This document shows, piece by piece, positions 1 through 64,000 of a stretch of 64,000 nt of DNA (its first letter is position 1; each line of letters opens with the position of its first letter). The notes beneath the pieces were generated by a model. The model was not told where the DNA came from. It ran no database searches and was given only the letters and a program-made list of their open reading frames with translations. A program made the translations under genes and the position numbers. The stretch lies in assembly GCA_030431635.1 (NCBI GenBank), contig JAUIIL010000003.1, positions 372,001 to 436,000 of the forward strand, in the 5' to 3' direction. This DNA comes from Bacteriovoracia bacterium. Lineage in GTDB: Bacteria; Bdellovibrionota; Bacteriovoracia; Bacteriovoracales; Bacteriovoracaceae.

Positions 1-2514
1 GTTAAGAGTTGAAAGAGGTTTTTCTGATAAAAGATCTTGATGGGCCGAAGTATTTGTTTCAAGCGTTGAGAGGATTTCTTGTGAACGGTTAAGAATCTCT
101 CTAGGTAATCCCGCAAGTTCGGCCACGTGAATCCCAAAACTCTGAGTCGCTCCCTCTTTAATAAGAGTATAAAGAAACTGAACTTTCCCTTTATAGTTCA
201 CTGTTTTTACTGTGAGATTTTTGGCCGTGGGAAGTTTTTTTACGAGATCAATAAGTTCATGATAGTGAGTCGAAAAAAGGCAAATTGATTTGGTTTTTTC
301 ATTTAAGTACTCTACTAGAGCCCAAGCAATACTTAGTCCATCAAAAGTAGAAGTTCCTCGTCCGATTTCATCTAGAATAATGAGCGAGCGATCAGAAGCA
401 TGGCGAATAATTTCAGCTGTCTCAGACATCTCTACCATAAAAGTCGATTGCCCTTTTACGATATCGTCGCTGGCACCAAGACGGCTGAAAAGAAAATCAC
501 AAAGACCGAGTTTGGCTTCTTTGGCCGGAACAAAAGAGCCTACTTGGGCCAAAAATTGAATAATGGCCATCTCTCTCATAACTGTGGTCTTCCCGGCCAT
601 ATTGGGCCCAGTAATAAGACCAAAGAACTGAGATGAATCAAGCTGTAGGTTATGTGCGACGAACTGATCTTTGATATTGGCCTTAATGAGTGGATGCCAT
701 CCATTTTTAACATGAAGGATTTTTTTATCAAAAAGTTGAGGTCTGACAAAGTTTTCCTGGATGGCAATCCAAGCCATACTTTGAAAAGAATCAATCAGAG
801 CAATAGAGTTTGCACATTTAATAATATTGTCTTTAAGAGAAATAATTTTTTCGATGAGATCTTGGAATAAACTTTTTTCTAGCCGGTAGAGTTTGTCTTT
901 GGCCGAAATCATTTCCTTTTCAAACTCATCTAGCTCTTCTGTTGTGTATCTTTCGTTATTAACCAGAGTTTGTCGTCTCACAAAGTTTTTGGGAACTTTC
1001 TTCAAATGTGATTTCGAGACTTCAATAAAGTATCCCGCTACATTATTTGATTTGATACGAAGATTTGAGATCCCTGTCTTTTTTCTGTACTGAGTTTCTA
1101 GTTTTACGAGCTCTTCAACTGTATTTTGTGTTAAATTGGCAAGCCTATCGCGTTGTTTGCTGGCTCCTTCTTTAATAAGGTTACCTTTTTCTAAAGAAGC
1201 GCCTACAGTATCATTAATTGTCTTAGTGATAAGAAGTGAGAGGGATTTTAATTCTTCGAACTCACTCTTCTTCCAAGATGGAATAACAGCTTTAACGTTT
1301 TTACCAATATGAGTGTGAATCTCTAAAAAAGCATTTATGGCTTGGGCCAAATTAATGAGATCCCCTCCATTGGCTTTTTGGCTAGTTACTTTGGCCATAA
1401 CTCTATCTATATCTCTGATGTCCTGAAGAGTTTGCCTTAAGTTAGAAAGAACTTCTTGCTTAGAAATAAAAAAATCAATGAGAGCATATCTTTTTTCAAT
1501 CTCAGATAAACTTCTTAGCGGAGTGAGAAAAAGGCTTTTAAGTTTTCGAACCCCCATGGAAGTTTTAGTTTTATCAACAAAACCCAAAATAGAGTCACTA
1601 TAATTTTCACGATTTTTTGGAAATATCTCTAGTCCAACAAGGGTAGGATAAGTGATTTTTAAAGTTGTATCGGTATTAATAAGTTTAAAAGGCCTGATAT
1701 GAGCTAGACTTTCAATAGCTTGAGTAGAGCAAATATAGTAGGCCAATGCTCCAATAGGGCAGAGGAGAGCGGCACAGTTTTTTAATGTTTCATCTCTTTT
1801 AAAACCAGGAATAAGTTTTTCAATATAAAGAGAGGAGTACTTTGCTTCAAAGTAGTCTTGGGAGAGATTTGTTTTTAAGAGCGATATTTTACTAAAAAAA
1901 TCATTAACTCTTTCAAACTGATCCCATTGGCCAAGATAAGAAATAAACTCATGAGGAGAGTAGATTTGTATCATCTCGATGAGCTCTAATTCGCTTTGAA
2001 CTTTTTGTCCGAAAAATTCCCCCGTTGTGTAGTCAATGAAAACAAGATAGAAGTTCTCTTCATCGTAGAAGGCGCAACCCATAAATCTATTCTCATTTCT
2101 ACCCGTCTTTTCTAAATCAAAAGGCATTCCAGGACTTACAACTTGAGTAACAGCTCTTTTTACTATCCCTTTCGCTTCTTTTGGATCTTCAACTTGTTCG
2201 CAAATAGCGGCCTTCATCCCTTGAGAGGTAATTCTATCAATATAAGTGGTCGCTGCATGATGAGGAATACCGGCCATGGGAATGGGTGTCCCAGCTATCT
2301 TGCCTCTATGGGTGAGAGCTATATTGAGAACTGCTGAGGCGACTCTAGCGTCATCAAAAAAAAGCTCGTAGAAGTCACCCATGCGAAAAAGTAAGAGCGT
2401 ATCAGGGTATTGTTTTTTTATTTGGTAGTACTGCTCCATCATGGGAGTTAGTTTTCCACCATTATCAACGATGGCCTCTAGCTCTTGAAGTGTTGTCTTG
2501 AATTGTGCTTCCAT
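1..2514 (-). CDS. mutS: DNA mismatch repair protein MutS (C-terminal end beyond window)
   Basis: MutS recognises base mismatches and small loops and starts methyl-independent or MutL-dependent repair. Translating the minus strand from the ATG at 2514 gives the mismatch-binding N-terminus with the GDFYELF motif (the Phe-x-Glu that stacks on the mismatch), then connector, lever and clamp regions, and the ATPase with Walker A TGPNMAGKTT (around 578-610) and the LLDEIGRGT-type Walker B (read as ILDEIGRGTSTFDG). The frame stays open to base 1, so the extreme C-terminus is missing here. It is transcribed away from the lptC gene, with about 105 bases between the two starts. No frame break is visible over 838 codons. 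Identification is secure. Confidence 0.97.
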   Translation of the reverse strand, partial: MEAQFKTTLQELEAIVDNGGKLTPMMEQYYQIKKQYPDTLLLFRMGDFYELFFDDARVASAVLNIALTHRGKIAGTPIPMAGIPHHAATTYIDRITSQGMKAAICEQVEDPKEAKGIVKRAVTQVVSPGMPFDLEKTGRNENRFMGCAFYDEENFYLVFIDYTTGEFFGQKVQSELELIEMIQIYSPHEFISYLGQWDQFERVNDFFSKISLLKTNLSQDYFEAKYSSLYIEKLIPGFKRDETLKNCAALLCPIGALAYYICSTQAIESLAHIRPFKLINTDTTLKITYPTLVGLEIFPKNRENYSDSILGFVDKTKTSMGVRKLKSLFLTPLRSLSEIEKRYALIDFFISKQEVLSNLRQTLQDIRDIDRVMAKVTSQKANGGDLINLAQAINAFLEIHTHIGKNVKAVIPSWKKSEFEELKSLSLLITKTINDTVGASLEKGNLIKEGASKQRDRLANLTQNTVEELVKLETQYRKKTGISNLRIKSNNVAGYFIEVSKSHLKKVPKNFVRRQTLVNNERYTTEELDEFEKEMISAKDKLYRLEKSLFQDLIEKIISLKDNIIKCANSIALIDSFQSMAWIAIQENFVRPQLFDKKILHVKNGWHPLIKANIKDQFVAHNLQLDSSQFFGLITGPNMAGKTTVMREMAIIQFLAQVGSFVPAKEAKLGLCDFLFSRLGASDDIVKGQSTFMVEMSETAEIIRHASDRSLIILDEIGRGTSTFDGLSIAWALVEYLNEKTKSICLFSTHYHELIDLVKKLPTAKNLTVKTVNYKGKVQFLYTLIKEGATQSFGIHVAELAGLPREILNRSQEILSTLETNTSAHQDLLSEKPLSTLN

Positions 2515-2565
2515 AAAGTTTCAAGAGCCTAGCACGTCCAATGCTTATTAAAAACCCTTTTAATA

Positions 2566-2595
2566 TTGTTATCTTAGAGTTTAGTTCGGTATAAT
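2566..2595 (+). promoter_or_regulatory. Sigma-70-type promoter for the lptC-lptB-rpoN-hpf operon
   Basis: TTGTTA (2566-2571) and TATAAT (2590-2595) are separated by 18 bases, and lie just upstream of the TTG start at 2621. The -10 box is a perfect consensus. This is a sequence match only; no start site is known. Confidence 0.6.
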
Positions 2596-2620
2596 AATCA
2601 CTTGAAACGAGGAGTCGATT

Positions 2621-3622
2621 TTGATTCATATAAAATCTGTTTTGACGCTATGCCTTTTTGCCTTTATGTGTTCCATCACCTTCTTTTTTGCACTCTCTAC
2701 TCAGTTTGGAGGTGGAGAAATGAATGATGGAAAAGAAGCACCAGAGGAAGAAGCCAATAGCTATTTTGAGGAAGTGAATTATTACCTTTTTAATAATAAT
2801 AAAAAAGTTCTTCACTTAGATGCATCAAGTTTAATTACGGCCAGTTTAACGGATGAGGGAAATATTAGTTTTGAGACTCCTAGAGGTGAAGCCTTTGGTG
2901 AGGATGAAAGTGAAGTCATTTATTTTAGAGCTGATTCAGGAAATTATTTTAATTCGAAATCTTTAGTTCATTTAAAAGATGAGGTTCAGTTTAATTATGA
3001 TAAAGCAGAATTTGAGGCCAAGGTTGTAAAGTTCTGGCCTCAGAAAAGTTATTTTGCAGCATGGGGAGATGTGAAATCGCGCACCATTGATCCTACGACT
3101 CAGGATAAACTAGAAATAAACTCTCATGAAGTTCAAGGTTGGCCATCCAAAAAGGAATCCCTTTATAAAGGTGAGGTTCGAGGCAAAATTATCAAGAAAA
3201 GAGTTTATCAACAAGGAATTGAATTTGAGTCTGATACTCTCAAAGCTGATCTCCAAAACTCCCTTATTACCATGAATGGCAATATTTTAATGAAAAAACA
3301 GAGACTTACAGCTCAGTCAGGGAGGGCTGAAATTTTTCTAGAGAACTATAATAAAAAGCTCAAGTATTACGTTCTTTATGACGATATAAGAATTGAAGAA
3401 AAGCTAACGCTAAGGGATGGTCAACCTTTAGTAAGAAGAGCGTACTCTGAAACCCTAGAAGGGTTTCAGTCGCTCGGAAAAATTGTGTTATCTGGTGCAC
3501 CAAGAGTGATTCAAGGAGAGGATGTCATCAAGGGATATCAGATTACTTTAAGAGAGAATGTTGAGCTCGTTGAAGTTGATGATGCGAACTCAGTATTCCA
3601 ACTAAAGAAAGGAAAGCAGTAA
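2621..3622 (+). CDS. lptC: LptC/LptA-like lipopolysaccharide transport protein
   Basis: Likely a periplasmic component that carries lipopolysaccharide from the LptBFG pump toward the outer membrane. One N-terminal membrane segment (about residues 7-27) is followed by a long beta-rich region. The middle (about 60-200) reads like LptC; the last 50 residues, with SGAPRVIQGEDVIKGYQITL, read like the LptA/OstA repeat. At 333 residues it is much longer than typical LptC (about 190), which fits LptC and LptA domains in one chain. The start is TTG, chosen because GAGGAG-like bases at 2609-2613 sit at the right distance and the signal anchor begins there. lptB follows after one base. The Lpt assignment is firm from context; the fusion is an inference from length and the C-terminal motif. 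Confidence 0.8.
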   Translation: MIHIKSVLTLCLFAFMCSITFFFALSTQFGGGEMNDGKEAPEEEANSYFEEVNYYLFNNNKKVLHLDASSLITASLTDEGNISFETPRGEAFGEDESEVIYFRADSGNYFNSKSLVHLKDEVQFNYDKAEFEAKVVKFWPQKSYFAAWGDVKSRTIDPTTQDKLEINSHEVQGWPSKKESLYKGEVRGKIIKKRVYQQGIEFESDTLKADLQNSLITMNGNILMKKQRLTAQSGRAEIFLENYNKKLKYYVLYDDIRIEEKLTLRDGQPLVRRAYSETLEGFQSLGKIVLSGAPRVIQGEDVIKGYQITLRENVELVEVDDANSVFQLKKGKQ

Positions 3623-3623
3623 C

Positions 3624-4349
3624 ATGGAAGTGGAACTTAAGGCGAGCGGACTGAAGAAAAGCTTTAACGGGAGAGCCGTGGTTAAAGGTGTGAGTATTGA
3701 TGTGAAACAAGGAGAGGTTGTTGGTCTTTTAGGGCCTAACGGTGCAGGTAAGACAACTTCTTTTTATATGATTGTAGGACTTATTCCAGCTGACGAAGGA
3801 AGTATTACGTTAACTGGAGTTGATATAACGGAGCAACCAATTCACGAACGGGCTTTAAAGGGAATTGGTTATCTTCCGCAGGAAGCTTCTGTTTTCAGAG
3901 AGTTGAGTGTGGAAGAAAATATATTTGCAGTTTTAGAGGTTCGAGAAATATCGCGTTCTCAAAGACTTAAACTGCTTAATGATTTGATCAAGGACTTTGG
4001 GCTTAATCATATTAGAAAATCCAAAGGGCGGGAGCTCTCTGGTGGTGAAAGAAGAAGAGTTGAAATAGCAAGAACTCTTGCTCTTGAACCGAAATTTATT
4101 TTATTGGATGAACCTTTTGCTGGTGTTGACCCTTTAGCGGTGAGCGATATTCAAGGGGTTATCCAAAATTTGAAGGAAAGAAATATAGGCGTTCTTATTA
4201 CTGACCACAGCGTAAGAGAAACGTTAGGTATTGTTAATAGGGCGTATATTATGAATAGTGGTGAACTTCTTGTAAGTGGAACACCTGAAGAGATTTTATC
4301 CAGTGAGACAGCGAAAAAGTTCTATCTGGGTGAAGACTTTACGATGTAG
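3624..4349 (+). CDS. lptB: LPS export ABC transporter ATP-binding protein LptB
   Basis: Cytoplasmic ATPase that powers LPS extraction by LptFG. Visible motifs are Walker A GPNGAGKTT (37-45), the Q-loop in YLPQEAS, the signature LSGGERRR (about 137), Walker B FILLDEPFAGVDP and the switch histidine in TDHSVRE (about 195). Length 241 is normal for LptB. It starts one base after the lptC/lptA gene and is followed 28 bases later by rpoN, the order found in many proteobacteria. LptF and LptG are not in this window. Confidence 0.97.
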   Translation: MEVELKASGLKKSFNGRAVVKGVSIDVKQGEVVGLLGPNGAGKTTSFYMIVGLIPADEGSITLTGVDITEQPIHERALKGIGYLPQEASVFRELSVEENIFAVLEVREISRSQRLKLLNDLIKDFGLNHIRKSKGRELSGGERRRVEIARTLALEPKFILLDEPFAGVDPLAVSDIQGVIQNLKERNIGVLITDHSVRETLGIVNRAYIMNSGELLVSGTPEEILSSETAKKFYLGEDFTM

Positions 4350-4377
4350 AATACGGATGAAACTTTAGGAGAGTTTT

Positions 4378-5844
4378 ATGGCAATTAAAATGAATATGGG
4401 GTTGAAGCAAACACAAAGCTTGATGATGACTCCTCAGTTACAGCAAGCCATTAAGCTTTTAACTCTAACTCACTTAGAAATGACAAATGTTATTGCTCAA
4501 GAGATGGTTGAAAATCCAATGATCGAAGAGCTTGGAGGAGAAGTGAGTAAAGAGGAGATGCTTAACTCTCAGAAAGAAAGTATTCAAAATAAAGAAGCAA
4601 CTTCTGATGATTTCAATGGACCAGACATTGTTGATAAAGGAAAAGATAACTTTGACTGGGAAAAATATGTAGATACTTACAACTCAAATTCTTCCTCTGC
4701 ACCTAAATCAGCAGGGGACTTCAATGGTAACGATGACCAGCCTAATTATGAGAACATGGTTTCAAGAAGTATGACTCTTGAAGAACATCTCGAATGGCAA
4801 TTAAAGATGGAAAATCTGATTGAAGAGGAATGGGAATTTGCTCTTAATGTAATTCACAATCTTGATGACAGTGGATATCTGGAAGAGAATATCGAAACCC
4901 TCATTGCTAATTGCAAACTGGAGAGGGAGGATGCGTTTGAAATCTTAAAAATGATTCAAAACCTAGACCCTATTGGTTGTGCTTCAAGGGACTTGGAGGA
5001 GTGTTTACTCGTTCAAGCTCAGGCACTTGAAGTGAGAGCTCCTTTAGTTGAAATTATTATTAAAGAACACCTAACTGATCTTCATAAGAAAGATTATGCA
5101 TCTATCTCTAAAAAGACAGGAGTGGAGCAGTCTTTGGTTAAGGAAGCAGAACTTATTATCACGAGCTTTAACCCCAAGCCAGGAAAATTAGTAGGACAAG
5201 ATGAAACTCACTATATTGTTCCCGATATTTATGTTCATGAGGTTGGGGGAGAATTCATTGTTAAACTTAATAATGATGGAGTTCCAAGACTGAAAATTTC
5301 TAATTTATATAAATCCATTCTAAAGGCCCAGGGTTCTGGTGATGAACAGGCCAAAGAGTATATTCAAGACAAGCTTCGTTCGGCCATGTGGCTTATCAAA
5401 TCAATTGAAAATAGACAAAAGACAATTGAGAAAGTTGCCAATGCGATTGTGAAATATCAACCCGAGTTTTTTAAGAAGGGACCTGCTTTTTTAAGACCAA
5501 TGATTCTTAAAGATATTGCTAACGAAATTGGAATGCATGAATCAACTGTATCAAGAGTAACAACAAATAAGTTTATGCATACACCAATAGGAGTATTTGA
5601 ACTTAAGTATTTTTTCAACACTGGTATTGGTGGAAAAAATGGTGGGATTGATATTGCATCTGAAAGTCTCAAACTTAAAATCAAAGAGCTGATTGATAAT
5701 GAGAATGCAAAAAAGCCACTAAGTGATCAAAAGATATCTGAAATCTTAAGTGTTAAAGATATTAAAGTTGCCAGAAGAACGGTAGCTAAATATCGAGAGA
5801 TGATGAATATTCTTCCTTCATCAAAAAGGAAAAAACTTAATTAA
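4378..5844 (+). CDS. rpoN: RNA polymerase sigma-54 factor
   Basis: Sigma-54 directs RNA polymerase to -24/-12 promoters that need an AAA+ activator. Region I is glutamine/leucine rich at the N-terminus (KQTQSLMMTPQLQQAIKLL), an acidic linker follows (about 50-125), then the core-binding region, and the C-terminal helix-turn-helix. The RpoN box ARRTVAKYRE is at about 465-474. Length 488 is typical. A clear AGGAG site precedes the ATG. It sits between lptB and hpf in the common lptB-rpoN-hpf arrangement. I did not find convincing -24/-12 promoters in the window, so its targets are presumably elsewhere. Confidence 0.97.
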   Translation: MAIKMNMGLKQTQSLMMTPQLQQAIKLLTLTHLEMTNVIAQEMVENPMIEELGGEVSKEEMLNSQKESIQNKEATSDDFNGPDIVDKGKDNFDWEKYVDTYNSNSSSAPKSAGDFNGNDDQPNYENMVSRSMTLEEHLEWQLKMENLIEEEWEFALNVIHNLDDSGYLEENIETLIANCKLEREDAFEILKMIQNLDPIGCASRDLEECLLVQAQALEVRAPLVEIIIKEHLTDLHKKDYASISKKTGVEQSLVKEAELIITSFNPKPGKLVGQDETHYIVPDIYVHEVGGEFIVKLNNDGVPRLKISNLYKSILKAQGSGDEQAKEYIQDKLRSAMWLIKSIENRQKTIEKVANAIVKYQPEFFKKGPAFLRPMILKDIANEIGMHESTVSRVTTNKFMHTPIGVFELKYFFNTGIGGKNGGIDIASESLKLKIKELIDNENAKKPLSDQKISEILSVKDIKVARRTVAKYREMMNILPSSKRKKLN

Positions 5845-5852
5845 AGATGAAA

Positions 5853-5898
5853 CCTTAATTTTTTAAGGAACGATAACCTAATACCTCGTTATTCGAGG
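5853..5898 (+). promoter_or_regulatory. Two small hairpins in the rpoN-hpf gap
   Basis: CCTTAA/TTAAGG (5853-5858 with 5863-5868) and CCTCG/CGAGG (5884-5888 with 5894-5898) form two short stem-loops directly before the GGAG site and ATG of hpf. They could set mRNA ends or tune hpf translation. Neither is followed by a T run, so they are not classic terminators. Function is not known. Confidence 0.35.
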
Positions 5899-5909
5899 AG
5901 AGGAGATTT

Positions 5910-6299
5910 ATGAACGTCAAAATTTCTTTTAAGCACCTTGAACACACTCCAGCTCTAGATGAGAAAATTCATTTGAAGTCTCAAAAATTTACGAAATTTA
6001 TTGATGGGAAGTTCGATGTCTTCTGGACGTGTTATGTTGATGATGGAAAGCACTATGCTGAGATAAAGCTTTTAGGTCCACAATTTGAGTACCACGCGAA
6101 AGCCTCATCTCCAACGATGTATAAGACACTGGACCAGGTTGTGCTTAAAATTGAAAAACAACTTTCTAAGAAAAAAGGAAAGTGGAAAGATCATATCCAC
6201 CATAAGCATGACAAACTTGTTAAAAATGAGTTTGTCGATGAAATAGAGAAGGATGAAGAGAGGGTCATACAAGATAAGTATGATGAAAATGTCGCTTAA
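5910..6299 (+). CDS. hpf: Ribosome hibernation promoting factor (short HPF/RaiA type)
   Basis: HPF binds the 30S decoding channel and silences ribosomes in slow growth. The N-terminal 95 residues have the HPF/RaiA pattern: an opening beta strand and helix with HLEHTPALDEKI, a central strand region, and a lysine-rich second helix ending KKKGKWKDHIHHKH. A charged tail of about 30 residues follows (129 total), longer than the E. coli HPF but without the long-form dimerisation domain. It has a strong GGAG site and is the last gene of the operon, before a terminator. A silencer downstream of rpoN is common in proteobacteria. Confidence 0.92.
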   Translation: MNVKISFKHLEHTPALDEKIHLKSQKFTKFIDGKFDVFWTCYVDDGKHYAEIKLLGPQFEYHAKASSPTMYKTLDQVVLKIEKQLSKKKGKWKDHIHHKHDKLVKNEFVDEIEKDEERVIQDKYDENVA

Positions 6300-6301
6300 A
6301 T

Positions 6302-6332
6302 AAAAAAAGCCCTCGAATGAGGGCTTTTTTTT
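6302..6332 (+). terminator. Rho-independent terminator after hpf
   Basis: AGCCCTC (6308-6314) pairs with GAGGGCT (6319-6325) around a four-base loop. A run of A precedes the stem and a run of T follows it, so it should work on either strand. It closes the lpt-rpoN-hpf operon and insulates the B12 riboswitch downstream. Confidence 0.93.
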
Positions 6333-6371
6333 ATTTTCAGAAATCAATTGTCTTTTTATCTCTTAAGGGTT

Positions 6372-6484
6372 ATTCATCTAAAAATTAACCATGCCGATTT
6401 TTAACGGAAGTAGGGTGAAATTCCCTCGCTGTCGCGCAACTGTAAAGCCAGATACGTTTTAAATCATAAGGTATTCCCGCGTAA
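6372..6484 (+). ncRNA. Cobalamin (B12) riboswitch
   Basis: The leader contains AGGGTGAAATTCCCTCGCTG followed at once by TCGCGCAACTGTAAAGCC, matching the highly conserved core of the cobalamin riboswitch family (the G-G-TGAAA-TCC stem and the CGCAACTGT B12-box segment). It ends just before the GGAG ribosome site of the TonB-dependent receptor at 6495. In this class, bound cobalamin normally shuts off expression, often by hiding the ribosome site. The outer limits are approximate because the peripheral stems were not folded. Confidence 0.88.
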
Positions 6485-6494
6485 GGAGTCTCAA

Positions 6495-8288
6495 ATGAAA
6501 TCGTTTCTTTTCCTTTGTTTTTTTAGTGTTGCTTTATTGGCCCAAGTCCTCTCTCCTATTTTAGTTCAAGAAACTGATGATAATATTGATAGGAAAGACT
6601 CGCTCTCTCAACAAACGAGTTGGGAAGTTCTAAGTAAGCAGCAAGATTTTATTCTTGAAGAACTTCAATACATCTCAGCTTTAAATATCACAAGAAATGG
6701 TGGGCCAAGTGGGGCGACATCTGTTTTTTTAAGAGGATTTCCTAGTCAATCCACTTCTGTTTATTTAGGAGACGTTAGACTAAGTGATCCTTCTATTTTT
6801 AGCCGAACTTCAGATCCTTCTTTCCTTCCTTCTTGTTTTATCGAAGATGTCTCTCTCTTTAGAGGGGCCAATGGTGTGAGTTTTGGTGCGGATGCTACTG
6901 CTGGGGCCATTAAGCTTAACCCAAGGATTGCTAGAGAAAATAAAAATGAACTTCGAGCAAGTTATGGGACTTATGAGCAAAGAAATCTCTGTCTTTATTC
7001 AGGAAGAGTTTACTCAAAGGGCTCAGTTGCGTTTGGTCTTTCTCACTTTCAAACAAGAGGTTTTAGCAATGTGGCCCAAAGAGATAGTGCTGAAGCCGAT
7101 GGGGCCCAAACAAATTCCTTTTTTCTTAACTCTGTTCACCAGCTTCATTCAAAAGTTGAAAATGAACTTTTTTTTCAACTAGGAGTGAGTGAATTTGAAC
7201 TAGATCAGGATTCTTTGGACGATCCTAACTATAGAGGTGATAAAGAAGAGACAATGCTCTCAGAGAGTATTGATTTAAAACTTAAAAAGAACTTTGGCAT
7301 AATGGGGAAAGCTCAACTCTACTCTGTAGCAAGAAGAGATATTAATGTCGCTGACAGTGTTTCAGCATCATCAAATAATGATGATTTTAGAGGGAAAAAT
7401 ATTAACTGGGAAGTTAGGCCTTATTGGAAATCACAGTATTATCAGGGGTATTTATCCTATTCAAGACTTTTAGAAGTGAGTGAGAATAACACAAGTTCAG
7501 CTTACACAAGTGTTGATAAAACGGCCTATTCAAATTCTTTAAGCACTCTTAACTCCTTCTCTTTAGATAAGTGGAACTTTGAATTAGGAGGACGCTATTC
7601 TAAACATGAAATTATTGGGGAGAATTCGGCCTATCAAGCCGGTATTAAATATAGTGTATTAGACAATACGTTTCTTGTAGGAAGGTTTGGAGAAGGATTT
7701 AAGACACCAACTTTAATTCAACTCTTTAATACTGTAAGTGGGCAAACAAATGTGAGGGCAGAAAAGTCTCAATCTTATGATGTTGGGATTGAGTATTTAA
7801 ACTCAAAAACCAAATGGCAGCTTATTTATTTTACGCAAGATCTGACAGATAGAATTGGGACCGATTCAAGTTTTAAGACCGCTCAGATTGATGAAAAAAT
7901 AACCTCGGAAGGAGTTGAGTTTTATTTTTCACATTCCTTCAAACAAACTCTACTCTCGGCTTCCTACACCCTTACAGATTCATTCACTGAAGACACAGGA
8001 GCAAGTCTTAAAGTTCCTAAACACAAATTTTCTTTTTCAGCGAAGAGAGCTTTTAATCAAAAGTTCTCGATATTTACACGAGCAAGACTTGTGTCTCGAA
8101 GTTATGACTATAGCAACAAACCTCTCCTTAGTTATCAAGTCGTTGATCTTGGAGGTGATTTTCAGTTATCTCAAAATGTAAAAATTTTCATGGGGGCCGA
8201 GAACCTCTTTAACAGGCAATATAGTACGGCCTATGGCTACAATACAGCTGGTCTTAGTTTTCAAGCGGGATTGCAGATGTTCTATTAG
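6495..8288 (+). CDS. btuB: TonB-dependent outer-membrane receptor, BtuB-like (vitamin B12 uptake)
   Basis: An outer-membrane gated barrel that imports a ligand using TonB energy. A signal peptide (about 1-16) precedes a plug domain (about 45-140) with the FLRGFPSQST and RGANGVSFGADATAGAI motifs typical of receptor plugs. The remaining 450 residues alternate like beta strands and the chain ends in aromatic FY, the barrel-assembly signal. Length 597 is close to E. coli BtuB. The cobalamin riboswitch directly upstream is the main reason for assigning B12 or a related corrinoid as the ligand. No btuCDF genes are adjacent. A clear TonB box was not identified near the N-terminus. Confidence 0.88.
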   Translation: MKSFLFLCFFSVALLAQVLSPILVQETDDNIDRKDSLSQQTSWEVLSKQQDFILEELQYISALNITRNGGPSGATSVFLRGFPSQSTSVYLGDVRLSDPSIFSRTSDPSFLPSCFIEDVSLFRGANGVSFGADATAGAIKLNPRIARENKNELRASYGTYEQRNLCLYSGRVYSKGSVAFGLSHFQTRGFSNVAQRDSAEADGAQTNSFFLNSVHQLHSKVENELFFQLGVSEFELDQDSLDDPNYRGDKEETMLSESIDLKLKKNFGIMGKAQLYSVARRDINVADSVSASSNNDDFRGKNINWEVRPYWKSQYYQGYLSYSRLLEVSENNTSSAYTSVDKTAYSNSLSTLNSFSLDKWNFELGGRYSKHEIIGENSAYQAGIKYSVLDNTFLVGRFGEGFKTPTLIQLFNTVSGQTNVRAEKSQSYDVGIEYLNSKTKWQLIYFTQDLTDRIGTDSSFKTAQIDEKITSEGVEFYFSHSFKQTLLSASYTLTDSFTEDTGASLKVPKHKFSFSAKRAFNQKFSIFTRARLVSRSYDYSNKPLLSYQVVDLGGDFQLSQNVKIFMGAENLFNRQYSTAYGYNTAGLSFQAGLQMFY

Positions 8289-8596
8289 TCTTTACTTTCT
8301 TGAAAGGGTTTGAAGCAACAAGAATCGACTTCCATATCATCAGTGAGTTCCTGGCCGTCATGATCTTCAACTTCTTCTCGAACAGATTCATCATACTCAT
8401 CAATTTGTTTAGAGTTTAATTCGAGAGCATTTTTAAAGGACTCTACAAGAGTTGGACTTTTGATTTCGATATCCATTCCTATCTCTTCGAGCTGAGAGGC
8501 GAATTCATAGGCTAAGTGGGATTCATCTAAAGAGTAGGTTTTAATGATTTCTTGACTTATCTTGTCAATAACTTTTATAGTGCTGTTCTCATTCAT
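8285..8596 (-). CDS. Small acidic hypothetical protein
   Basis: A 103-residue acidic protein with no signal peptide or membrane segment and no family I recognise. The C-terminal third is rich in Asp/Glu and carries a Cys-Cys pair. Its stop overlaps the btuB stop by four bases on the opposite strand. Its start is 24 bases from the divergent receiver-like gene at 8621. The short gap holds an inverted repeat, GTTAC-GTT-GTAAC (8598-8610), which could be an operator shared by both. The open frame, position and absence of any competing frame support it as a real gene; function unknown. Confidence 0.65.
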   Translation of the reverse strand: MNENSTIKVIDKISQEIIKTYSLDESHLAYEFASQLEEIGMDIEIKSPTLVESFKNALELNSKQIDEYDESVREEVEDHDGQELTDDMEVDSCCFKPFQESKD

Positions 8597-8620
8597 AGTT
8601 ACGTTGTAACAGGAGCTTTT

Positions 8621-8974
8621 ATGTTAAAGCAAGTTTTTTGGCTCGATCAAAATAAATTCGTCTGTAACTTAATAGAAGCGACTCTTAAGAAAGAAGGGGT
8701 TAGCTGTTATACCCACCAGACAGGAGATGGTTTTCGCTACCTTATTGAAGATATCAAACCAGACTTAGTAGTTATTGATTTTCAGTCGATTTCTCACATT
8801 CAAGAAAAAATAGATGAAGAGCTCTCAACTTGTACCTGCCCAGTGATTCTCTCTTTAAAAGAAGAGGAGCGCTCTTTGGTAAAGCTTAAAAAAAATAATG
8901 GTTCTTTGAGTAAACCCATAGAGCCGATGATACTTGCTGATAATCTAAAAGCTTTACTAAATGAAGTTAATTAA
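8621..8974 (+). CDS. Degenerate response-regulator receiver-like protein
   Basis: A 117-residue protein with the length and strand-helix rhythm of a CheY-type receiver. The presumed phospho-acceptor lies in DLVVIDFQ and the conserved lysine in SLSKPIEP. The acidic pair that binds magnesium is incomplete (VFWLDQN instead of a run of Asp), so phosphorylation may be weak or absent. ATG at 8621 is preferred over a longer in-frame start because an AGGAG site (8610-8614) precedes it. No output domain or histidine kinase is present nearby. It ends eight bases inside the convergent tRNA-binding gene. Confidence 0.7.
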   Translation: MLKQVFWLDQNKFVCNLIEATLKKEGVSCYTHQTGDGFRYLIEDIKPDLVVIDFQSISHIQEKIDEELSTCTCPVILSLKEEERSLVKLKKNNGSLSKPIEPMILADNLKALLNEVN

Positions 8975-9458
8975 AATGCCGGTAAAGATATTTCCCATCA
9001 TGAAAATAAGTTTTTGAAAGAAGCTTTCCTTTTGTTGCGTCTTGTTGGCCAATCAGAATTTCTTCACTTGGAGTCTCCCAAAATGAATCCACCTCTTTAT
9101 AAGTGTACCAAGGTATTGAGGAGAGAAAACTGGGATCGATTTGATCAAAAGCGCTACCTTCTTTAATATGTGGAGGAAGATCGACAATTCCAGCTTCATC
9201 ACTAATATTAAGATCTTTAGCTGAGCAAAGCATTCCAAACGAGTCGATTCCTCGCAAGTTGGCCTTCTCAATCTTGACTCCTCTAGGAGTGGTTGAACCC
9301 ACAGGAGCAAATATTGACTTCATCCCTTCTCTCACATTACTGGCCCCGCAAACAACAGAGTAATTTTCGTTACCATCATTAACAGTACAAATTTTAAGCT
9401 TAGCAGCATTTGGGTGCTTCGAAACTTTTTCAATAGTGACAACATAAGGGGCGTTCAT
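8967..9458 (-). CDS. Stand-alone tRNA-binding OB-fold protein (PheT N-terminal-like)
   Basis: The first 110 residues match the EMAP-type tRNA-binding domain seen at the N-terminus of bacterial phenylalanyl-tRNA synthetase beta and in YtpR. Visible landmarks are KHPNAAKLKICTV, VVCGASNVREG, KIEKANLRGIDSFGMLCS and an AKDLNISD segment. A further 50 residues (SSIPWYTYKEVDSFWE and on) have no match I know. The protein is 163 residues, so none of the synthetase beta catalytic support domains are present. An AAGGAT site precedes the ATG. It may bind tRNA or act as a dimerisation OB-fold; the role is unknown. Confidence 0.82.
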   Translation of the reverse strand: MNAPYVVTIEKVSKHPNAAKLKICTVNDGNENYSVVCGASNVREGMKSIFAPVGSTTPRGVKIEKANLRGIDSFGMLCSAKDLNISDEAGIVDLPPHIKEGSAFDQIDPSFLSSIPWYTYKEVDSFWETPSEEILIGQQDATKGKLLSKTYFHDGKYLYRHFN

Positions 9459-9516
9459 ATATCGTATCCTTTTAAGTATGCTTTATTCTACTATAAAAAA
9501 TATCTAGGAGCATCAA

Positions 9517-9618
9517 GTGAAAGATTTTGATAAAGATAAATTAGTCATCTCTGTCGGACTTTTTTTGACACTCCTTATCTTTGGTCTAGCTGTTTATTTT
9601 CGCTCGGGTGCTTTTTAG
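9517..9618 (+). CDS. Small membrane protein, 33 residues
   Basis: GTG start with an AGGAG site six bases upstream (9506-9510). The product has a charged N-terminus (KDFDKDK), one hydrophobic helix of about 20 residues (VISVGLFLTLLIFGLAVYF) and a short tail ending GAF. It sits between two minus-strand genes and its stop overlaps the end of the DnaA-domain gene by four bases. The arrangement of ribosome site, start and membrane helix argues for a real small gene, although no homology is known to me. Confidence 0.6.
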   Translation: MKDFDKDKLVISVGLFLTLLIFGLAVYFRSGAF

Positions 9619-9983
9619 ACTTTATTCGAATTGGCCGGGATAAAAAAACTCGTCATTTTTTCATCTTGAAAACTTAGCAGAGTGTCAATTAGCTCTTGGT
9701 AATGAGTTGTAATCCAGTGAGAACTAAACTGGCAGGGAGTTTGGATAATAAGAATGTTCTTAGATAAAACCAAAGGAACAGCTTTCTTAAACCATCTTTG
9801 ATAAATGTTTTCATCAAGAATTTCTTGAAGTTGATTACTGACAATGGCCCAAACTTTTGACGCTTTAAGAACAGGATTCTCTACACGAGGTTTAGAAGTG
9901 CTTAACAGTGTTTCAACTTTTCTCGAGATTGTTCTTTGTAAACTTGTCTGTAGTGAGTTTTTAAGTCTTTGATTTTTTTTCAT
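9615..9983 (-). CDS. Stand-alone DnaA domain-I-like protein
   Basis: The C-terminal 80 residues follow the DnaA N-terminal domain (domain I) pattern: WAIVSNQLQEILDENIYQRW, then a strand with LVLSKNILIIQTP, then CQFSSHWITTHYQELIDTLL and a final strand. Domain I of DnaA self-associates and binds DnaB and regulators such as DiaA. No ATPase or DNA-binding domain follows: the protein is only 122 residues and begins with a basic stretch. ATG at 9983 is chosen because AAAGG precedes it and because upstream sequence belongs to hflX. It is the last gene of the pantothenate/CoA-hflX run. Confidence 0.75.
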   Translation of the reverse strand: MKKNQRLKNSLQTSLQRTISRKVETLLSTSKPRVENPVLKASKVWAIVSNQLQEILDENIYQRWFKKAVPLVLSKNILIIQTPCQFSSHWITTHYQELIDTLLSFQDEKMTSFFIPANSNKV

Positions 9984-10044
9984 TCTTGCCTTTAATCGAG
10001 AGACTAAAGTAATGAAAAAATTACATTTGTTCAAGAGAAAATTT

Positions 10045-11370
10045 TCAATCCCATTTGATTTTTTTCTCGGCCAACTCCTCAGGAGATAAAAGGAAGGGGT
10101 TGAGGTGAAGTGTATTAAAAATAAAATCAGGTGTTTTAACACGATAAAAGATTCCACTTTCGTGAGTGTGAGTATTTAGAATATTCGTTTGGGCCTTTAT
10201 AAGAGAGTGATATTCCCCTTTTTCATAAGGGATAAAAAGATCATAGTGTTGTTGTTTAGAAAGAAAGTAATCAATAATATGTTCTCTTAGATGTTTAATA
10301 TCTTCTTTATTATGTGAACTCACAACAAAACATTCAGGATGTTTTTTCATTATTATTTTTTGCTTCATTTTATCTTCTAATTTGTCTTCTTTATTAAAAA
10401 CTAGAAGTTTCTCTTTCTCTTTGAGACCGAGTTCATCTAAAACCTCATAAGTGACTTTAAGGTGTTGTTCATAACTAGGGTCTGATATATCACACACAAT
10501 AATAAGAAGATCTGCTTCAATCGCGGACTCCAGTGTTGTTTTAAAACCTGAAACAAGAGTATTAGGGAGATTTGAAATAAAGCCAACTGTATCAATAAGG
10601 ATCATGGGTGGTTTTGTATCAGGATTAAGCATTCTAAAAGTAGAATCAAGAGTGGCAAAAAGTTTATCTTCTTCTAGAACATCGACTCTGCACATTCTAT
10701 TCATAAGAGAGGATTTTCCTGCATTTGTATAACCAACAAGTGCAGCAGTAACGGCCTTATCCTTTCTTCTTTTACGTTGTTCAATTCTTGATTTCACAAC
10801 ACTTTGAAGTTGCTTTTTATAATTTTCAATTTTCTCTCTAATAATCCGTCTATCTAGTTCTAGCTGCTGTTCTCCCTCTCCTTTAAGTCCAATACCACCT
10901 TTCTGACGAGTAAAGTGAGACCACATTGCACTTAATCTTGGGAGCATATATTCTAGTCTTGCTATTTCAATTTGAATTTTGGCTTCTTTGGTTTGAGCAT
11001 GTCTCGCAAAGATTTCAAGAATAATATAAACTCTATCAATAATGGTCATACCAGTTAATTTTTGAATATTCCTCACTTGACTTGCCGTCAGTTCAATATC
11101 AAAAGCCAGAGTGTTTGAACCAGCTTCTTTAGCAGCTTCTGAAATTTCAAATAATTTCCCAGAACCCAAAATAGTTCCAGATTCGAGGGATTTTTTATTT
11201 TGGATAAATCTCTCACTTGATTTTACCTCAAGTGTTCTAAGGAGTTCTTCCAGCTCATTTAAAGATGAGTTTGTTTTCTCAAGTGTCTCGTGCCCCGATA
11301 GTTTAGGACAAACAACAGAAACAAGAGTAGCCAGGGTGTAATCGGAAATTTTAATTTCTTCATCTTTCAT
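10045..11370 (-). CDS. hflX: Ribosome-splitting GTPase HflX
   Basis: HflX binds 50S subunits and rescues or splits stalled ribosomes, notably after heat stress. The glycine-rich N-terminal domain has GTILGSGKLFEI and the coiled-coil has RQKGGIGLKGEGEQQLELDR, both characteristic. The GTPase has G1 GYTNAGKSSL (about 212), G2 ATLDST, G3 DTVGFI and G4 NKED. Length 441 is typical. Its start overlaps the panC stop by one base, so it is co-translated with the CoA genes, a combination with no obvious functional link. Confidence 0.96.
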   Translation of the reverse strand: MKDEEIKISDYTLATLVSVVCPKLSGHETLEKTNSSLNELEELLRTLEVKSSERFIQNKKSLESGTILGSGKLFEISEAAKEAGSNTLAFDIELTASQVRNIQKLTGMTIIDRVYIILEIFARHAQTKEAKIQIEIARLEYMLPRLSAMWSHFTRQKGGIGLKGEGEQQLELDRRIIREKIENYKKQLQSVVKSRIEQRKRRKDKAVTAALVGYTNAGKSSLMNRMCRVDVLEEDKLFATLDSTFRMLNPDTKPPMILIDTVGFISNLPNTLVSGFKTTLESAIEADLLIIVCDISDPSYEQHLKVTYEVLDELGLKEKEKLLVFNKEDKLEDKMKQKIIMKKHPECFVVSSHNKEDIKHLREHIIDYFLSKQQHYDLFIPYEKGEYHSLIKAQTNILNTHTHESGIFYRVKTPDFIFNTLHLNPFLLSPEELAEKKIKWD

Positions 11371-12215
11371 TAAAGAGAAACCTTTATGTTATCTAGCAGT
11401 CTTGTTTTTCCAATCTGGTATGTAGCAAGTATAACAACAGACTTTGTTTTTGAGTTAATTTTACTGAGTGAAAGAGCATTTCTCATTTCGATGTAATTAA
11501 AAGAACTATCTTGAGATTTAAGTTTTTGCATTTCAATTTGAGTTTGCTTCACTCCTGAGCTCTCAAGCGTTTTGCTTAATTTAAGAAGAGATTTTCTTAA
11601 TTTAAGGGCCTTCTTTTTTTCTTCATCAGTTAAATATTGATTTCTACTCGACATTGCTAGGCCAGAAATCTCTCTACCAATTTCAACAGGAACAATTTTT
11701 ACCTTAAGATTCAAATCTTTGACCATTTTTTTAATAATAACGAGTTGTTGATAGTCTTTTTCACCAAAGTAAGCCCTTTGTGGATTAAAAAGCGTAAAGA
11801 GTCTGTAGACAACAGTTGTCACTCCATCAAAGTGAGTGGGTCTAAATTGACCTTCAAGATCTTGCCCTAATTTTCCTACAGAGATGGTTGTTGAAAACTG
11901 AGGAGGGTAAATTTCTGTTGGATTATCTGGCGCAAAAACAATCAGAGAGTCAGTTGCGGCATGAAGACTTTTAAGCTTTTTGAGATCTTCTTGAAGCGTT
12001 CTGGGGTAGCTTGCAAAATCTTCATTTTCTCCAAATTGCTTTGGATTCACAAAAATAGTAACAATTGTAACAGAATTCTCCTCAAGTGATTTTTTGACCA
12101 AACTTAAGTGAGCGTTATGGAGATTTCCCATTGTGGGAACAAGTCCCAAGCCCGAAGGCTTTGTTTTTGTCCACTGGTAGAAGTCTTTCAACTTTTTAAA
12201 AACTTTAATGCTCAT
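11370..12215 (-). CDS. panC: Pantothenate synthetase
   Basis: Joins pantoate and beta-alanine using ATP to make pantothenate, in the cytoplasm. Seen in the 281-residue product: PTMGNLHNAHLSLV with the HIGH-like HNAH, FVNPKQFGENEDFASYPRT, FGEKDYQQL and SSRNQYLT near the second substrate site. Its start overlaps coaBC by 11 bases and its stop touches the hflX start. No panD (aspartate decarboxylase, the usual beta-alanine source) is in the window. Confidence 0.97.
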   Translation of the reverse strand: MSIKVFKKLKDFYQWTKTKPSGLGLVPTMGNLHNAHLSLVKKSLEENSVTIVTIFVNPKQFGENEDFASYPRTLQEDLKKLKSLHAATDSLIVFAPDNPTEIYPPQFSTTISVGKLGQDLEGQFRPTHFDGVTTVVYRLFTLFNPQRAYFGEKDYQQLVIIKKMVKDLNLKVKIVPVEIGREISGLAMSSRNQYLTDEEKKKALKLRKSLLKLSKTLESSGVKQTQIEMQKLKSQDSSFNYIEMRNALSLSKINSKTKSVVILATYQIGKTRLLDNIKVSL

Positions 12216-13431
12216 ACGAAGATGCCTCTATCCAACAAACTAGTTTGTTGGCCAGATTTTTTTTGCTAAGAAGTCCTTGAGGAATAATCTCTGTGTTACT
12301 AATAAAGAAGTATTCATTTTCATTCTGAGAAAAACCTTGAAGTTTGGAATCGACTCCATTTGAAACAAAGTTTCCAACAAGTAAATCAACAGGCTTTCTT
12401 TTGAGTTTTTCAGAAAAAATGTGAGTATCGTTTCCACTTTCTGCCGCAAATCCGATGATTTTTTGTTTGGTCTTTTTTTGGAGCATATGAGCAAGGATAT
12501 CGACTGATTTTTTAACGCTCAAATGATTCTCAATCGACTCTTTTTTTAGCTTTTGACTTTGGTAATTAAACTCAATATCTCCAATAGCTGCGCTTGAAAT
12601 ATAATAGTCACACGAATCAAATTCTTGAGAGACTAAATCCATCATCTCTGAAGTTGTTTTTGCAGTTTTGAGCTTAAAAGAAGGTAAGTTCATCAGGTTT
12701 TGTAGCAGAGGAGTGCTTGAAAAAGTAGCAATGACACTTACTTCAAAACCTTTACTTAAAAGAGCTTTGGCCAGTTCATACCCTGTTTTGCCTGAAGAAG
12801 GATTCGTAAGATAGCGAACAGAATCAAGGGGAGCCATGGTTGCCCCTGTTGTGATGAGTGCTCTCTTTTGTTGAGTTGGATGGAAACATTCAATGATATC
12901 AGTGGCCTCTTCTATGGGAGCGAGCTTCCCCAGACCATCATCACCACACGCTAGAACTCCTGTTTGGGTTGGGTGAATAAAAGTGGAGGCAAGAGTGCCT
13001 AATTTTTTTAAATTTTCTTCAACAAAAGGGTGCTCCAGCATTTTTGTGTTCATTGCAGGGAAGAAGATTTTCTTTTTTGAAGAATCGAGTGCTAAAAAAA
13101 TGCTACTCATTAAATCATCACACTGAGCATGAACAAAACGAGAAAGAGTATTAGCACTAAGTGGGTAAACACAAAAAACATCACACCACTTGGCCAGCTC
13201 AATATGTAGAACATTGCCGTTTAGCTCTCTATATTTATCTTGGGAGAAATCATCTCCTGCGCAGTAAGTTTCTATCACTCCAAGGTAGCGAAAAATTTGA
13301 GGGTTAATAAATTCTAAAGCACCTCGACTTGTGATGACTTTCACTTGGTGTCCATTTTTCACCAGAGAACGAGATAACTCAATAGCCTTATAAGCAGAAA
13401 TAGAACCTGTTACACAAAGTAGAATATTCAT
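12205..13431 (-). CDS. coaBC: Bifunctional phosphopantothenoylcysteine synthetase/decarboxylase
   Basis: Converts 4'-phosphopantothenate and cysteine to 4'-phosphopantetheine in two steps. The N-terminal flavoprotein CoaC (about 1-175) shows VTGSISAYKA, the catalytic histidine in HIELAKWCD, PAMNTKM, and the substrate flap LACGDDGLGKLAP. The CoaB half (about 185-408) shows ATMAPLDSVRYLTNPSSGK, the synthetase nucleotide-binding motif, and IIGFAAESG. Both halves look intact over 408 residues. It is joined by short overlaps to coaX upstream and panC downstream, so CoA precursor enzymes are produced together. Confidence 0.97.
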   Translation of the reverse strand: MNILLCVTGSISAYKAIELSRSLVKNGHQVKVITSRGALEFINPQIFRYLGVIETYCAGDDFSQDKYRELNGNVLHIELAKWCDVFCVYPLSANTLSRFVHAQCDDLMSSIFLALDSSKKKIFFPAMNTKMLEHPFVEENLKKLGTLASTFIHPTQTGVLACGDDGLGKLAPIEEATDIIECFHPTQQKRALITTGATMAPLDSVRYLTNPSSGKTGYELAKALLSKGFEVSVIATFSSTPLLQNLMNLPSFKLKTAKTTSEMMDLVSQEFDSCDYYISSAAIGDIEFNYQSQKLKKESIENHLSVKKSVDILAHMLQKKTKQKIIGFAAESGNDTHIFSEKLKRKPVDLLVGNFVSNGVDSKLQGFSQNENEYFFISNTEIIPQGLLSKKNLANKLVCWIEASSYEH

Positions 13432-14159
13432 TGAATAAACTCCTTCTGATAAAGATAGAAAAGTGAGCGAAAAATGAGGTCTAGGTTTGTTTTTTTCTTG
13501 AGTATATGTGAATAAAAATCAGCACAACCTCCAGTTAAGACAATATCCTGAGGTTGATATTTTGATTGAATTTTTTCAATTGGTGAAAGAATGAGGTGAT
13601 AAACTCCTTTCAAAATAGCTTCTTTTGTGGAGTGACCTAATAAGTCTTCTTCTTGAAGTTTAAGGAACTGAAAAAAATCGTCTTTAGAGTAAACGGGAAG
13701 TTGGTGAGCGTATTGATAACTCTTAAGAGTTATATCAATTCCTGGTAAAATAAGTCCCCCTTCAAAACCATGAGAAGAGATAATATCAACGGTCGTGTAA
13801 GTACCAGAATCGATAAGTAAAACCGGTTGCTCTAGATTTAAATTTTTGTAGAGAAAATAAGACTGAACAATTCTATCTATACCAATAGTTTGAGTGTAAA
13901 AGAGGGGCATATCCAAGAAGAATTTCTCTTTGAGAAAAGTGGAAGCATCAATTGAAGAAAAATTTTGAATGCTCTCAAGTTCAGAACCAACGTTTGAATA
14001 AATAATATCTGTATTGTCTTGATGAAGTTTATGCCCATCAATAAGACTTTGAACTCCTTCTTGAGCAAAGTCATCAAAGTGACCACTCAGGGTCTTATAA
14101 AGTCGATACTTACTACGAGTATTTCCTTTATCAATTGTGAGTAAAAAGTCTTTCATCAT
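13428..14159 (-). CDS. coaX: Type III pantothenate kinase
   Basis: Phosphorylates pantothenate, the committed step of CoA synthesis. CoaX enzymes are insensitive to CoA feedback and need a monovalent cation. The ASKHA-fold motifs are present: TIDKGNTRSKYRLY at the N-terminus (phosphate 1), GIDRIVQSYF, then LLIDSGTYTTVDI (phosphate 2) and GGLILPGIDITL. Length 243 is typical. It overlaps panB by 29 bases and coaBC by four. No type I kinase is seen here. Confidence 0.94.
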   Translation of the reverse strand: MMKDFLLTIDKGNTRSKYRLYKTLSGHFDDFAQEGVQSLIDGHKLHQDNTDIIYSNVGSELESIQNFSSIDASTFLKEKFFLDMPLFYTQTIGIDRIVQSYFLYKNLNLEQPVLLIDSGTYTTVDIISSHGFEGGLILPGIDITLKSYQYAHQLPVYSKDDFFQFLKLQEEDLLGHSTKEAILKGVYHLILSPIEKIQSKYQPQDIVLTGGCADFYSHILKKKTNLDLIFRSLFYLYQKEFIQ

Positions 14160-14964
14160 TAAAGCCTAGGTAAAATGCTTGATCGAGATAACTCTCAATG
14201 GCACCTTTTTTGAGCTGATAAAAATTAGCGATCGGTTCACAAAAACTAGGTGGAGCGTCTTTTCCCATTTTAAGCAAATCATTGATGACTAGAACTTGCC
14301 CATCCGTTTTTCTTCCCGAACCAATTCCAATAGTTGGTATTTGTAATGTTTGGGTTATTCTTTGAGATAAAATAGGTTCTACACATTCGAGAACAAGAGC
14401 AAAAACTCCCGCGTCTTGAAGACCAAGAGCTTCTTGCATAAGTTTCTGTGCGGAATCTTTATTCTTCCCATGAGTATAATAGCCACCCTGTTGATGAACT
14501 GATTGAGGAGTAAGTCCAATGTGTCCCATGACAGGAATTCCAATTTGGGTAAGTCTTTTGATCAGATCCAGCTGGTAATCGTAAGCCCCTTCCAGTTTAA
14601 TAGCTTCAGCTTTAGATTTTTGAAAAAGATCTTTGGCGTTTGTTAGACCTTCTCGAATTGTTGAATAACTCCCAAAAGGCATATCAGCAATAACAAATTT
14701 GTTTGGAGCACCTCTTTTCACTGCACTAGCAAAGACAAGCATTTCTTCGATGGAAACTTCAACTGTTGTATCATAACCCAAAATAACATTACCAAGACTA
14801 TCTCCAACAAGTATCATATCAAGAGAGGTCTCGTTAAGAATTTGAGCAGTCTGGTAATCATAACATGTAAGCATTTGAAGAGGCTTAAGGTTTTGGCTCA
14901 ACTTATACTTTCTAATATCTCTAGTGTTTAGTTTTTTTACTTGCTCGTTAATTAAATAACTCAT
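14131..14964 (-). CDS. panB: 3-methyl-2-oxobutanoate hydroxymethyltransferase
   Basis: Transfers a one-carbon unit from methylene-tetrahydrofolate to alpha-ketoisovalerate, giving ketopantoate. Visible motifs: MLTCYDYQTAQIL, LVGDSLGNVILGYDTT (metal and ketoacid site), AIKLEGA, and MGHIGLTPQSVHQQGGY. At 277 residues it is the standard length. It overlaps the KARI-like gene by 17 bases upstream and coaX by 29 downstream. The next enzyme of the pathway must reduce ketopantoate, and the adjoining gene is a reductase of another family. Confidence 0.96.
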   Translation of the reverse strand: MSYLINEQVKKLNTRDIRKYKLSQNLKPLQMLTCYDYQTAQILNETSLDMILVGDSLGNVILGYDTTVEVSIEEMLVFASAVKRGAPNKFVIADMPFGSYSTIREGLTNAKDLFQKSKAEAIKLEGAYDYQLDLIKRLTQIGIPVMGHIGLTPQSVHQQGGYYTHGKNKDSAQKLMQEALGLQDAGVFALVLECVEPILSQRITQTLQIPTIGIGSGRKTDGQVLVINDLLKMGKDAPPSFCEPIANFYQLKKGAIESYLDQAFYLGFNDERLFTHN

Positions 14965-15874
14965 TTTCTAACCTTTGGTGAGTTTTAAGAAGGGGTTGGC
15001 TTTCCCAGAAAAGATTTGTTTCTTCTCTAAGTTTTTTCATATCTGTTTTTTCTAGGTTTTTTTGAAATTGACCTGAATAAATATCTTCTAAAAGAGCATC
15101 TATATTTTTTTCAAATTGAGAGTCAATAATGGTTCTTTTCCCATAGTATGAACCAGCCAAAGCATTAGGACTAATAAGTTCAAAAAAACGTTGAGGGCCA
15201 ACCTTAATGAGAGTGTCAGCGATAAGTTTAACTTCATACCATGCTTCAAAATAAGCAGTCTCTTCTTCGACTCCCTTTTGGATGAGTTTATTAAAAATCG
15301 TATTACTCACGTAAGGCAAAATTGAGCAGAGTATAGTTTGCTCCGAAAAAAGATCGGCGTAAGTCTCGTTTTCAAAAGTTGTTTCATAGGGGCCGGATGT
15401 AATTCCAATTGCTGAAGCAAGTAGAAAAAGCTCTTGTTTAATATCGAACTTATTCTCATCTTTAATGTGTTCTAAACTGAAAACAGCGCCTAGCTTTCCT
15501 TGAATTTCATATTGAAACCTTAATTCACTAGCAATGGCCTTAGGAGCAAGAAGTACATGGTTGTATGAAGGGAATTTATTCTGAAGCTCATGTGTGACAA
15601 CCGAAAAACCATGGGCATAATAAATACGAGCTCCCTCTTTTAATTTCAGATTTTCAAGGATAAAGAAATGTGTTTCATCTGGAGTTAATAAAACAATATG
15701 TTTATATTGTGAAAAATCATCAGAGATAAGATGAGTTTCAAATCCCATCTTTAACGCTAAATCCATTGATGGCCCTTTTCTTAAGGCCAGTGAAAATTTA
15801 ACACCTGAGTCTCTAAGGTTAAGGGCCCAGGATTTTGCTTGATTCCCAAACCCAACGAGCAGAAGATTTTTCAT
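14948..15874 (-). CDS. Ketol-acid reductoisomerase-family protein, probable ketopantoate reductase
   Basis: An NADPH-dependent KARI (IlvC) homologue of 308 residues. Seen: Rossmann motif VGFGNQAKSWALNLRDSGV, YAHGF with His88, APK with Lys112, ETYADLFSEQ with Asp174 and Glu178, AYFEAWYEVKLIAD with Glu210 and Glu214, and Ser235 in ELISPNALAGSYYG. All the metal and acid-base positions of KARI therefore seem kept. IlvC is known to reduce ketopantoate as a side activity, and here the gene starts the panB-coaX-coaBC-panC operon while no panE is present. I infer that its main job is ketopantoate to pantoate. A true branched-chain amino acid role cannot be excluded; no ilvB, ilvN or ilvD is adjacent. 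Confidence 0.8.
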   Translation of the reverse strand: MKNLLLVGFGNQAKSWALNLRDSGVKFSLALRKGPSMDLALKMGFETHLISDDFSQYKHIVLLTPDETHFFILENLKLKEGARIYYAHGFSVVTHELQNKFPSYNHVLLAPKAIASELRFQYEIQGKLGAVFSLEHIKDENKFDIKQELFLLASAIGITSGPYETTFENETYADLFSEQTILCSILPYVSNTIFNKLIQKGVEEETAYFEAWYEVKLIADTLIKVGPQRFFELISPNALAGSYYGKRTIIDSQFEKNIDALLEDIYSGQFQKNLEKTDMKKLREETNLFWESQPLLKTHQRLENELFN

Positions 15875-15897
15875 AATACTCCGAATTTATGTAGGCA

Positions 15898-15926
15898 TAG
15901 CTATCATTTCAGAGACTAATAAGCAA
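15898..15926 (-). promoter_or_regulatory. Candidate promoter of the pantothenate/CoA operon
   Basis: On the minus strand TTGCTT (15926-15921) and TAGCTA (15903-15898) are 17 bases apart, 24 bases before the ATG at 15874, which has a CGGAGT ribosome site. It would drive the seven-gene run to 9615. Sequence match only. Confidence 0.45.
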
Positions 15927-16030
15927 TCTGGGCGCAGCGCACAAAGGGACACTTTTTATAATTCAAAGGCCTCTTTGAGAGATTTAAGATAAAATGGTAA
16001 GCCTAAGGAAAATTTATCTTTAACGGTTCT

Positions 16031-16219
16031 ATGATGACGAGTAATGAAGTTTTGGTAAAATGCCCACATTGTCAAAAAAAATTCACCTATAACAAGAGTG
16101 AGTTTAGGCCTTTTTGTAGCGAAAAATGCAAGCTTATCGATCTAGGTTCTTGGCTCAATGAAAGTTACGCGATAGCTGGTGAGCTACAGGAGATTAAGGA
16201 CGACGAAGATGTTGAATAA
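16031..16219 (+). CDS. yacG: DNA gyrase inhibitor YacG, zinc-binding
   Basis: A 62-residue zinc protein. CPHCQKKF and FCSEKCKLIDLGSWLNESY give the four cysteines (CxxC and CxxxC) and the DLGxW signature of YacG, which binds GyrB and inhibits gyrase in E. coli. The tail is acidic. Two adjacent ATG codons (16031 and 16034) are both possible starts, with no strong ribosome site. Its end overlaps the next gene by 11 bases. In many genomes yacG lies beside coaE, another CoA gene; here the CoA operon is the divergent neighbour. Confidence 0.93.
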   Translation: MMTSNEVLVKCPHCQKKFTYNKSEFRPFCSEKCKLIDLGSWLNESYAIAGELQEIKDDEDVE

Positions 16220-17021
16220 AATAATGGGCGTAGTAAAAGAAGCTGGCGAATTGATAGAGGAGTTTGAAAAAAAACTTGGTTCGTTAAAGCTAACCAACAA
16301 GCAGGGGGAGGGGATTGCCTCGGAAGCTGACATAGAAGTTGAAAATTTCCTGGTGAGCGAATTAACGAAAATTCAAAAAGGCAAAATTCTAGCAGAGGAA
16401 TCTTTCTTTCGCTTAGAAGATAAGAATTTTGAAAATTTTAAAACTGGTTCAGCTTGGGTTATCGATCCGATCGATGGAACAAATAACTTTCTTAATAATA
16501 TTCCCTTCTATAGCGTATGCGTTGCCTTTATGGATGAAGCACAGGTTCAATACGGAGTTGTTTATAACCCAAAAAATAAAGAGTGTTTTGTGGCCGAAAA
16601 AAATAAAGGAATGCAGTTTCATAATTTAGAGCAAAACGTACTCAAAGGTTTTAGAAAAGAGAGTTCTAAAAAACTAGAGCAATCAGTTGTTTCTCTTGGG
16701 TTTGTGTGCCCGCGGAGCAGTCGAGGAAGAGTTGATTATGAGCGCTTTCAAAGAATGCTTGATAAAACTCGAGCGGTGAGAAAATTTGGTAGTGCAGCTC
16801 TGGATCTTTGCTATGTTGCTATTGATAGAATTGATGTTTTTTACGAGTATAATCTTAAGCCTTGGGATATAGCAGCGGCTTCATTGATCTGCCAAGAGGC
16901 TAATGTAAAAGTAACCGATTTAGATGGTCATCGATTTGATTTATTCTCCCGAGATATTTTAGCGGCCAAAGAGCCGCTTCTTACTGAAACAATTGAGTTT
17001 ATGAATAACTTTGATCGCTAA
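16209..17021 (+). CDS. Inositol monophosphatase family protein
   Basis: Mg-dependent, lithium-sensitive phosphatase family (inositol monophosphatase, CysQ, SuhB). Motifs: AEESFFR (first metal Glu), WVIDPIDGTNNFLNNIPF (metal site and loop), and a C-terminal KPWDIAAASLICQEA (the last metal Asp). Length 270 from ATG at 16209. An in-frame ATG ten codons upstream exists inside yacG, but the product then begins with non-conserved residues. Substrate cannot be told from sequence; inositol-1-phosphate, 3'-phosphoadenosine 5'-phosphate or fructose bisphosphate are all possible. Confidence 0.9.
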   Translation: MLNKIMGVVKEAGELIEEFEKKLGSLKLTNKQGEGIASEADIEVENFLVSELTKIQKGKILAEESFFRLEDKNFENFKTGSAWVIDPIDGTNNFLNNIPFYSVCVAFMDEAQVQYGVVYNPKNKECFVAEKNKGMQFHNLEQNVLKGFRKESSKKLEQSVVSLGFVCPRSSRGRVDYERFQRMLDKTRAVRKFGSAALDLCYVAIDRIDVFYEYNLKPWDIAAASLICQEANVKVTDLDGHRFDLFSRDILAAKEPLLTETIEFMNNFDR

Positions 17022-17127
17022 GAAGAATGAATCCCATTGATAAAATTTCAGTAACTTATTATAATTTTAAGTAGATTAGAGGGAGTGCCCTCATTGAGAT
17101 CAAAGAACCACTACCATGGAGGGAAAA

Positions 17128-18204
17128 GTGGATATCTTGTACTATTTTGAAAACTTCACACCAGAATTTTTATACATTGAGACCGCAGTCTTAATGATTC
17201 TTCTTACGACTTTGGTTTTTATCTGGTTGTATAACAAAAAAAGATACAACGCTCTTAAACACCAAATTCCCGCTGGAGTGGTTAAAAATTATCTCGATTC
17301 TATTATTCAAAACTCAAGTGCATTAAAGTCGTCATTATTCAGGGACAATTTAGATGCTTCAGGTTTGCCTTCGGTGATGCCTATTTCAAATCTTCCTGGA
17401 GGAGATTCTATTCAAGTAAGTTCTGCTGGCCCAGGTGATGACTCAGCCAGAAGAAATGCAGAACTAGCAGCTCTTCAGGCTCAACTGGCCGAGAAACTTC
17501 AAATTATTAAAGAGTTAGAATCAAGACTTTCAAATATGCCATCAGGAAATTCTGATGGAGGGGATACAAGTGCACTTGAAGCTCAACTTAAAGTTGCTAA
17601 TGATGAAATCGAAAGGCTTAAAAATTCAGGAGATTCTTCAGCTGCTGCTGCTGGAGGAGTTGATGAAGGTGTTCATAGTCAGGTTGTTAGCGAGAGGGAT
17701 GAACTGGCCGAGAAATTGAAAGAGTATGAAGTCATTGAAGATGACTTGGCTAATTTAAAAAGACTTAAACAAGAAAACGAACAATTGAAGAGATCTCTTG
17801 GTCAAGAAGGTGGAGAAACTCAAGAGCTTATTGCCGAAGCTCCTGAACCTGAAGATATGATTGAGCCAGAGCCTGAAGAGCCTGTAGGACTGATGGAAGA
17901 AGAATCTGAGTCAGTTGAAGAAGAGGTACTTGAAGCTGAACCAGAAGAACCTGTTTTAGAGGAAATCTCTGAGCCAGAGCCAGAAGCCGAAGAAGAGGTA
18001 CTTGAAGCTGAAGCGGAAGAACCTGTTTCAGAGGAAATCTCTGAGCCAGAAGTCGAAGAGGAAACTGTTGAAGCAGCTGCTGAAGAAGAGGAAGTTGCAC
18101 TGGATGCTCCTGACCCAGCTCCAGAACCGGTTGAAGCTGCTTCAGACGAAGATAAGAAAACTCCAGAAGATCTGCTTAGTGAATTTGAAAAAATGCTAGG
18201 CTAA
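17128..18204 (+). CDS. Membrane-anchored coiled-coil protein with acidic tandem repeats
   Basis: One N-terminal membrane helix (around TAVLMILLTTLVFIWLY) is followed by a short linker, coiled-coil segments (about 110-225, many Leu/Glu/Lys heptads) and a very acidic C-terminal third rich in Glu-Pro. A 72-base unit at 17917-17988 is repeated at 17989-18060, giving two near-identical 24-residue copies. GTG at 17128 is preferred over ATG 17116 because GGAGGG (17118-17123) stands at the correct distance before it. I do not recognise a family; it could act as a cell-envelope scaffold or ruler. It shares orientation with the HEAT-repeat gene 14 bases downstream. Confidence 0.85.
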   Translation: MDILYYFENFTPEFLYIETAVLMILLTTLVFIWLYNKKRYNALKHQIPAGVVKNYLDSIIQNSSALKSSLFRDNLDASGLPSVMPISNLPGGDSIQVSSAGPGDDSARRNAELAALQAQLAEKLQIIKELESRLSNMPSGNSDGGDTSALEAQLKVANDEIERLKNSGDSSAAAAGGVDEGVHSQVVSERDELAEKLKEYEVIEDDLANLKRLKQENEQLKRSLGQEGGETQELIAEAPEPEDMIEPEPEEPVGLMEEESESVEEEVLEAEPEEPVLEEISEPEPEAEEEVLEAEAEEPVSEEISEPEVEEETVEAAAEEEEVALDAPDPAPEPVEAASDEDKKTPEDLLSEFEKMLG

Positions 18205-18218
18205 TAAAGGAATAGAAA

Positions 18219-18995
18219 ATGAAAAATTATCCTGCATTTTTTTTAAGTATGGTCCTTGGCCTATCTTTCTCTTTTAATTCACAAGCTAGAAAAAAAGAAA
18301 AAATAACAAACAACGATATCAAGTCCGTCAAAGAACTTGAGTTGATGTTTAAAAAAGATCTAAATAATAAAGAGCTTAAAAACTTGAAAACAAGCTCTTT
18401 TCAACTCAAACAAAAAGCTGTGCCTACGCTTATTAAAGTCATGAAAAGTGATGAGTACCCAGAAAAAAATAGATGGGTCGCGACTTTCTCGCTGGGAAGA
18501 ATTATGGGTAAAAAGTCATCAGCGTTTATCTCAAAGTTTACTGAACATCCAAGTTGGGTAATGAGGCTTGCAAGCCTAAAAACCCTTTTGGCCTTAGGGG
18601 AATCTCGCTACAAAGGACTCTATGCCAAAATGCTTAAGGACAAATCTTTAATTGTTAAAACTCAAGCTTTAGAAAATATTAGAAAGCTTGGTCTTAAAGA
18701 GCTTGCTCCATCTGTATGGGCCATGCTTTATGACAAGAAAAACTATTCAGGATTAAAGGGTAAGAAAAAGAGAACAAATATTATTAAAGAAGCCATTAAA
18801 ACAATTGGTGATCTAAGATTTGAAAAGGCCAAAGATTCTCTCTTAAAAATGGCCCAAAAAGATCGTTACAAAGATGTTTTTTCAGAAATAGATTATTCTC
18901 TTTCAAAGATTACAGGACAGGATTCTCCTCAGGGGGACTCAAGTAAGAAAAAATATTTTTGGAGTCGGATAGCCCTCAGCGAAGCAAAAATTTAA
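18219..18995 (+). CDS. Secreted HEAT-repeat protein
   Basis: A signal peptide (about 1-23, cut after SQA) precedes a basic alpha-helical protein of 258 residues. Pairs of helices with the alternation of HEAT repeats are seen, e.g. KQKAVPTLIKVMKSDEYPEK, WVMRLASLKTLLALGES, VKTQALENIRKLGLKEL, IIKEAIKTIGDLRFEKAK. HEAT repeats bind other proteins. It follows the coiled-coil acidic protein closely, so the strongly basic and acidic products may work together in the envelope. No enzyme motif is visible. Confidence 0.8.
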   Translation: MKNYPAFFLSMVLGLSFSFNSQARKKEKITNNDIKSVKELELMFKKDLNNKELKNLKTSSFQLKQKAVPTLIKVMKSDEYPEKNRWVATFSLGRIMGKKSSAFISKFTEHPSWVMRLASLKTLLALGESRYKGLYAKMLKDKSLIVKTQALENIRKLGLKELAPSVWAMLYDKKNYSGLKGKKKRTNIIKEAIKTIGDLRFEKAKDSLLKMAQKDRYKDVFSEIDYSLSKITGQDSPQGDSSKKKYFWSRIALSEAKI

Positions 18996-18997
18996 TC

Positions 18998-19534
18998 TTA
19001 GAAACTCTCGAGCTGTTCTTTTTCTTTCGCTTTATCGATGGCCCTTAATTTGTTATCAATAGTGATGATTCTGTCCAATCGATAAAGGATTGTTTTTTCT
19101 AGAATAGCGTCAGAGCGAATCTCTTTCCAACCTTGTAAGAAATCTTGTTCGATTAGCTGTCTTTTATAAACACTGACTTTGGCCACTTCATATTTACCTC
19201 GATACGCTTTAACAACATTAACCACTAATTTAAACTTAGCGGCCTTAACAGCGTCATTAGAGCCAAAAGAGTCAGCAAAATTCACTTGCAGAGTATTATC
19301 AATCCATCTCGTTTTAATATATCCGGCTTCTTGATTTTGCTGGGCTATGTCATAGCGCTTCATCACTTGAATAACAGCTTGCCATGTCTGATTATAGTCG
19401 GCCTTGTAAATTTTTGAGGGAATTTCAATATCTTGTGTAATCTGCTTAAACTTCTCATAAGAAGCACAGCTAGCTAGTGACAAAAGTAAAAGTAAAGTGA
19501 GACAATTAACATTCATTAAGTTTAATGTTATCAA
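18998..19534 (-). CDS. Putative lipoprotein, possibly BamC-like
   Basis: A lipobox LASC follows a leucine-rich signal peptide (the mature Cys near residue 23; a second ATG at 19516 would give a shorter signal). The mature part starts with a helical linker and then WQAVIQVMKRYDIAQQNQEA and GYIKTRWID, a strand-helix pattern like lipoproteins of the BamC/NlpB fold that follow an outer-membrane assembly role. This similarity is weak and stated as inference. It ends three bases from the HEAT gene stop on the opposite strand and runs divergent from kdsD. Confidence 0.75.
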   Translation of the reverse strand: MITLNLMNVNCLTLLLLLSLASCASYEKFKQITQDIEIPSKIYKADYNQTWQAVIQVMKRYDIAQQNQEAGYIKTRWIDNTLQVNFADSFGSNDAVKAAKFKLVVNVVKAYRGKYEVAKVSVYKRQLIEQDFLQGWKEIRSDAILEKTILYRLDRIITIDNKLRAIDKAKEKEQLESF

Positions 19535-19574
19535 TGATTTGGTAGTAGTGGAACTTAAAAGCTAGGGATTTAGT

Positions 19575-20561
19575 GTGAAAAATAGCAAAATTTTACAAGA
19601 AGTTCTCCGTTGTGAAGCGGATGCGCTTATTCAATTGAGTTCGAGAATAACGGATGAATCTTCGCTTAAGATGGAAGTTATTTTCGAAAACCTGCGCTCC
19701 TTAGGTGGAAGCTTGATTATTTCCGGAGTAGGGAAGTCAGGTATAATTGCTCAAAAAATAGCTTCAACCTTCTCCTCCCTTGGGTTGCCCTCTTTTTTTC
19801 TACATCCAATTGAAGCCCTCCATGGGGATCTTGGTAGAGTGACAAAAAGAGATGCTATTATTCTCATCAGTAAATCGGGTACAACGGAAGAAGTTCTTAA
19901 AATGATGCCTTTTCTTAAAATCCCAAAAGAGCGCACTATTGGCCTTCTAGGTAATATAAATGGAAGTATCGCAAAAGAATGTGGGCTTATTTGGGACTGC
20001 TCCGTTGAAAAAGAAGCTTGTTTAAATAATCAAGCTCCAACAACCAGTTCCACTGTTGCTCTGGCCATGGGAGATGCTCTGGCCGTTATGTATGAAAACT
20101 TTGTAGGGCTTTCAAAAGAGGGGTTCGCCGAAAATCATCCTGGAGGTTTTCTAGGGAAAAGTTTATCTCTCAAGGTTTCAGACTTAATGATAAAAGCAGG
20201 GGAGTGTCCTCTTCTGAATAAAGAGCAAACTTTAAAAGAATGTCTTCTTGAAATGACTAAGTTTCCTATCGGTATGGCCGCTGTGATTGAAGAAGAAAAA
20301 CTTATTGGAATCATGGTTGAGGGAGACATAAGAAGGGCTTTGGCCAAAAATGAAAATGCCCTCGAGCTGACGTTAAAAGAATTGATGAATATAAGGCCAA
20401 TTGTCGCTAGCTCAGAGATAAAAGCTTTTGAAGCTTTAAAATTAATGGAGACAGGAAAAAGTCCTTTAAGCGTTCTACCTATTGTTAATGAAGGATTCTT
20501 TATAGGAGCAGTTAGGCTTCACGATCTTTTAAAAGAAGGCTTTGCCCTTTCCAAAAAATAA
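19575..20561 (+). CDS. kdsD: Arabinose-5-phosphate isomerase
   Basis: Isomerises ribulose-5-phosphate to arabinose-5-phosphate for the Kdo sugar of LPS inner core. The N-terminal SIS domain (about 35-180) has SGVGKSGIIAQKIASTFSS, FLHPIEALHGDLG and ILISKSGTTEEV; two CBS domains (about 200-325) follow, the first opening KVSDLMIKAG. Length 328 is standard for KdsD. GTG start is used. The gene usually lies next to lptC-lptA; here those are 16 kb away. Its last 50 bases overlap the lnt 3' end on the other strand. Confidence 0.95.
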   Translation: MKNSKILQEVLRCEADALIQLSSRITDESSLKMEVIFENLRSLGGSLIISGVGKSGIIAQKIASTFSSLGLPSFFLHPIEALHGDLGRVTKRDAIILISKSGTTEEVLKMMPFLKIPKERTIGLLGNINGSIAKECGLIWDCSVEKEACLNNQAPTTSSTVALAMGDALAVMYENFVGLSKEGFAENHPGGFLGKSLSLKVSDLMIKAGECPLLNKEQTLKECLLEMTKFPIGMAAVIEEEKLIGIMVEGDIRRALAKNENALELTLKELMNIRPIVASSEIKAFEALKLMETGKSPLSVLPIVNEGFFIGAVRLHDLLKEGFALSKK

Positions 20562-22125
20562 ACCTTAAAACAAGTAAAAGGGTGAGTAGTAACCAGGTTC
20601 CCCAAAGTCCCCATCTTTGATAAAGAGTTTTTTCTCTTTTTTGAGAAACCTTTAGAACAAAGTCGAGATTTTCTCTTTTGTTACGATCAAGAGTTGGACC
20701 TAGAGTTCCGTCAGGTAAGATAAGTGTTGTGAAACCAGTGTTAGTCGATCGAACAATTGGAATATTAAATTCAATGGCCCTCCATCTTGTGAGGTAGAGG
20801 TGTTGCCTAGGTTCGGGATCCTCGTACCAAGAATCATTTGTTAGGTTTGCGATAAACTGGGCCTGCTCGTCATTATGGTTTAAATACTCTCTAATGAAAT
20901 CAGCGTATAGTAATTCGTAACAAATAGGAGTGATAAAAGAAATATGGCTCTTGGTGCGAAAAAGAGTGAATTCTTCTCCGACAGAAAAGAAAGCAATATT
21001 AGGAACTAATTGAGAAAGAATTTTATTAAGTGGCCCAAAAGGAAGAGTTTCTCCAAATGGGATAAGTTTCATTTTGTGGTAAACATCTTTAAGCTCTGAT
21101 TGGTTATTAAAGAAGAAAACAGCATTATAATCTCTTTCAAAATGATTGAGAGAGTTTGAGCGTTGATCGTATCCACCTGTTAAAAACTCAGATCCTGTTT
21201 TTGAAATAATATTTTGAAATGTAAGTGGTGGGTAAAATTGTTTTGAGAATAAAGCTTTTGAACTAATTGAGTAGGGATAGGATGTTTCAGACCACATGAT
21301 GAGCTCTGGGTTTTGATAAGAACCAACTTGGTAAGGTTGATAAGCAAGTTCTTCAAAAAACATCATGATTTTTTCTATTGAGTTGAGATCTCCAGACTCG
21401 GATTCAAGTTTTAAATAGTTTCCAATACTAGCTTGAGAAATTCTGATAGGAAGCTCTTTCGTCTTTTGAGATTTTGAAGGAACCAAAAGAGGGTTTAGGA
21501 GAAGAAAAAAAAGAGCAATGAAATAACAAAAATAAGAATGCTTTTTTCTTGAAAAAGAAAAAAGAACAGAAAAGAGAAGGAGATAGCTTATTGCTGAGAA
21601 AATAGGAACTCCAAATAAAGGAGCAAGTCCTAAGTATTGACTATAACTCACCCAAGAATGTCCTAGATGAGAGGGAAATTGTTGAGGGACTGTATTCTCG
21701 AGTAAAAGAAAAACAGCGGTATAAAAGAAAATTTCAAATTCAATAAGAGGTAATTTTTTTAAAAATTTCAAATAGAGTTTTTCCCAATACTTTTGAGTCA
21801 ATAGAAACACAATAAATTGAGGGAGAATAATAAGAGAGCTCAGAATGCTGGCAAGGTAAGAAACGAGGACTGGAAGATCTCCAAAAACTTGTAGTGTCTT
21901 GGGTATCCAGTAGTATCCCCCAAAGTTAAAAGCAATGAGAAAAAAGAAAAGACTCAACCATTTCTTTTTTTTTGAATCACCTTTAAGGAAGAGAAAATAA
22001 AATAAAAAGGTTGTGCCAATGAGAGGTAGTACAGCTATTTCTGTCCCTAAAAAAGAGGGGTAGCCCAAGCAGTAGAATAGTCCTCCAAGAGCACAAAGAA
22101 GATAGCGTTTAATACTATTTATCAT
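20512..22125 (-). CDS. lnt: Apolipoprotein N-acyltransferase
   Basis: Adds the third acyl chain to the N-terminal cysteine of lipoproteins, an inner-membrane enzyme. The first 215 residues hold about six membrane helices; a nitrilase-type domain follows (about 230-500), with catalytic Glu in MWSETSYPYS, Lys in HKMKLIPFGE and Cys in TPICYELLYADF. A final membrane helix (LLLTLLLVLRFIF) completes the fold. Length 537 is slightly above the E. coli enzyme. The 3' overlap with kdsD lacks room for a terminator. Its presence fits the many lipoboxes in this window. Confidence 0.95.
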   Translation of the reverse strand: MINSIKRYLLCALGGLFYCLGYPSFLGTEIAVLPLIGTTFLFYFLFLKGDSKKKKWLSLFFFLIAFNFGGYYWIPKTLQVFGDLPVLVSYLASILSSLIILPQFIVFLLTQKYWEKLYLKFLKKLPLIEFEIFFYTAVFLLLENTVPQQFPSHLGHSWVSYSQYLGLAPLFGVPIFSAISYLLLFSVLFSFSRKKHSYFCYFIALFFLLLNPLLVPSKSQKTKELPIRISQASIGNYLKLESESGDLNSIEKIMMFFEELAYQPYQVGSYQNPELIMWSETSYPYSISSKALFSKQFYPPLTFQNIISKTGSEFLTGGYDQRSNSLNHFERDYNAVFFFNNQSELKDVYHKMKLIPFGETLPFGPLNKILSQLVPNIAFFSVGEEFTLFRTKSHISFITPICYELLYADFIREYLNHNDEQAQFIANLTNDSWYEDPEPRQHLYLTRWRAIEFNIPIVRSTNTGFTTLILPDGTLGPTLDRNKRENLDFVLKVSQKREKTLYQRWGLWGTWLLLTLLLVLRFIFWKGQSLLLKDREA

Positions 22126-22143
22126 AGTATTAGAATAGAGTTT

Positions 22144-23190
22144 TTATTTTTTCTTGGCCAGAGTTCTTCCTGGAGAAGATTTCTTCATGAATTTATGAAC
22201 TCTGCTAGACATTTTATAGGCCATTTCAGCATCAATCTTTCCTCCAGCGAGAGTTTTTCCTTCTAAAGATTTAACTTTCTTACTCGAAGCCAGTATAGAG
22301 TTTTTAATTTGCTCGTAGTTTAGCTCTGGAAAATTGGCCTTGATAAGTGCTGCAACTCCTGTAACAAAAGCTGTTGCTTGTGATGTTCCCGTCATATAAC
22401 CAGCTTGTTTGTTAGGAATGGAAGAGTTAATTCTATGCCCTGGAGCAGCTACGTCAACAGAGAGTTTTCCCCAGTTTGAAGAAGGGATAATATTAACAGT
22501 TTTATCATAGGCCCCTACTGAAATAATATTATCAAGTCCATAACTTGCTGGGTAGTAAGCATGTCTCTTGTCATCGATATTACTTTTTTCATTTCCTGCA
22601 GCAGCGATAATGAGGATTCCTTTCTTTTCAGCTTTTTGAAGGATCTTTAACTCTTCTAAAGAAGGCTCTGGTCCACCTCCAGAGTAGTTAATCATATCAA
22701 CATTGTTATCAACGGCAAACTCAAGTGCTTTGATAGTAGAATTTAAATTTGCTTGTCCAGAAGCTTGTGGGTTGTAGTATTTGAGAGGAAGAATCTTCGC
22801 ATCAGGGAAAATACTAACGATAATTCCCGCTACGTGAGTTCCATGTCCATGAGTATCGTTAGGAGTTAGAGTTGGTTTTTTCCCTGAGAAATCCACGCCA
22901 TAATTATTAGCTGATTTATCCCCATTAAGAACATGGATATTTTTTTGAAGATGAGGGTGATTATAATCGATTCCTGTATCAATAACAGCAATAACAATAT
23001 CTTTCTCTTTTTTAAACTTCTTCCATAAACCAGCAAGATTGATATTGGCCTGAGAGAGTTTATTATCTAATCCCCAGTTTGAATATTTATTATTAGTCGC
23101 AAACTTTTCGTACTTTCCAAGTGGTGCACGGCTTTGAGCAAAAGTCACAGTAGAGAGAGCAAGAGCTAAAAGTAGTAAAGTTTTGGTCAT
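22144..23190 (-). CDS. Secreted subtilisin-like serine protease (S8)
   Basis: Peptidase family S8. A signal peptide (about 1-18) precedes the catalytic domain with Asp71 in VIAVIDTGIDYNHP, His116 in DTHGHGTHVAGII and Ser near 267 in MTGTSQATAFVTG. AAGNE, which holds the oxyanion Asn, is also present. There is a short stretch before the Asp (about 50 residues after the signal) but no clear I9 propeptide domain. At 348 residues it is a compact subtilase. It is a stand-alone gene. Digestion of prey or environmental protein is a reasonable inference for this organism type. Confidence 0.93.
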   Translation of the reverse strand: MTKTLLLLALALSTVTFAQSRAPLGKYEKFATNNKYSNWGLDNKLSQANINLAGLWKKFKKEKDIVIAVIDTGIDYNHPHLQKNIHVLNGDKSANNYGVDFSGKKPTLTPNDTHGHGTHVAGIIVSIFPDAKILPLKYYNPQASGQANLNSTIKALEFAVDNNVDMINYSGGGPEPSLEELKILQKAEKKGILIIAAAGNEKSNIDDKRHAYYPASYGLDNIISVGAYDKTVNIIPSSNWGKLSVDVAAPGHRINSSIPNKQAGYMTGTSQATAFVTGVAALIKANFPELNYEQIKNSILASSKKVKSLEGKTLAGGKIDAEMAYKMSSRVHKFMKKSSPGRTLAKKK

Positions 23191-23552
23191 CGGCTTATCC
23201 TTTTGTGCTTGAACTCATTACCAATGAATTCATCTTCCCTATGACATAGATAAGCAAATGTGAAGCCAATTTTTTAGCTGTTATATTAGGTGGTTAGGCT
23301 CTTTTGAAAGGGGAAATAATGACCAAAATCTAGCAGGTGTCTAAACTTTAAACATCTTTAATTTGCCTCATTATCTAAATGAGACAGTGAAACTCAGTTA
23401 AAGGGGTATGTCATTGAAAAAAGGTGGTTTGTTGTAGATGAGAGAAAGGAACAAAATGCCTTCAGATTAGTTTCAGTGGAGCTGATTAAAGTTTATTCAA
23501 AAAAAAGAAGATAAGGAAAATGAAGAACAGAGACTTGAATAAGGTTTAGACA
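23191..23552 (+). other. 362-base intergenic region, with a possible broken small gene
   Basis: This is the longest stretch without a clear gene. A possible coding remnant lies at 23383-23514: an open frame of 43 codons with no usable start in frame, giving EKRWFVVDERKEQNAFR and ending at TAA 23512. A six-A run (23417-23422) links it to the ATG/TTG frame just upstream (23408 and 23414). One extra A or a -1 slip would join them into about 33-37 residues. Elsewhere in the region I see nothing convincing beyond A/T-rich DNA that must hold the promoter of the motor-like operon. Confidence 0.4.
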
Positions 23553-24134
23553 ATGAAAATTCTTTTACTGTTTATTTTATCAACAGCGTGTTTGGCCAAA
23601 AGCATAGAGATCTCCTCTCAACCAAAAGAGGCAGAGGTTTATTTAGTAAAAAATGGTCAAAAAACAGCAATGGGAAAAACTCCTTTCTTGGCAGCAGTTC
23701 TAGATTTAGAAAATGCACATTTTATGATAGAGAAAAAAGGGTATTCTCCGGTGTATTTAGTTATAGGAGAAGACTCAAAAGAGAGAAACTTCTACCAAGT
23801 AACTCTTCCCCCTTTAATTGATTATGTTGCTCCGATACAAGCTGATATTATTAAAAACAGAAGTGACGAGCTTATTGGTAGCATTCTTTATACACAACTT
23901 TTAATTGATAAAAACGATCATGACCAAGCGGATAGATTACTTAATAAACTTGAAAGAGAATATGAGAATTCAATTGCTGTAAAAATGTTAAGGGCCAACT
24001 ATCAGTTTAAAAAAGGTGCTTTCAGAGATTCGATAGCACTATACAAACAGTTAAGTGTTTCATTAAAACCAGAACAAGAAAATTTAAAAACTTTAATAGA
24101 TACATTTCTTAAACAAGTAGAAGGTAAATTATGA
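23553..24134 (+). CDS. PEGA-domain and TPR-like secreted protein (motor-like operon gene 1)
   Basis: A signal peptide (about 1-15) is followed by a PEGA-type beta domain: IEISSQPKEAEVYLV, then GKTPFLAAVL and the FMIEKKGYSP strand. The C-terminal half is helical with TPR-like pairs (about 105-185, including ADRLLNKLEREYENSIAV and AFRDSIALYKQL). PEGA modules are found in envelope proteins and surface-layer proteins. It overlaps the motA-like gene by four bases (ATGA), so it belongs to that operon and probably acts as a periplasmic partner. Confidence 0.8.
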   Translation: MKILLLFILSTACLAKSIEISSQPKEAEVYLVKNGQKTAMGKTPFLAAVLDLENAHFMIEKKGYSPVYLVIGEDSKERNFYQVTLPPLIDYVAPIQADIIKNRSDELIGSILYTQLLIDKNDHDQADRLLNKLEREYENSIAVKMLRANYQFKKGAFRDSIALYKQLSVSLKPEQENLKTLIDTFLKQVEGKL

Positions 24135-24862
24135 CTTATTTTATAGGACTTGGACTTTCGGCCATCCTTTTTTCTCTTATTGTATTTTTAGGTCATACAA
24201 GCTTTGGTTCGTACTTAAACCAAGAAGGTGTTATTATTGTTATTGGTGGAACAGTAAGTATTTTTTTAATGTCAAATAAGAAAAGTACTCTGGAGGCATT
24301 TGTTCACCTCTTAAAAAGCTTCTTAGGTCTAGGGACTAAATTCAACTACGAAGACGTTCAAAAAGACTTAATGAAGTGTTCACGTTCTCTGAACGAAGGA
24401 AGAGTTCCTAAATCAGAGTATGTATTTGTCAACCAAGCGGTAGAGTGGATATCTGCAGGCCTTAGTAAAGACGAACTTTATGGAGTCTTAGAAAATTCTA
24501 TTCAAACTCAACTTAATATAAGATTTAAAGCTGCTGAGGCCATAAGAAAACTAGGGAAATACCCTCCAGCGCTAGGAATGATCGGAACAGTTTTTGGGAT
24601 TATTGGGATTTTTCAAAATTTAGGTAATGAAAGTGGAGCAGCTGAAATTGGTCTTAATCTTGGGGTCGCGATGACTGCAACTTTATATGGTCTTGTTCTT
24701 GCCAACATTTTTATTTCTCCTTTAAGCGAAGCAATCACAGAAAAAGCTCTAGAAGAAGAAGAAATCTTAAGAATGATACAAGACACAGTTATCCAGTGGG
24801 ATAGAGGGGACTCTCTCTTTTTAATCAAAGAAAATTTGAGTTTATACAATGAAGCGAGTTAG
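24131..24862 (+). CDS. motA: MotA/TolQ/ExbB family proton-channel protein, MotA-like
   Basis: An inner-membrane stator subunit homologue. Four membrane segments lie near 3-20, 33-48, 144-162 and 172-197. The signature KYPPALGMIGTVFGIIGI carries the conserved Pro145/146 before TM3, and the ATLYGLVLANIFISPL motif ends TM4 with Pro197. A large cytoplasmic loop of about 90 residues between TM2 and TM3 is typical of MotA, not TolQ. The length (243) is a little below MotA. It is directly followed by its MotB partner with a 14-base overlap. Confidence 0.9.
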   Translation: MTYFIGLGLSAILFSLIVFLGHTSFGSYLNQEGVIIVIGGTVSIFLMSNKKSTLEAFVHLLKSFLGLGTKFNYEDVQKDLMKCSRSLNEGRVPKSEYVFVNQAVEWISAGLSKDELYGVLENSIQTQLNIRFKAAEAIRKLGKYPPALGMIGTVFGIIGIFQNLGNESGAAEIGLNLGVAMTATLYGLVLANIFISPLSEAITEKALEEEEILRMIQDTVIQWDRGDSLFLIKENLSLYNEAS

Positions 24863-25616
24863 TAGAAGAAATTCAAGAAGTTTAAGGTTTGAATCTCATT
24901 CAGATGAGAGCTGGGCCGTAAGTTACGTTGACTTACTAACTTTACTTTTATGTTTTTTTATTATTTTTTTCAGTTTAGAAAAAAATGAAAACAGGATGGA
25001 GAAGAAAAAATACCTTTCTATGCTTGTTGATGGATTACAACCCACCAAAGAACAACAGTTATCTCCTCGCTCAAACAAAAATGAACCTAGTAATAAAGAA
25101 ACAGCTAGACAAAATAATTCCACCGAAGCCTCTCGTGAAGTTGCGAGTATTAAACCAGCAACATCTAAAACTTTTGAAGCTGTTATTTCAAAAGTGATTT
25201 CTGACCAAAATGGAAAAAGTCAAACGCGTTTAGAAGAAGAACATTTATTTATTGAATTTGAGAAAGTCTCTTTTTTTGGAACTGGTCAAAAGAATTTAAA
25301 TTCAGATGGTCTTGAAACAGTAGAGAGAGTTATTTCCTATTTAAGACCCTTCAAGGATAAAGTGAAGATTACAGTACAAGGGCATACGGACCCAACTGGT
25401 TACGTCATAAGAAAAGATACAAGTAACTGGGAGCTTAGTGTTTTGAGAGCAACGAGTGTTCTTAAACTATTTGTTAAAAATGGTTTTGAACAAAAGTATC
25501 TTTCGGCGGAAGGATTTTCTTCACACAAGTCATCAATCGATCAAAGAATTATTAAAAGTAGACAGTATAAGTATCTAAGAAGAGTTACATTTAAGATCGA
25601 GGAATTAAAAAAATGA
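24849..25616 (+). CDS. motB: MotB-like stator protein with OmpA peptidoglycan-binding domain
   Basis: The MotB partner: a basic N-terminus, then a single membrane helix starting SYVDLLTLLLCFFIIFFSL in which Asp28 occupies the proton-binding position. A charged linker (about 50-115) is followed by an OmpA-like domain with VQGHTDPTG (about 178) and NWELSVLRATSVLKLF, whose Asp and Arg normally grip peptidoglycan. The 255-residue protein is normal for MotB. It ends with an ATGA overlap onto the FliF-FliG-like gene, so stator and rotor candidates are made from one mRNA. Confidence 0.92.
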   Translation: MKRVSRRNSRSLRFESHSDESWAVSYVDLLTLLLCFFIIFFSLEKNENRMEKKKYLSMLVDGLQPTKEQQLSPRSNKNEPSNKETARQNNSTEASREVASIKPATSKTFEAVISKVISDQNGKSQTRLEEEHLFIEFEKVSFFGTGQKNLNSDGLETVERVISYLRPFKDKVKITVQGHTDPTGYVIRKDTSNWELSVLRATSVLKLFVKNGFEQKYLSAEGFSSHKSSIDQRIIKSRQYKYLRRVTFKIEELKK

Positions 25617-27268
25617 AAGCGTTGTTATTTTTACTCTTAAATTTTACCTCTCTTTGGGCAAGTAGTTTTGTTGCTCTTGAACTTGAGCATCATGTACAAA
25701 AAAAGGCTTCTGAAGCCATTTCTCAAGTCTTACCTCAGGGAAGGTTTACTGTTAGTACAAGAGTTTTTGTTAAAAAAGGTGCTGCTAAAATATTTGAGAA
25801 AAAACAGGTCGATGTCAGACTACCTTTAAGTGGAAGAGTAATAAGTGTTGAGAAAAACCAAGACCAAAACTTTAGTATTGATAAGTTTTATCCCTACATT
25901 AAATCTGTTGAAATTAGTGTTGGAATTCCTGAGCATACCTCAAGAGATGTCAAAAAATATCTCTTGAGTTTTATTAAGCACAGTGTAGGGTTTGAGAAAA
26001 AAAGAGGAGATAAAATTACATTTCATAAACTTCCACGTGAGTTGGCCTACAGTTGGAATGTTGAAGAACTTCCTGATTTTTTGAAAGAGTCACCTCTTTT
26101 GTATTATTTGCAATCTAAATGGGGGTCAAAACTTGCAAATATTTTTCTTATTCTTGTTGGATTAATTGGTCTTGCGGTTATTGTTTTTTGGTCTGTTAGA
26201 GCAATGAAAAAGGTATTTGAAGGAATTGCTTCAACGTTGTCAGAAAAAGAAGGTGAGGTGACTTTTTCTAGTAATGTCCCTGCTTCATCTCAGAAAATAG
26301 AACCAAATAATTTTAATTCTTCTATCGCGATGAATCAGTTAACTGGAGGTCAATCTCTTTTTGATAATGCTCCGATTGAAGTCCTCAAACTTTTTTGTAT
26401 TGATTGCCAATACCGTAGAACTTATAAAGTGGCCCCGGTAATGCTTTGTTACAAAGTTTTAAACGAAAAGAAAGCATCAGAATTGAGAAAAAAATTGCCA
26501 GAAGTTTATTTTGAAATGGACAGCAGTTTTGAAATAAGTGAACAAGAACTATTTCATGTATTTGAAACTTATTATTATGAATACAGACAATTTAATGAAA
26601 ATGAACTCTCTCGAAAATTGATGTACTATAAACCAGAGCAAGTAAAAAGTTTCTTGAACGAATTTTTTGAAAATGGAGAAATCGATGAAATTCTTGTTTG
26701 CTTGAAAAACTTATTACCACAACAAAAAGCTGAATTTCTTTTATTATTAAATGCCAAAGAAAAAATTCAGCTTTTTCAGAGGCACACTCATCAACCAATG
26801 GATAAAACAAAATATCAGAGTATCTTTGGAGAAGTGGCCATCAGTACTCCACCTATGGTGCATAACTTACCAACAAATCATAGTGTCTTTGCTTTTATTG
26901 AAAAAGACCTCACTCCTCAGAGTTTTGAGGAAGACGAACTATTCTTTGAAAACAAAATTAAAGGACATAGAAGTATTCTAAGTTTAATTGACTCCTTTTC
27001 TCAAGATGACTGGGCGAGAATTCCTTTAAAAATAGTTGCATTAGGATTTTTTGGCTATTCAGATAATGTGAAAGATAGCGTAAAATTAAATTATTCAGAA
27101 AAAAGACTTGAGTGGCTTGAAGAATCAATTCATCAAGCTTTAAAGCTTGAGTTGAACTTTCTATCTTATGATGTTGTAGAAGCAAGAAACAAGTTATTGG
27201 AGTATGTAAAAAAAGATGAAGCAAGTAATGAAGAAGAATTACCGTCTCTATTTAATAAAGCTTCTTAG
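25613..27268 (+). CDS. Natural FliF-FliG-like fusion protein (candidate rotor)
   Basis: A 551-residue protein with a signal peptide (about 1-16), a periplasmic domain (about 20-160), one membrane helix (about 175-195) and a large cytoplasmic part. The periplasmic part resembles the last ring-building motif (RBM3) of the flagellar MS-ring protein FliF: LELEHHVQKKASEAISQVLP and, at 124-141, SVGFEKKRGDKITFHKLP. FliF RBM1 and RBM2 are absent. The cytoplasmic part has three helical blocks; the last (about 440-535) follows FliG_C, with NYSEKRLEWLEESI aligning to the conserved NMSxRAA segment. The Asp-Asp-Arg charge pattern of FliG's torque helix looks altered. Similarity is by eye and needs profile tests, but the neighbours MotA and MotB make it a strong idea. 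Confidence 0.7.
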   Translation: MKALLFLLLNFTSLWASSFVALELEHHVQKKASEAISQVLPQGRFTVSTRVFVKKGAAKIFEKKQVDVRLPLSGRVISVEKNQDQNFSIDKFYPYIKSVEISVGIPEHTSRDVKKYLLSFIKHSVGFEKKRGDKITFHKLPRELAYSWNVEELPDFLKESPLLYYLQSKWGSKLANIFLILVGLIGLAVIVFWSVRAMKKVFEGIASTLSEKEGEVTFSSNVPASSQKIEPNNFNSSIAMNQLTGGQSLFDNAPIEVLKLFCIDCQYRRTYKVAPVMLCYKVLNEKKASELRKKLPEVYFEMDSSFEISEQELFHVFETYYYEYRQFNENELSRKLMYYKPEQVKSFLNEFFENGEIDEILVCLKNLLPQQKAEFLLLLNAKEKIQLFQRHTHQPMDKTKYQSIFGEVAISTPPMVHNLPTNHSVFAFIEKDLTPQSFEEDELFFENKIKGHRSILSLIDSFSQDDWARIPLKIVALGFFGYSDNVKDSVKLNYSEKRLEWLEESIHQALKLELNFLSYDVVEARNKLLEYVKKDEASNEEELPSLFNKAS

Positions 27269-27830
27269 CCTTACTTTCTTTTTTTTCTTTTCAAAAAACC
27301 TATTGGCAAAAACTTTTTTTGAACACATCGACTCAGTTACAAATCAAGGGAAACATTTTCTGGAAGTTGGAGCTGGTATTTATGTGATTAGTGGAGATAG
27401 TAATGTTTCTGATATAGGAGCTTTTGATGTCCATTATACGTTTAAGTTTCATGAAAAATATTCAGCTCAAATATCACAAAGCTTTATCTATGGAACAGAG
27501 AGTTTTTTTCAAAACTTATTACGTGGTAATGATTTTCTTGTCCAGTATTGTATCGACAATTGTTTTGTTGAAGAAACAACAAATGGACCAGTTAAGGCGA
27601 GTCAATTTAATAAATTAGGATATTCAATTGGTACTGGGGTTTCTTTTCGAGACGCTCAATTATCAAGCCAGAATATCAGTTACTCTGGAATCCTAGTAAA
27701 CGGAAGTCTTTTTTGGCATATTAGACCCAGGTATTCTGGTGTTCTAAGGGCCAATGTGAGTCAATTATCTAAGTCCAGCAAAAGTGTCACTTTAGTAGTT
27801 ATTACTGCTGGCTTACGCATGTCATTCTAA
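27228..27830 (+). CDS. Outer-membrane beta-barrel-like protein (end of motor-like operon)
   Basis: A signal peptide (about 1-27, cut near LLAKT) precedes alternating beta-strand sequence with FLEVGAGIYVISGDSN, AFDVHYTFKF, KLGYSIGTGVSF and a final strand ending in Phe (TAGLRMSF). This fits a small outer-membrane barrel of about eight strands. The ATG at 27228 gives a better signal peptide than ATG 27216. It overlaps the rotor gene's end by 41 bases, so it is part of the operon and might be the outer-membrane element that the motor acts on. Confidence 0.8.
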   Translation: MKKNYRLYLIKLLSLTFFFFFSKNLLAKTFFEHIDSVTNQGKHFLEVGAGIYVISGDSNVSDIGAFDVHYTFKFHEKYSAQISQSFIYGTESFFQNLLRGNDFLVQYCIDNCFVEETTNGPVKASQFNKLGYSIGTGVSFRDAQLSSQNISYSGILVNGSLFWHIRPRYSGVLRANVSQLSKSSKSVTLVVITAGLRMSF

Positions 27831-27835
27831 ATTTT

Positions 27836-28204
27836 TTATCCCACTTTTCTAAACTGTTCTCTTCTAGAGTGCTCTTCATGCTCTTCCGCGTGCTCTAAAC
27901 AAAGCTGGGCCCAAGGTTGTTTCTCTAGTCTTTTATGAGATATTTTTTCTCCGCAATCTTCGCATTCTCCATAAGTGCCTTCATCGATTTTATGCAAAGA
28001 TTTTTCAACTAATCTTAATTTATAAAGGTCGCGCTCTTGCAAGCTGAAAGCGAGTTGGGCGTTAAGCATGTTGCTAGCATAGTCTGCATCATCTGAGAGT
28101 TCATCTGAATTAATTTTGAGTTCATCAGTGTATGATGAATTCAGAAGTTGTTTTTTAAGTTTGAGCAATTGGTGTTTAAATTTTTTGTAATCTGGTTGGC
28201 CCAT
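27836..28204 (-). CDS. DksA/TraR-family zinc-finger protein
   Basis: A 122-residue protein with the DksA/TraR pattern: N-terminal coiled coil, then YGECEDCGEKI and LCLEHAEEHEE. DksA-like proteins bind the RNA polymerase secondary channel and, with ppGpp, alter transcription initiation. The fourth zinc ligand appears to be His (CxxH) in place of Cys. ATG at 28204 is preferred over TTG 28222 because GGGAGGG (28217-28211) sits before it. It runs opposite to the motor-like operon. Confidence 0.9.
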   Translation of the reverse strand: MGQPDYKKFKHQLLKLKKQLLNSSYTDELKINSDELSDDADYASNMLNAQLAFSLQERDLYKLRLVEKSLHKIDEGTYGECEDCGEKISHKRLEKQPWAQLCLEHAEEHEEHSRREQFRKVG

Positions 28205-28357
28205 CGAAGTCCCTCCCTTCAAAACATATTTCTTGAGTTAGCTTGTCGGTCAACTGGCCTATTATTTTAGCTCAATATGTCATTTTTCCCAAGAATTCGT
28301 TGTAACTATCTAAAATCTCGATGAGATATTCCAATATTTCTTTGATATAAGCAGGAA

Positions 28358-28387
28358 TTGACAAAAGAACAGGGCACATAGGATAAC
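28358..28387 (+). promoter_or_regulatory. Candidate promoter of the flavin reductase gene
   Basis: A perfect TTGACA (28358-28363) lies 18 bases before GATAAC (28382-28387), with the GGAGG ribosome site and ATG 28409 following. The -10 box is poor, so confidence is modest. Confidence 0.35.
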
Positions 28388-28408
28388 CTATTAATAATCG
28401 GAGGGTTC

Positions 28409-28885
28409 ATGCAAGATGTGGCCAAAGCCGTAGGGCACATTCCATCAGGTTTATTTATTGTTTGTAGTAAGGATAAAAACAAGAACGTTATTGATGGCTA
28501 TCTTGCGAGCTGGATACAGCAAGTCTCCTTTGACCCTCTTCTTATCTCTATTGCGATTAAACCGGGAAGGCCTGTTTATCATACGATTAAAGAAGGACAG
28601 GTTTTTACGGTTAACATTATTGGTGAGCATGATAAGTCGTTTATGAAGCATTTTTGGAAAGGGTATGACCCCTCTAATAATCCTTTTGATGAAATTTCTC
28701 ATACCGTCACAGAGTCAGGAGCGGTTCTTATTGAGCAGGCCAAGTCATCTATTGAATGCGTTCTTAAAGATGTGGTTGAGCCCGGAGATCATGAAATTGT
28801 TATTGCTCAAGTTTTAAATAGCTATGTACATGATGCTGATTCAAGACCACTAACTCATGTCAGGAAATCAGGTTTGGATTATTAA
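28409..28885 (+). CDS. Flavin reductase-like, FMN-binding split-barrel protein
   Basis: A 158-residue split-barrel protein. GHIPSGLFIVCSK, DGYLASWIQQVSFDPLLISI and AIKPGRPVYHTIKEGQVFTVNI are the characteristic FMN-binding segments of the flavin reductase-like family, which supplies reduced flavin or carries FMN. Start ATG has a GGAGG site eight bases upstream. It overlaps the next gene by one base (TAATG). The electron partner cannot be predicted. Confidence 0.88.
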   Translation: MQDVAKAVGHIPSGLFIVCSKDKNKNVIDGYLASWIQQVSFDPLLISIAIKPGRPVYHTIKEGQVFTVNIIGEHDKSFMKHFWKGYDPSNNPFDEISHTVTESGAVLIEQAKSSIECVLKDVVEPGDHEIVIAQVLNSYVHDADSRPLTHVRKSGLDY

Positions 28886-30357
28886 TGAAAGTTCTTTTGA
28901 TCGTTTCGATTCTTATCTTCTCTCTTTTTTCATGTGGACAAAATGATTCATCGAGTGGAGCTGAGTCCAGTATTTCTTCTTTAGTACCAAGTGAGAGCGA
29001 AGTATTGAGTTCAGCTGAGCTTAATTTATTAAGAGCTCAGTATACGGGCTGTGAGCCCAATTTAGAGTGCCCAGAGTCTATAGCAAAGCTGATTGTTTTT
29101 AAACGAGGTGAAGATAGAGATGAACAAAGACAAGCCTTTTGCACAGGAGTTCTTATTAGTAAGGATATGATACTAACGAGCTCAACTTGTCTTGGAAATA
29201 AAGTGATTAATGGTTCTGATTGTCATCGTGTTTTCGCCCTTTTCCCAAGAGTCAGAGATAAAGAGGCAACAGCCAGTCAGTGTATAGATCTTCTAAGTAC
29301 AACTTCACCGGCCCAGTGGGCTGAAGGAAAAAAGAACGTTTGGAGAAATGATTTCGCCATTCTAAGATTCAAAGAGGTTAATTCAAGAACACCGCTTCCT
29401 ATTAACCTTAATGGGATTCAATCTCAAGACTACTCCATGTGGGGACTTCAACAAGAAAACGAAGTAAGAGGGATTATAAGAAAGCAAGATTGCCATCCTC
29501 TATTTAATAGTTACGCAAACGTTTTCGCTCAAAATCCTTTCTCTCCTTTTATTCCTTTTGAAGGGTGTGAGTTTGATACTCAGGATCTTTTCTCAGGTAG
29601 TAGCGGTGCTGCTATTGTGAGTTCAGCGGGAAAATTATCTGGAGTTGTCTCATCTTCTCTTTCAGAGGATAAAATTCGGTTATTTAAAGAGGGGCAGCTA
29701 TTATATGATGGAGAGGTTAATCCGATCGTACACGTTACGAATCTTTCTTGTATTAATTTTCCAGGTAGAACTCTTCAAAATACTTCTGAATGTTTAAAAA
29801 CAATTAATAGAGTCGAGTTAGATAAAGAACAAAAAAAACTTATCAACAATCCTGAACTTTATATTGATTCAAAAAAGCTTATTACAGATAGTATTTTGAA
29901 TCTCAATCCTTTTTTTGATTTTGATATTGATTTTGTTGATAACTCAAATTTAGAGGATGATGGAGAGAATTCTTATCTTGCAAGTTGGTTAGAGCCAGTT
30001 TTAAGAATGAAGTGTTTTAAAAATTATCAATCATGGATTGATAAAAAGATGTTTAGAAATCCTATCTTATGGTGGTTGCATAAGAAAAAAACAAGTGTTT
30101 ATGCTGTTCATAACAATTGGAAAATTATAAAAAAGTTTGATAGATCTTTTTATCCTGTAATTCTTTACACTCAAGAAGAAGGAAGACAAGAATATAGGAT
30201 TGAGTTTTCCCCCCGTAGTTTAAAGAAAAAAGGAGAGAGTTATCTCTACTTTCATATCCCTCCACTAACAGGACGAGACCCAGACCCAACTTTGTCAGTT
30301 GAAGAATTTGATTCAATGGGCGACTGTCAAATATTATCAGAAACGATTATTGATTAA
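28885..30357 (+). CDS. Trypsin-fold lipoprotein without the catalytic histidine
   Basis: Lipobox LFSC (Cys17) gives a lipoprotein. The next 230 residues follow the S1 trypsin fold: CTGVLISKDMILTSSTC matches the usual GGSLIS...LTAAHC segment but Thr101 stands where His should be. Asp near 156 in NDFAILRF is kept, and Ser near 240 is in SGSSGAAIV, where Gly-Asp-Ser-Gly-Gly is expected. A further 210 residues with no known match follow. It is likely a non-catalytic relative, or uses other residues; this is an inference from the lost His. Confidence 0.8.
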   Translation: MKVLLIVSILIFSLFSCGQNDSSSGAESSISSLVPSESEVLSSAELNLLRAQYTGCEPNLECPESIAKLIVFKRGEDRDEQRQAFCTGVLISKDMILTSSTCLGNKVINGSDCHRVFALFPRVRDKEATASQCIDLLSTTSPAQWAEGKKNVWRNDFAILRFKEVNSRTPLPINLNGIQSQDYSMWGLQQENEVRGIIRKQDCHPLFNSYANVFAQNPFSPFIPFEGCEFDTQDLFSGSSGAAIVSSAGKLSGVVSSSLSEDKIRLFKEGQLLYDGEVNPIVHVTNLSCINFPGRTLQNTSECLKTINRVELDKEQKKLINNPELYIDSKKLITDSILNLNPFFDFDIDFVDNSNLEDDGENSYLASWLEPVLRMKCFKNYQSWIDKKMFRNPILWWLHKKKTSVYAVHNNWKIIKKFDRSFYPVILYTQEEGRQEYRIEFSPRSLKKKGESYLYFHIPPLTGRDPDPTLSVEEFDSMGDCQILSETIID

Positions 30358-31384
30358 GATCACGCCAACTTTTTCCGGTCCTATTTTTTTTAGTTTGTTG
30401 CCAAATTCTAACGGCTTCAAGGTGTAATTTATAACTAGGAGTAAAAACATGAGTTCCATCGTTTTTACTTACAAAATAAAGGAAATTATGTTCTTCGGGA
30501 TTAATTGTGGCCTTAATTGCTTCAACACCTGGGTTACAAATAGGTCCCTTGGGAAGCCCTGAGATTTTATAAGTGTTATAAGGTGTTGGAGTAAGTAAAT
30601 CCTGTTTTCTTATATTACCATTAAAACTTCCATCACGATCATAGATTCCATAAATGGTTGTTGGGTCGGCTTGGAGTCTCATTTTTTTTATGAGGCGGTT
30701 ATGATAGACTCCTGCAATTGTTTTTCTTTCGCTAGGAGCACCAGTTTCCTTTTCGACAATAGAAGCTAGAGTTAAAAGCTCGTAAGTAGACAGACCTCGT
30801 GCGTTCATTTGAAGATCTTCAGTTACTTTAAAAAACTGTTTGATCATCGTTTTGATAATATGATTAGCTGAAGAGTTTGGGGCAAACTTGTATGTTTCAG
30901 GATAAAGAAAACCTTCTACTGAAGGAGCTTGAGGGATTTGTGTCAACTCAATCATATCAGAACTTTTTGCTGAGGTGATAAAATCATTCTCGCTTTCAAT
31001 AATATTATTTTCTTTGAGAAGAGAAGCTATCTCGTATATGTTCTTACCTTCAGGGATTGTAATTGTATTGAGTATTCCTTTGCCACTTTTAAGCAGAGCA
31101 AGGATATCTAACATGCTCATTCCTTGGGTGATTTCATATGTTCCAATTTTGAACGATTTTAAATCTCCAGTGGCCTTTGCATAGTAATGAAATACTCTTG
31201 GATTTTCGATTAACCCTTCCTTATGTAAGCGAAAATTGATCTTTCCAAAAGTATCTCCTTCATCAATTTGGAAAAATTTTTTATTTCCTTCATAAGGAGA
31301 AGTCACGATAAAAAAAACATGAACACCAATAAAAATAAGTGAAAGGAAGGGAGCAATAATAATAGCAAGTATTAATTTTTTCAT
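30347..31384 (-). CDS. mltG: Endolytic murein transglycosylase
   Basis: MltG cuts nascent glycan strands and is a membrane-bound enzyme. One N-terminal helix (LILAIIIAPFLSLIFIGVHV) precedes a LysM-like domain and the YceG catalytic domain with EGFLYPETYKF, ASIVEKETG (catalytic Glu), AGVYHNRL and SGLPKGPICNPG. ATG at 31384 is preferred over an upstream in-frame ATG because the membrane segment begins there. The gene is paired with ruvX, a common bacterial arrangement. Its stop overlaps the trypsin-like gene by 11 bases on the opposite strand. Confidence 0.94.
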   Translation of the reverse strand: MKKLILAIIIAPFLSLIFIGVHVFFIVTSPYEGNKKFFQIDEGDTFGKINFRLHKEGLIENPRVFHYYAKATGDLKSFKIGTYEITQGMSMLDILALLKSGKGILNTITIPEGKNIYEIASLLKENNIIESENDFITSAKSSDMIELTQIPQAPSVEGFLYPETYKFAPNSSANHIIKTMIKQFFKVTEDLQMNARGLSTYELLTLASIVEKETGAPSERKTIAGVYHNRLIKKMRLQADPTTIYGIYDRDGSFNGNIRKQDLLTPTPYNTYKISGLPKGPICNPGVEAIKATINPEEHNFLYFVSKNDGTHVFTPSYKLHLEAVRIWQQTKKNRTGKSWRDLNQ

Positions 31385-31389
31385 TACTT

Positions 31390-31842
31390 CTATTTTACTG
31401 TTTTTAGAAAGTCTTCCAAGATAATTGAAGCACAAAGAGCGTCAATTTCTTTTAAATTGACTTCAAAATTATACCTGGGTGAATTCCTCATCCTTTCCTT
31501 GGCTTCATTTGTGGTTAAAGTTTCATCTTGCTCAAACACCTCAATAGAGTTGAGTTTGGCCTGAAGTTTTTGTCCAAATTCTTTAATTTCTTTGGTCAGT
31601 GTAGACTCTTTTCCATCAGTAAAATAGGGAACACCTAAGATGATATAGTCGATAAATTCTTCTTCACAGGTTGTTGCGAGTTCTAAAATAAGTTGTTCGT
31701 CTGACTTAAAGCCTAACCTGCCAAAAGGGAGAGGATAGGGATCACTTGCGTGATGAAAAATGGCCAACCCCGTGAATTTCCTTCCGTAATCGACTCCGAG
31801 GAAGCGTTTACCCATAAACTTATTTTGAATTGTTGAAGTCAT
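31390..31842 (-). CDS. ruvX: RuvX/YqgF Holliday-junction resolvase-like protein
   Basis: YqgF-family RNase H-fold protein implicated in 16S rRNA 5' processing and as a putative Holliday-junction resolvase. Seen: FLGVDYGRKFTGLAI at the N-terminus (first catalytic Asp), GVPYF, the acidic EQDETLTT and the final DALCASIILEDFL. Length 150 from ATG 31842; the ATG at 31815 just before the GVDYG motif is another possible start. It lies five bases upstream of mltG. No ribosome site decides between starts. Confidence 0.92.
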   Translation of the reverse strand: MTSTIQNKFMGKRFLGVDYGRKFTGLAIFHHASDPYPLPFGRLGFKSDEQLILELATTCEEEFIDYIILGVPYFTDGKESTLTKEIKEFGQKLQAKLNSIEVFEQDETLTTNEAKERMRNSPRYNFEVNLKEIDALCASIILEDFLKTVK

Positions 31843-31877
31843 TTTTACCAAAAAACCTACAAAATTGCTTGTGACAC

Positions 31878-31913
31878 TTGACAATAATTCGAATCAATAT
31901 AATATTATTGACA
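31878..31913 (+). promoter_or_regulatory. Rho promoter region, tandem TTGACA boxes
   Basis: Two TTGACA hexamers (31878-31883 and 31908-31913) flank an AT-rich stretch with TATAAT (31898-31903). The spacing is not ideal for either box (14 bases from the first), so which one is used is uncertain. A transcript from here would carry a leader of roughly 100 bases before rho, which is often autoregulated. Confidence 0.35.
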
Positions 31914-32007
31914 AGAATTCTAGAAATTTATTTTCAGAAAATTTATGATTATTCAGTGACATCATTTTGGGGTTGTTCGTGCCTCAAAAATTCCAGGAGT
32001 TATTTTC

Positions 32008-33255
32008 ATGCATCTTAACGATCTTAGAGAGAAAAACATCAAAGAATTGGCCCAACTTGCCTCAGAAGCGAAAATTGAAAACGCCTCAAGTATGAAAAAG
32101 CATGAAGTGATTTTTTCACTTCTAACGACACATGCAAAAGCTGGAGAGCAAATTTTTGGTGAAGGTGTTCTTGAAATTCTCCCTGATGGTTTCGGTTTTT
32201 TACGCTCTCCTGGATATAACTACTTACCTGGAGCTGATGATATTTATGTGAGCCCCAGCCAGATTAGAAGGTTTGGTTTAAGAACTGGTGATACTGTTGC
32301 AGGAGAAATTAGACCTCCCAAAGATGGTGAAAGATATTTTGCTCTTTTAAAAGTAAACCAAATTAACTTTAAAGATCCAAAGCAACATAAACTAACTGTT
32401 CTTTTTGATAACTTAACTCCTCTTTATCCAGAACAAAAAATTAACTTGGAGTTTAATCCTGCTAATTATTCAACTCGAATTATCGATCTTTTTGTTCCTC
32501 AAGGTTTTGGGCAGAGATGTCTCATTGTTGCTCCTCCTAAAGCTGGTAAAACAGTTTTGATGCAAGACGTGGCCAATGCGATTTCACATAACCACCCTGA
32601 TGCAAAACTTATTGTTCTTCTTATTGATGAAAGACCTGAAGAAGTAACGGATATGAAAAGAAACGTTAACGCGGAAGTCGTGTCTTCAACATTTGATGAG
32701 CCGGCCAATAGACACGTTCAAGTCGCAGAAATGGTATTAGAAAAATCCAAGCGTTTAGTAGAAGCTGGACAAGATGTTGTTATTCTTCTGGATTCAATAA
32801 CTCGTCTTGCTAGGGCCTATAACACGGTTGTTCCACCTTCGGGAAAAATTCTCTCAGGTGGTGTTGACTCCAACGCTCTTCATAGACCAAAAAGATTTTT
32901 TGGTGCCGCTAGAAATATCGAAAATGGTGGTTCATTAACAATTATTTCAACGGCCCTCATCGACACAGGTTCGAGAATGGATGAGGTTATTTTTGAAGAA
33001 TTCAAAGGAACAGGAAACTCTGAGATTCAATTAGATAGAAAGCTTATGGAGAAAAGAATTTTTCCATGTCTCGATATCAACCGCTCTTCGACAAGAAAAG
33101 AAGATCTTCTAATGCAACCAATGGATCTTCAGAGAATTTTTCTTTTAAGAAGAGTTCTTCATCCAATGAATACAATTGATTCAATGGAGTTTGTTTTAGA
33201 TAAAATTAAGAAAACAAAAACAAACGACTCCTTTCTTGAATCCATGAATGGGTAA
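32008..33255 (+). CDS. rho: Transcription termination factor Rho
   Basis: Hexameric RNA-dependent helicase that ends transcription. The N-terminal RNA-binding OB-fold (about 50-125) shows [15 protein letters not shown]; the ATPase domain has [15 protein letters not shown] (Walker A), [32 protein letters not shown] and the Q-loop and R-loop region. At 415 residues it is the typical short Rho. It is followed three bases later by the DUF1385 gene. In many proteobacteria rpmE (L31) follows rho, but no L31 gene is present here. Confidence 0.98.
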
Positions 33256-33258
33256 AAA

Positions 33259-34374
33259 ATGTTAAAAAAGTTTCTACTTTTTTTACAAAAACAGTATACG
33301 TCCATAGGAGGACAAGCTGTTATTGAGGGAGTGATGATGCGCTCTCCAAATTCTTTTGTTGTTGCTGTCCGCAAACCTGATGGAAAAATACGTTTAAGAC
33401 GAGATCAGTGGTTTGGTCTTAGTAAAAGACTTGATTTTCTTAAGAAACCTTTTTTAAGAGGAGTTCTTGTTCTCATTGAAACAATGGCCAATGGAATTGT
33501 TTCTCTTAATTATTCGGCCAATATTGCAATGGAAGATGAATTAAGGCAGAAAGGACTCAAAAAAGGAAAAACAGAAGAAGAAATTAGCAAAGAATTAAAA
33601 AAGAAAGAAGAAGTAAATTTTTCAACTTTTCTAACGATTGGAAGTTCTTTTGCTTTTGGGATTGCTCTCTTTGTTTTTCTTCCTCACTCACTTACTGCTT
33701 ATATTTCAGATACTTTTGAACTTTCTTGGGGATTAGATAGTTTTGAATTTCATTTTGTCGATGGATTGATTAAAGGAATTATTTTCGTCAAATATATCTA
33801 TTTGATTGGATTCATCCCAGACATAAGAAGAGTTTTTCAATATCACGGAGCTGAACATAAATCTATTTCAACTTTTGAAGCGGGTCAGGAGCTCTTAGTA
33901 GAAAACGCCAAAAAGTTTACAACTCTTCACCCTCGCTGTGGAACATCTTTTGTTTTCTTTCTTCTGCTTGTTTCTATTATTTTTTTCTCTGCCATTTTTA
34001 CTTTTATTCCAATAGATCAAGACCTTCCTGTCGTTCTTCGTCACGTTGTGGCCATGGTCTTCAAGATTTTTCTTATGTTTCCTATTGCTGGTATTTCCTA
34101 CGAACTTATTAAGCTTGCTGGAAAGTATTCCTCAAATCCTCTTGCGAAAATAATTAGTTATCCAGGAATGATGTTACAAAAATTAACAACCAAAGAACCT
34201 GATGAAGAACAGCTAGAAGTGGCCCTTGCTTCTATTAAGGCAGCACTTTTTTTAGAAAAAAAATATGAACTAGATAAAGCAGATAAAAAAATTGTAACAC
34301 TTGATGAAGTCGATATTGCTTCTTTGTATGACATTGAAGATACGAATGCAAAGTTAAGTGAGTTTTTGGAATAG
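33259..34374 (+). CDS. DUF1385 family membrane protein
   Basis: A 371-residue DUF1385 protein. Landmarks: IGGQAVIEGVMMRSP near the N-terminus, an acidic/basic insert (about 85-115), several membrane helices (about 118-145, 230-250, 258-285) and YHGAEHKSISTFEAG with TLHPRCGTSFVFF. This family commonly sits between rho/rpmE and prfA in Firmicutes and deltaproteobacteria, as here, but its function is unknown. An uncharacterised membrane metal enzyme has been suggested by the conserved His/Glu/Cys residues; I treat that as unproved. Confidence 0.9.
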   Translation: MLKKFLLFLQKQYTSIGGQAVIEGVMMRSPNSFVVAVRKPDGKIRLRRDQWFGLSKRLDFLKKPFLRGVLVLIETMANGIVSLNYSANIAMEDELRQKGLKKGKTEEEISKELKKKEEVNFSTFLTIGSSFAFGIALFVFLPHSLTAYISDTFELSWGLDSFEFHFVDGLIKGIIFVKYIYLIGFIPDIRRVFQYHGAEHKSISTFEAGQELLVENAKKFTTLHPRCGTSFVFFLLLVSIIFFSAIFTFIPIDQDLPVVLRHVVAMVFKIFLMFPIAGISYELIKLAGKYSSNPLAKIISYPGMMLQKLTTKEPDEEQLEVALASIKAALFLEKKYELDKADKKIVTLDEVDIASLYDIEDTNAKLSEFLE

Positions 34375-34377
34375 ACT

Positions 34378-35445
34378 GTGTTTGATAAATTAGATGAAGT
34401 CGTTAAGCGCTTCGAAACATTAAATGAAAGATTAGCTGACCCGAGTATTTTTGATAGACAAAAAGAGTACCAAGAGCTGACAAAAGAGCGTGGAAACCTG
34501 GAGCCGATTGTTACAGCCTATAGAGAGTATAAAAACTCCAAAGAGCAGCTCTCTCAAGCAAAAGATATTATTGTCAATGAGTCTGATGCAGATTTAATTG
34601 AAATGGCAAAAGAGGAAATTCCAGAACATGAAGAGGCCATCGAACGATTAACTAAAGAGCTTGAAATTCTCCTTCTCCCTAAAGATCCTCTTGATGACAA
34701 AAACTGTATGGTTGAAATTAGAGCAGGTGCTGGTGGAGATGAGGCATCCATTTTTGTTGGGGATGTTCTGAGGATGTATCAAAACTATTTCAAGCAGTAT
34801 CAGTTTAAATTTAATTTAGAATCAGTATCTGAAGGTGATGAAGGAATCAAAGAAGTCATCATGAACGTGACTGGAGATAAAGTTTATTCGAGAATGAAGT
34901 ATGAGTCTGGAGTTCACCGGGTTCAAAGGGTTCCTAAAACTGAATCCCAAGGAAGAGTTCACACTTCAACCATAACTGTTGCTGTTCTTCCTGAAGCCGA
35001 TGATGTTGAGTTTGAACTTGATATGACTGAGGTGCGTATTGATGTCTATCGCTCTGGTGGTAAGGGGGGGCAATCTGTTAACACGACAGACTCAGCTGTG
35101 AGAGTGACGCATCTTCCTTCTGGAATGCAGGTTGCTATTCAAGATGAAAAATCTCAGCATAAAAATAAAGATAAGGCCCTTAAAATTTTAAGAACAAGAA
35201 TTTTTGATCAAATGGTTTCTGAGGCCAATGCAGAAGAAGCCGCAAAGAGAAAAGGACTTGTTGGTAGGGGAGATCGTTCAGAAAGAATCCGCACCTATAA
35301 TTTTCCTCAAGGAAGACTTACTGACCACCGGATTGGTTTAACGCTTTATAGTCTTGATAAAATAATGGAAGGGAACTTAGATCCTGTTGTGAATGCTCTT
35401 ATTGCCCATAATCAAGCGATTCTCTTGAAGGGTGATGAAGAATAA
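34378..35445 (+). CDS. prfA: Peptide chain release factor 1
   Basis: RF1 recognises UAG and UAA and triggers peptide release. The GGQ motif is in YRSGGKGGQSVNTTDSAVR (about 228), where the Gln is methylated by PrmC, the product of the next gene. Codon recognition is set by VQRVPKTESQGRVHTS. Length 355 is standard. A GTG start is used. It follows DUF1385 by three bases and overlaps prmC by 14 bases, so enzyme and substrate are co-produced. Confidence 0.97.
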   Translation: MFDKLDEVVKRFETLNERLADPSIFDRQKEYQELTKERGNLEPIVTAYREYKNSKEQLSQAKDIIVNESDADLIEMAKEEIPEHEEAIERLTKELEILLLPKDPLDDKNCMVEIRAGAGGDEASIFVGDVLRMYQNYFKQYQFKFNLESVSEGDEGIKEVIMNVTGDKVYSRMKYESGVHRVQRVPKTESQGRVHTSTITVAVLPEADDVEFELDMTEVRIDVYRSGGKGGQSVNTTDSAVRVTHLPSGMQVAIQDEKSQHKNKDKALKILRTRIFDQMVSEANAEEAAKRKGLVGRGDRSERIRTYNFPQGRLTDHRIGLTLYSLDKIMEGNLDPVVNALIAHNQAILLKGDEE

Positions 35446-36256
35446 ATATCATAATCAAGTAGATGTGTTTTTTGAAAAAAACAAACAACATCTTCTCTCA
35501 AACTATCCAGGGATAAAACTCAGTCGACTCATTCAAGAAGTTTTAGATAATCAATTAGATTCAGAAGAGAAAATAAACTCTTTTTTTGAAGAACTTATGA
35601 GAGGTAGACCTCTTGAGTATATTTTCGGGAAAGCTTTTTTTTATCAATCAGAGTTTTTAGTGGATGAAAGAGTTCTTATTCCAAGAAGCGAGACCGAAAT
35701 CTTAGTAGAAAAAGCTCTTGAATTCTCTGCCTCGATGAAGCAAGTGAAAGTGATTGATGTAGGCACTGGTTCAGGTGCTATCCTTCTTTCTTACTTAAAA
35801 GAGAGACAAGATCATCAAGATCTGGCTTGGGCATGTGATATTAGTGAAGAAGCTCTTGCTGTTGCAAAAAAAAATACAGCTTTAATGTCACTAGAAGGTA
35901 AAGTTCATTTTTTTGAGTCTGATAGACTAAGTGAAATAGAAGAGAAGTTTGATGTTATTTTAACAAACCCTCCTTATATAAAAGAGCATAGTGATAGAGC
36001 AGGAGTTCACCATCAAGTTCTGAACTATGAGCCAGCTCAAGCTCTTTTTTTAAAGGATGAAGGTTATGAAGAATGGTTTGAACTTTTTTTTAAACAGATA
36101 AAATCTCAACTCAAAGAAAATGGATTTAGCTTAATGGAAGGACATGAAAATCACTTACAAAAACTCAAGTCTCTGGCCCATGAAGTTGGTTTTCAAAAAG
36201 TAGAGATCTTAAAAGATTATAATAACTGTGATAGATTTCTCTATATAAGGCATTAA
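35432..36256 (+). CDS. prmC: Protein-(glutamine-N5) methyltransferase, release factor-specific
   Basis: Methylates the Gln of the GGQ motif in RF1/RF2, raising release efficiency. Seen: RPLEYIFGKAFFYQSEFLVD, LIPRSETEILVE, the SAM-binding VIDVGTGSGAILLSYL and catalytic NPPY in ILTNPPYIKEH. Length 274 is typical. It begins inside prfA, and is followed by one base before murA. This is the usual order in this part of the chromosome of many bacteria. Confidence 0.97.
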   Translation: MMKNKYHNQVDVFFEKNKQHLLSNYPGIKLSRLIQEVLDNQLDSEEKINSFFEELMRGRPLEYIFGKAFFYQSEFLVDERVLIPRSETEILVEKALEFSASMKQVKVIDVGTGSGAILLSYLKERQDHQDLAWACDISEEALAVAKKNTALMSLEGKVHFFESDRLSEIEEKFDVILTNPPYIKEHSDRAGVHHQVLNYEPAQALFLKDEGYEEWFELFFKQIKSQLKENGFSLMEGHENHLQKLKSLAHEVGFQKVEILKDYNNCDRFLYIRH

Positions 36257-36257
36257 G

Positions 36258-37520
36258 ATGGATAAACTCATTATTAAAAAAACTCAGTCACTGCAGGGGA
36301 GAGTCGAGATTTCTTCTGCGAAAAATGCAACATTGCCTATTATGGCAGCGACTTTACTGGTTGATGGTCAAAGCTCTTTTAAGAAGCTACCTCAGTTGCA
36401 AGACGTTAAAACAACGATTGCTCTACTTGAAAACTTGGGAGCTAAGTGCAGTGGGGATTATAACAGTTTTAAAGTTGATACATCACAAATAAATAATCTC
36501 GTCGCCCCTTATGATTTAGTAAGAAAGATGAGAGCTTCTATTCTCGTTCTGGGCCCACTACTAAGCCGTTTTGGAGAGGCCACAGTTTCTCTTCCAGGAG
36601 GATGTGCTATTGGAACAAGACCTATTGATATTCACCTAGATGGATTAAAAGAGATGGGGGCTTCAATTGATTTAGAAGATGGCTATGTGAAAGCTTCTTG
36701 TGCCAAACTAAAAGGAGCTCATATTAAATTAAAGTTTCCTTCAGTCGGGGCCACAGAGAATCTTGTCATGGCCGCCACTCTGGCCGATGGAGTAACGAGA
36801 ATTCAAAACGCGGCCAGAGAGCCAGAGATAGTTGATTTGTGTCAATTTTTAATTCAAAGAGGGGCCAAGATAAAAGGAGAGGGTAGCTCTGTCATAGAAA
36901 TTGAAGGAGTTAGTAAACTTCAAACTGTAAATGAGCATTACCAAATTATTAGTGATAGAATTGTGGCCTTAACTTATATTATGGCCGCTTTAATAACGAA
37001 TTCAGAAATAATTGTTGAGAACACAAACTACAAAGATTATGAAGCCGTGATAGAGCTTCTAAGGAAATCTGGTGCTAAGTTTGAACTTAATCAAAACTCA
37101 GTTAAAGTTCTTTCCCATCAAAAACTCAGCCCTCTTCATTTTGAAACAACTCCTTATCCAGGAATTCCTACTGATGCTCAAGCTCAGTTGATGGCGCTTG
37201 CTTTAACAATTGAAGGGGAGTCAGTGATCAAAGAGTCCATATTTGAAAACCGCTTTATGCATGTTCCTGAACTTGTCAGAATGGGGGCCAAAATAAAGCT
37301 CGAAGGAAATAAAGCAATTATTAGAGGAGGAACTCCTCTCAAAGCAGCACCAGTGATGTGCACCGACCTAAGAGCGAGTGCCGCCTTAGTTCTTGCCGGT
37401 CTTATCGCTGAAGGAGAAACAACCATTAATAGGATTTATCATCTCGATAGAGGTTATGAAAATATTGAAGGGAAGTTTCAAAAGCTAGGAGTTCAAATCA
37501 ATCGAGTGAAGGAGAATTAA
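36258..37520 (+). CDS. murA: UDP-N-acetylglucosamine 1-carboxyvinyltransferase
   Basis: First committed step of peptidoglycan synthesis: adds enolpyruvate to UDP-GlcNAc. The active-site Cys is at about 116 in SLPGGCAIGTRPID, so the fosfomycin-binding cysteine is present. The two inside-out alpha/beta domains and the conserved SVGATENLVMAATLA, YEAVIELL and GIPTDAQAQ motifs are visible. Length 420 is normal. It lies between prmC and the HIT gene with no gap. Confidence 0.98.
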   Translation: MDKLIIKKTQSLQGRVEISSAKNATLPIMAATLLVDGQSSFKKLPQLQDVKTTIALLENLGAKCSGDYNSFKVDTSQINNLVAPYDLVRKMRASILVLGPLLSRFGEATVSLPGGCAIGTRPIDIHLDGLKEMGASIDLEDGYVKASCAKLKGAHIKLKFPSVGATENLVMAATLADGVTRIQNAAREPEIVDLCQFLIQRGAKIKGEGSSVIEIEGVSKLQTVNEHYQIISDRIVALTYIMAALITNSEIIVENTNYKDYEAVIELLRKSGAKFELNQNSVKVLSHQKLSPLHFETTPYPGIPTDAQAQLMALALTIEGESVIKESIFENRFMHVPELVRMGAKIKLEGNKAIIRGGTPLKAAPVMCTDLRASAALVLAGLIAEGETTINRIYHLDRGYENIEGKFQKLGVQINRVKEN

Positions 37521-37874
37521 ATGGAGCAAGAGAAAAGTTGTTTGTTTTGCAAAATAGTGAATGGAGAAGTTCCAAGTGAAAAAGTTTTTGAAACAAGTAA
37601 AGTTTATGCTTTCAAAGATATTTACCCACAAGCTGTAGAACACTATCTTTTTATTCATAAAGAGCATACAAAAAACATCAACTCAATGGCCGCGCAGAAA
37701 CCAGAGCATTTAGAGGATATCTTTAAGGCCATAAAGGAATTTACTCAACAAACTTATCTCGAAACAAGTGGATTTAGAGTTGTCACGAATGTTAACAAAA
37801 ATGCAGGTCAAACCGTTTTTCATACTCATTTTCATGTTCTTGGTGGAGAACAGTTAAAAGGCTTCGGCGTTTAA
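37521..37874 (+). CDS. HIT family protein
   Basis: A 117-residue histidine-triad protein of the HinT-like type. It starts with CLFCKIVNGEVPSEKVFE and ends with GQTVFHTHFHVLGG, giving the His-x-His-x-His triad that catalyses nucleotide phosphoramidate hydrolysis. It starts one base after murA stops and is probably co-transcribed. The cellular substrate is unknown, though adenosine 5'-monophosphoramidates are the usual ones. Confidence 0.92.
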   Translation: MEQEKSCLFCKIVNGEVPSEKVFETSKVYAFKDIYPQAVEHYLFIHKEHTKNINSMAAQKPEHLEDIFKAIKEFTQQTYLETSGFRVVTNVNKNAGQTVFHTHFHVLGGEQLKGFGV

Positions 37875-37914
37875 GTTTTAAACGTTTTATTCAATTTACA
37901 TTCATATTGATTAA

Positions 37915-37968
37915 CTAACTATCTGTATTTAGGTTATTCATAATGGCATAGTTTTTGTAGATAGTTAG
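37915..37968 (+). repeat. Ten-base inverted repeat upstream of the 38003 gene
   Basis: CTAACTATCT (37915-37924) and AGATAGTTAG (37959-37968) are exact reverse complements separated by 34 bases. The pair ends 34 bases before the ATG at 38003. It might be a protein-binding site or an RNA hairpin at the mRNA start. No T run follows, so it is not a standard terminator. Confidence 0.5.
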
Positions 37969-38002
37969 ACTATCATTTAATTTTGAGCGAAGGACTTTAT
38001 TT

Positions 38003-38815
38003 ATGAAAAACTTATTTCTATTTCTCTTTCTCTTTTGTTTATTCATAGGTCGCTCTTTCGCTAAATCTAGTGCATGTGAAATTGAGAACGTTGGTGTTAT
38101 AGATGGCGAAGTTTTTGAAATCCCCCAAAAAATGAAAAATGATTTAAACCAATGTCCACTAGGTTCAGTCAAGCTCACAGAAACAATGCTTGATAACCAA
38201 TATTATCTATACTTTGAAAAGGATTTTGAAAGACTCATTCAAGAGGGATATGTTCATTTTCTTATAAAGGATAAAGAAGAAACAATGAAAAAAATGACTT
38301 TTCATAAAGAAAAAGATGGCTTGAATCATTTTGAATGGATAGTTGCTGGAAAAAAAGAAAGATTAAGTAATAGTGAATACATCTCAATTGATTTCAGAGT
38401 AAGAGATGAATATTTAAATAATGTTTCTAATCAAGAAATAAAAAAATTATCTCAATTACCGATCTCAAACTATAGAAGCGAAGAACCTAATGTAGAGACG
38501 ACTAGTGAAACAATTGGAAGCAATGGACATTTTGATATTCTCTCTAAGTATTTAGTGAAAACGAGTTATTTACTTCAAACAAAAAAAGACGAAGTCATAA
38601 AAGATTTTTCAATAAATTATGTAAAAGAATTCTCTGCCAATGGTGACAAAAAAATTCCAAGCAAGTTACCGTCAAAAAGCATTCAAGATATTTTGAGTGC
38701 TTTTATTTCTAACGGGTTAATTGATGTGTGTGTCCAAGAAAATGATTCAACTCAAAGTTTTTTGGATGATACCTCTACTCCTCCTCAGGCACTAAATAGT
38801 CCGAGTACGTGGTAA
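38003..38815 (+). CDS. Secreted protein of unknown function
   Basis: A signal peptide (about 1-20, cut near SFA) precedes 250 residues rich in Lys, Glu and Asp. There are three Cys in the mature part, two near the N-terminus that may form a disulfide. No domain is recognised. It runs alone, with a TTTATTT-type ribosome region and GGACTTT before the ATG. It is followed two bases later by the convergent nucleoside hydrolase gene. Confidence 0.75.
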   Translation: MKNLFLFLFLFCLFIGRSFAKSSACEIENVGVIDGEVFEIPQKMKNDLNQCPLGSVKLTETMLDNQYYLYFEKDFERLIQEGYVHFLIKDKEETMKKMTFHKEKDGLNHFEWIVAGKKERLSNSEYISIDFRVRDEYLNNVSNQEIKKLSQLPISNYRSEEPNVETTSETIGSNGHFDILSKYLVKTSYLLQTKKDEVIKDFSINYVKEFSANGDKKIPSKLPSKSIQDILSAFISNGLIDVCVQENDSTQSFLDDTSTPPQALNSPSTW

Positions 38816-38817
38816 AA

Positions 38818-39795
38818 CTAAAAATGATTCCAATAATCAATAAGTTTTTCTCTATGAGATGATTTAATATGGTAGCAGTAGGTTCCTCTATGAGAAGAAT
38901 TTAATGAATAGGAGGCCACTAAAAAATCTTTTCTCTCTTTCCGGTATCTTTTTCTAAATAATGTGTGTGCATCATTTTCCATTTCTTTTACGGCCCAAGG
39001 AATATTTTGATGACAATAAAAATCCTCTGGGTGAGTTATAAAACTCACAACAAAAACATCCCAAGGGATAAAGCCAGGTGCTCCAGGGAAAAGACTCCAA
39101 AAAAACCGCCAGAGCCCTGCTTTTTTGGCCATCCATCGTGAAATTCCTCCATTCTCTCTCATTTGACGGAGTTCTCTCTTTCTCCATAAAAGATGAGTCA
39201 TTGATTCAGTTGGAATCATCGTGAGGTTCACTGAGTTCTCTGAAAGTACTTGAAAAGCATCAGGATCACCATCAACATTTGTATCGGGAAAAATAATTCC
39301 CTTTTTTCCAAATTTGATGGGGTATTCAAGCATTCTTCCAGCATTCACAATCACTTGCTCTATTTGAGAAGATAAATCTGGTCTGAGTTTAAGTAATAAG
39401 GCCACATTGGTTAATCTTCCCATGGCCATAATTGTGAGTTTCTCTTTCTCTAAGGCCCTGGCCATCGCCTGGGTGGCGTCATTATGCTTTATTTCTCCAA
39501 GGGGTTTTTCAGCTCCATCAAAAAAAGGAATATCTCTTGCATCAAACTTGTCTAAAATCTTATAGCTCCAGCGCCTTTGGTGTTTCATATTGTTTGTATT
39601 TCCAAAAACACTAGAAAGCCCAATGATTTCTAAACTTTTTTGAGACTTTAGAGCATGAATGAGAGCAAATCCGTCATCAACTTCGCGACCTAATTTTCCA
39701 AAGCTTAAGTCATAATCAAGCCAAACCTTGGTTTTAGCATGAATGACAGAAGAAAGGGCAAAGCACAAGATAAGGAAGTTATATTTTAAGTTCAT
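38818..39795 (-). CDS. Secreted inosine-uridine-type nucleoside hydrolase
   Basis: A signal peptide (about 1-20, VIHA/KT) precedes a nucleoside hydrolase-like domain. The calcium-binding N-terminal motif is seen as VWLDYDLSFGKLGREVDDGFALI, i.e. the Asp-x-Asp...Asp-Asp signature with an extra loop. GLSSVFGNTN, then TIMAMGRLTNVALLLK and DPDAFQVL are further family features. It would cleave ribonucleosides to base and ribose outside the cytoplasm. It overlaps the MtnK-like gene by 17 bases. Catalysis is likely but the loop insertion is unusual. Confidence 0.82.
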   Translation of the reverse strand: MNLKYNFLILCFALSSVIHAKTKVWLDYDLSFGKLGREVDDGFALIHALKSQKSLEIIGLSSVFGNTNNMKHQRRWSYKILDKFDARDIPFFDGAEKPLGEIKHNDATQAMARALEKEKLTIMAMGRLTNVALLLKLRPDLSSQIEQVIVNAGRMLEYPIKFGKKGIIFPDTNVDGDPDAFQVLSENSVNLTMIPTESMTHLLWRKRELRQMRENGGISRWMAKKAGLWRFFWSLFPGAPGFIPWDVFVVSFITHPEDFYCHQNIPWAVKEMENDAHTLFRKRYRKERKDFLVASYSLNSSHRGTYCYHIKSSHREKLIDYWNHF

Positions 39796-40759
39796 GATTT
39801 TTTCCTAAAAGATATGAAACACTCATCTCTACGAGTGCTTTTTTAAAATTAAGTTCGTTCTTAACAGGAACTTGGGCCACAAAAAGAAGCCGCCGCAAAA
39901 TCTCAACACAGCAAAATTGATAATGAAGATCCCACGAGAAACTCTCATGTGGTTTGTAGTAGCTTTTTAGAAACAGTTGAGCTTTTTCTAAGTTATTACT
40001 TAAGGCCATATGGGCCAAAAAAATACCCGTATCAAACTCTGCCATCCCGACGAAAGCAAATTCAGGATCGATAACGAAAATACCTTTGGGAGTTCTAAGC
40101 CAGCTTCTGGGATAATAATCTCCATGAATGAGTCTATCTCCTTCTTGAAGGTATATTTTCCCTAGTTGAGTGATAATTTCTTTGAGTTTTAAATTCTGAG
40201 CAATTTGTTGTGAAATTTCTTGAAGACCAGGAGTAATAGTATCAAGGTCAATCACCTCTTTATTGGCTTCATAGGGATAATTAAAAATATAAGCATGATT
40301 AAGTTCTCGCATGCTCATATTTTTAAAATTAAGAAGGCTCTTGTTTTGATGAAGAAGAGATAAATAATTAATAATTATTTTCAAGTCATCTTCTTCAATA
40401 CTCTCACCAAAATAAATATTTTCAAAATCACTTCCAGCACCTAAATCACTCATTAGAAGTATTTTTTCTTCTGGATAAAAACCAACGAGAGAAGGAGAGT
40501 GCTTGCTTAGAGAGGGAGTTTTGGCCACTTCTTGGTAATAAGTTTGTTCACTATATATCCTCTCGGGTGGGGCTGGAATCTGTGGGAATTTTGCGCAAAA
40601 GGGAGGAGACTGTTTAATAATTAAAGATTTTTCTGAATCGAGCTTCAGGCGGTAAGTGAAGTTCATATTCCCTTCACCAGCGACTTCGATTGAGTTTACT
40701 TGCTGTGTTTTCAGGAGTTGAGCAAACTTCTCTTTTGGCCAATGATTAATATATTCCAT
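39779..40759 (-). CDS. MtnK-like kinase (methylthioribose kinase / APH fold)
   Basis: An aminoglycoside phosphotransferase-fold kinase of 326 residues. The N-lobe has GEGNMNFTYRL and LIIKQSPPFCAKFPQIPAPP, both close to methylthioribose kinase (MtnK). The catalytic loop is LIHGDYYPRSWLRT and the metal site is FVIDPEFAFVGMAEFDTG. MtnK phosphorylates 5-methylthioribose in methionine salvage. A ribose-type sugar is therefore the likely substrate, but related sugar or choline kinases share the fold. It is co-transcribed with the secreted nucleoside hydrolase and a hypothetical gene, and no other mtn genes are here. Confidence 0.78.
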   Translation of the reverse strand: MEYINHWPKEKFAQLLKTQQVNSIEVAGEGNMNFTYRLKLDSEKSLIIKQSPPFCAKFPQIPAPPERIYSEQTYYQEVAKTPSLSKHSPSLVGFYPEEKILLMSDLGAGSDFENIYFGESIEEDDLKIIINYLSLLHQNKSLLNFKNMSMRELNHAYIFNYPYEANKEVIDLDTITPGLQEISQQIAQNLKLKEIITQLGKIYLQEGDRLIHGDYYPRSWLRTPKGIFVIDPEFAFVGMAEFDTGIFLAHMALSNNLEKAQLFLKSYYKPHESFSWDLHYQFCCVEILRRLLFVAQVPVKNELNFKKALVEMSVSYLLGKNHELKI

Positions 40760-41490
40760 TAAGGAGATTCGATACCATTAATAATGGCCTTAAGTAAAGA
40801 GAGCTGAAGAGCACTAAAAGTTGTACGGGGTGCCATCAGAAGAATAGGGCTTTTTTCAAGACCAAAAGCAATCACCACATCATTTTCGTTTTCAATTAAA
40901 CTGAATTTTTTTGCGAATTCGCTATCATAGTGACTTAACATTTGTTTTTGAGGTTCAGTGGCTTCTTGAATGTCACAGGTGATGTCACCACTGACTATTG
41001 ATTGAATAAGTTTTGGTTTTCCTTCTTCTTGTTCAATAACATCATTAAAAAGAATAGAGAGTTCAGAGCATAGAGTATTTTTCTTGATGAGGTACCAAAA
41101 AGATTTCATAAAAGCATGTCTATCACTATTCCATAGAGTTTTTAACTTGGATGTCAATGTGAAGATCTTCTCAACACTCTCAAGGTTATTTTCTAGAGTC
41201 CATCTCTTACGCATTTTTAGGTAAGACTCTTGTATTATTGAAGGATCGTTAGCATCTTGGAGAGCAGGGAAGTCTTGAAGTTGATAGATAGGGGTCGTGT
41301 CTTTATTTTCTTTAAGCCAATCCCTCATTTCATCATCAAGAGACTCAGGGTTAACAAGAAGAGCGTGGAAAGAGCTTTCTTTGGCCTTCTCTAAAGATAA
41401 GTCTTCACGTTTTATAGAATCTGAAACTTCAATGATTGATAAATGACCACTTTGGGCAACGACACCAATTCTCTCCACAATAACCTCCAC
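40759..41490 (-). CDS. Hypothetical protein in the MtnK-like operon
   Basis: A 243-residue soluble protein with no signal peptide or membrane helix and no family I recognise. The first 80 residues could be a degenerate receiver or sensor-like alpha/beta domain (ALLVNPESLDDEMRDWL); the rest is mixed helix and strand. Its stop overlaps the MtnK-like start by one base (TAATG), so translation is likely coupled. It is the first gene of that three-gene run. Confidence 0.7.
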   Translation of the reverse strand: MEVIVERIGVVAQSGHLSIIEVSDSIKREDLSLEKAKESSFHALLVNPESLDDEMRDWLKENKDTTPIYQLQDFPALQDANDPSIIQESYLKMRKRWTLENNLESVEKIFTLTSKLKTLWNSDRHAFMKSFWYLIKKNTLCSELSILFNDVIEQEEGKPKLIQSIVSGDITCDIQEATEPQKQMLSHYDSEFAKKFSLIENENDVVIAFGLEKSPILLMAPRTTFSALQLSLLKAIINGIESP

Positions 41491-41553
41491 TTCTTATCAA
41501 GAATTCTAGCAATAAATCCTCTGTTCTAACAAGTCAGAAATTAGGATAAAATA

Positions 41554-42213
41554 ATGGGAATGAAGGATTATACTCCAGAAAAGGGTCTTGTTTTCGTGCT
41601 TTTCATCATATTACAAATACTTGTAATGGTTAAGGTTTATGCTCAAGATGAGCGTTTTTATAGAGGTGTTTTCACTGGAGAGCTTAAGCACGAAGAACTT
41701 AAAGAAAAAAAGTTTAAGTTTATTTTTGCTTCTAAGGCCTATCAACTTGATATTGATGATGATGGAATACAAGAGTCTCTATTCATTGAAAAAAGAGATG
41801 GTCTCGATTTTTTGAAAATCGTTAATTTTGAAGGTGTTGTTATTTTTGAAGATCGTTTTTTTGCTAGTGGAGATAAAAGTAAAGTTTATAAAATCACCAA
41901 GGCGAAGCTCTCCTCTCAATTAAATGTGCTACTTGTTCACTATTACGAAGGGAAAATTCAAACTAGTGAATTTGAAGCAAGTGCAAGGCTCTATCTTATT
42001 AGTGTTGATAAAAAAGAACAAAAACTAGTGATGACGAAAGGCCCACATTTTTTTCATGAAAGGGAGCTGATAAAAAAACAGTATTGGAATAGAGACTACC
42101 ATATTAATGTGAAAGATTTTAACAATGATGGAGTAAAAGAGGTCTCAGTGAGTTTTAACCATATCCATAGAGTGTTAACTTACAAAGGTAATGGGCAGTG
42201 GTTATCCCAGTAA
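41554..42213 (+). CDS. Secreted FG-GAP/VCBS-like calcium-motif protein
   Basis: A 219-residue protein with an N-terminal hydrophobic segment (about 12-29, probably a signal peptide) and two Asp-x-Asp-x-Asp-Gly loops: DIDDDGIQESLFI (about 70) and DFNNDGVKEVSVSF (about 189). Such loops bind calcium in integrin-alpha-like FG-GAP/VCBS repeat proteins. At only two copies this would be a short, blade-like structure. Function unknown; a surface or periplasmic adhesion-type role is possible. It converges with the gene ending at 42215. Confidence 0.72.
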   Translation: MGMKDYTPEKGLVFVLFIILQILVMVKVYAQDERFYRGVFTGELKHEELKEKKFKFIFASKAYQLDIDDDGIQESLFIEKRDGLDFLKIVNFEGVVIFEDRFFASGDKSKVYKITKAKLSSQLNVLLVHYYEGKIQTSEFEASARLYLISVDKKEQKLVMTKGPHFFHERELIKKQYWNRDYHINVKDFNNDGVKEVSVSFNHIHRVLTYKGNGQWLSQ

Positions 42214-42214
42214 A

Positions 42215-42658
42215 TTAAGCGGCCTGTTTAAAGTCTGAATCATCATCGTCGTCTTCTTTTTCTTTGTCTGACTCAAACAATTCTTCATTTTCTTCATATT
42301 TTGAGACAATTTTAAGTTGAACAACTTTCTGTTCATGATGTTTTTGTTCGACTTTATTTCTCATTAGTTGCCAGCTGGCAAAAGGTAGAGAGAGGAAGGC
42401 CATAAGAACTAAAAGACTCGTTAAACTAAAATCGGCACCACTATTAAGTGCTTTTTGTGTTTGTGAAGCAATCTTTCTTTTTTGTGCTTTAGCAATGGCC
42501 GCTGATTTAAAATTAAATCCTGCAACCGAGCCTAATTCTTTATTAAGTTCTCTGGGTTCTCTTTTTACCTCAACAAAAGGTTCAACTGCTGGTGAACGTG
42601 ATATCGCCCCAGCAATAAGAGGAAAAATAAAAGAAAAACACAGTAGTATTTTAAACAT
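42215..42658 (-). CDS. Small membrane protein with acidic tail
   Basis: A 147-residue protein: signal or first membrane segment (about 1-18), a soluble part, a second helix (SLTSLLVLMAFLSLPFASWQ, about 79-98) and a strongly acidic C-terminus with a run of five Asp. ATG 42658 is preferred because AAGGTGG precedes it; a longer frame upstream overlaps the divergent promoter region. No family is recognised. It lies back to back with the TPR gene at 42810. Confidence 0.7.
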   Translation of the reverse strand: MFKILLCFSFIFPLIAGAISRSPAVEPFVEVKREPRELNKELGSVAGFNFKSAAIAKAQKRKIASQTQKALNSGADFSLTSLLVLMAFLSLPFASWQLMRNKVEQKHHEQKVVQLKIVSKYEENEELFESDKEKEDDDDDSDFKQAA

Positions 42659-42809
42659 TTTCACCACCTTAGTCTCTTTTTCGGAAGGTCCTGGCCAATT
42701 CTTGAGTAGGAAAAAACATCCCCAGTAAATAAATAATTTCTTTTTATTAAAGTTTGAGCACTTATGACCGAATAGACTACTAGAGAACTTTGAAAGTATA
42801 GGTATTTTT

Positions 42810-43529
42810 ATGAAAAGTTTTTTCTTCGCATTTAGTTTCATTCTTGTGGCCTTCTTTGGTTTTCTCTCAACTTCGGGCATTTTAGAGAGAATTGAATCCA
42901 AAGCAGTCGTGACTAACGCTTATGAGAAAAGTGCATTAGTGTTGTCTCACGAAAATAGACTACTCAAAATCAAGGTAAGTGACCTTCAGTATAAGATTCA
43001 AGAACTAGAGTCTAGAAACAATTTTTTAACAATTAAAATGGATCAAAAGAAAGGGCGCAAAATCGCATCAGTAGAGACAATGACAATTGATGGGAAAGGT
43101 GAAAAAGACTACGTTCAATATGAGGTTTATCAATGGTCTCCAGAGAAGCTTCTGGCCATAGGAGATAAAGAGTTTCAATACAATAATTTTGAGAAATCAG
43201 CACAATATCTTAATGAACTTATTAAAAGATATCCTGCTCACGCTAAAGTTAACGATAGAGTTCTTTTTGAGGCAGGAATCGCGGCTTACGAATCTAAGAA
43301 ATATTACAAGTGGGCAGATGAGCATCTAGGAAAACTTGTAAAAGACTACCCTAAATCCAAGTTCTATAGAGGAGCAAAACTATGGAAAGCTCTTGCTCGT
43401 TTGAAGCAAGGAGATGAGAAGTTTTTCTATGAAACGGTAGAAGAATTTAGACTTAAATATAGAAACACAGAAGAATGGAAAATCCTAAGTAAACATTATG
43501 AAGAATTTACAACTCGTTACAAAAACTAG
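42810..43529 (+). CDS. Envelope TPR protein with coiled coil (CpoB/YbgF-like)
   Basis: A signal or membrane anchor (about 4-22) is followed by a coiled coil (about 45-75) and TPR repeats (about 105-225), including YNNFEKSAQYLNELIKRYPA and SKKYYKWADEHLGKLVKDYP. The shape is like YbgF/CpoB of the Tol system, but no tol or pal gene lies nearby. Its end overlaps the FecR-domain gene by 32 bases, so the two are translationally coupled. No enzyme motif is present. Confidence 0.8.
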   Translation: MKSFFFAFSFILVAFFGFLSTSGILERIESKAVVTNAYEKSALVLSHENRLLKIKVSDLQYKIQELESRNNFLTIKMDQKKGRKIASVETMTIDGKGEKDYVQYEVYQWSPEKLLAIGDKEFQYNNFEKSAQYLNELIKRYPAHAKVNDRVLFEAGIAAYESKKYYKWADEHLGKLVKDYPKSKFYRGAKLWKALARLKQGDEKFFYETVEEFRLKYRNTEEWKILSKHYEEFTTRYKN

Positions 43530-44667
43530 TTTATTACTGTGCCTCTTATCAAGTGCTCTGATGGCCAAATCCGTCGTGAGAGTTGTTTCTGTTAAAGGAA
43601 ACGTTTTTGCTGTTAACAAAGGCGTGACTTTTGTTGTTCAAGAGGGGGACTTCTTAGATGACTTTGCAGAAATCATGACAGATGAAACGTCTCAAGTGTC
43701 TTTTGTGGATTTTCATGACCACCAATTTCATGTCTCTCGTTCTTCCCATATCAAGTTAATGAATAAAATTGTTGAACTCAGAGCTGGTAATATTTGGGTC
43801 CAATCAAAAAATAAGAGAGAGGATTTCTCTATTCAAACATCAAATTCCAACTCGGTTTATAAAGACTCAGAGTTTCTTGTTTCTTATCAAAGTTCTCTCG
43901 GGAAATCGCAATTAATGGTTGTTAATGGTAATGTAGAGTTTTCCAATATCTTAGAGAGTCATTTGCTCTACACTGTTTCGGGTGGGCAGTTCTCTTTTGT
44001 TGATAAAAAATATGAAGATGGTTTACCAAGAAATCCTACTCAAACAGGTTTTAATTCTTTCAAAATGGCCATGGGCTCTTTTGAGGGAGTGAAGCCGATG
44101 GATAAAGGATTTATGGATGTCATGGACACTCAACTAGCAGCAAATCCAGTTAACCCATCAGGGCGCTCAATTGCTTCAGTTCAAGAAGGTGGAGCCGGGC
44201 AAATGATGATTCTCTCTCATGGAAAGAAAAAGACAGGTAAAGTTCTTTTCATTTCTTCAGTAAAAAAGAAGAATGAAAGAACTCCAGCTTCTGTCAGAGA
44301 AGCCAAAAGTTACTTTAAAAAAGTTGATAAAAAGAAAGTCCTCAACGGTTCTGAGCTCAATAATTTAAAGAGTAAAAAACCTTTGAAAAAAGCAGTCGTA
44401 AGAAACTTTGGTTTTTCAGACCTAGAAGAAATAAAGCCAAGTTTTCCTAAAAAAACCACCGTGGAAATACCTGTTCAAGAAAAGGTTGAGAATCGAAGAG
44501 TTCCAGCGAACAGACCTCAAGGTGGGACAGTGCAAGAATATGAGCAAAGACTTTTTGAAAAATCTTTCAAAAAAGAAGCTCAGGATCAAACTAAACACCC
44601 TAGTGAAGTCAATGAGCTCATCGATGAGTTAAAAAACTATAAAGATGACTTCAATAAATTCTACTAA
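43498..44667 (+). CDS. Secreted FecR-domain protein
   Basis: A signal peptide (about 1-23, LMA/KS) precedes a FecR-type beta domain (about 25-165): GNVFAVNKGVTFVVQEGDFL, EIMTDETSQVSFVDF, and a WVQSKNKREDFSIQT segment, as in secreted FecR proteins rather than the sigma regulator. The last 220 residues are basic and low complexity, with no match. No extracytoplasmic sigma factor or TonB receptor is nearby, so iron signalling is not supported. It is coupled to the TPR gene upstream. Confidence 0.82.
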   Translation: MKNLQLVTKTSLLLCLLSSALMAKSVVRVVSVKGNVFAVNKGVTFVVQEGDFLDDFAEIMTDETSQVSFVDFHDHQFHVSRSSHIKLMNKIVELRAGNIWVQSKNKREDFSIQTSNSNSVYKDSEFLVSYQSSLGKSQLMVVNGNVEFSNILESHLLYTVSGGQFSFVDKKYEDGLPRNPTQTGFNSFKMAMGSFEGVKPMDKGFMDVMDTQLAANPVNPSGRSIASVQEGGAGQMMILSHGKKKTGKVLFISSVKKKNERTPASVREAKSYFKKVDKKKVLNGSELNNLKSKKPLKKAVVRNFGFSDLEEIKPSFPKKTTVEIPVQEKVENRRVPANRPQGGTVQEYEQRLFEKSFKKEAQDQTKHPSEVNELIDELKNYKDDFNKFY

Positions 44668-44725
44668 TTCCCATTTATAAGACCATGTGTTATAAGAAGT
44701 AAAGCTTACTTCAGGATGGTCAAAT

Positions 44726-46189
44726 ATGTTCTACTCACAAGAGCCTGCTCTCACTTATGATGACGTCTTACTTATGCCAGGATACTCAGAAATTCTGCCT
44801 CATCAGACAATACTAGAAACTCATTTTAGCCGAAATATCACAATGAAAATGCCAATTGTATCGGCTGCAATGGACACTGTCACAGAGGCCCAGGTCGCAA
44901 TTGTGATGGCCCAAGAGGGTGGTATTGGGGTTATTCACAAAAACCTCTCCATTGAAGAGCAAGCTCAAGAAGTTGAGAAGGTTAAAAAATATGAATCTGG
45001 TATGATTATCGATCCTGTTACAATTACTGCGCAAGAGCCTTTATCTAAAGTTCAAGAAATAACGGCCAAGTACAAAATCTCTGGAGTTCCAGTTGTTGAT
45101 AATGAACATAAACTTGTGGGGATTATCACGAATCGAGATATGAGATTTGAAAAGAACTTCTCCCAAAAAGTAAAAGATGTCATGACCTCAGAGAATCTTG
45201 TCACGACCAGTGAGGGCACAGATTTTGAGAAGGCCAAAGGAATATTACAGAAACACAGAATCGAAAAACTTCCTGTTGTTGATGAGAAGGGAGTTTTAAA
45301 AGGCCTTATTACTATTAAAGACATTGAGAAGGCCATCGCTTATCCAAACTCCAATAAGGACTCCTTAGGGCGATTAAGATGTGCGGCGGCGATTGGTGTG
45401 GGAGAGAAAGAACTTCTGCGTGCTCAAGCTCTCTGCCGAGCTGGAGTTGATGCTATTATTATCGATACGGCCCATGGTCACTCAAAGGGAGTGATTGATA
45501 TGGTTAAAACTCTTAAAAAAGAAATTCCTTCAGTTGATATTATTGCTGGAAATGTGGCCACGGCTTCAGCGTGTGAAGCTCTGATTAAAGCAGGAGTTGA
45601 CGGGATAAAAGTAGGGATAGGACCAGGCTCGATTTGCACGACAAGAATTATTGCGGGAATTGGTGTTCCTCAAATGCAAGCCATCATGGATTGCAGGGAA
45701 GTTTGTCAAAAATCAGGTGTTCCTTATATAGCTGATGGAGGAATAAAATATTCTGGTGATATTGTTAAAGCTCTGGCAGCAGGTGCTAGCACAGTTATGA
45801 TAGGTTCTTTATTTGCTGGTGTTGATGAGTCTCCAGGTGAAATGTATAGCTACCAAGGAAGAACTTATAAGATGTACCGAGGCATGGGATCATTAGGGGC
45901 TATGGTGAAAGGTTCCAAAGATAGATATGGACAAGCAGGTGTAAATGAAATGAACAAGCTTGTTCCGGAAGGAATTGAAGGCCAAGTTCCTTATAGGGGC
46001 TCTCTTTCAAGTAATATCTATCAACTTCTAGGAGGATTGAGAGCTGGTATGGGATATGTGGGAGCTTCAGATTTAAGTGAACTTAAAGAGAAGGCCAAGT
46101 TTGTTAAAATTACTTCTGCTTCTTTAAAAGAGAGTCATCCTCATGACATTACCATCACGAAAGAAACTCCTAACTATAGATTGTCATAA
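44726..46189 (+). CDS. guaB: Inosine-5'-monophosphate dehydrogenase
   Basis: Rate-setting step of guanine nucleotide synthesis: IMP to XMP with NAD. Two CBS domains (about 95-205) interrupt the TIM barrel; [16 protein letters not shown] is at the N-terminus. The catalytic Cys is in [11 protein letters not shown], the flap has [10 protein letters not shown]. Length 487 is standard. AGGATGG precedes the ATG. guaA lies 3 kb downstream, with three unrelated genes between. Confidence 0.98.
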
Positions 46190-46196
46190 TACTTTT

Positions 46197-46832
46197 TTAG
46201 TATGCGTTTATGAAATGCCATGCAGGTTCAAAGATAACTAGAGCAAGGCTAATGTTTTTTTCAGAAGGATTAGCAATAACGCTTTCCAACTCCTTGGCCA
46301 CCTTTCTCTTATCGATGTCTTTAAGATCAACCCCTTCATATTTGACAGAGTATTGAAAAATACTATTGATAAAATTGGCCACTTCAAGTGTATGTGAAAT
46401 CGTTTCAAGATCTTTTGAGTTATATCGAGTTGAAATATCTAGAAATTGCTCACTTATGGGCATAACCTCTGGGTTTCTTATGTGCGCGCGCGAGTCTACA
46501 ATTAAATATTTAAACTCCATCGCAAGGGTCATATTATCTTCATCAGAAGTTTCTGACGTATACCAGGTACCACCTCCTAAAAAGCCAACAGTTGCAACAA
46601 CTCCTGTAATTCCAAAAAGAGCTCCAAAAGGACTATTCGCGAGCTCCATGTTTGCATCTTGAGCGAAAGAAAGTAGTAATATAACGAGTGAGGCAGTAGT
46701 AATTTGTCCTGAGCTTTCATCCATAAATGAGACAAAATTTCCACCGTTATTAATGACGTAATCATAGTCACTAGGTTTTTTTTCTTGAGCGGCGAGAGAG
46801 AAAGAGATAAGTAAAATAAGTAAGTATTTCAT
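46197..46832 (-). CDS. Secreted hypothetical protein, two hydrophobic segments
   Basis: A signal peptide (about 1-15) is followed by two hydrophobic stretches (ASLVILLLSFA and FGALFGITGVVATVGFLGGG) and a charged C-terminal helix-rich part. No family is recognised. It lies on the opposite strand between guaB and the DUF4105-like gene, the three-gene insert separating guaB and guaA. It faces the end of guaB seven bases away. Confidence 0.7.
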   Translation of the reverse strand: MKYLLILLISFSLAAQEKKPSDYDYVINNGGNFVSFMDESSGQITTASLVILLLSFAQDANMELANSPFGALFGITGVVATVGFLGGGTWYTSETSDEDNMTLAMEFKYLIVDSRAHIRNPEVMPISEQFLDISTRYNSKDLETISHTLEVANFINSIFQYSVKYEGVDLKDIDKRKVAKELESVIANPSEKNISLALVIFEPAWHFINAY

Positions 46833-46966
46833 GCAAAACTCCTTAATAACGCTTCACATAACCACAAAGGTAAGAGTAAATCTATTGAGTGTGAAATAAA
46901 TTCTTGAAATAGAGTAGGGGCGAAGTATTTTATTGCTTTTACATTGCTCTGTGTTATGTGTAACCA

Positions 46967-47971
46967 ATGAAATTTATTATCTTTTTATCTATTTTCTCGG
47001 CACTCTCTTTAAAGAGTCAAGAAATTCAAGGAGAGGATTTTAAGTATGGATTTCTCGCTTTAGCTGGGCCTTCAAGTGGCACATCTATCATGGGGCATGC
47101 TTTTCTTGTTTTTTCTAAAGAAAAAAAGAATCTTATCAGCTCTGTAGCGTATCAATTCAATGTAGAAGGTGGAGAGGATAAGGAAAATGAGTTCAAGAAA
47201 GAGTCTTCTTGGTTGAGAAATCCGGTTAAAAAAGTAGGAGAACTAAGAAAGATGGTAACAAGCTTTCTTGGTTCAGAGAAGAGGTTCTTTGTTTCAAGAC
47301 ATAATGCTCTTAGTTTAATCAGAATTTATAATCTTGAAAAAAGACCAGTTCTTTTATATAGGTTAAGTTTGAGTGAACAGCAAGTGTATGAGTTGTATCA
47401 AAAAACACAGCAAGATTTTATTGAACGTAGTACTGTGGAGCATTTTGATTATAATTTTTTGTCAAAAAATTGTTTAACAATGAACCTAGAAAATATAAAT
47501 AAAGTAGTTGATGAGCATCTTCAAATAGATGGTTTTTTTCAAGGGAAGTGGTATGAATTGAAATATCTCCTCGACTGGGGGGCTTATTTACGTGTCGCTC
47601 CTTTGTTAATGACAGCTTATCTTGATAAATATCCGCTCACTTCTGATGAGGAACCAATTGTTTGGATGCCAATTACTTTTGACCTTGTTCATATTAATGC
47701 TAGTTTAGAAAAATATGTTGATAATTTGCATTTCATTTGCAATTGGGAAGAATCAAACGCTCAATATGTAAAAAAAATTGTTAAGAGAGCAGAATTTAGA
47801 GCAAAGAGACCTTTTTTAAATTTTTTGAAGAAAATGTATGATAGTTGTGAGGCAACCGGTCAAGAGAAAAAGCGTCTCTATTCAATGTTAATAGAGGACA
47901 TTTATTTTCAAACTTTTTTTCCTAAAGATAAATTAGTTGTTAGAGAGTTTTTACCAGTAGAGATTTTTTGA
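46967..47971 (+). CDS. DUF4105-like (Lnb N-terminal type) secreted protein
   Basis: A signal peptide (about 1-17) and then FLALAGPSSGTSIMGHAFLV, where the Gly-His with His44 matches the GP-S-x-x-GHA motif of DUF4105; SKNCLTMNLENINK has the Asn-Cys (about 169) partner. The His and Cys may form a papain/NlpC-like pair. A DUF4105 protein was recently identified in Bacteroides as a lipoprotein N-acyltransferase (Lnb), but this window also has a canonical lnt. Role is therefore open. It shares a four-base overlap with the next gene. Confidence 0.75.
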   Translation: MKFIIFLSIFSALSLKSQEIQGEDFKYGFLALAGPSSGTSIMGHAFLVFSKEKKNLISSVAYQFNVEGGEDKENEFKKESSWLRNPVKKVGELRKMVTSFLGSEKRFFVSRHNALSLIRIYNLEKRPVLLYRLSLSEQQVYELYQKTQQDFIERSTVEHFDYNFLSKNCLTMNLENINKVVDEHLQIDGFFQGKWYELKYLLDWGAYLRVAPLLMTAYLDKYPLTSDEEPIVWMPITFDLVHINASLEKYVDNLHFICNWEESNAQYVKKIVKRAEFRAKRPFLNFLKKMYDSCEATGQEKKRLYSMLIEDIYFQTFFPKDKLVVREFLPVEIF

Positions 47972-49167
47972 TGAAAAAAATAATATTTTTGTTATTAATC
48001 AATTCTGTTTTTGCATTTCCCTTTAAAAAAAAATGTAATTATTTTTTTGACAAAAAACTTACTCTTCTCAGTTATTTGAACTCTAGTTTTAAAAATATTC
48101 CAATAAAAAGAATTGAAAATATTGACTGGTCTAAAGAGCTTGCAGAGAGTCTACGGGGATTAAAAGGAAGAGAGTACCTAAATTACTTGAAAGGCAAGCA
48201 AGCTGACTTTTATACATCAATGGCCATTTTTTTATCGACTCAATCAATTGAAGAAGCAGATAAATTTATTAAAATGTTTGAAGATTTAAAAAAAGAAGAA
48301 CGTATTTTTTTACAAGAATCAAAAAACCTCCCAATATCTTCTTCTTATAGAATAGGAAGGGATAAAAAAAATCTTTTGTTCGACTATACTTCACGTTATT
48401 TCCTAGGAAGAGGAAAGGGAAAAACAGTAATTAGATGGGGAATTGAAGAAATTAAAAATATGGAGGATCTGCTTGTGATCTCTCAAAAAATGATTGATTT
48501 TTATACAATGATCAATTTTCGTCCTCCGAAAAAATTATCGAACTTACTAATTAATAAAATTCCAGAGCGAATGAAGCAAAATATAGAGCTTATTACTCAA
48601 AAGCTTCTTTTTGATTATGGGATGCTTCACGCTTTGGGAGATGACGTATTAGACCAATATTCTCTCTCGAGTGAGTTTAAAGAGTTTATGAGAGTGATGA
48701 GTACACATTTAATTGGCCTACAATATAGAATGTTTACAAACCAACGCTTGTCTCCTCACACATGGAAAATTATTGAAAGCAAAGGAGCCGATTTTTTAAG
48801 AGAGTATGTTAAATTAACAAGAGGAGTATCTTTGGGGTATAGGTATGTTAGTCATACAATAAGTTGGTCTTTATTTTTAGTTACAACTGGTTTTGTTGTT
48901 TATACATACTTATATTTAAAAAAGGCAGTTGGAATTTATCAAGAAGAAACAACTCTTGACGTGAGTTCAAGTGGAGAAAAGTACTCTGAGGAGCAGTCAA
49001 TTGAGCTGCAGAGGTTAGTTGATGAACTTAAATTAACACCGGATGAATTTATAGAGGAGATGAGAGAAGAATTCCAAAATAATTCTGAACTTCTTATGAT
49101 TCTAGACAGTGTAAACAAAGAGTTTAAACATGATATCAAACTAATAATGAATAATAATGAAGAGTAA
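47968..49167 (+). CDS. Hypothetical membrane protein linked to the DUF4105 gene
   Basis: A signal peptide (about 1-16), a long basic region and one internal membrane helix (about 297-318, ISWSLFLVTTGFVVYTYLYL) followed by an acidic tail. The protein has 399 residues. It overlaps the DUF4105-like gene by four bases (ATGA), so the pair is likely a functional unit. It ends five bases before guaA and may share its transcript. No known family. Confidence 0.75.
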   Translation: MMKKIIFLLLINSVFAFPFKKKCNYFFDKKLTLLSYLNSSFKNIPIKRIENIDWSKELAESLRGLKGREYLNYLKGKQADFYTSMAIFLSTQSIEEADKFIKMFEDLKKEERIFLQESKNLPISSSYRIGRDKKNLLFDYTSRYFLGRGKGKTVIRWGIEEIKNMEDLLVISQKMIDFYTMINFRPPKKLSNLLINKIPERMKQNIELITQKLLFDYGMLHALGDDVLDQYSLSSEFKEFMRVMSTHLIGLQYRMFTNQRLSPHTWKIIESKGADFLREYVKLTRGVSLGYRYVSHTISWSLFLVTTGFVVYTYLYLKKAVGIYQEETTLDVSSSGEKYSEEQSIELQRLVDELKLTPDEFIEEMREEFQNNSELLMILDSVNKEFKHDIKLIMNNNEE

Positions 49168-49172
49168 AATTT

Positions 49173-50720
49173 ATGAGAGAAAAAATTTGGATTATTGATT
49201 TTGGTTCGCAGTACACACAATTAATCGCCAGAAGAGTGAGAGAACTTGGTTTTTCTTGTGTCATTTTTCCTTTAGAAACTGCGGTCGAGAAACTAGAGAG
49301 CTCCTCTCCTGAAGCCTTTATTTTATCCGGTGGCCCACACTCTATTTTTGAAGATGATTCAGACTTTTCCGAGCTTTTTAAAAACGCGCATATTCCTGTA
49401 CTAGGGATCTGTTATGGAATGCAGATAATGGGACACCTCTTTGGAGGAAAAGTAGAAAGAGGAACTCAAGGTGAATATGGAATGGCCACAATTGAGGCAC
49501 AAAATAACTTTGAAATTCCAGGGATAGAAAGTGAGCTAAAAGTATGGATGAGCCACTTTGATCATATGAGTCAACTACCTCCTGATTTTGAGCTCATCTA
49601 TAAGAGTAAAAATAATCTGTTTGCAGGAATGAAGCATAAAACACTTCCACGTCTGGCCCTTCAATTTCATCCTGAAGTTCATCACTCGCAAAAAGGAAAA
49701 GAAATTTTAGATTATTTTTTAAGAGATATCGCAAAACTTGAAAAAGATTGGTCCACACAAGTGATGATCGATCTTTGCTCTCAGGAAGTAGCGGGCGTTA
49801 AAGGAAAAAAAGTTCTGTGTGCTTTTTCTGGTGGAGTTGATTCTCTTGTGGCAGCCACACTTGCCCACAATGAACTTGGAGATGATCTTTACTGCTTTTT
49901 TGTTGATAACGGTTTATTGCGTCCTCAAGATCTTCATCATATTGAACTTCTTAAAAGAGAAACCCCTCTAAATATAGAAATCATTGATGCTAAGAAAATT
50001 TTCTTTGAGCGCTTTCAAGGGCTAAGTGATCCAGAGTTAAAAAGAAAGGCCATTGGTAAAACTTTTATAGAGGTTTTTGAGCAAAAAGTTCATGAGTTTG
50101 AAGAGAAGAAAAATATTAAGTTTGAATACCTTCTTCAGGGAACTATTTATCCAGATGTCATTGAATCAGTAAGCCCCCATGGTAAAAGTGGAAAGTCTGT
50201 TACCATTAAATCTCACCACAATGTAGGAGGGCTGCCGGAGAGAATGAAGCTTAAACTTCTTGAGCCACTGAAGTTTCTTTTTAAGGATGAAGTTAGAGTG
50301 ATGGGGGAAGCACTAGGTCTCAGGCATGAGAGAGTTTACCGCCATCCTTTTCCAGGGCCAGGGATTGGGATTAGGGTTTTGGGAGAGTTAAAAGAGGAGT
50401 CTGTAGTTAAGGTGCAGCAGTCCGATCAAATCCTATTTGAAGAATTAAATCTCTCTGGTCTTTATGAGCAGTGCTGGCAAGCTTTCACAGTGCTTTTACC
50501 AGTTAAAACAGTAGGGGTTAAAGGGGACGCCAGGGCCTATGAAGAGGTTATTTGTTTGAGAATCGTTGAGAGTGTTGATGGGATGACGGCTACTTGGTCA
50601 AATTTTCCAGCTGAGTTTCTCTCCAAGGTTTCTTCTCGAATTACAAATGAAGTTCCCGGGGTTACTCGTGTTGTTTATGATATTACATCTAAGCCGCCGG
50701 GAACTATTGAATGGGAATAA
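49173..50720 (+). CDS. guaA: GMP synthase (glutamine-hydrolysing)
   Basis: Converts XMP to GMP using ATP and glutamine-derived ammonia. The GATase domain (about 1-195) has Cys in GICYGMQIMG and the His-Glu in FHPEVHHSQ. The ATP pyrophosphatase has AFSGGVDSLVAATL (about 220); the C-terminal dimerisation domain ends KPPGTIEWE. Length 515 is normal. It starts five bases after the 47968 gene. Confidence 0.98.
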   Translation: MREKIWIIDFGSQYTQLIARRVRELGFSCVIFPLETAVEKLESSSPEAFILSGGPHSIFEDDSDFSELFKNAHIPVLGICYGMQIMGHLFGGKVERGTQGEYGMATIEAQNNFEIPGIESELKVWMSHFDHMSQLPPDFELIYKSKNNLFAGMKHKTLPRLALQFHPEVHHSQKGKEILDYFLRDIAKLEKDWSTQVMIDLCSQEVAGVKGKKVLCAFSGGVDSLVAATLAHNELGDDLYCFFVDNGLLRPQDLHHIELLKRETPLNIEIIDAKKIFFERFQGLSDPELKRKAIGKTFIEVFEQKVHEFEEKKNIKFEYLLQGTIYPDVIESVSPHGKSGKSVTIKSHHNVGGLPERMKLKLLEPLKFLFKDEVRVMGEALGLRHERVYRHPFPGPGIGIRVLGELKEESVVKVQQSDQILFEELNLSGLYEQCWQAFTVLLPVKTVGVKGDARAYEEVICLRIVESVDGMTATWSNFPAEFLSKVSSRITNEVPGVTRVVYDITSKPPGTIEWE

Positions 50721-50721
50721 A

Positions 50722-51621
50722 CTAGAAACTGTCTTGATTGAGTTTTATATACTCATTTATTTTTTGATAAATATGTTCAGAGACTTCTTTGTTATCAATA
50801 ACTGAAGCCAGTGTCGGGATTAGTTTTTTACTATCAACGTGAGTTTTTCCTTGAGCAAGAGATTTTATTTTTTCAAAACTGTATTCCCAAATAAGATCGT
50901 CTTGGTTTTCAAGAGAGAACACTTCTTTTAATTCAGAGGCCAAAGCTTGAGTTCTTCTTTGCATGAGTTGCTTTTTTTCTCCAAGGTTTAAGCCAGCTCT
51001 TTCTGATTGAGAAAGAAGGTTGATAGCTATCTTCTGAGATTTCACTTCAGAGTCAGGATTGACTGGATATAGATTTTTTACAATTGAAATGAAATAAATT
51101 TTAAAACATTCATGTTTTTCTTCGAATTGAAAATTTTGATGTTCAGAGTAAAACCCAACTTTAAGATTATTAATATAAAAATAAGGGTTATCGAAAGAAT
51201 AGGAGGAACTATTTTCGTTAAACTTGATAGCGTATGAGCGGCTTTCTTCATAATTGATAAGTTTGAGAGTTACTGACGTTTCATATTTATACTCTCGTCC
51301 GAATTCATCGTAACGAGTCCTAAGCTGAGTTTCTCTATTTTCATCAAGAAAAGAATCATACCCTATAATGTTTTGTTCACTTGAGTTATCGTAAATAGAA
51401 TAATCCATGAAAACATTATAGATGACATAAGTGTTAGCGAAATGAGATGAGCTCGGTTTTGTTATGTTATTTTTGATATTAACAAGAGCACAGACTCCTT
51501 CAGACATAAGAGCATTTTCAGATTCAATAGTGTTTTCAATCTCAGAGTAAAACTTCGCGGGTTCATCGTAGCAACTTGAACAAAAAAAGACTAAAAGTAA
51601 GATTCTTAAAAGATCCTTCAT
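50722..51621 (-). CDS. Putative lipoprotein of unknown function
   Basis: Lipobox CSSC after a short signal peptide gives a lipoprotein of about 280 residues. The mature chain is rich in Glu, Ser and Tyr, starts with a helix, then beta-like segments. No known domain. It converges with guaA (one base apart) and is back to back with dnaE. Ribosome site GGAGG (minus strand, just before 51621) supports the start. Confidence 0.8.
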   Translation of the reverse strand: MKDLLRILLLVFFCSSCYDEPAKFYSEIENTIESENALMSEGVCALVNIKNNITKPSSSHFANTYVIYNVFMDYSIYDNSSEQNIIGYDSFLDENRETQLRTRYDEFGREYKYETSVTLKLINYEESRSYAIKFNENSSSYSFDNPYFYINNLKVGFYSEHQNFQFEEKHECFKIYFISIVKNLYPVNPDSEVKSQKIAINLLSQSERAGLNLGEKKQLMQRRTQALASELKEVFSLENQDDLIWEYSFEKIKSLAQGKTHVDSKKLIPTLASVIDNKEVSEHIYQKINEYIKLNQDSF

Positions 51622-51715
51622 TTTTTCCTCCTGGTGTCATGAATTAAGCCATTGTTGCCATGCGCTCAAAAAAAACTCAAAAAGAAATTTCTCACTCTAA
51701 TTATTTTTTACGGTG

Positions 51716-51740
51716 CAAACTGGCCCCTGGTGCCAGTTTG
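51716..51740 (+). repeat. Nine-base inverted repeat upstream of dnaE
   Basis: CAAACTGGC (51716-51724) and GCCAGTTTG (51732-51740) are perfect reverse complements with a seven-base loop CCCTGGT. It is about 60 bases upstream of the -10 box used for dnaE and could be a strong hairpin or a dimer-binding operator. No T tract follows. Confidence 0.55.
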
Positions 51741-51776
51741 GGACTAAAAAGATGTTTTTATTGCGCTGCAGTCTCT

Positions 51777-51807
51777 TTGTCAGAAACAACTAATTATGCG
51801 ATATAAT
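51777..51807 (+). promoter_or_regulatory. Candidate dnaE promoter close to the start codon
   Basis: TTGTCA (51777-51782) and TATAAT (51802-51807) with a 19-base spacer. The -10 is perfect. The ATG of dnaE is at 51818, so a transcript beginning about seven bases after the -10 would have a leader of only about four bases. Confidence 0.45.
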
Positions 51808-51817
51808 CATCTTAGAG

Positions 51818-54800
51818 ATGAGCATAGCACATACACACCCAGATAGTTTTTGTCATCTACACTTGCACACCCAGTATTCTTTATTGGATGGTGCAATTAG
51901 GTTAGATGACCTTTTTAAAAGATGCCAAGAACTTGGTATGCCGGCAGTGGCGAGTACTGATCATGGGAACATGTTTGGGGCCATTGATTTTTATACCAAG
52001 GCCAAAAAATATGGGATTAAACCTCTCATCGGCTCAGAGATTTATTTCACACCTGGTTCACGATTTGATAGGCGATCGGCTTCAAAATCTAAAGTCTTAG
52101 ACTCTCAAGATGAAATGGAGTCTCGTCACCAAATTCATCACCTCGTTTTAATTTGTAAAAATATGACTGGCTATAAAAACCTTTGCAAGCTTTTATCTAA
52201 GGCTTACTTAGAAGGCTTTTATTATAAACCCAGAGCGGACCTGGACTTATTAAAAGAGCACAGTGAAGGTCTCGTGGCCACCACTGCTTGTTTAAAAGGT
52301 GAGGTGGCCTATAACTTTTTCTCTGGTCAAGACGATAGAGCAGGACAGGCGATCGAAAAATTAAAAGAAATTTTTCAAGATGATCTGTATTTAGAAGTTC
52401 AGGAAAATGGTTTAAGTGAGCAGGTTGAAGTTAATAAGAAAATCATTGCTTACGCGAAAGAAAATAACATTCCTCTTGTCGCCACTAATGATTCACACTA
52501 TTTAACAAGAGAGGACGCTGCGGCCCAAGAAGTTCTTCTTTGTGTTCAAACGGGGAAAACTTTTTTAGATGAAAAAAGAATGAAACTCACGACAAATGAG
52601 TTTTACGTTAAATCCCCTCAAGAGATGAGAGAAGCTTTTTCTTATTTACCTGAGGCCTGTGATAATACTCTTAAAATTGCGGATAAATGTAACCTAGAGT
52701 TTAACTGGACTGATGAAAAGGGCAATCCTATTTATCACTTACCTGACTTTCCGATTGATACCGGTGAGAGTACTGAAGAATATTTTAGACGAATGGCCAG
52801 AGAAGGGCTTCAGAAAAGATTTCAAGGACCTCACTTTCGAAACATTGTGACTGAAACAAACTGGGAGAGTGAACTTAAACCTCAATATTTAGAAAGACTA
52901 GAAACTGAAGTTGATATGATTAACAAGATGGGCTTTCCTGGCTACTTCTTAATCGTTTCTGACTTTATTCGCTACTCAAAAGAAAACAATATTCCAGTTG
53001 GACCAGGGCGAGGTTCAGGTGCTGGCTCTATTGTTGCTTATGCTCTAGATATTACAAACATTAACCCTATCCCTTACAACCTTCTTTTTGAAAGGTTTAT
53101 TAACCCAGAAAGAATTTCGATGCCTGACTTTGATGTGGACTTTTGCCAGGATAGAAGAGGGGAAGTCATTGATTATGTAACCCAAAAGTATGGAAAAGAG
53201 AGAGTTGGGCAAATTATTACCTTTGGTAAGCTTCAGGCCAAAGCTGTTATTAGAGATGTTTGTCGTGTTTTTGGCCTTCCTTATTCAGAAGCGGACTTTT
53301 TGGCCAAGCTCATTCCTGATGAATTAGGGATTACTTTATCTCGTGCGATCGAGATGGAGCCCAAAATTTCAGAGATGATGGATAACGATCCTAAAATTAA
53401 AAGAATTATTGATATTTCTCTGAGGCTGGAAGGGCTTTTAAGACATGCTTCTATTCACGCCGCCGGTGTTATTATTACCAATGAACCGCTGGTTAACTAT
53501 TGTCCTCTCTATAAAGGACGTGAAGGTGAGCAAGTTGTTCAATTTGATAAAGATTTTAGTGAGCAAATAGGTCTTGTTAAATTTGACTTTCTTGGACTTA
53601 AAACTCTAACTGTTATTCAAAACGCGGTTAATTTTGTCAGACGTGATCACGATTCTCAATTTGATATTGAATCCATTAATATGGAAGATAAAGAGGTTTT
53701 TGATTATATTTCTTCTGGTCGCACAACAGGTGTTTTTCAACTTGAATCTGCTGGAATGAAAGATCTTTGTAAAAGAATTTCACCTGATACGATTGATGAT
53801 ATCACTGCTATTAACGCTCTCTATAGACCAGGTCCACTGGGCTCAGGAATGGTGGATGACTTCATTGAAATTAAACATGGAAGAAAAGAAACCGTTTATC
53901 CTTTTCCTGAATTAGAGTCTGTCTTAAAGGATACTTACGGGATTGTTGTTTACCAAGAGCAGGTTATGAATATTGCTCGAGTGATTGCTAATTACTCACT
54001 AGGGCAAGCAGATATGCTCCGAAGAGCGATGGGAAAAAAGAAAGTTTCTGAGATGGAAAAGCACAAGGAAATTTTCTTAAACGGGGCCAAGGAAAATAAC
54101 TTTGATCTGAAAAAAGCTGAAGATCTTTATGATTTGATGGCCAAGTTTGCTGAGTATGGTTTTAATAAATCTCATGCTGTGGCCTATGCTGTGATTGCTT
54201 ACCAAACAGCTTTTCTCAAGCGCTACTATACTCCTGAGTTTTTTGCAGCACTCTTGGGGACTGAACTTAATAACACTGACAAAGTCACTTCCTATATTAA
54301 TGATGCTAAAGAGCATGGAATTGAAATTCTTCCTCCTGATGTGAATGAATCTTTATGGCTCTTTAATGTTATTGAAGGAAACATTCGTTTTGGGATGGGC
54401 GCAGTTAAAAACGTAGGGAAATCAGCCGTTGAAACTCTTATTAGAGAGAGAGAAGAAAATGGCCCTTTTACAGGCTTTATTGATTTCTGTGAAAGAGTCT
54501 CTCTTAAAGCCGTCAATAAAAGAGTTCTTGAGTCTTTGATTAAAGTAGGGGCTTTTGATAATTGCGAAAAACTCAATCGTAAGACACTCCTTGAAAACTT
54601 AGAAACGATTGTAGCCTATGCACAAAAGAAGCAAGAGGAACGCGAAGCTGGGCAGTCTAATCTTTTTGATCTTGGAAGTTTTGAGAATGAGATCAGTAAA
54701 GAAGAGATGTTAACACTCAATGAAGTGCCTGACTTTGAAGAAAAAGAAAAACTTCAGTATGAAAAGTCTTTAATGGGTATTTATGTCTCAGGTCACCCTC

Positions 54801-55411
54801 TAGATAGATTTTCTGATATTATGAAACAACTCTCTTCTATGGATATTTCTCGAGTCCATCAGCTTGATGGGAAAGGCAAGAGAGATGTGATGCTCGCGGG
54901 GCAATTTAGTAGTACAAAAGTTTTTATCTCTAAAAAAGGAGATAAGATGGCCTTTGCAACACTAGAGGACTTGGAAGGCAAAATAGAATGTATTATTTTT
55001 CCAAGAACTTTTGGAGAATATGAGCATTTACTTAGTAGTGATGATCCAATGATTATCTCTGGAACTGTTAATTTAGATGAAGAGCCGAGGAAGTTTTTCC
55101 CTACTAAGATTCAGCTTTTAAAAGAGCAAGCAGAAGAGAGAGTTTCTGGAGTGAGAATTCAAGTTCAAGAGAGTACTATTAATTCCTACTCTTTTAATAA
55201 GTTAAAACAAGTTCTTTTAAGCTATAGAGGAACTGTCCCAACTCATATTATCTATGAAAATGAGACCGGGAGAGTAAGATTTCCATTAGGTGAGGACTTT
55301 CTTGTGAATCCCACCCCTCAAATGGCGGCCAGGATCAATGAGATATTTCAGTCCAATTCAGTCAGTTTTATTGTCGATGGGAAACTTGAACAGGTATCTG
55401 AAAGAATCTAA
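51818..55411 (+). CDS. dnaE: DNA polymerase III alpha subunit
   Basis: Replicative polymerase catalytic subunit. PHP domain at the N-terminus (FCHLHLHTQYSLLDG) is followed by palm motifs including VGPGRGSGAGSIVAYAL and PDFDVDFCQDRRGEV (catalytic Asp pair, about 432), the thumb and fingers, the HhH region (YTPEFFAALLGTELNN to GAFDNC), and the C-terminal OB-fold and tau-binding region. Length 1197 is normal for DnaE1. The ATG at 51818 is fixed by the PHP motif being close to the start. Its promoter seems to leave almost no leader. Confidence 0.97.
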   Translation: MSIAHTHPDSFCHLHLHTQYSLLDGAIRLDDLFKRCQELGMPAVASTDHGNMFGAIDFYTKAKKYGIKPLIGSEIYFTPGSRFDRRSASKSKVLDSQDEMESRHQIHHLVLICKNMTGYKNLCKLLSKAYLEGFYYKPRADLDLLKEHSEGLVATTACLKGEVAYNFFSGQDDRAGQAIEKLKEIFQDDLYLEVQENGLSEQVEVNKKIIAYAKENNIPLVATNDSHYLTREDAAAQEVLLCVQTGKTFLDEKRMKLTTNEFYVKSPQEMREAFSYLPEACDNTLKIADKCNLEFNWTDEKGNPIYHLPDFPIDTGESTEEYFRRMAREGLQKRFQGPHFRNIVTETNWESELKPQYLERLETEVDMINKMGFPGYFLIVSDFIRYSKENNIPVGPGRGSGAGSIVAYALDITNINPIPYNLLFERFINPERISMPDFDVDFCQDRRGEVIDYVTQKYGKERVGQIITFGKLQAKAVIRDVCRVFGLPYSEADFLAKLIPDELGITLSRAIEMEPKISEMMDNDPKIKRIIDISLRLEGLLRHASIHAAGVIITNEPLVNYCPLYKGREGEQVVQFDKDFSEQIGLVKFDFLGLKTLTVIQNAVNFVRRDHDSQFDIESINMEDKEVFDYISSGRTTGVFQLESAGMKDLCKRISPDTIDDITAINALYRPGPLGSGMVDDFIEIKHGRKETVYPFPELESVLKDTYGIVVYQEQVMNIARVIANYSLGQADMLRRAMGKKKVSEMEKHKEIFLNGAKENNFDLKKAEDLYDLMAKFAEYGFNKSHAVAYAVIAYQTAFLKRYYTPEFFAALLGTELNNTDKVTSYINDAKEHGIEILPPDVNESLWLFNVIEGNIRFGMGAVKNVGKSAVETLIREREENGPFTGFIDFCERVSLKAVNKRVLESLIKVGAFDNCEKLNRKTLLENLETIVAYAQKKQEEREAGQSNLFDLGSFENEISKEEMLTLNEVPDFEEKEKLQYEKSLMGIYVSGHPLDRFSDIMKQLSSMDISRVHQLDGKGKRDVMLAGQFSSTKVFISKKGDKMAFATLEDLEGKIECIIFPRTFGEYEHLLSSDDPMIISGTVNLDEEPRKFFPTKIQLLKEQAEERVSGVRIQVQESTINSYSFNKLKQVLLSYRGTVPTHIIYENETGRVRFPLGEDFLVNPTPQMAARINEIFQSNSVSFIVDGKLEQVSERI

Positions 55412-55454
55412 TCGTGTTAAAATAAAAAGAGAAATTATTTTAAAGGTGAGCGCA

Positions 55455-56855
55455 ATGTTCAAGCTTCTTTTTATCGTTATTTTGTTAACGCCTTTTGCTT
55501 TTACTAAAGATGATTTAGTGAAAGGAGAAGGTCATTTTTGGGCCGAAGAAGGCGACTCTATTAATTTTGTCAAAAAACAACTTCTTTATCAAAGTTATAA
55601 AAATATTATTTCTAAAGAGTTGAAAGCAATGGGACTTGATCAAAAGGCTTTTTGGGATAAATACGAAGAACGTTTTAAAGAAGAAAAATTAGAGCTTATA
55701 AAAACAAGCCTAGATAAAAAATTTGGACTTTATATAGAGCCGAACGCCAAAAAGACAGAACTTGAACAAAAGCAGCTTTCTAAGAAAGAAAGGAAAAAAT
55801 ATGATGAGCAATTACGAGAGAAAACACTTGTTGCTCAAAGGCAATTTGGAGACTTGGATAGAGTTATTCGATCTTTTTCTATTAATAAACTTTCTCGTTC
55901 TCCCCAAAATCCAAAATCTCGTTTTATTTCCATCAGTGCAAAGGTTGATAGAGTTTATCTAAGTAAGGTTTATTATAATTTTATGAGCGAGCAGAAACCA
56001 AAAGAAGTGAGTCGTTTATATATATACACTGACTTTGAACTCATTAATACTAGTTGGGCAGACCTTGGGGTCAGTATTAAAAGTGATTTTACAGGGGCTT
56101 TAGATGAGTCATGGCAAAAATGGTTTATCAATAATAAAGTTAGTCATTTAAATGAAGTTGAAATATTAGGAACAGATGGGAAGAAAGAGTTTGCTCTTCA
56201 CTTTAATAGTCCCTATGAAGAAACCATTAAAAACTTAAGTGGAATTTTTAAAGATTCACTTGTTTTGAGATTAAACTTAAAAATAGAAAAAGTAGCCCAT
56301 CACGATATTTTCAGAGAGTATGAGTTTGTTTTCTCTGGTGATATAGTCTTGTTTGATCTTTTGATGAATCAAGCAATATATAAAGAGCAATTAGAAAAAC
56401 AAAGTAAAACCTACCGAAATATTAATTACGACCAATTAAAAAATGCCCTGGCCAATTATGTTTACCGTATACCTCTAGGGAAATTCACTGAAATGAAGTC
56501 GAGTTTCTCTGAAGCATCAAAGGTTGATAGTGCCAAAATAGTTACAGTTGAGAGTTTTAAAAACATTGATGAAATTTTTGATTTCATCTCCCTTCTTAAA
56601 AATAAAGGGATTAGAATTAAGGTGAATCCTGTTCTTCATTCGTTTAACTCTTCCAAAGCTGAAATTCTTCTTTTTTACCAAGGGGGAGCGGAGACTCTTG
56701 AAAGTTTTATTAATTCTCTCGAAGGATATTCAAAAAGACAAAAGTTTGGATTTGAATTTTATCCTGAGCAAAACTACCGAATTAAATTAATTCATTCAGC
56801 GCAAGAAAGAAAGAAACAAGTGACTCGATTAGATAGTGAGAGAAAAAGCATATGA
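55455..56855 (+). CDS. Secreted protein resembling the N-terminal part of FlgT
   Basis: Signal peptide (about 1-16, from ATG 55455 with AAAGGTG at 55442-55448) followed by VKGEGHFWAEEGDSINFVKK, then a long helical and beta region. The opening GEG and a string of helices resemble the N-terminal domain of the flagellar H-ring protein FlgT, and RFISISAKVDRVYLSKVYYN could be its middle strand. The similarity is weak. The next gene, overlapping by four bases (ATGA), ends in a FlgT_C-like domain, which makes a split FlgT plausible. Length 466. Confidence 0.7.
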   Translation: MFKLLFIVILLTPFAFTKDDLVKGEGHFWAEEGDSINFVKKQLLYQSYKNIISKELKAMGLDQKAFWDKYEERFKEEKLELIKTSLDKKFGLYIEPNAKKTELEQKQLSKKERKKYDEQLREKTLVAQRQFGDLDRVIRSFSINKLSRSPQNPKSRFISISAKVDRVYLSKVYYNFMSEQKPKEVSRLYIYTDFELINTSWADLGVSIKSDFTGALDESWQKWFINNKVSHLNEVEILGTDGKKEFALHFNSPYEETIKNLSGIFKDSLVLRLNLKIEKVAHHDIFREYEFVFSGDIVLFDLLMNQAIYKEQLEKQSKTYRNINYDQLKNALANYVYRIPLGKFTEMKSSFSEASKVDSAKIVTVESFKNIDEIFDFISLLKNKGIRIKVNPVLHSFNSSKAEILLFYQGGAETLESFINSLEGYSKRQKFGFEFYPEQNYRIKLIHSAQERKKQVTRLDSERKSI

Positions 56856-57781
56856 GAGGGGTTTATTTTGTTTTAGCATTTTATGTTTTATTTAATTCTT
56901 GTTCTCTACTGAAACAACCAGTAAAGAAGAGAAGTAATTATGGAACAAGACCTAGAACTGAGAATGACGCTCTTTCAAATCCTATTAAGAAGAAACTTGT
57001 TTTGTTACCTTTTTTCAATGAGTCTCCTTACGGGGGCGAGGATTTAGCAGTTGTTGCGACGGAAGAATTTAGAAGAGAACTCTCTCGGGCCAGAGATTTC
57101 GTGGTTGATAATACAAATCTAGAAATGTTTGGAAGCTCAAAACAAGTTTACTCGGGAGGAGGAATTAAACTAAGTCAGCTTGCAAGAAAATCTAGGCTTG
57201 CTGGGATTAATCTCGTTATTTATGGAAGAGTTGTTAAAGCAAAGGTTAGACAGAGAACAGATGAAATTGGATTAGTACGAAAGACAAAATCTTATGCTGT
57301 TTCTGAGGTTGAGTTACGTGTTTATGATGTTCATGCCAATAAAGAAATCTACACTGGAAAACAAAATGGTAACGTAAATGATAGTACCATGAGATTTTTT
57401 ATGAAAGATAATGAAACGAACCTTTCTTACAGGCAAGATATCCTACGTTATTCTGTTAAGGTTGCGATGAGAAGGTTTATCCCAAAAATTGTTGAAATTG
57501 GTAAAAGGCTTGATTGGACGGGGAGAGTTGCTAAAATTCTTGGAAATAAAATCTACTTGAACGCTGGTAGAGAATCAGGGATTAATATTGGGGATATCCT
57601 CAAAGTTATTACTGAAGGGACAGAGATTTATGACCCTGAAACTGGGGCAATGATTGGAATGTCTAAGGGCCATGTGAAAGGAACTTTGGAAGTTATTGAT
57701 TATTTTGGGCCAGATGGGGCCATTGCTCTTCTTCATTCGGGGGGTTCAGTAACTGAAGGGGACTTTGTTCAGCTTTACTAG
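56852..57781 (+). CDS. Lipoprotein with CsgG/TolB-like and FlgT C-terminal-like domains
   Basis: Lipobox FNSC, then a CsgG/TolB-like domain (about 45-175) with KLVLLPFFNESPYGGEDLAV, NLVIYGRVVKAKVRQR and SAEVELRVYDV-like strands, then a C-terminal domain (about 215-309) with WTGRVAKILGNKIYLNAG, INIGDILKVI and EGDFVQLY. That last domain matches FlgT_C of sheathed-flagellum H-ring proteins. It is translated with the preceding gene. It may therefore be an outer-membrane ring component for a flagellum, or for another envelope machine. Confidence 0.78.
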   Translation: MRGVYFVLAFYVLFNSCSLLKQPVKKRSNYGTRPRTENDALSNPIKKKLVLLPFFNESPYGGEDLAVVATEEFRRELSRARDFVVDNTNLEMFGSSKQVYSGGGIKLSQLARKSRLAGINLVIYGRVVKAKVRQRTDEIGLVRKTKSYAVSEVELRVYDVHANKEIYTGKQNGNVNDSTMRFFMKDNETNLSYRQDILRYSVKVAMRRFIPKIVEIGKRLDWTGRVAKILGNKIYLNAGRESGINIGDILKVITEGTEIYDPETGAMIGMSKGHVKGTLEVIDYFGPDGAIALLHSGGSVTEGDFVQLY

Positions 57782-57877
57782 TTGCGTTATTGAAACTTAA
57801 AAATTTTTCAACCTTTTTTTCTTTTATTGATTTTGAAAATTCAGTGCGTTAATGAGTGAGTTAAACCTGGAGTTTCT

Positions 57878-59254
57878 ATGTTCAAGATTTTTGTCTTATT
57901 TTTAGCAAGTTCACTTTTCGCATCAAATTTTTTCCAAAATATGCAATACAAAGGTTCCTGTCGTTTAAAATTTGATACACCTCAAACAAAAATTGAAAAA
58001 TTCATGGAAAAAAACAGTGATTTCTATGAAAAATACTATGACGTTATTTTGCAAGTAGGCTCTGATATTTCTCAAGGAGATAACGTTCTTATTTCAGCTG
58101 ATATTGGAAACCTACCTCTTGTGCAAGCTTTGGCCGATAGGGCCTATGAACTTGGTGCTAAAAAAGTTCAATTTAATGCTTATAGTGGAGGAGTCCCTCT
58201 ACCTATATTAAAAAATCCAGAAAGAGCAGAAGAGATGACGAGAGAGCTAAAAAAACAGCTTGGAGATTATATTAAACAAGATTGGGCATTGGTTTATTTT
58301 AGAAATAGTCCCTATGGAAATCGCTACCCTAAAAACATTGAGTCTCAAAGATTAGCAGAAATTAGAAATCTTATCGTCGATGCTAATTCAGAGCTTCTTA
58401 ACAGAAGAAGAGCTGCCTATACGAGATGGACTTTGTTTGAAGTTCCTAGTGCTAAAAGAGGAGCGATGATATTTGATCTCCCAACAAACGAAACAGCCAT
58501 GCAAAAGCATCTTGATACAATTAAGCCTATTCTGAGGTTAGATGCAGTAGACCCTGTAAAGGCTTGGGTTACACACTTGAAAGGTCTTGAAAAAAGAGCT
58601 CAAGTACTCATGGAACTTGATATAGAAAAAATACACGTACAAGGGGGAAAGTCAGACTTTACTGTGGAGCTTCCTCGAAATGCGATTTGGAGAGGTGGGC
58701 GTAAAGAGACTCCTCTTGCTAAAAACTTTTTGGCCAATATTCCTCACGAAGAAAATTTTACGACACCCAATTGGAGAAAGACAAACGGACTTGTTCATAT
58801 TGTGAAACCAGTACCTGTGAAAGGAAAATATGTAGAAGGTGCTTGGTTTAAATTTGAAAATGGAAAAATTATTGATTATGGAGCAGATAAATATGTTGAG
58901 GCCTTAGACCAACTATTTAAAGAAGATCCTCGTTCTTTATTTGCTGGAGAGATCGCTTTTGTAGATAAGAACTCGATTATTAATAAAACAGATCTTATTT
59001 TTAAGAATATTCTTTATGATGAGAATGCTTCATCTCATATGGCCTTAGGAAATGGATACTCAAACTGTATTCTTGGAGGAGGAGAAATGTCTCCAAGTCA
59101 ACTTATGGCAGCTGGATGTAATGAAGCAAAAAATCATATTGATTTTATGTTTGGGACTCAGGATTTAAACGTCTGGGTTTACTCACGAGAGACAGGTAAA
59201 AAGACTCAAATTATGAGAGAAGGAAGTTTTACTGAAATCTTTGACACTCTATAA
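57878..59254 (+). CDS. Secreted M29-family aminopeptidase
   Basis: Peptidase family M29 (AmpS/PepS/AmpT). Metal-binding residues are intact: Glu in NIPHEENFTTP, Glu in AGEIAFVDKN, His in DENASSHMALGNGYSN, and His/Asp in NHIDFMFGTQDLNVW. The usual family members are cytoplasmic, but this one begins with a signal peptide (MFKIFVLFLASSLFAS). It trims N-terminal residues from peptides. It could digest prey or environmental peptides in the periplasm. It converges with queC, overlapping by six bases. Confidence 0.92.
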   Translation: MFKIFVLFLASSLFASNFFQNMQYKGSCRLKFDTPQTKIEKFMEKNSDFYEKYYDVILQVGSDISQGDNVLISADIGNLPLVQALADRAYELGAKKVQFNAYSGGVPLPILKNPERAEEMTRELKKQLGDYIKQDWALVYFRNSPYGNRYPKNIESQRLAEIRNLIVDANSELLNRRRAAYTRWTLFEVPSAKRGAMIFDLPTNETAMQKHLDTIKPILRLDAVDPVKAWVTHLKGLEKRAQVLMELDIEKIHVQGGKSDFTVELPRNAIWRGGRKETPLAKNFLANIPHEENFTTPNWRKTNGLVHIVKPVPVKGKYVEGAWFKFENGKIIDYGADKYVEALDQLFKEDPRSLFAGEIAFVDKNSIINKTDLIFKNILYDENASSHMALGNGYSNCILGGGEMSPSQLMAAGCNEAKNHIDFMFGTQDLNVWVYSRETGKKTQIMREGSFTEIFDTL

Positions 59255-59953
59255 GTAATTCGGTCTTTGAGCATACTCAATAGGATCTTCAACTCCAGCT
59301 TTTTGAAAACCTCTTAATCTCAAAGCGCAAGAGTCGCATACTCCACAGGCCTTATCTCCTTGAGAGTAGCATGACCAAGACAAATGAATCGGAGCCTGAA
59401 GTTCTTGTGCCCTTCTAATGACTTCTTCTTTTTTCATCTTAATAATAGGTGTGAGAACTTCGATATCCCCATCTTTGGTTCCTTCTTTAATAAGAAGATT
59501 GTAAGCTTTGTAATAAGATTCTCTACAGTCAGGATAGCCCGAAGAATCCTCTTCTACAGCGCCTATAAAGATTTTCTTGGCACCAATAACTTCTGCCCAA
59601 CTAACAGCAAGGGCCACGATATGAGTATTTCTAAAAGGGACATAACTTGATGGGATTTCATCACTATCACCCTTAAACTCTGTGACTTCCATAGAGGTAT
59701 CAGTAAGAGAGCTTCCTCCAACTTCTTTAAGAAAATTCATGTCGATAATTTTTCTTCTCTCTAAAGGAACTTGGTAATACTCAGCAATTTGGTTAAAGCA
59801 TTCTAGCTCTTTTGCTTCTGTTTTTTGACCATAATTTAAATGAAGGAAAGCGAGGTTTTCAAAGTGCTCATTAGCTATAGCAGCAGTTGTGAGAGAGTCC
59901 ATCCCTCCACTAACAAGACAAATAACTAGTGTGTCTGATTTTGAAATTCCCAT
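59249..59953 (-). CDS. queC: 7-cyano-7-deazaguanine synthase
   Basis: Makes preQ0 from carboxydeazaguanine in queuosine synthesis. The PP-loop SGGMDSLTTAA is at the N-terminus and the zinc site with four Cys is in SWSCYSQGDKACGVCDSC near the C-terminus. Length 234 is typical. It is 7 bases downstream of the phosphohexomutase gene on the same strand. No other que gene is near. Confidence 0.96.
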   Translation of the reverse strand: MGISKSDTLVICLVSGGMDSLTTAAIANEHFENLAFLHLNYGQKTEAKELECFNQIAEYYQVPLERRKIIDMNFLKEVGGSSLTDTSMEVTEFKGDSDEIPSSYVPFRNTHIVALAVSWAEVIGAKKIFIGAVEEDSSGYPDCRESYYKAYNLLIKEGTKDGDIEVLTPIIKMKKEEVIRRAQELQAPIHLSWSCYSQGDKACGVCDSCALRLRGFQKAGVEDPIEYAQRPNYL

Positions 59954-59960
59954 TGTTCAC

Positions 59961-61715
59961 CTACGCCTTTTCACAAAACTTTTCTAATTCGTTCTGAAGT
60001 TCTTGGTTGAGCTTTTGTGCTTTTTCTTTTCTTGCTTCAAGATCTCCTTCTGTGAATTTTAACATAAAATAAAATTTTATTTTAGGCTCAGTCCCTGAAG
60101 GTCTTGCATAAAACTTTATTCCATTATCAAATTCAAGACAAAGAAGATTACTTTTCTCAAACTCAAAAGTAGACTCTTGGTTCTGAGCAATGTCATAGGT
60201 TATTAAATTCTGGTAATCGCTTATTTTGATAAGTCTTTGTTCACAAACAGAAGTCATCTCTCGTTTTCTTAACTTATCCATAATACGCAAGATTTTATCA
60301 ATTCCTGCCCGTCCTTCAAAATTGAGACTTAGAACGTTGTCATAGAAAAGGCCAAACTTTTCATAGATCTCATCAAGAACCTGTATAAGGTTTTTATCTT
60401 GGTTGAGAAAAAATAAGGTGAGTTCGCACATTTGAATAACAGCACACACTCCATCTTTATCTCTCACATCGCTATGCCCCATGAAGCCGTAGGACTCTTC
60501 GCTTGCAAAAATAAAGTCAAAGTCTAAACCCTTGTCTTCTTTATTCTTTAAATTATTGGCCATCCATTTAAAGCCAGTTAATGTGTTTTCAACTTGAATG
60601 TTATAATGTTTGGCCATCTCATCTTGGATTTCTGAAGTCACAATACTCTTTAAAATAAGAGAATTTTTCTTAAGAAGATTTTTTTTCTGTCTCAACTCAA
60701 GCTGGTAGTAAAGAAATAAAGCCGCGATTTGGTTCCCTGTAAGATAAGTAATTTCTGAGTTAACATTAACTGCTACTCCTAGTCTGTCCGTATCAGGATC
60801 GGTTCCAAGAGCAAGATGAGCATTTGTTTTAAGCATCTCTTCAACAGCAAGTTTAAGAGCTTCTGGATACTCGGGATTAGGACTTTTAACAGTAGGGAAA
60901 TTTCCGTCGGGCTCAGCTTGACTCTGAAGAAGAGAGAATTGAGTTAGTCCAATTTCTTGAGCAAGTTCCAAACAAGGTTTTTTCCCTGTTCCATGTATTG
61001 GAGTATAAATAACTCTCAACAGGCTTCCTTTCTCTTTAAGAAGCTCTGGGATTAAAATTCTATCTTTGATGGCTTGATAATAACTTTGAACGACTTCTTG
61101 GGAGTTATATTTAACAAGTCCTTTCTCGAGAGCATCATCAAATGGCATTGCTTTGATTTGTTCCCAATTATTTAGGTTTTGATAAACGTTAATAATATCT
61201 TTATCGTAAGGAGGGGTGATCTGAGCTCCATCTGACCAAAAAGCTTTAAAACCATTGTATTCAATGGGATTATGGCTCGCTGTAATCATGACACCTGCAC
61301 TTGCTTGGTGGTAGCGAACAGCAAAAGAGAGCATAGGAACGGGTGTAAGCTCGCGATAGATATAGGTTTGAATTTCATTTGCAGCAAAGACTCGACAAAC
61401 TTCGTGAGCAAAAAATTGGGAATTATTTCTTGAGTCATAAGAGACACAAACTTTTTTGTCTAGTTTATACTTAAGAATAGTTTCTGCCATGGCCTGAGTT
61501 GCCTTTCTAATAGTATATTTATTGATCCTATTATCTCCCATTCCCATAATACTGCGCAGACCTGCAGTACCAAATTCAAGGTCTTTATAAAATCTCTCAG
61601 TAAGTTCATTTTCGTTGTTCTGCTCTAGAAGAGATTTGATTTCTTCTCTATCTGCTTCATCAAAATAAGAAGTTTCAATCCAACGATGGGCCTTGTTCAT
61701 AATATCTTGGTTCAT
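59961..61715 (-). CDS. Phosphoglucomutase/phosphomannomutase family protein
   Basis: Alpha-D-phosphohexomutase that interconverts hexose 1- and 6-phosphates. The phosphoserine loop is TASHNPIEYNG, the metal-binding loop GTDPDTDRLGV, and the sugar-binding loop ASEESYGFMG, with the phosphate-binding RPSGTEPKIKFY near the end. Length 584 places it in the larger PGM2/PgcA-like type. ATG 61715 is favoured over 61736 because AGAGGA precedes it. Divergent from the ferredoxin gene. Confidence 0.93.
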   Translation of the reverse strand: MNQDIMNKAHRWIETSYFDEADREEIKSLLEQNNENELTERFYKDLEFGTAGLRSIMGMGDNRINKYTIRKATQAMAETILKYKLDKKVCVSYDSRNNSQFFAHEVCRVFAANEIQTYIYRELTPVPMLSFAVRYHQASAGVMITASHNPIEYNGFKAFWSDGAQITPPYDKDIINVYQNLNNWEQIKAMPFDDALEKGLVKYNSQEVVQSYYQAIKDRILIPELLKEKGSLLRVIYTPIHGTGKKPCLELAQEIGLTQFSLLQSQAEPDGNFPTVKSPNPEYPEALKLAVEEMLKTNAHLALGTDPDTDRLGVAVNVNSEITYLTGNQIAALFLYYQLELRQKKNLLKKNSLILKSIVTSEIQDEMAKHYNIQVENTLTGFKWMANNLKNKEDKGLDFDFIFASEESYGFMGHSDVRDKDGVCAVIQMCELTLFFLNQDKNLIQVLDEIYEKFGLFYDNVLSLNFEGRAGIDKILRIMDKLRKREMTSVCEQRLIKISDYQNLITYDIAQNQESTFEFEKSNLLCLEFDNGIKFYARPSGTEPKIKFYFMLKFTEGDLEARKEKAQKLNQELQNELEKFCEKA

Positions 61716-61857
61716 AAGTCCTCTTTTTCGGTGCATAACGAAAAATACACTTTTTATACTGTTTTTTCCTCATTTTTCCAAATAGGTTTCATATTGCGGG
61801 TTGCCTAAAATTCAAGTATAAAGAAAATTCTTAAAATCGTTTATGTGAGGCAGGGCC

Positions 61858-62106
61858 GTGGCCAATATTAAAAAGAAGCATGAATTAAACGTTGAAGGTC
61901 AGTTTTACTGTACCGATCCAGATGATGATGATGGAGAGGGGTGCATTGCGTGCTCAGTATGCTATATGGGAGCTCCGGACTTCTTTGCTGAGGATGATAT
62001 GGGAAATGCCTATATTAAGAAACAACCAACAAGTCCTGAGGATATAGAGCTTTGCCAAGAACAGCTTGAAGCTTGTCCAGTTAACTCCATAGGAAACGAC
62101 GGGTAA
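61858..62106 (+). CDS. Ferredoxin-like single [4Fe-4S] protein
   Basis: An 82-residue, very acidic protein. CIACSVC and ACPVNSI supply the four Cys of a [4Fe-4S] cluster in the short ferredoxin fold; one extra Cys is in QFYCTD. A GTG start follows GAGG. It is an electron carrier of unknown partner. The high Asp content near the cluster suggests a low-potential docking surface. Confidence 0.88.
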   Translation: MANIKKKHELNVEGQFYCTDPDDDDGEGCIACSVCYMGAPDFFAEDDMGNAYIKKQPTSPEDIELCQEQLEACPVNSIGNDG

Positions 62107-62209
62107 TAAAAAGACTGATTAATCAGGTAAAGTTATTTTTCCTAGATAATTTCTCGATATGTCATAAAATAAACTCATTAGCATTTTTTATTCATGAAAA
62201 GGAAGTTTT

Positions 62210-63541
62210 ATGGAAGCATCTTCTGTTGAGTGGGTTGGGGCAATACTCTTTGCCTTAGCTGTCGTGCATACATTTTTAGTCAAAAAGTTTGAGCATCTTG
62301 CTCATAAGTACCCTCTTGGTTCTCCTACTGGAAATCTATTTCACTATCTTGGTGAAGTTGAAATTGTTTTTGGTTTTTGGGCCGCTATTTTTATTTTTTA
62401 TTATTATTGGCAAGCTTTTTTCCATCATCTTCATGACGGATTTGGAGCTGCTATTTCTCACGCAGGACATGATGCTGTTGTCTTTCTAGAAAGTCTTAAC
62501 TTTACAGAACCAGCTTTTGTTTTTGTTATCATGGCCATGGCCGGAACAAGACCAATTATTAAGCTGTCTGAAAAAATGATTGTTTTTGTCTCTAAGTTAA
62601 TTCCTCTTCCAGGTAAGATGTCTTTTTATATTTCGGCCATGGTTTTGGGGCCTTTGCTTGGTTCATTTATCACGGAGCCAGCTGCTATGACGGTCACGGC
62701 CATTATCTTATTGAAGAATTTTTATTCGAAAGAAATGAGCCAAAAGTTTAAGTACGCAACATTAGGTCTTCTCTTTGTTAACGTTTCTATTGGTGGGACG
62801 CTTACTTTCTTTGCGGCTCCTCCAGTTCTTATGGTTGCTCATAAATGGGGATTTGATCAAAACTTCTTTTATATGATTAAAACTTTTGGGTATAAGTCAT
62901 TTGTCGCAGTTGTTCTGGCTTCCGTAACGATAGCGATGTTTTTCAAGAAAGAACTGCAAGGATCTTTTGAATTAAGACCAGATAACTCTGAAAAAGTAGC
63001 TCCTCCTTGGTGGGTGACAGCTTTTCATTTATTTTGTCTTTTCCTGGTTGTATTTCACGCTCATCATATGGTGGCCTTTTTAGGAGTATTCTTATTCTTT
63101 TTAGGCTTCACAGCGATGACAGAAGAGTATCAAGATGCCATAAAATTAAAAGAAGCATTACTGGTGGGCTTTTTTCTAGGAGGACTTGTCACTTTAGGTT
63201 CTCAACAAAAATTTTGGCTACAGCCACTTCTTGCTAGTATGGATTCCTTACCACTATTCTTCGGAGCTACAGGACTAACAGCTCTTACTGACAATGCAGC
63301 TTTGACTTATTTGGGTTCTCTTGTTGAGGGGCTAAGTGATTCTGCAAAATATAACTTAGTTGCTGGTGCCGTTGCTGGTGGAGGACTTACAGTTATTGCC
63401 AATGCTCCAAACCCTGCTGGGTTCGGAATTCTTAAGGAGTCATTTGGACCAGATGGAATTAGTCCTATTGGGCTTTTGAAGTCGGCTTTGTTTCCGACTA
63501 TTCTTGCGATGATCTTTCTGCAAATACTGCCAAGTTTATAA
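62210..63541 (+). CDS. Na+/H+ antiporter-family membrane protein (Na_H_antiport_3-like)
   Basis: A 443-residue protein with about ten membrane helices. A duplicated conserved core is seen: ISAMVLGPLLGSFITEPAAM and, in the second half, GATGLTALTDNAALTYLGSL with AGGGLTVIANAPNPAGF. This fits the putative Na+/H+ antiporter family of the ion transporter superfamily; the acidic residues Glu and Asp in the two halves are likely ion sites. The GGAAG site lies before the ATG. Terminates with a strong hairpin. Ion specificity is unproved. Confidence 0.88.
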   Translation: MEASSVEWVGAILFALAVVHTFLVKKFEHLAHKYPLGSPTGNLFHYLGEVEIVFGFWAAIFIFYYYWQAFFHHLHDGFGAAISHAGHDAVVFLESLNFTEPAFVFVIMAMAGTRPIIKLSEKMIVFVSKLIPLPGKMSFYISAMVLGPLLGSFITEPAAMTVTAIILLKNFYSKEMSQKFKYATLGLLFVNVSIGGTLTFFAAPPVLMVAHKWGFDQNFFYMIKTFGYKSFVAVVLASVTIAMFFKKELQGSFELRPDNSEKVAPPWWVTAFHLFCLFLVVFHAHHMVAFLGVFLFFLGFTAMTEEYQDAIKLKEALLVGFFLGGLVTLGSQQKFWLQPLLASMDSLPLFFGATGLTALTDNAALTYLGSLVEGLSDSAKYNLVAGAVAGGGLTVIANAPNPAGFGILKESFGPDGISPIGLLKSALFPTILAMIFLQILPSL

Positions 63542-63547
63542 AAACTA

Positions 63548-63582
63548 TAAAAAAGGGGGGGAGCTTTCTCCCCTTTTTTTAT
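63548..63582. terminator. Bidirectional Rho-independent terminator
   Basis: GGGGAG (63558-63563) pairs with CTCCCC (63568-63573) around a four-base loop, flanked by A tracts on the left and T tracts on the right. It stops both the antiporter gene and the convergent ilvE gene, whose stop codon lies in its tail. Confidence 0.9.
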
Positions 63583-64000
63583 TCTAATTCAATATGAGAA
63601 ACGCGAAAAATCCAATCAGAAAATGGGGATTCCATTTGGGCCGATTGAATTTTAAGAAGGTTCTCTCTTAAGCCCGAAGAAATAATTCCATTTGGATTTT
63701 TTAATTTAACATCAATGTCTCTTCCATCACTAAGAGATCCAACGGGAACAATAATAGAAGCAGTTCCGCAGACAAAAGCTTCTGTGCACTTGCCATTCTT
63801 TATATCTAGTGCAAGTTCATCGATTGATATTTTTCTTTCAACACATTTAAGCCCATTGTATTGAGCAAGTTTGATAATGGAATCTCTTGTAATTCCTTTA
63901 AGAATGGTATCAGTGAGTTCTGGAGTATGAAGTTCTCCGTTAATAACAGCGAAGAAATTCATGCCTGACATTTCTTCGATATAAGTTTTCTCTTTAGCAT
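63579..64000 (-). CDS. ilvE: Branched-chain amino acid aminotransferase, C-terminal part (start outside window)
   Basis: The minus-strand frame is open from base 64000 to TAA at 63579-63581. EEMSGMNFFAVINGELHTP, then TDTILKGITRDSIIKLA and RKISIDELALDI are typical of the C-terminal half of the PLP-dependent fold type IV branched-chain aminotransferase. The N-terminal half, with the catalytic Lys, lies beyond the window. It converts leucine, isoleucine and valine with their ketoacids, so it could supply ketoisovalerate to panB by deaminating imported valine. Confidence 0.93.
   Translation of the reverse strand, partial: AKEKTYIEEMSGMNFFAVINGELHTPELTDTILKGITRDSIIKLAQYNGLKCVERKISIDELALDIKNGKCTEAFVCGTASIIVPVGSLSDGRDIDVKLKNPNGIISSGLRENLLKIQSAQMESPFSDWIFRVSHIELE

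Follow-up and report, generated by a model that had tools for sequence, protein, structure and literature searches.

A five-gene operon of a Bacteriovoracia bacterium encodes what we consider, with a probability of about 0.62, to be a self-contained, flagellum-independent stator–rotor motor linking the flow of ions to the outer membrane. We observed the gene set, its domains and its conserved pairing with a MotAB lineage of its own, whereas rotation, ring formation, the type of ion and contact with the barrel are inferred. None of the open-access papers that we found describes the module.

The five open reading frames lie on the forward (+) strand at positions 23553–27830 of the window (the whole 64,000-nucleotide stretch of DNA analysed), and neighbouring frames overlap by 4, 14, 4 and 53 nucleotides, in gene order. 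The verified coordinates and the neighbouring genes bore out the first-pass annotation, which had described five overlapping genes in one direction with no flagellar gene around. Indeed, no rod, hook or export gene adjoins the operon among its window neighbours, and the genome's own FliF, FliG and FlhA are encoded on the same contig about 280, 280 and 82 kb away, respectively. The first gene (23553–24134) encodes a secreted periplasmic protein of 193 amino acids with PEGA-like and TPR sequences, both of which scored under Pfam's cut-offs (PEGA, E=0.0019; TPR_19, 3.4e-4); its counterpart in G057 matches it at 1e-14 and occupies the same position in the locus. The last gene (27216–27830, with a second ATG at 27228 as a possible alternative start) encodes a 204-amino-acid protein with a signal peptide. 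Its AlphaFold2 model (mean pLDDT 86.5) has eight long strands and matched Ail, OmpA, NspA, OprF and OmpX in Foldseek with a probability of 1.00, as expected from its earlier reading as an outer-membrane β-barrel. A gene of ~200 amino acids occupies the barrel position in other module loci, and the products can be aligned as one family.

At least 18 loci from several families (8 complete loci of type A and 10 of type A') share the order TPR–MotA–MotB–FUS–barrel, where FUS is the 551-amino-acid fourth product, even though FUS identity is only ~20%. The operon is thus more than a chance arrangement. Sister architectures also exist, and at least one of four main module types was found in 88 of the 369 Bdellovibrionota genomes sampled; the named loci were found with MotA as the query and are therefore biased towards A-like modules. 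None of the module loci inspected lies inside a flagellar cluster, so that an invariable association with such clusters, which would have refuted the first-pass annotation, was not seen. The distribution is patchy, and many gliders or predators may lack the module, which counts against the motor reading. Carriage of the module by plasmids or phages is disfavoured, since neither tblastn of plasmids nor a scan of viral contigs gave relatives.

We analysed the stator genes. The MotA-like subunit (24131–24862; 243 amino acids) matches Pfam MotA_ExbB with E=3.6e-20 and keeps Pro146 and Pro197. The MotB-like subunit (24849–25616; 255 amino acids) matches MotB_plug (1.7e-9) and OmpA (1.9e-12), and retains the channel Asp28 and the peptidoglycan-binding pattern G178 H179 x D181 ... 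N193 xx L196 xxx R200; the channel aspartate, conserved prolines and OmpA domain noticed in the first pass are thus all present. In the MotA tree, module MotAs were separated from the flagellar MotAs sampled by a 100/99 branch, with support of 100/97 for clade A, which includes the window's MotA, and of 98/92 for A and A' together. Judged from these sequences, module MotA appears to form a separate lineage outside that of the flagellar stators.

The fourth gene (25613–27268) encodes FUS, which is a natural RBM3–TM–FliG fusion. Searches with the single sequence against Pfam, NCBIfam, PHROGs and the PDB gave no meaningful match, and the relationships are detectable only with family profiles and fold comparison. 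FUS consists of a signal peptide, a FliF RBM3-like periplasmic domain (about residues 19–140), a transmembrane helix (about 161–200) and cytoplasmic FliG-like domains (about 237–541). The top five matches of the A3 family profile in the PDB were all FliG (best 5.4e-6). In a Foldseek search with the AlphaFold2 model (pTM 0.43), ranks 1–12 were FliF RBM3/collar structures (probability 1.00, E=3.1e-4), FliG matched with probabilities of 0.97–0.99 over about 320 columns, and the TMt to MotAB-bound FliG_C was 0.64; no other fold matched as well as these two. The FUS family profile also matches the genome's own FliF (residues 226–280, E=3.2e-5). Type A FUS is homologous to the FliG-bearing type C protein over 492 columns (hhalign, 97.7%), aligning over nearly its full length with a 577-amino-acid protein of Bdellovibrio in which FliG_M and FliG_C are clear; both domains were found in 7 of 7 type C proteins (FliG_C, 4.5e-12) and also in type B. 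Direct hhalign comparison of type A with a thin FliG alignment was weak (11%, E=0.0027; 0.28–0.63 for type A column shuffles), and the assignment to FliG therefore rests on the A3 profile, Foldseek and transitivity through type C. On this evidence the proposal of a ring domain and a FliG-like rotor in one protein held, and the absence of a significant FliG/FliF profile match, which would have overturned it, did not materialize at the family level.

FUS differs from the corresponding flagellar proteins in several respects. The flagellar motor shares with the module MotA/MotB with the channel aspartate and peptidoglycan anchor, as well as RBM3 and FliG-like domains, but in the module the latter two are in one protein without RBM1/2: the model has just one RBM-like domain, preceding a single transmembrane helix, and no match to full FliF (PF01514/PF08345) was found at the operon. 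No FliM or FliN gene was seen in module loci, and types A, B and C all lack the FliM-binding EHPQR motif of FliG_M at the corresponding alignment position, as read by eye from alignments and sequences. The module has, in addition, a barrel and a TPR protein. The charges of the flagellar torque contact, which we take to be R281, D288 and D289 of FliG and R90/E98 of MotA in E. coli numbering, are not jointly kept. Type A FUS has a basic residue at the place of R281 in 10 of 11 proteins and does not keep the D288/D289 pair; the window's MotA has Asn at the position of R90 and Glu at that of E98, where the remaining six MotAs of type A have Thr. As D288/D289 and MotA R90 are not kept, the torque contact of type A either differs or may not exist. 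The covalent link between ring and rotor resembles an engineered full-frame Salmonella FliF–FliG fusion that is reported to assemble rings (PMC6079021); the engineered protein, however, joins full FliF to full FliG of the flagellum, whereas FUS has only RBM3 and FliG-like domains and belongs to a natural separate operon.

A mechanism can be proposed from these parts. MotA5–MotB2, with a 5:2 stoichiometry borrowed from known relatives, would be anchored to peptidoglycan through the OmpA domain of MotB, and ions, presumably protons, would pass Asp28. The MotA ring would then turn and push the FliG_C-like domain of FUS, copies of which may assemble into an inner-membrane ring via the RBM3-like domain, forming a minimal M-ring fused to the rotor. 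Through the periplasm, force from the moving ring could then reach the barrel and the PEGA/TPR protein. A CheY-type switch is not expected, because FliM/FliN and the EHPQR motif are absent. The first-pass idea of a stripped-down rotary or force-generating machine thus stands as regards its structural parts, while the machine itself is only the best-supported inference. No experiment lies behind the motor reading, which draws on sequence and model evidence.

B. bacteriovorus HD100 has a type C module with MotAB2 (Bd3021/Bd3020). It shares with the window's operon MotA, MotB, the PEGA/TPR protein, outer-membrane barrels and FUS, here the 577-amino-acid 'second FliG' with FliG_M/C, which is encoded on the minus strand at G103:C1:2913420–2915153, but differs in gene order and in an extra 325-amino-acid protein. 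By sequence, the first-gene counterparts of types B, C and D look like lipoproteins. None of the open-access papers searched mentions Bd3012–Bd3017, and the literature treats MotAB2 and the second FliG as flagellar. It is conceivable, though improbable, that the module is an accessory part of the flagellar motor, with MotAB as an alternative stator and FUS encircling the basal body as an additional rotor or as a ring for stator docking. FlhA is present in 45 of 47 carriers, so nearly all bearers are also flagellated; MotAB2 is regarded as a stator of the flagellum, whose motility each of the three MotAB pairs of HD100 is said to aid, the flagellum being single (PMC11323537; PMC12827227), a contribution also reported by Morehouse 2011, to judge from its title as cited in PMC11323537. 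FliG is counted as two copies in strain Tiberius (PMC3539863). Such a role is difficult to reconcile with the position of the inspected loci outside flagellar clusters, the separate MotA lineage, the private barrel and TPR protein, and a type D carrier (G063) without FlhA, FliF and flagellar FliG. Moreover, FliL (Bd1076) binds MotB3, but not MotA2/MotB2 (PMC11323537).

Other ion-driven systems were also considered. Zorya, GldLM/T9SS and Tol-Pal are 5:2 ion-driven motors with periplasmic arms, and differ from the module in that they lack both an RBM3 domain and a FliG-like rotor. A Zorya-type defence motor is barely credible: MotB resembles ZorB (3.6e-12), but PADLOC gave no match for MotA or FUS and a ZorC/D/E effector gene is absent, and we rejected this identity. 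An energy coupler of the Tol-Pal/Ton type, in which MotAB would move FUS locally and so keep the outer membrane placed, or gate or transport at the barrel, without being a motility engine, is unlikely but harder to dismiss. The barrel, periplasmic TPR protein and peptidoglycan-binding stator that it needs are all in the operon, which has no surface adhesin or filament gene; yet FliG-like rotor and RBM3 ring-building domains, absent from Tol/Ton/Exb, are kept, and the anchor is an OmpA domain of the MotB type rather than a TolR/ExbD domain.

A further question concerns the use of the module and not its nature. There is a substantial possibility, short of an even chance, overlapping the other estimates and compatible with the motor architecture, that the gliding engine is an Agl-Glt-like ExbB/ExbD cluster and that the module does something else. 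Bd0828–0838 were proposed as the Bdellovibrio gliding apparatus, although GltH, I, J and K, essential in Myxococcus, are missing (PMC3169522); HD100 and Tiberius have in common four conserved Tol-like operons for gliding (PMC3539863), and insertion in aglR (Bd1481) lowers biofilm predation (PMC2277423). Comparable clusters occur twice in the genome that holds the window (L019, L021). Agl-Glt of Myxococcus and its Bdellovibrio homologues resemble the module in that TPR proteins couple a proton-driven stator to the outer membrane across the periplasm, but they are built on an ExbB/ExbD-type motor (AglRQS), contain neither a FliG nor an RBM3 domain and comprise many more genes. The operon does not itself meet the Agl-Glt definition (AglR, two ExbD-like AglQ/AglS proteins and Glt): its MotB has an OmpA domain instead of ExbD, and no window neighbours are Glt-like.

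The gliding machinery of Bdellovibrionota 'remains unidentified' according to a 2026 review (PMC13104615). As its relatives recur across Bdellovibrionota, including B. bacteriovorus, the proposed flagellum-independent motor is a concrete candidate for this engine, and surface gliding or another outer-membrane movement is its most likely use, although we hold this at somewhat less than even odds. More tentatively still, we propose that the module represents a distinct class of rotary motor that spans the envelope, combines stator and rotor parts of the flagellar kind, lacks export apparatus and filament and is widespread in Bdellovibrionota; that it is the engine of prey exit and of the surface gliding of these bacteria that depends on neither flagella nor pili; and that it includes MotAB2 and the second FliG. 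In Bdellovibrio these two may have been wrongly assigned to the flagellum. If this is true, the stator–rotor contact of the flagellum would be used for something besides turning a flagellum, which bears on motor evolution and on the role of the ancestral stator–rotor pair. The module also offers a named, deletable gene set in the model predator B. bacteriovorus.

The five genes of the operon (window 23553-27830, forward strand) are real open reading frames, running in a single direction and overlapping by 4-53 nt; the barrel gene has a possible alternative start at 27228. Assignment of MotA and MotB is unmistakable (Pfam), and both keep what the first-pass annotation had seen in them: the channel Asp (MotB Asp28), the conserved Pro residues (MotA Pro146 and Pro197) and the MotB peptidoglycan-binding domain, whose NxxLxxxR pattern is intact. 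The last product, proposed to be an outer-membrane barrel, indeed resembles OmpX/OmpA in its predicted structure (Foldseek). No other flagellar gene had been noticed around the operon, and its neighbours are non-flagellar (a divergent subtilase gene upstream, a convergent gene for a small zinc-finger-like protein downstream). The same genome carries FliF and FliG near 113-116 kb and FlhA at 311 kb of contig C3, on which the window spans 372001-436000, and a second MotAB pair, of flagellar type (locus L209).

We analysed the 551-aa product of the fourth gene, FUS, proposed to join a FliF RBM3-like domain to a FliG_C-like one. As a single sequence it matched no family. A two-row profile brought in further members across 369 Bdellovibrionota genomes, and the resulting 11-row profile, run against the full set of PDB sequences, returned FliG in each of the first five places (4fhr, 5.4e-6; 1lkv, 5.6e-6), the best matches covering profile positions 368-566. 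After FliG came an M-ring FliF chain (E=1.7), residues 420-494 of which align with the periplasmic and membrane part of FUS. An AlphaFold2 model (built without template from ten aligned sequences of the window and genome contigs) shows a helix-strand-hairpin-strand-helix-strand domain at 19-139, then a long transmembrane helix and a C-terminal part made up entirely of helices, where pLDDT is mostly 82-94 over 440 to 530. Foldseek against the PDB placed FliF MS-ring/RBM3-collar structures at ranks 1 to 12 (probability 1.00), followed by FliG (0.97-0.99, ~320 columns); only FliF or FliG occupied places 1-29, and the MotAB-bound FliG domain 8ucs_H reached a TMt of 0.64. Profile and fold thus support the proposed fusion. 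The model has a pTM of 0.43 and a low-confidence linker, and single-model E-values and an AlphaFold2 model are no proof of the domain arrangement in the cell.

FUS has relatives of near full length with clear Pfam domains. Type C fusions, found in B. bacteriovorus HD100 and Tiberius, carry FliG_C and FliG_M in 7/7 members; type B (~800 aa) matches the two domains at 2.6e-15 and 9.7e-9, respectively. By hhalign, type A, to which the window's protein belongs, aligns with type C over 492 columns (97.7%, 2.4e-12) and with type A' over 437 columns (99.1%); types B and C match FliG at 97.1% and 96.6%. In one genome, G107, the type C fusion (L058:6019-7914) is immediately preceded by a 390-aa protein (L058:4850-6022) that is related to the N-terminal part of type C, with periplasmic domain and transmembrane helix, and has no FliG match; this arrangement is suggestive of a mixed ring.

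Eight loci of type A (the window, L013, L089-L093 and L098) and ten of type A' (L107, L109-L115, L119 and L127) keep all five genes in the order TPR-MotA-MotB-FUS-barrel, with FUS identity of ~20% and differing flanking genes. Genome loci were annotated with custom-made profiles; for the first gene of L112 and L127 the assignment rests on size and place alone, for the A' barrels on alignment as well. Types B, C and D combine the same parts in other orders, type B being barrel-TPR-FUS-[cyclic-nucleotide-binding]-MotA-MotB; in G057 types A and B adjoin. At least one of types A (12 carriers), A' (29), B (41) and C (26) occurs in 88 of the 369 sampled genomes, several having two or three. These counts are probably lower bounds, because the search begins with a quick prefilter. 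In L094 (G193:C3) the genes for a type A FUS and its barrel stand together with neither MotAB nor TPR genes beside them; the stator must lie elsewhere or be shared. L100, a Nitrosovibrio-labelled MAG contig, matches Bdellovibrionota contig G097:C22 (L089) in length and gene layout, so that its NCBI label looks wrong, or its bin mixed.

None of the inspected loci lies in a flagellar cluster, which removes the possibility that homologues are confined to such clusters. In a maximum-likelihood tree of 63 MotA sequences all module MotAs are set apart by a single branch (100/99) from the 11 of flagellar type or actinobacterial origin; the window's MotA falls within type A (100/97), with A' as sister (98/92). 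Two Actinomycetota MAG contigs (L129, L130) carry a MotAB pair matching module MotA patterns, with no fusion gene recognised beside it. FlhA was present in 45/47 carriers or candidate carriers tested, the exceptions being G292 (fragmented) and G063 (type D, 89% complete). In G063 neither FliF nor a flagellar FliG match was found, an observation to be weighted as one incomplete genome. The module shares homologous stator and rotor parts with the flagellar motor; as a machine it fails most tests of membership in that system.

All mechanical steps are inferred. A MotA5B2 stator fixed to peptidoglycan would act on a rotor ring of FUS built by RBM3, with the FliG_C-like domain turned toward MotA, and force would travel from the periplasmic ring to the TPR protein and the OmpX/OmpA-like barrel. 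The place of E. coli FliG R281 is basic in 10/11 type A proteins, whereas D288/D289 are not retained and the window's MotA has Asn at the place of R90 (E. coli numbering); the stator-rotor contact thus appears related but rewired. Unlike flagellar FliG, FUS lacks the FliM-binding EHPQR motif, and the module loci contain neither FliM nor FliN, so no switch is expected. In one group of type B operons, the cyclic-nucleotide-binding protein between FUS and MotA (L013:3053-3544; cNMP_binding, 6e-15), with relatives (1.4e-39 or better) at the same position in L065-L068 and L070-L072, is possibly a nucleotide-controlled brake or switch. The window's genome also encodes stand-alone FliG_C proteins of 142 aa (L014:7955-8383, contig C2; 2.2e-20) and 144 aa (L015:7588-8022, C17; 2.6e-13), the latter near genes for a putative cyclic-nucleotide-binding protein and a coiled-coil protein; other genomes of the family have comparable frames of 144-158 aa. 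These could be soluble stator-binding partners.

The HD100 module is taken to contain MotA2-Bd3021/MotB2-Bd3020, from genome position and elimination among three MotAB pairs. Earlier literature counted this pair among the flagellar stators and FliG at two copies; our inference, made without a locus table, is that the second copy corresponds to the type C fusion. The rival candidate for the gliding engine is an Agl-Glt-like set. The window's genome has two clusters that resemble those of Agl-Glt gliding, ExbB-ExbD-ExbD accompanied by large TPR and FHA proteins (L019 and L021; contigs C15 and C16). According to a 2026 gliding review (PMC13104615) the motility machinery of Bdellovibrionota 'remains unidentified'; the review calls finding the motor 'a major open challenge'. 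That the module drives gliding is a tentative reading, to which we give a probability of about 0.4.

Follow-up and report, generated by a model that had tools for sequence, protein, structure and literature searches.

A natural FliF-FliG fusion with an RBM3-only periplasmic part and adjoining motAB genes in a Bacteriovoracia bacterium, the probable rotor of a small non-flagellar motor

Introduction

The flagellar motor is usually studied within a machine that also secretes. Engineered FliF-FliG fusions exist in Salmonella and Vibrio, as passages of PMC6079021 and PMC11481574 describe. The FliG torque helix is described as negatively charged in a portion of PMC11087270, and the contact pairs reported in an excerpt of PMC12505986 are MotA R90 with D288/D289 and MotA E98 with R281. 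For Bdellovibrio, sections of PMC11323537 describe three motAB pairs and a shift of motA3 mutants to prey-independent growth, and a section of PMC3539863 describes two FliG copies; for Bdellovibrio bacteriovorus, the title of Morehouse 2011, a paper cited by PMC12827227 and PMC11323537, reports that all three MotAB pairs serve one flagellum. In a literature search that lay mostly outside subscription papers, we met with no account of a FliF-FliG fusion that occurs naturally and has its own stator. Here we analyse a locus of a Bacteriovoracia bacterium in which such a fusion is encoded between stator genes and an outer-membrane barrel gene.

Results

The window analysed is a stretch of 64,000 nucleotides (assembly GCA_030431635.1, contig JAUIIL010000003.1, positions 372,001 to 436,000), in which five overlapping genes stand in the order PEGA/TPR protein, MotA, MotB, fusion and outer-membrane barrel (Table 1). 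The fusion gene, fourth of the five, terminates in a stop codon, has exactly the coordinates assigned to it by an earlier sequence-only reading of the window, and is present as a single copy in its own genome. According to that reading it is a natural FliF-FliG fusion in which RBM3 is the only FliF domain of the periplasmic part, a signal peptide replaces RBM1 and RBM2, and a single transmembrane helix leads to a FliG-like cytoplasmic part. Hydropathy agreed, with one segment at the N terminus and one strong segment after the periplasmic domain, and the motif VGFEKKRGD lies near residues 125-133.

Table 1. Position of the five operon genes, and of the parts of the fusion protein, in the window
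Feature	Position	Strand	Basis
Gene 1, exported protein with PEGA and TPR-like parts, 193 aa	23553..24134	+	Pfam
Gene 2, MotA-type stator subunit, 243 aa	24131..24862	+	Pfam MotA_ExbB 3.6e-20
Gene 3, MotB-type stator subunit, 255 aa	24849..25616	+	Pfam MotB_plug 1.7e-9, OmpA 1.9e-12
Gene 4, FliF RBM3 - TM - FliG fusion, 551 aa	25613..27268	+	ORF, hhalign, Foldseek, VIA, PDB profile
Signal-peptide-like N terminus, residues 1-17	25613..25663	+	hydropathy peak 3-22
RBM3-type periplasmic domain, residues 18-143, without FliF beta-collar insertion	25664..26041	+	VIA
Single transmembrane helix, residues 170-199	26120..26209	+	hydropathy 2.89
Helical region, residues 245-325, possibly FliG_N-like	26345..26587	+	helices in AlphaFold model
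FliG middle and C-terminal-like region, residues 329-540	26597..27232	+	VIA, PDB profile
Torque-helix equivalent, residues 495-510	27095..27142	+	hhalign and family alignments
Gene 5, 8-stranded outer-membrane beta-barrel, 204 aa	27216..27830	+	AlphaFold, Foldseek

Submitted as a single sequence, the fusion returned nothing usable from Pfam, NCBIfam, PADLOC or the PDB. Pfam FliG_C at its curated cut-off gave 0 families for the window protein, and it reached only E 0.99 in one of ten close members. With Pfam, NCBIfam and the single-sequence PDB search blank, the claim called for profiles and structure. The ten close members, which we term type A, were aligned as profile A2 and compared with 177,635 PDB sequences, which produced seven matches at E <= 10, all of them FliG or FliF: six were FliG (best 3e-5, profile positions 362-559) and the seventh was FliF (E 1.8, profile 125-212 on FliF 425-498). 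A7, a profile of 14 broader members, matched FliG in the PDB at 3.7e-24. When A2 was run across the fusion's own genome, the next-best match fell inside canonical FliF (E 0.022).

Profile-profile comparison, one of the checks proposed in the sequence-only reading, placed both halves above all shuffled controls. Using hhalign, A2 scored 53.3 against canonical FliF (82%; columns 30-218 on 249-487, from RBM3 to TM2), with a maximum of 21.5 for 60 column-shuffled FliF alignments, and 35.6 against canonical FliG at a probability of only 19% (columns 353-563 on 132-349), with a maximum of 25.0 for 60 shuffled FliG alignments; the FliF-versus-FliG control gave 0.2%. The PDB profile search is thus the stronger FliG evidence for type A. 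Type B, the proteins of 560-660 aa with the same layout as type A that make up most of the weaker A2 matches examined, aligned with A2 at 98.9% over 508 columns and with FliG at 97.8%.

A monomer model of the fusion was built with AlphaFold from five of the ten type A sequences (the window protein and L112-L115), with a mean pLDDT of 66, a pTM of 0.43 and low confidence at the signal-peptide-like segment. Foldseek searches with this model returned FliG or FliF at every rank from 1 to 30, the first unrelated entry standing at rank 31, with a best E of 2.6e-3 and none passing 0.001. In VIA alignments the RBM3 part (model 10-143) superposed on FliF 8z5v_A with Z 12.2 (2.1 A, 98 residues) and model residues 454-540 on MotAB-bound FliG_C 8ucs_H with Z 9.1 (2.6 A, 83 residues), so that the predicted structure holds both an RBM-type fold and an ARM-like FliG domain. 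Alignment to FliG 103-320 gave Z 10.1 over 168 residues, with an rmsd of 16.1 across both domains; as two-domain FliG alignments ranged from 8 to 18 A, the inter-domain pose of the model is unreliable. OsmC/Ohr proteins came next for the RBM part at Z 8-9, and the RBM3 fold is therefore partly common to other proteins. Model residues 9-143 matched FliF 227-438 (6scn_K), which leaves about 75 FliF residues without a counterpart in the fusion; we take these to be the beta-collar insertion. The VIA alignments to FliG, among those listed, start at residue 322 or beyond, past the helical region at 245-325. By homology, then, the description of a natural FliF-FliG fusion was right, and it is near certain that the protein consists of an RBM3 domain, a transmembrane helix and a FliG_M/C-like region.

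Among 59 relatives searched with the fusion itself, G057 had a homologue, and in G055 a genuine FliF matched weakly (E 0.003) at window-protein residues 108-245, the RBM3 end and transmembrane region. A two-row profile matched in 12 of the 368 genomes of the phylum and A2 in 63, of which ten were type A at E < 1e-150; the remaining matches were weaker and lay mostly in the first 150-250 profile positions. Type A members are 18-23% identical to the window protein. FliG_C exceeded its Pfam cut-off in the type B proteins of L045, L048, L050, L053, L057 and L059, and also in L034; no FliG model matched in L061 or L063. At 1e-5, A7 matched in 233 of 368 genomes, many of these matches being canonical FliG. 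Among the matches listed, a single match ran across both the RBM and FliG parts in at least about 72 genomes, and with seven type-A-only genomes the family is present in at least about 79 of 368. Broader relatives carrying FliG_M and FliG_C, many above the Pfam cut-offs, were found throughout the phylum. A genome-wide pattern scan returned only four loci, and viral contigs contained no relative of the fusion. Of the two FliG copies reported for Bdellovibrio, the second may belong to the type B fusions.

We also noted several further FliG-like or fusion-associated proteins. Directly upstream of type B fusions lies a companion protein of 325-411 aa (L147 8348-9325, L034 7850-9022, L046 2262-3497) whose match to the type B profile falls in the RBM part of that profile; in the L046 case it has FliG matches below the Pfam cut-off, and the companion may form a second ring. 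A protein of 799 aa in L006 (3545-5944, minus strand), which combines FliG_M/FliG_C (2.6e-15) with an extended N-terminal part, has its own motA and motB (2268-3053 and 1351-2271) and lies close to the G057 type A operon. The fusion's own genome encodes, on C2 and C17, two free-standing FliG_C-like proteins (L149 6955-7383, plus strand, 142 aa; L150 6588-7022, minus strand, 144 aa) with no labelled motor gene alongside, and similar open frames of 130-180 aa occur in most of 19 family members searched. A 366 aa protein (L152 7283-8383, minus strand; FliG profile 2.8e-7) likewise has no motor gene labelled nearby, and open frames of 369-372 aa resembling it were seen in G009, G012 and G016.

EHPQ is the FliM-binding motif of FliG. 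This motif (an EHPQR motif of FliG_M is named in a passage of PMC6290876) was present in 32 of 33 canonical FliG sequences and in none of the 19 type B or 10 type A fusions that we aligned. The sequence-only reading had given the fusion its own switch; with EHPQ missing from all 29 fusions this is unsupported and we dropped it, the fusion keeping the fold of the middle and C-terminal FliG domains and a single charge of the torque helix. The same reading had suggested that the torque-helix charges are changed, and the alignment of these 62 sequences bore this out. The R281 position is basic in 33/33 canonical FliG, 18/19 type B and 9/10 type A sequences, and the D289 position is acidic in 33/33, 17/19 and 0/10, respectively. 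An acidic residue occupies the D288 position in 32/33 canonical, 0/19 type B and 1/10 type A sequences, K264 is kept in 33/33, 0/19 and 0/10, and the R297 position is basic in 33/33, 0/19 and 1/10. The acidic face of the torque helix is lost in type A. In the window protein the R281 equivalent of E. coli FliG, K497 in the alignment, is the only torque-helix charge kept; hhalign places E504/S505 at D288/D289, in a register that is uncertain beyond K497. With the D288/D289, K264 and R297 equivalents gone in nearly all type A members, contact with MotA would differ from the known one and could be absent.

The dedicated MotA and MotB genes upstream and the barrel gene downstream, which the sequence-only reading had missed, make the case for a motor. 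Gene 2 matched the NCBIfam flagellar motor protein model at 1.2e-24 versus 2e-4 for TolQ and keeps P173 and P222; gene 3 combines a plug/TM motif with an OmpA-type peptidoglycan-binding domain, and the proton-site Asp (equivalent to E. coli MotB D32) was kept in 11 of 11 MotB sequences tested. The pair thus carries the features of a flagellar-type stator: the MotA_ExbB and MotB plug/OmpA matches, the MotB Asp and a better match to flagellar than to Tol/Exb proteins. At the MotA R90 position, six of seven close MotA sequences have R or K, and the E98 column lies inside a gap. In a MotA tree the type A and type B operon sequences group together (support 0.95), as do those of type A by themselves (0.996), apart from E. 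coli MotA and from the canonical flagellar MotA sequences of this phylum; support is weak (0.17, 0.39) at the deeper nodes, where canonical and E. coli MotA join. Zorya ZorAB was considered and rejected, the MotB-ZorB match being weak (3.6e-12) and no ZorA being found for MotA at E <= 0.01; other Zorya models had no match among the five operon genes.

Gene 1 matched Pfam PEGA (0.0019) and TPR_19 (3.4e-4), both under the curated cut-off. It overlaps gene 2 by 4 bases, and its homologue opens the operon in seven loci. No lipobox was found in gene 1 of seven close members, and one is present in the counterparts of three broader relatives tested. The AlphaFold model of the gene 5 product has eight long strands (pLDDT 79), with Ail, OmpA and NspA as top Foldseek matches (E 4e-7), and a barrel homologue adjoins the fusion in 10/10 close loci. 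The barrel and its homologues have an invariant Tyr-Cys with a second Cys four residues on, a pair that, judging from sequence, could perhaps form a disulfide.

All five genes are adjacent in the window, L006, L024, L025, L026, L027 and L028 (7/10 close loci), and all four junctions overlap in each of these seven intact loci if upstream-most starts are assumed. The operon is interrupted by contig ends in L030 and L031, and L029 has the fusion and barrel only. A fusion and barrel lacking adjacent motAB occur in one close genome (G102), where a MotA of the same clade is encoded on another contig. Among broader relatives, G080 has the same five genes, and G157 and G322 have motA, motB, a PEGA protein and the fusion in other arrangements that include an additional companion protein. 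The genes flanking the operon show no consistent conservation, although matches between some loci were seen for a kinase, an ABC protein and a few further pairs. Elsewhere in the window (17116-18204) lies a gene for a protein of 362 aa whose N-terminal part contains a hydrophobic stretch and whose tail is a long, acidic repeat rich in Glu and Pro.

Discussion

The presence of both halves of the rotor fold and of a stator in the operon, together with the loss of the FliM, collar and RBM1/RBM2 features, points to a separate small rotary motor with an output to the envelope. We infer its rotation and function, and consider that the fusion probably serves as rotor subunit in a small rotary motor of MotAB type that is not part of a flagellum. 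The PDB profile matches, Foldseek ranks, superpositions, hhalign shuffles, kept gene order, MotA clade and MotB Asp argue for this motor; the loss of torque-helix charges, the G102 fusion without motAB, the patchy distribution of type A (10/368 genomes) and the Bdellovibrio pairs argue against it. The unusually small MS ring envisaged in the sequence-only reading, with the fusion as its putative subunit, is plausible. In the proposed mechanism, RBM3 domains would oligomerise into a ring at the periplasmic face of the inner membrane, and the covalent fusion would replace the FliF_C-FliG_N contact of the flagellum. MotB would be anchored to peptidoglycan via its OmpA domain, MotA would turn on MotB and push the FliG_C-like domains, and the ring would rotate. 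As RBM1, RBM2, the beta-collar, rod, export gate and FliM motif are missing, the ring would carry no filament and would probably lack a direction switch; its torque would reach the envelope via the PEGA/TPR protein and the barrel.

The main alternative is an auxiliary flagellar rotor, in which the fusion would be added to the canonical MS/C ring, or encircle it, so that this MotAB could act as an extra stator type on the one flagellum. We regard this as unlikely, even though the genome contains canonical fliF and fliG side by side and the Bdellovibrio publications, in the passages given above, treat all three MotAB pairs as flagellar. The fusion operon contains no further flagellar genes and lies a long way from fliFG (C3:397613 versus C3:113696), its MotA clade is separate, and EHPQ is missing. 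It also conserves an outer-membrane barrel and a PEGA/TPR partner, which to our knowledge are no known flagellar parts. Given the canonical fliF and fliG, the organism need not swim by means of the fusion.

The barrel and PEGA/TPR partners also recall envelope-spanning machines, and together with the altered torque-helix charges they could fit a non-rotary force transducer, in which MotAB and the fusion would act like Tol/Ton or Agl-type gliding motors, with the fusion as a lever and no ring. This seems distinctly improbable, since a ring-forming fold and the FliG_C fold, both halves of the flagellar rotor, are kept, and MotA and MotB match flagellar stators far better than TolQ/ExbB. That the fusion is a decayed second-flagellum remnant, or a scaffold or regulator without a motor role, as its divergence, charge loss and want of a Pfam match might suggest, is very improbable in view of the open frames, fixed order and overlapping genes maintained despite 18-23% identity to the window protein, and of the MotB Asp kept throughout.

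There is about an even chance that the small rotary motor proposed here belongs to a family of ion-driven rotor-stator motors that have no export apparatus or filament, are encoded in self-contained operons and are widespread in one phylum. If so, it would be a living model of the flagellar motor uncoupled from secretion. A one-piece rotor that occurs in nature with its own MotAB would permit tests of torque, ring assembly and minimal rotor charges that run without rod, hook or export gate, and would bear on whether the flagellar motor and secretion modules have separate histories. It would also put a name to a new envelope machine in a phylum with predatory members.

Compared with known systems, the fusion resembles FliF in its RBM3 fold, RGD-type ending and the transmembrane helix that follows, but lacks RBM1, RBM2, the first transmembrane helix and the beta-collar, and has a FliG-like part instead of FliF_C; with 551 aa, one strong transmembrane helix and no Pfam FliF match, it was not filed as FliF. 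Colinear FliG_M and FliG_C folds extend to its C terminus as in FliG, from which it differs in being membrane-anchored, in lacking EHPQ and in keeping R281 as its only torque-helix charge. The stator resembles MotAB/PomAB in its MotA prolines, MotB plug and Asp, and OmpA domain, but the operon MotA forms its own clade and the genes are coupled to the fusion. The engineered FliF-FliG fusions, as far as the passages cited describe them, likewise unite ring and rotor in one chain, but were made in the laboratory from flagellar proteins, whereas the present protein is natural and carries RBM3 only.
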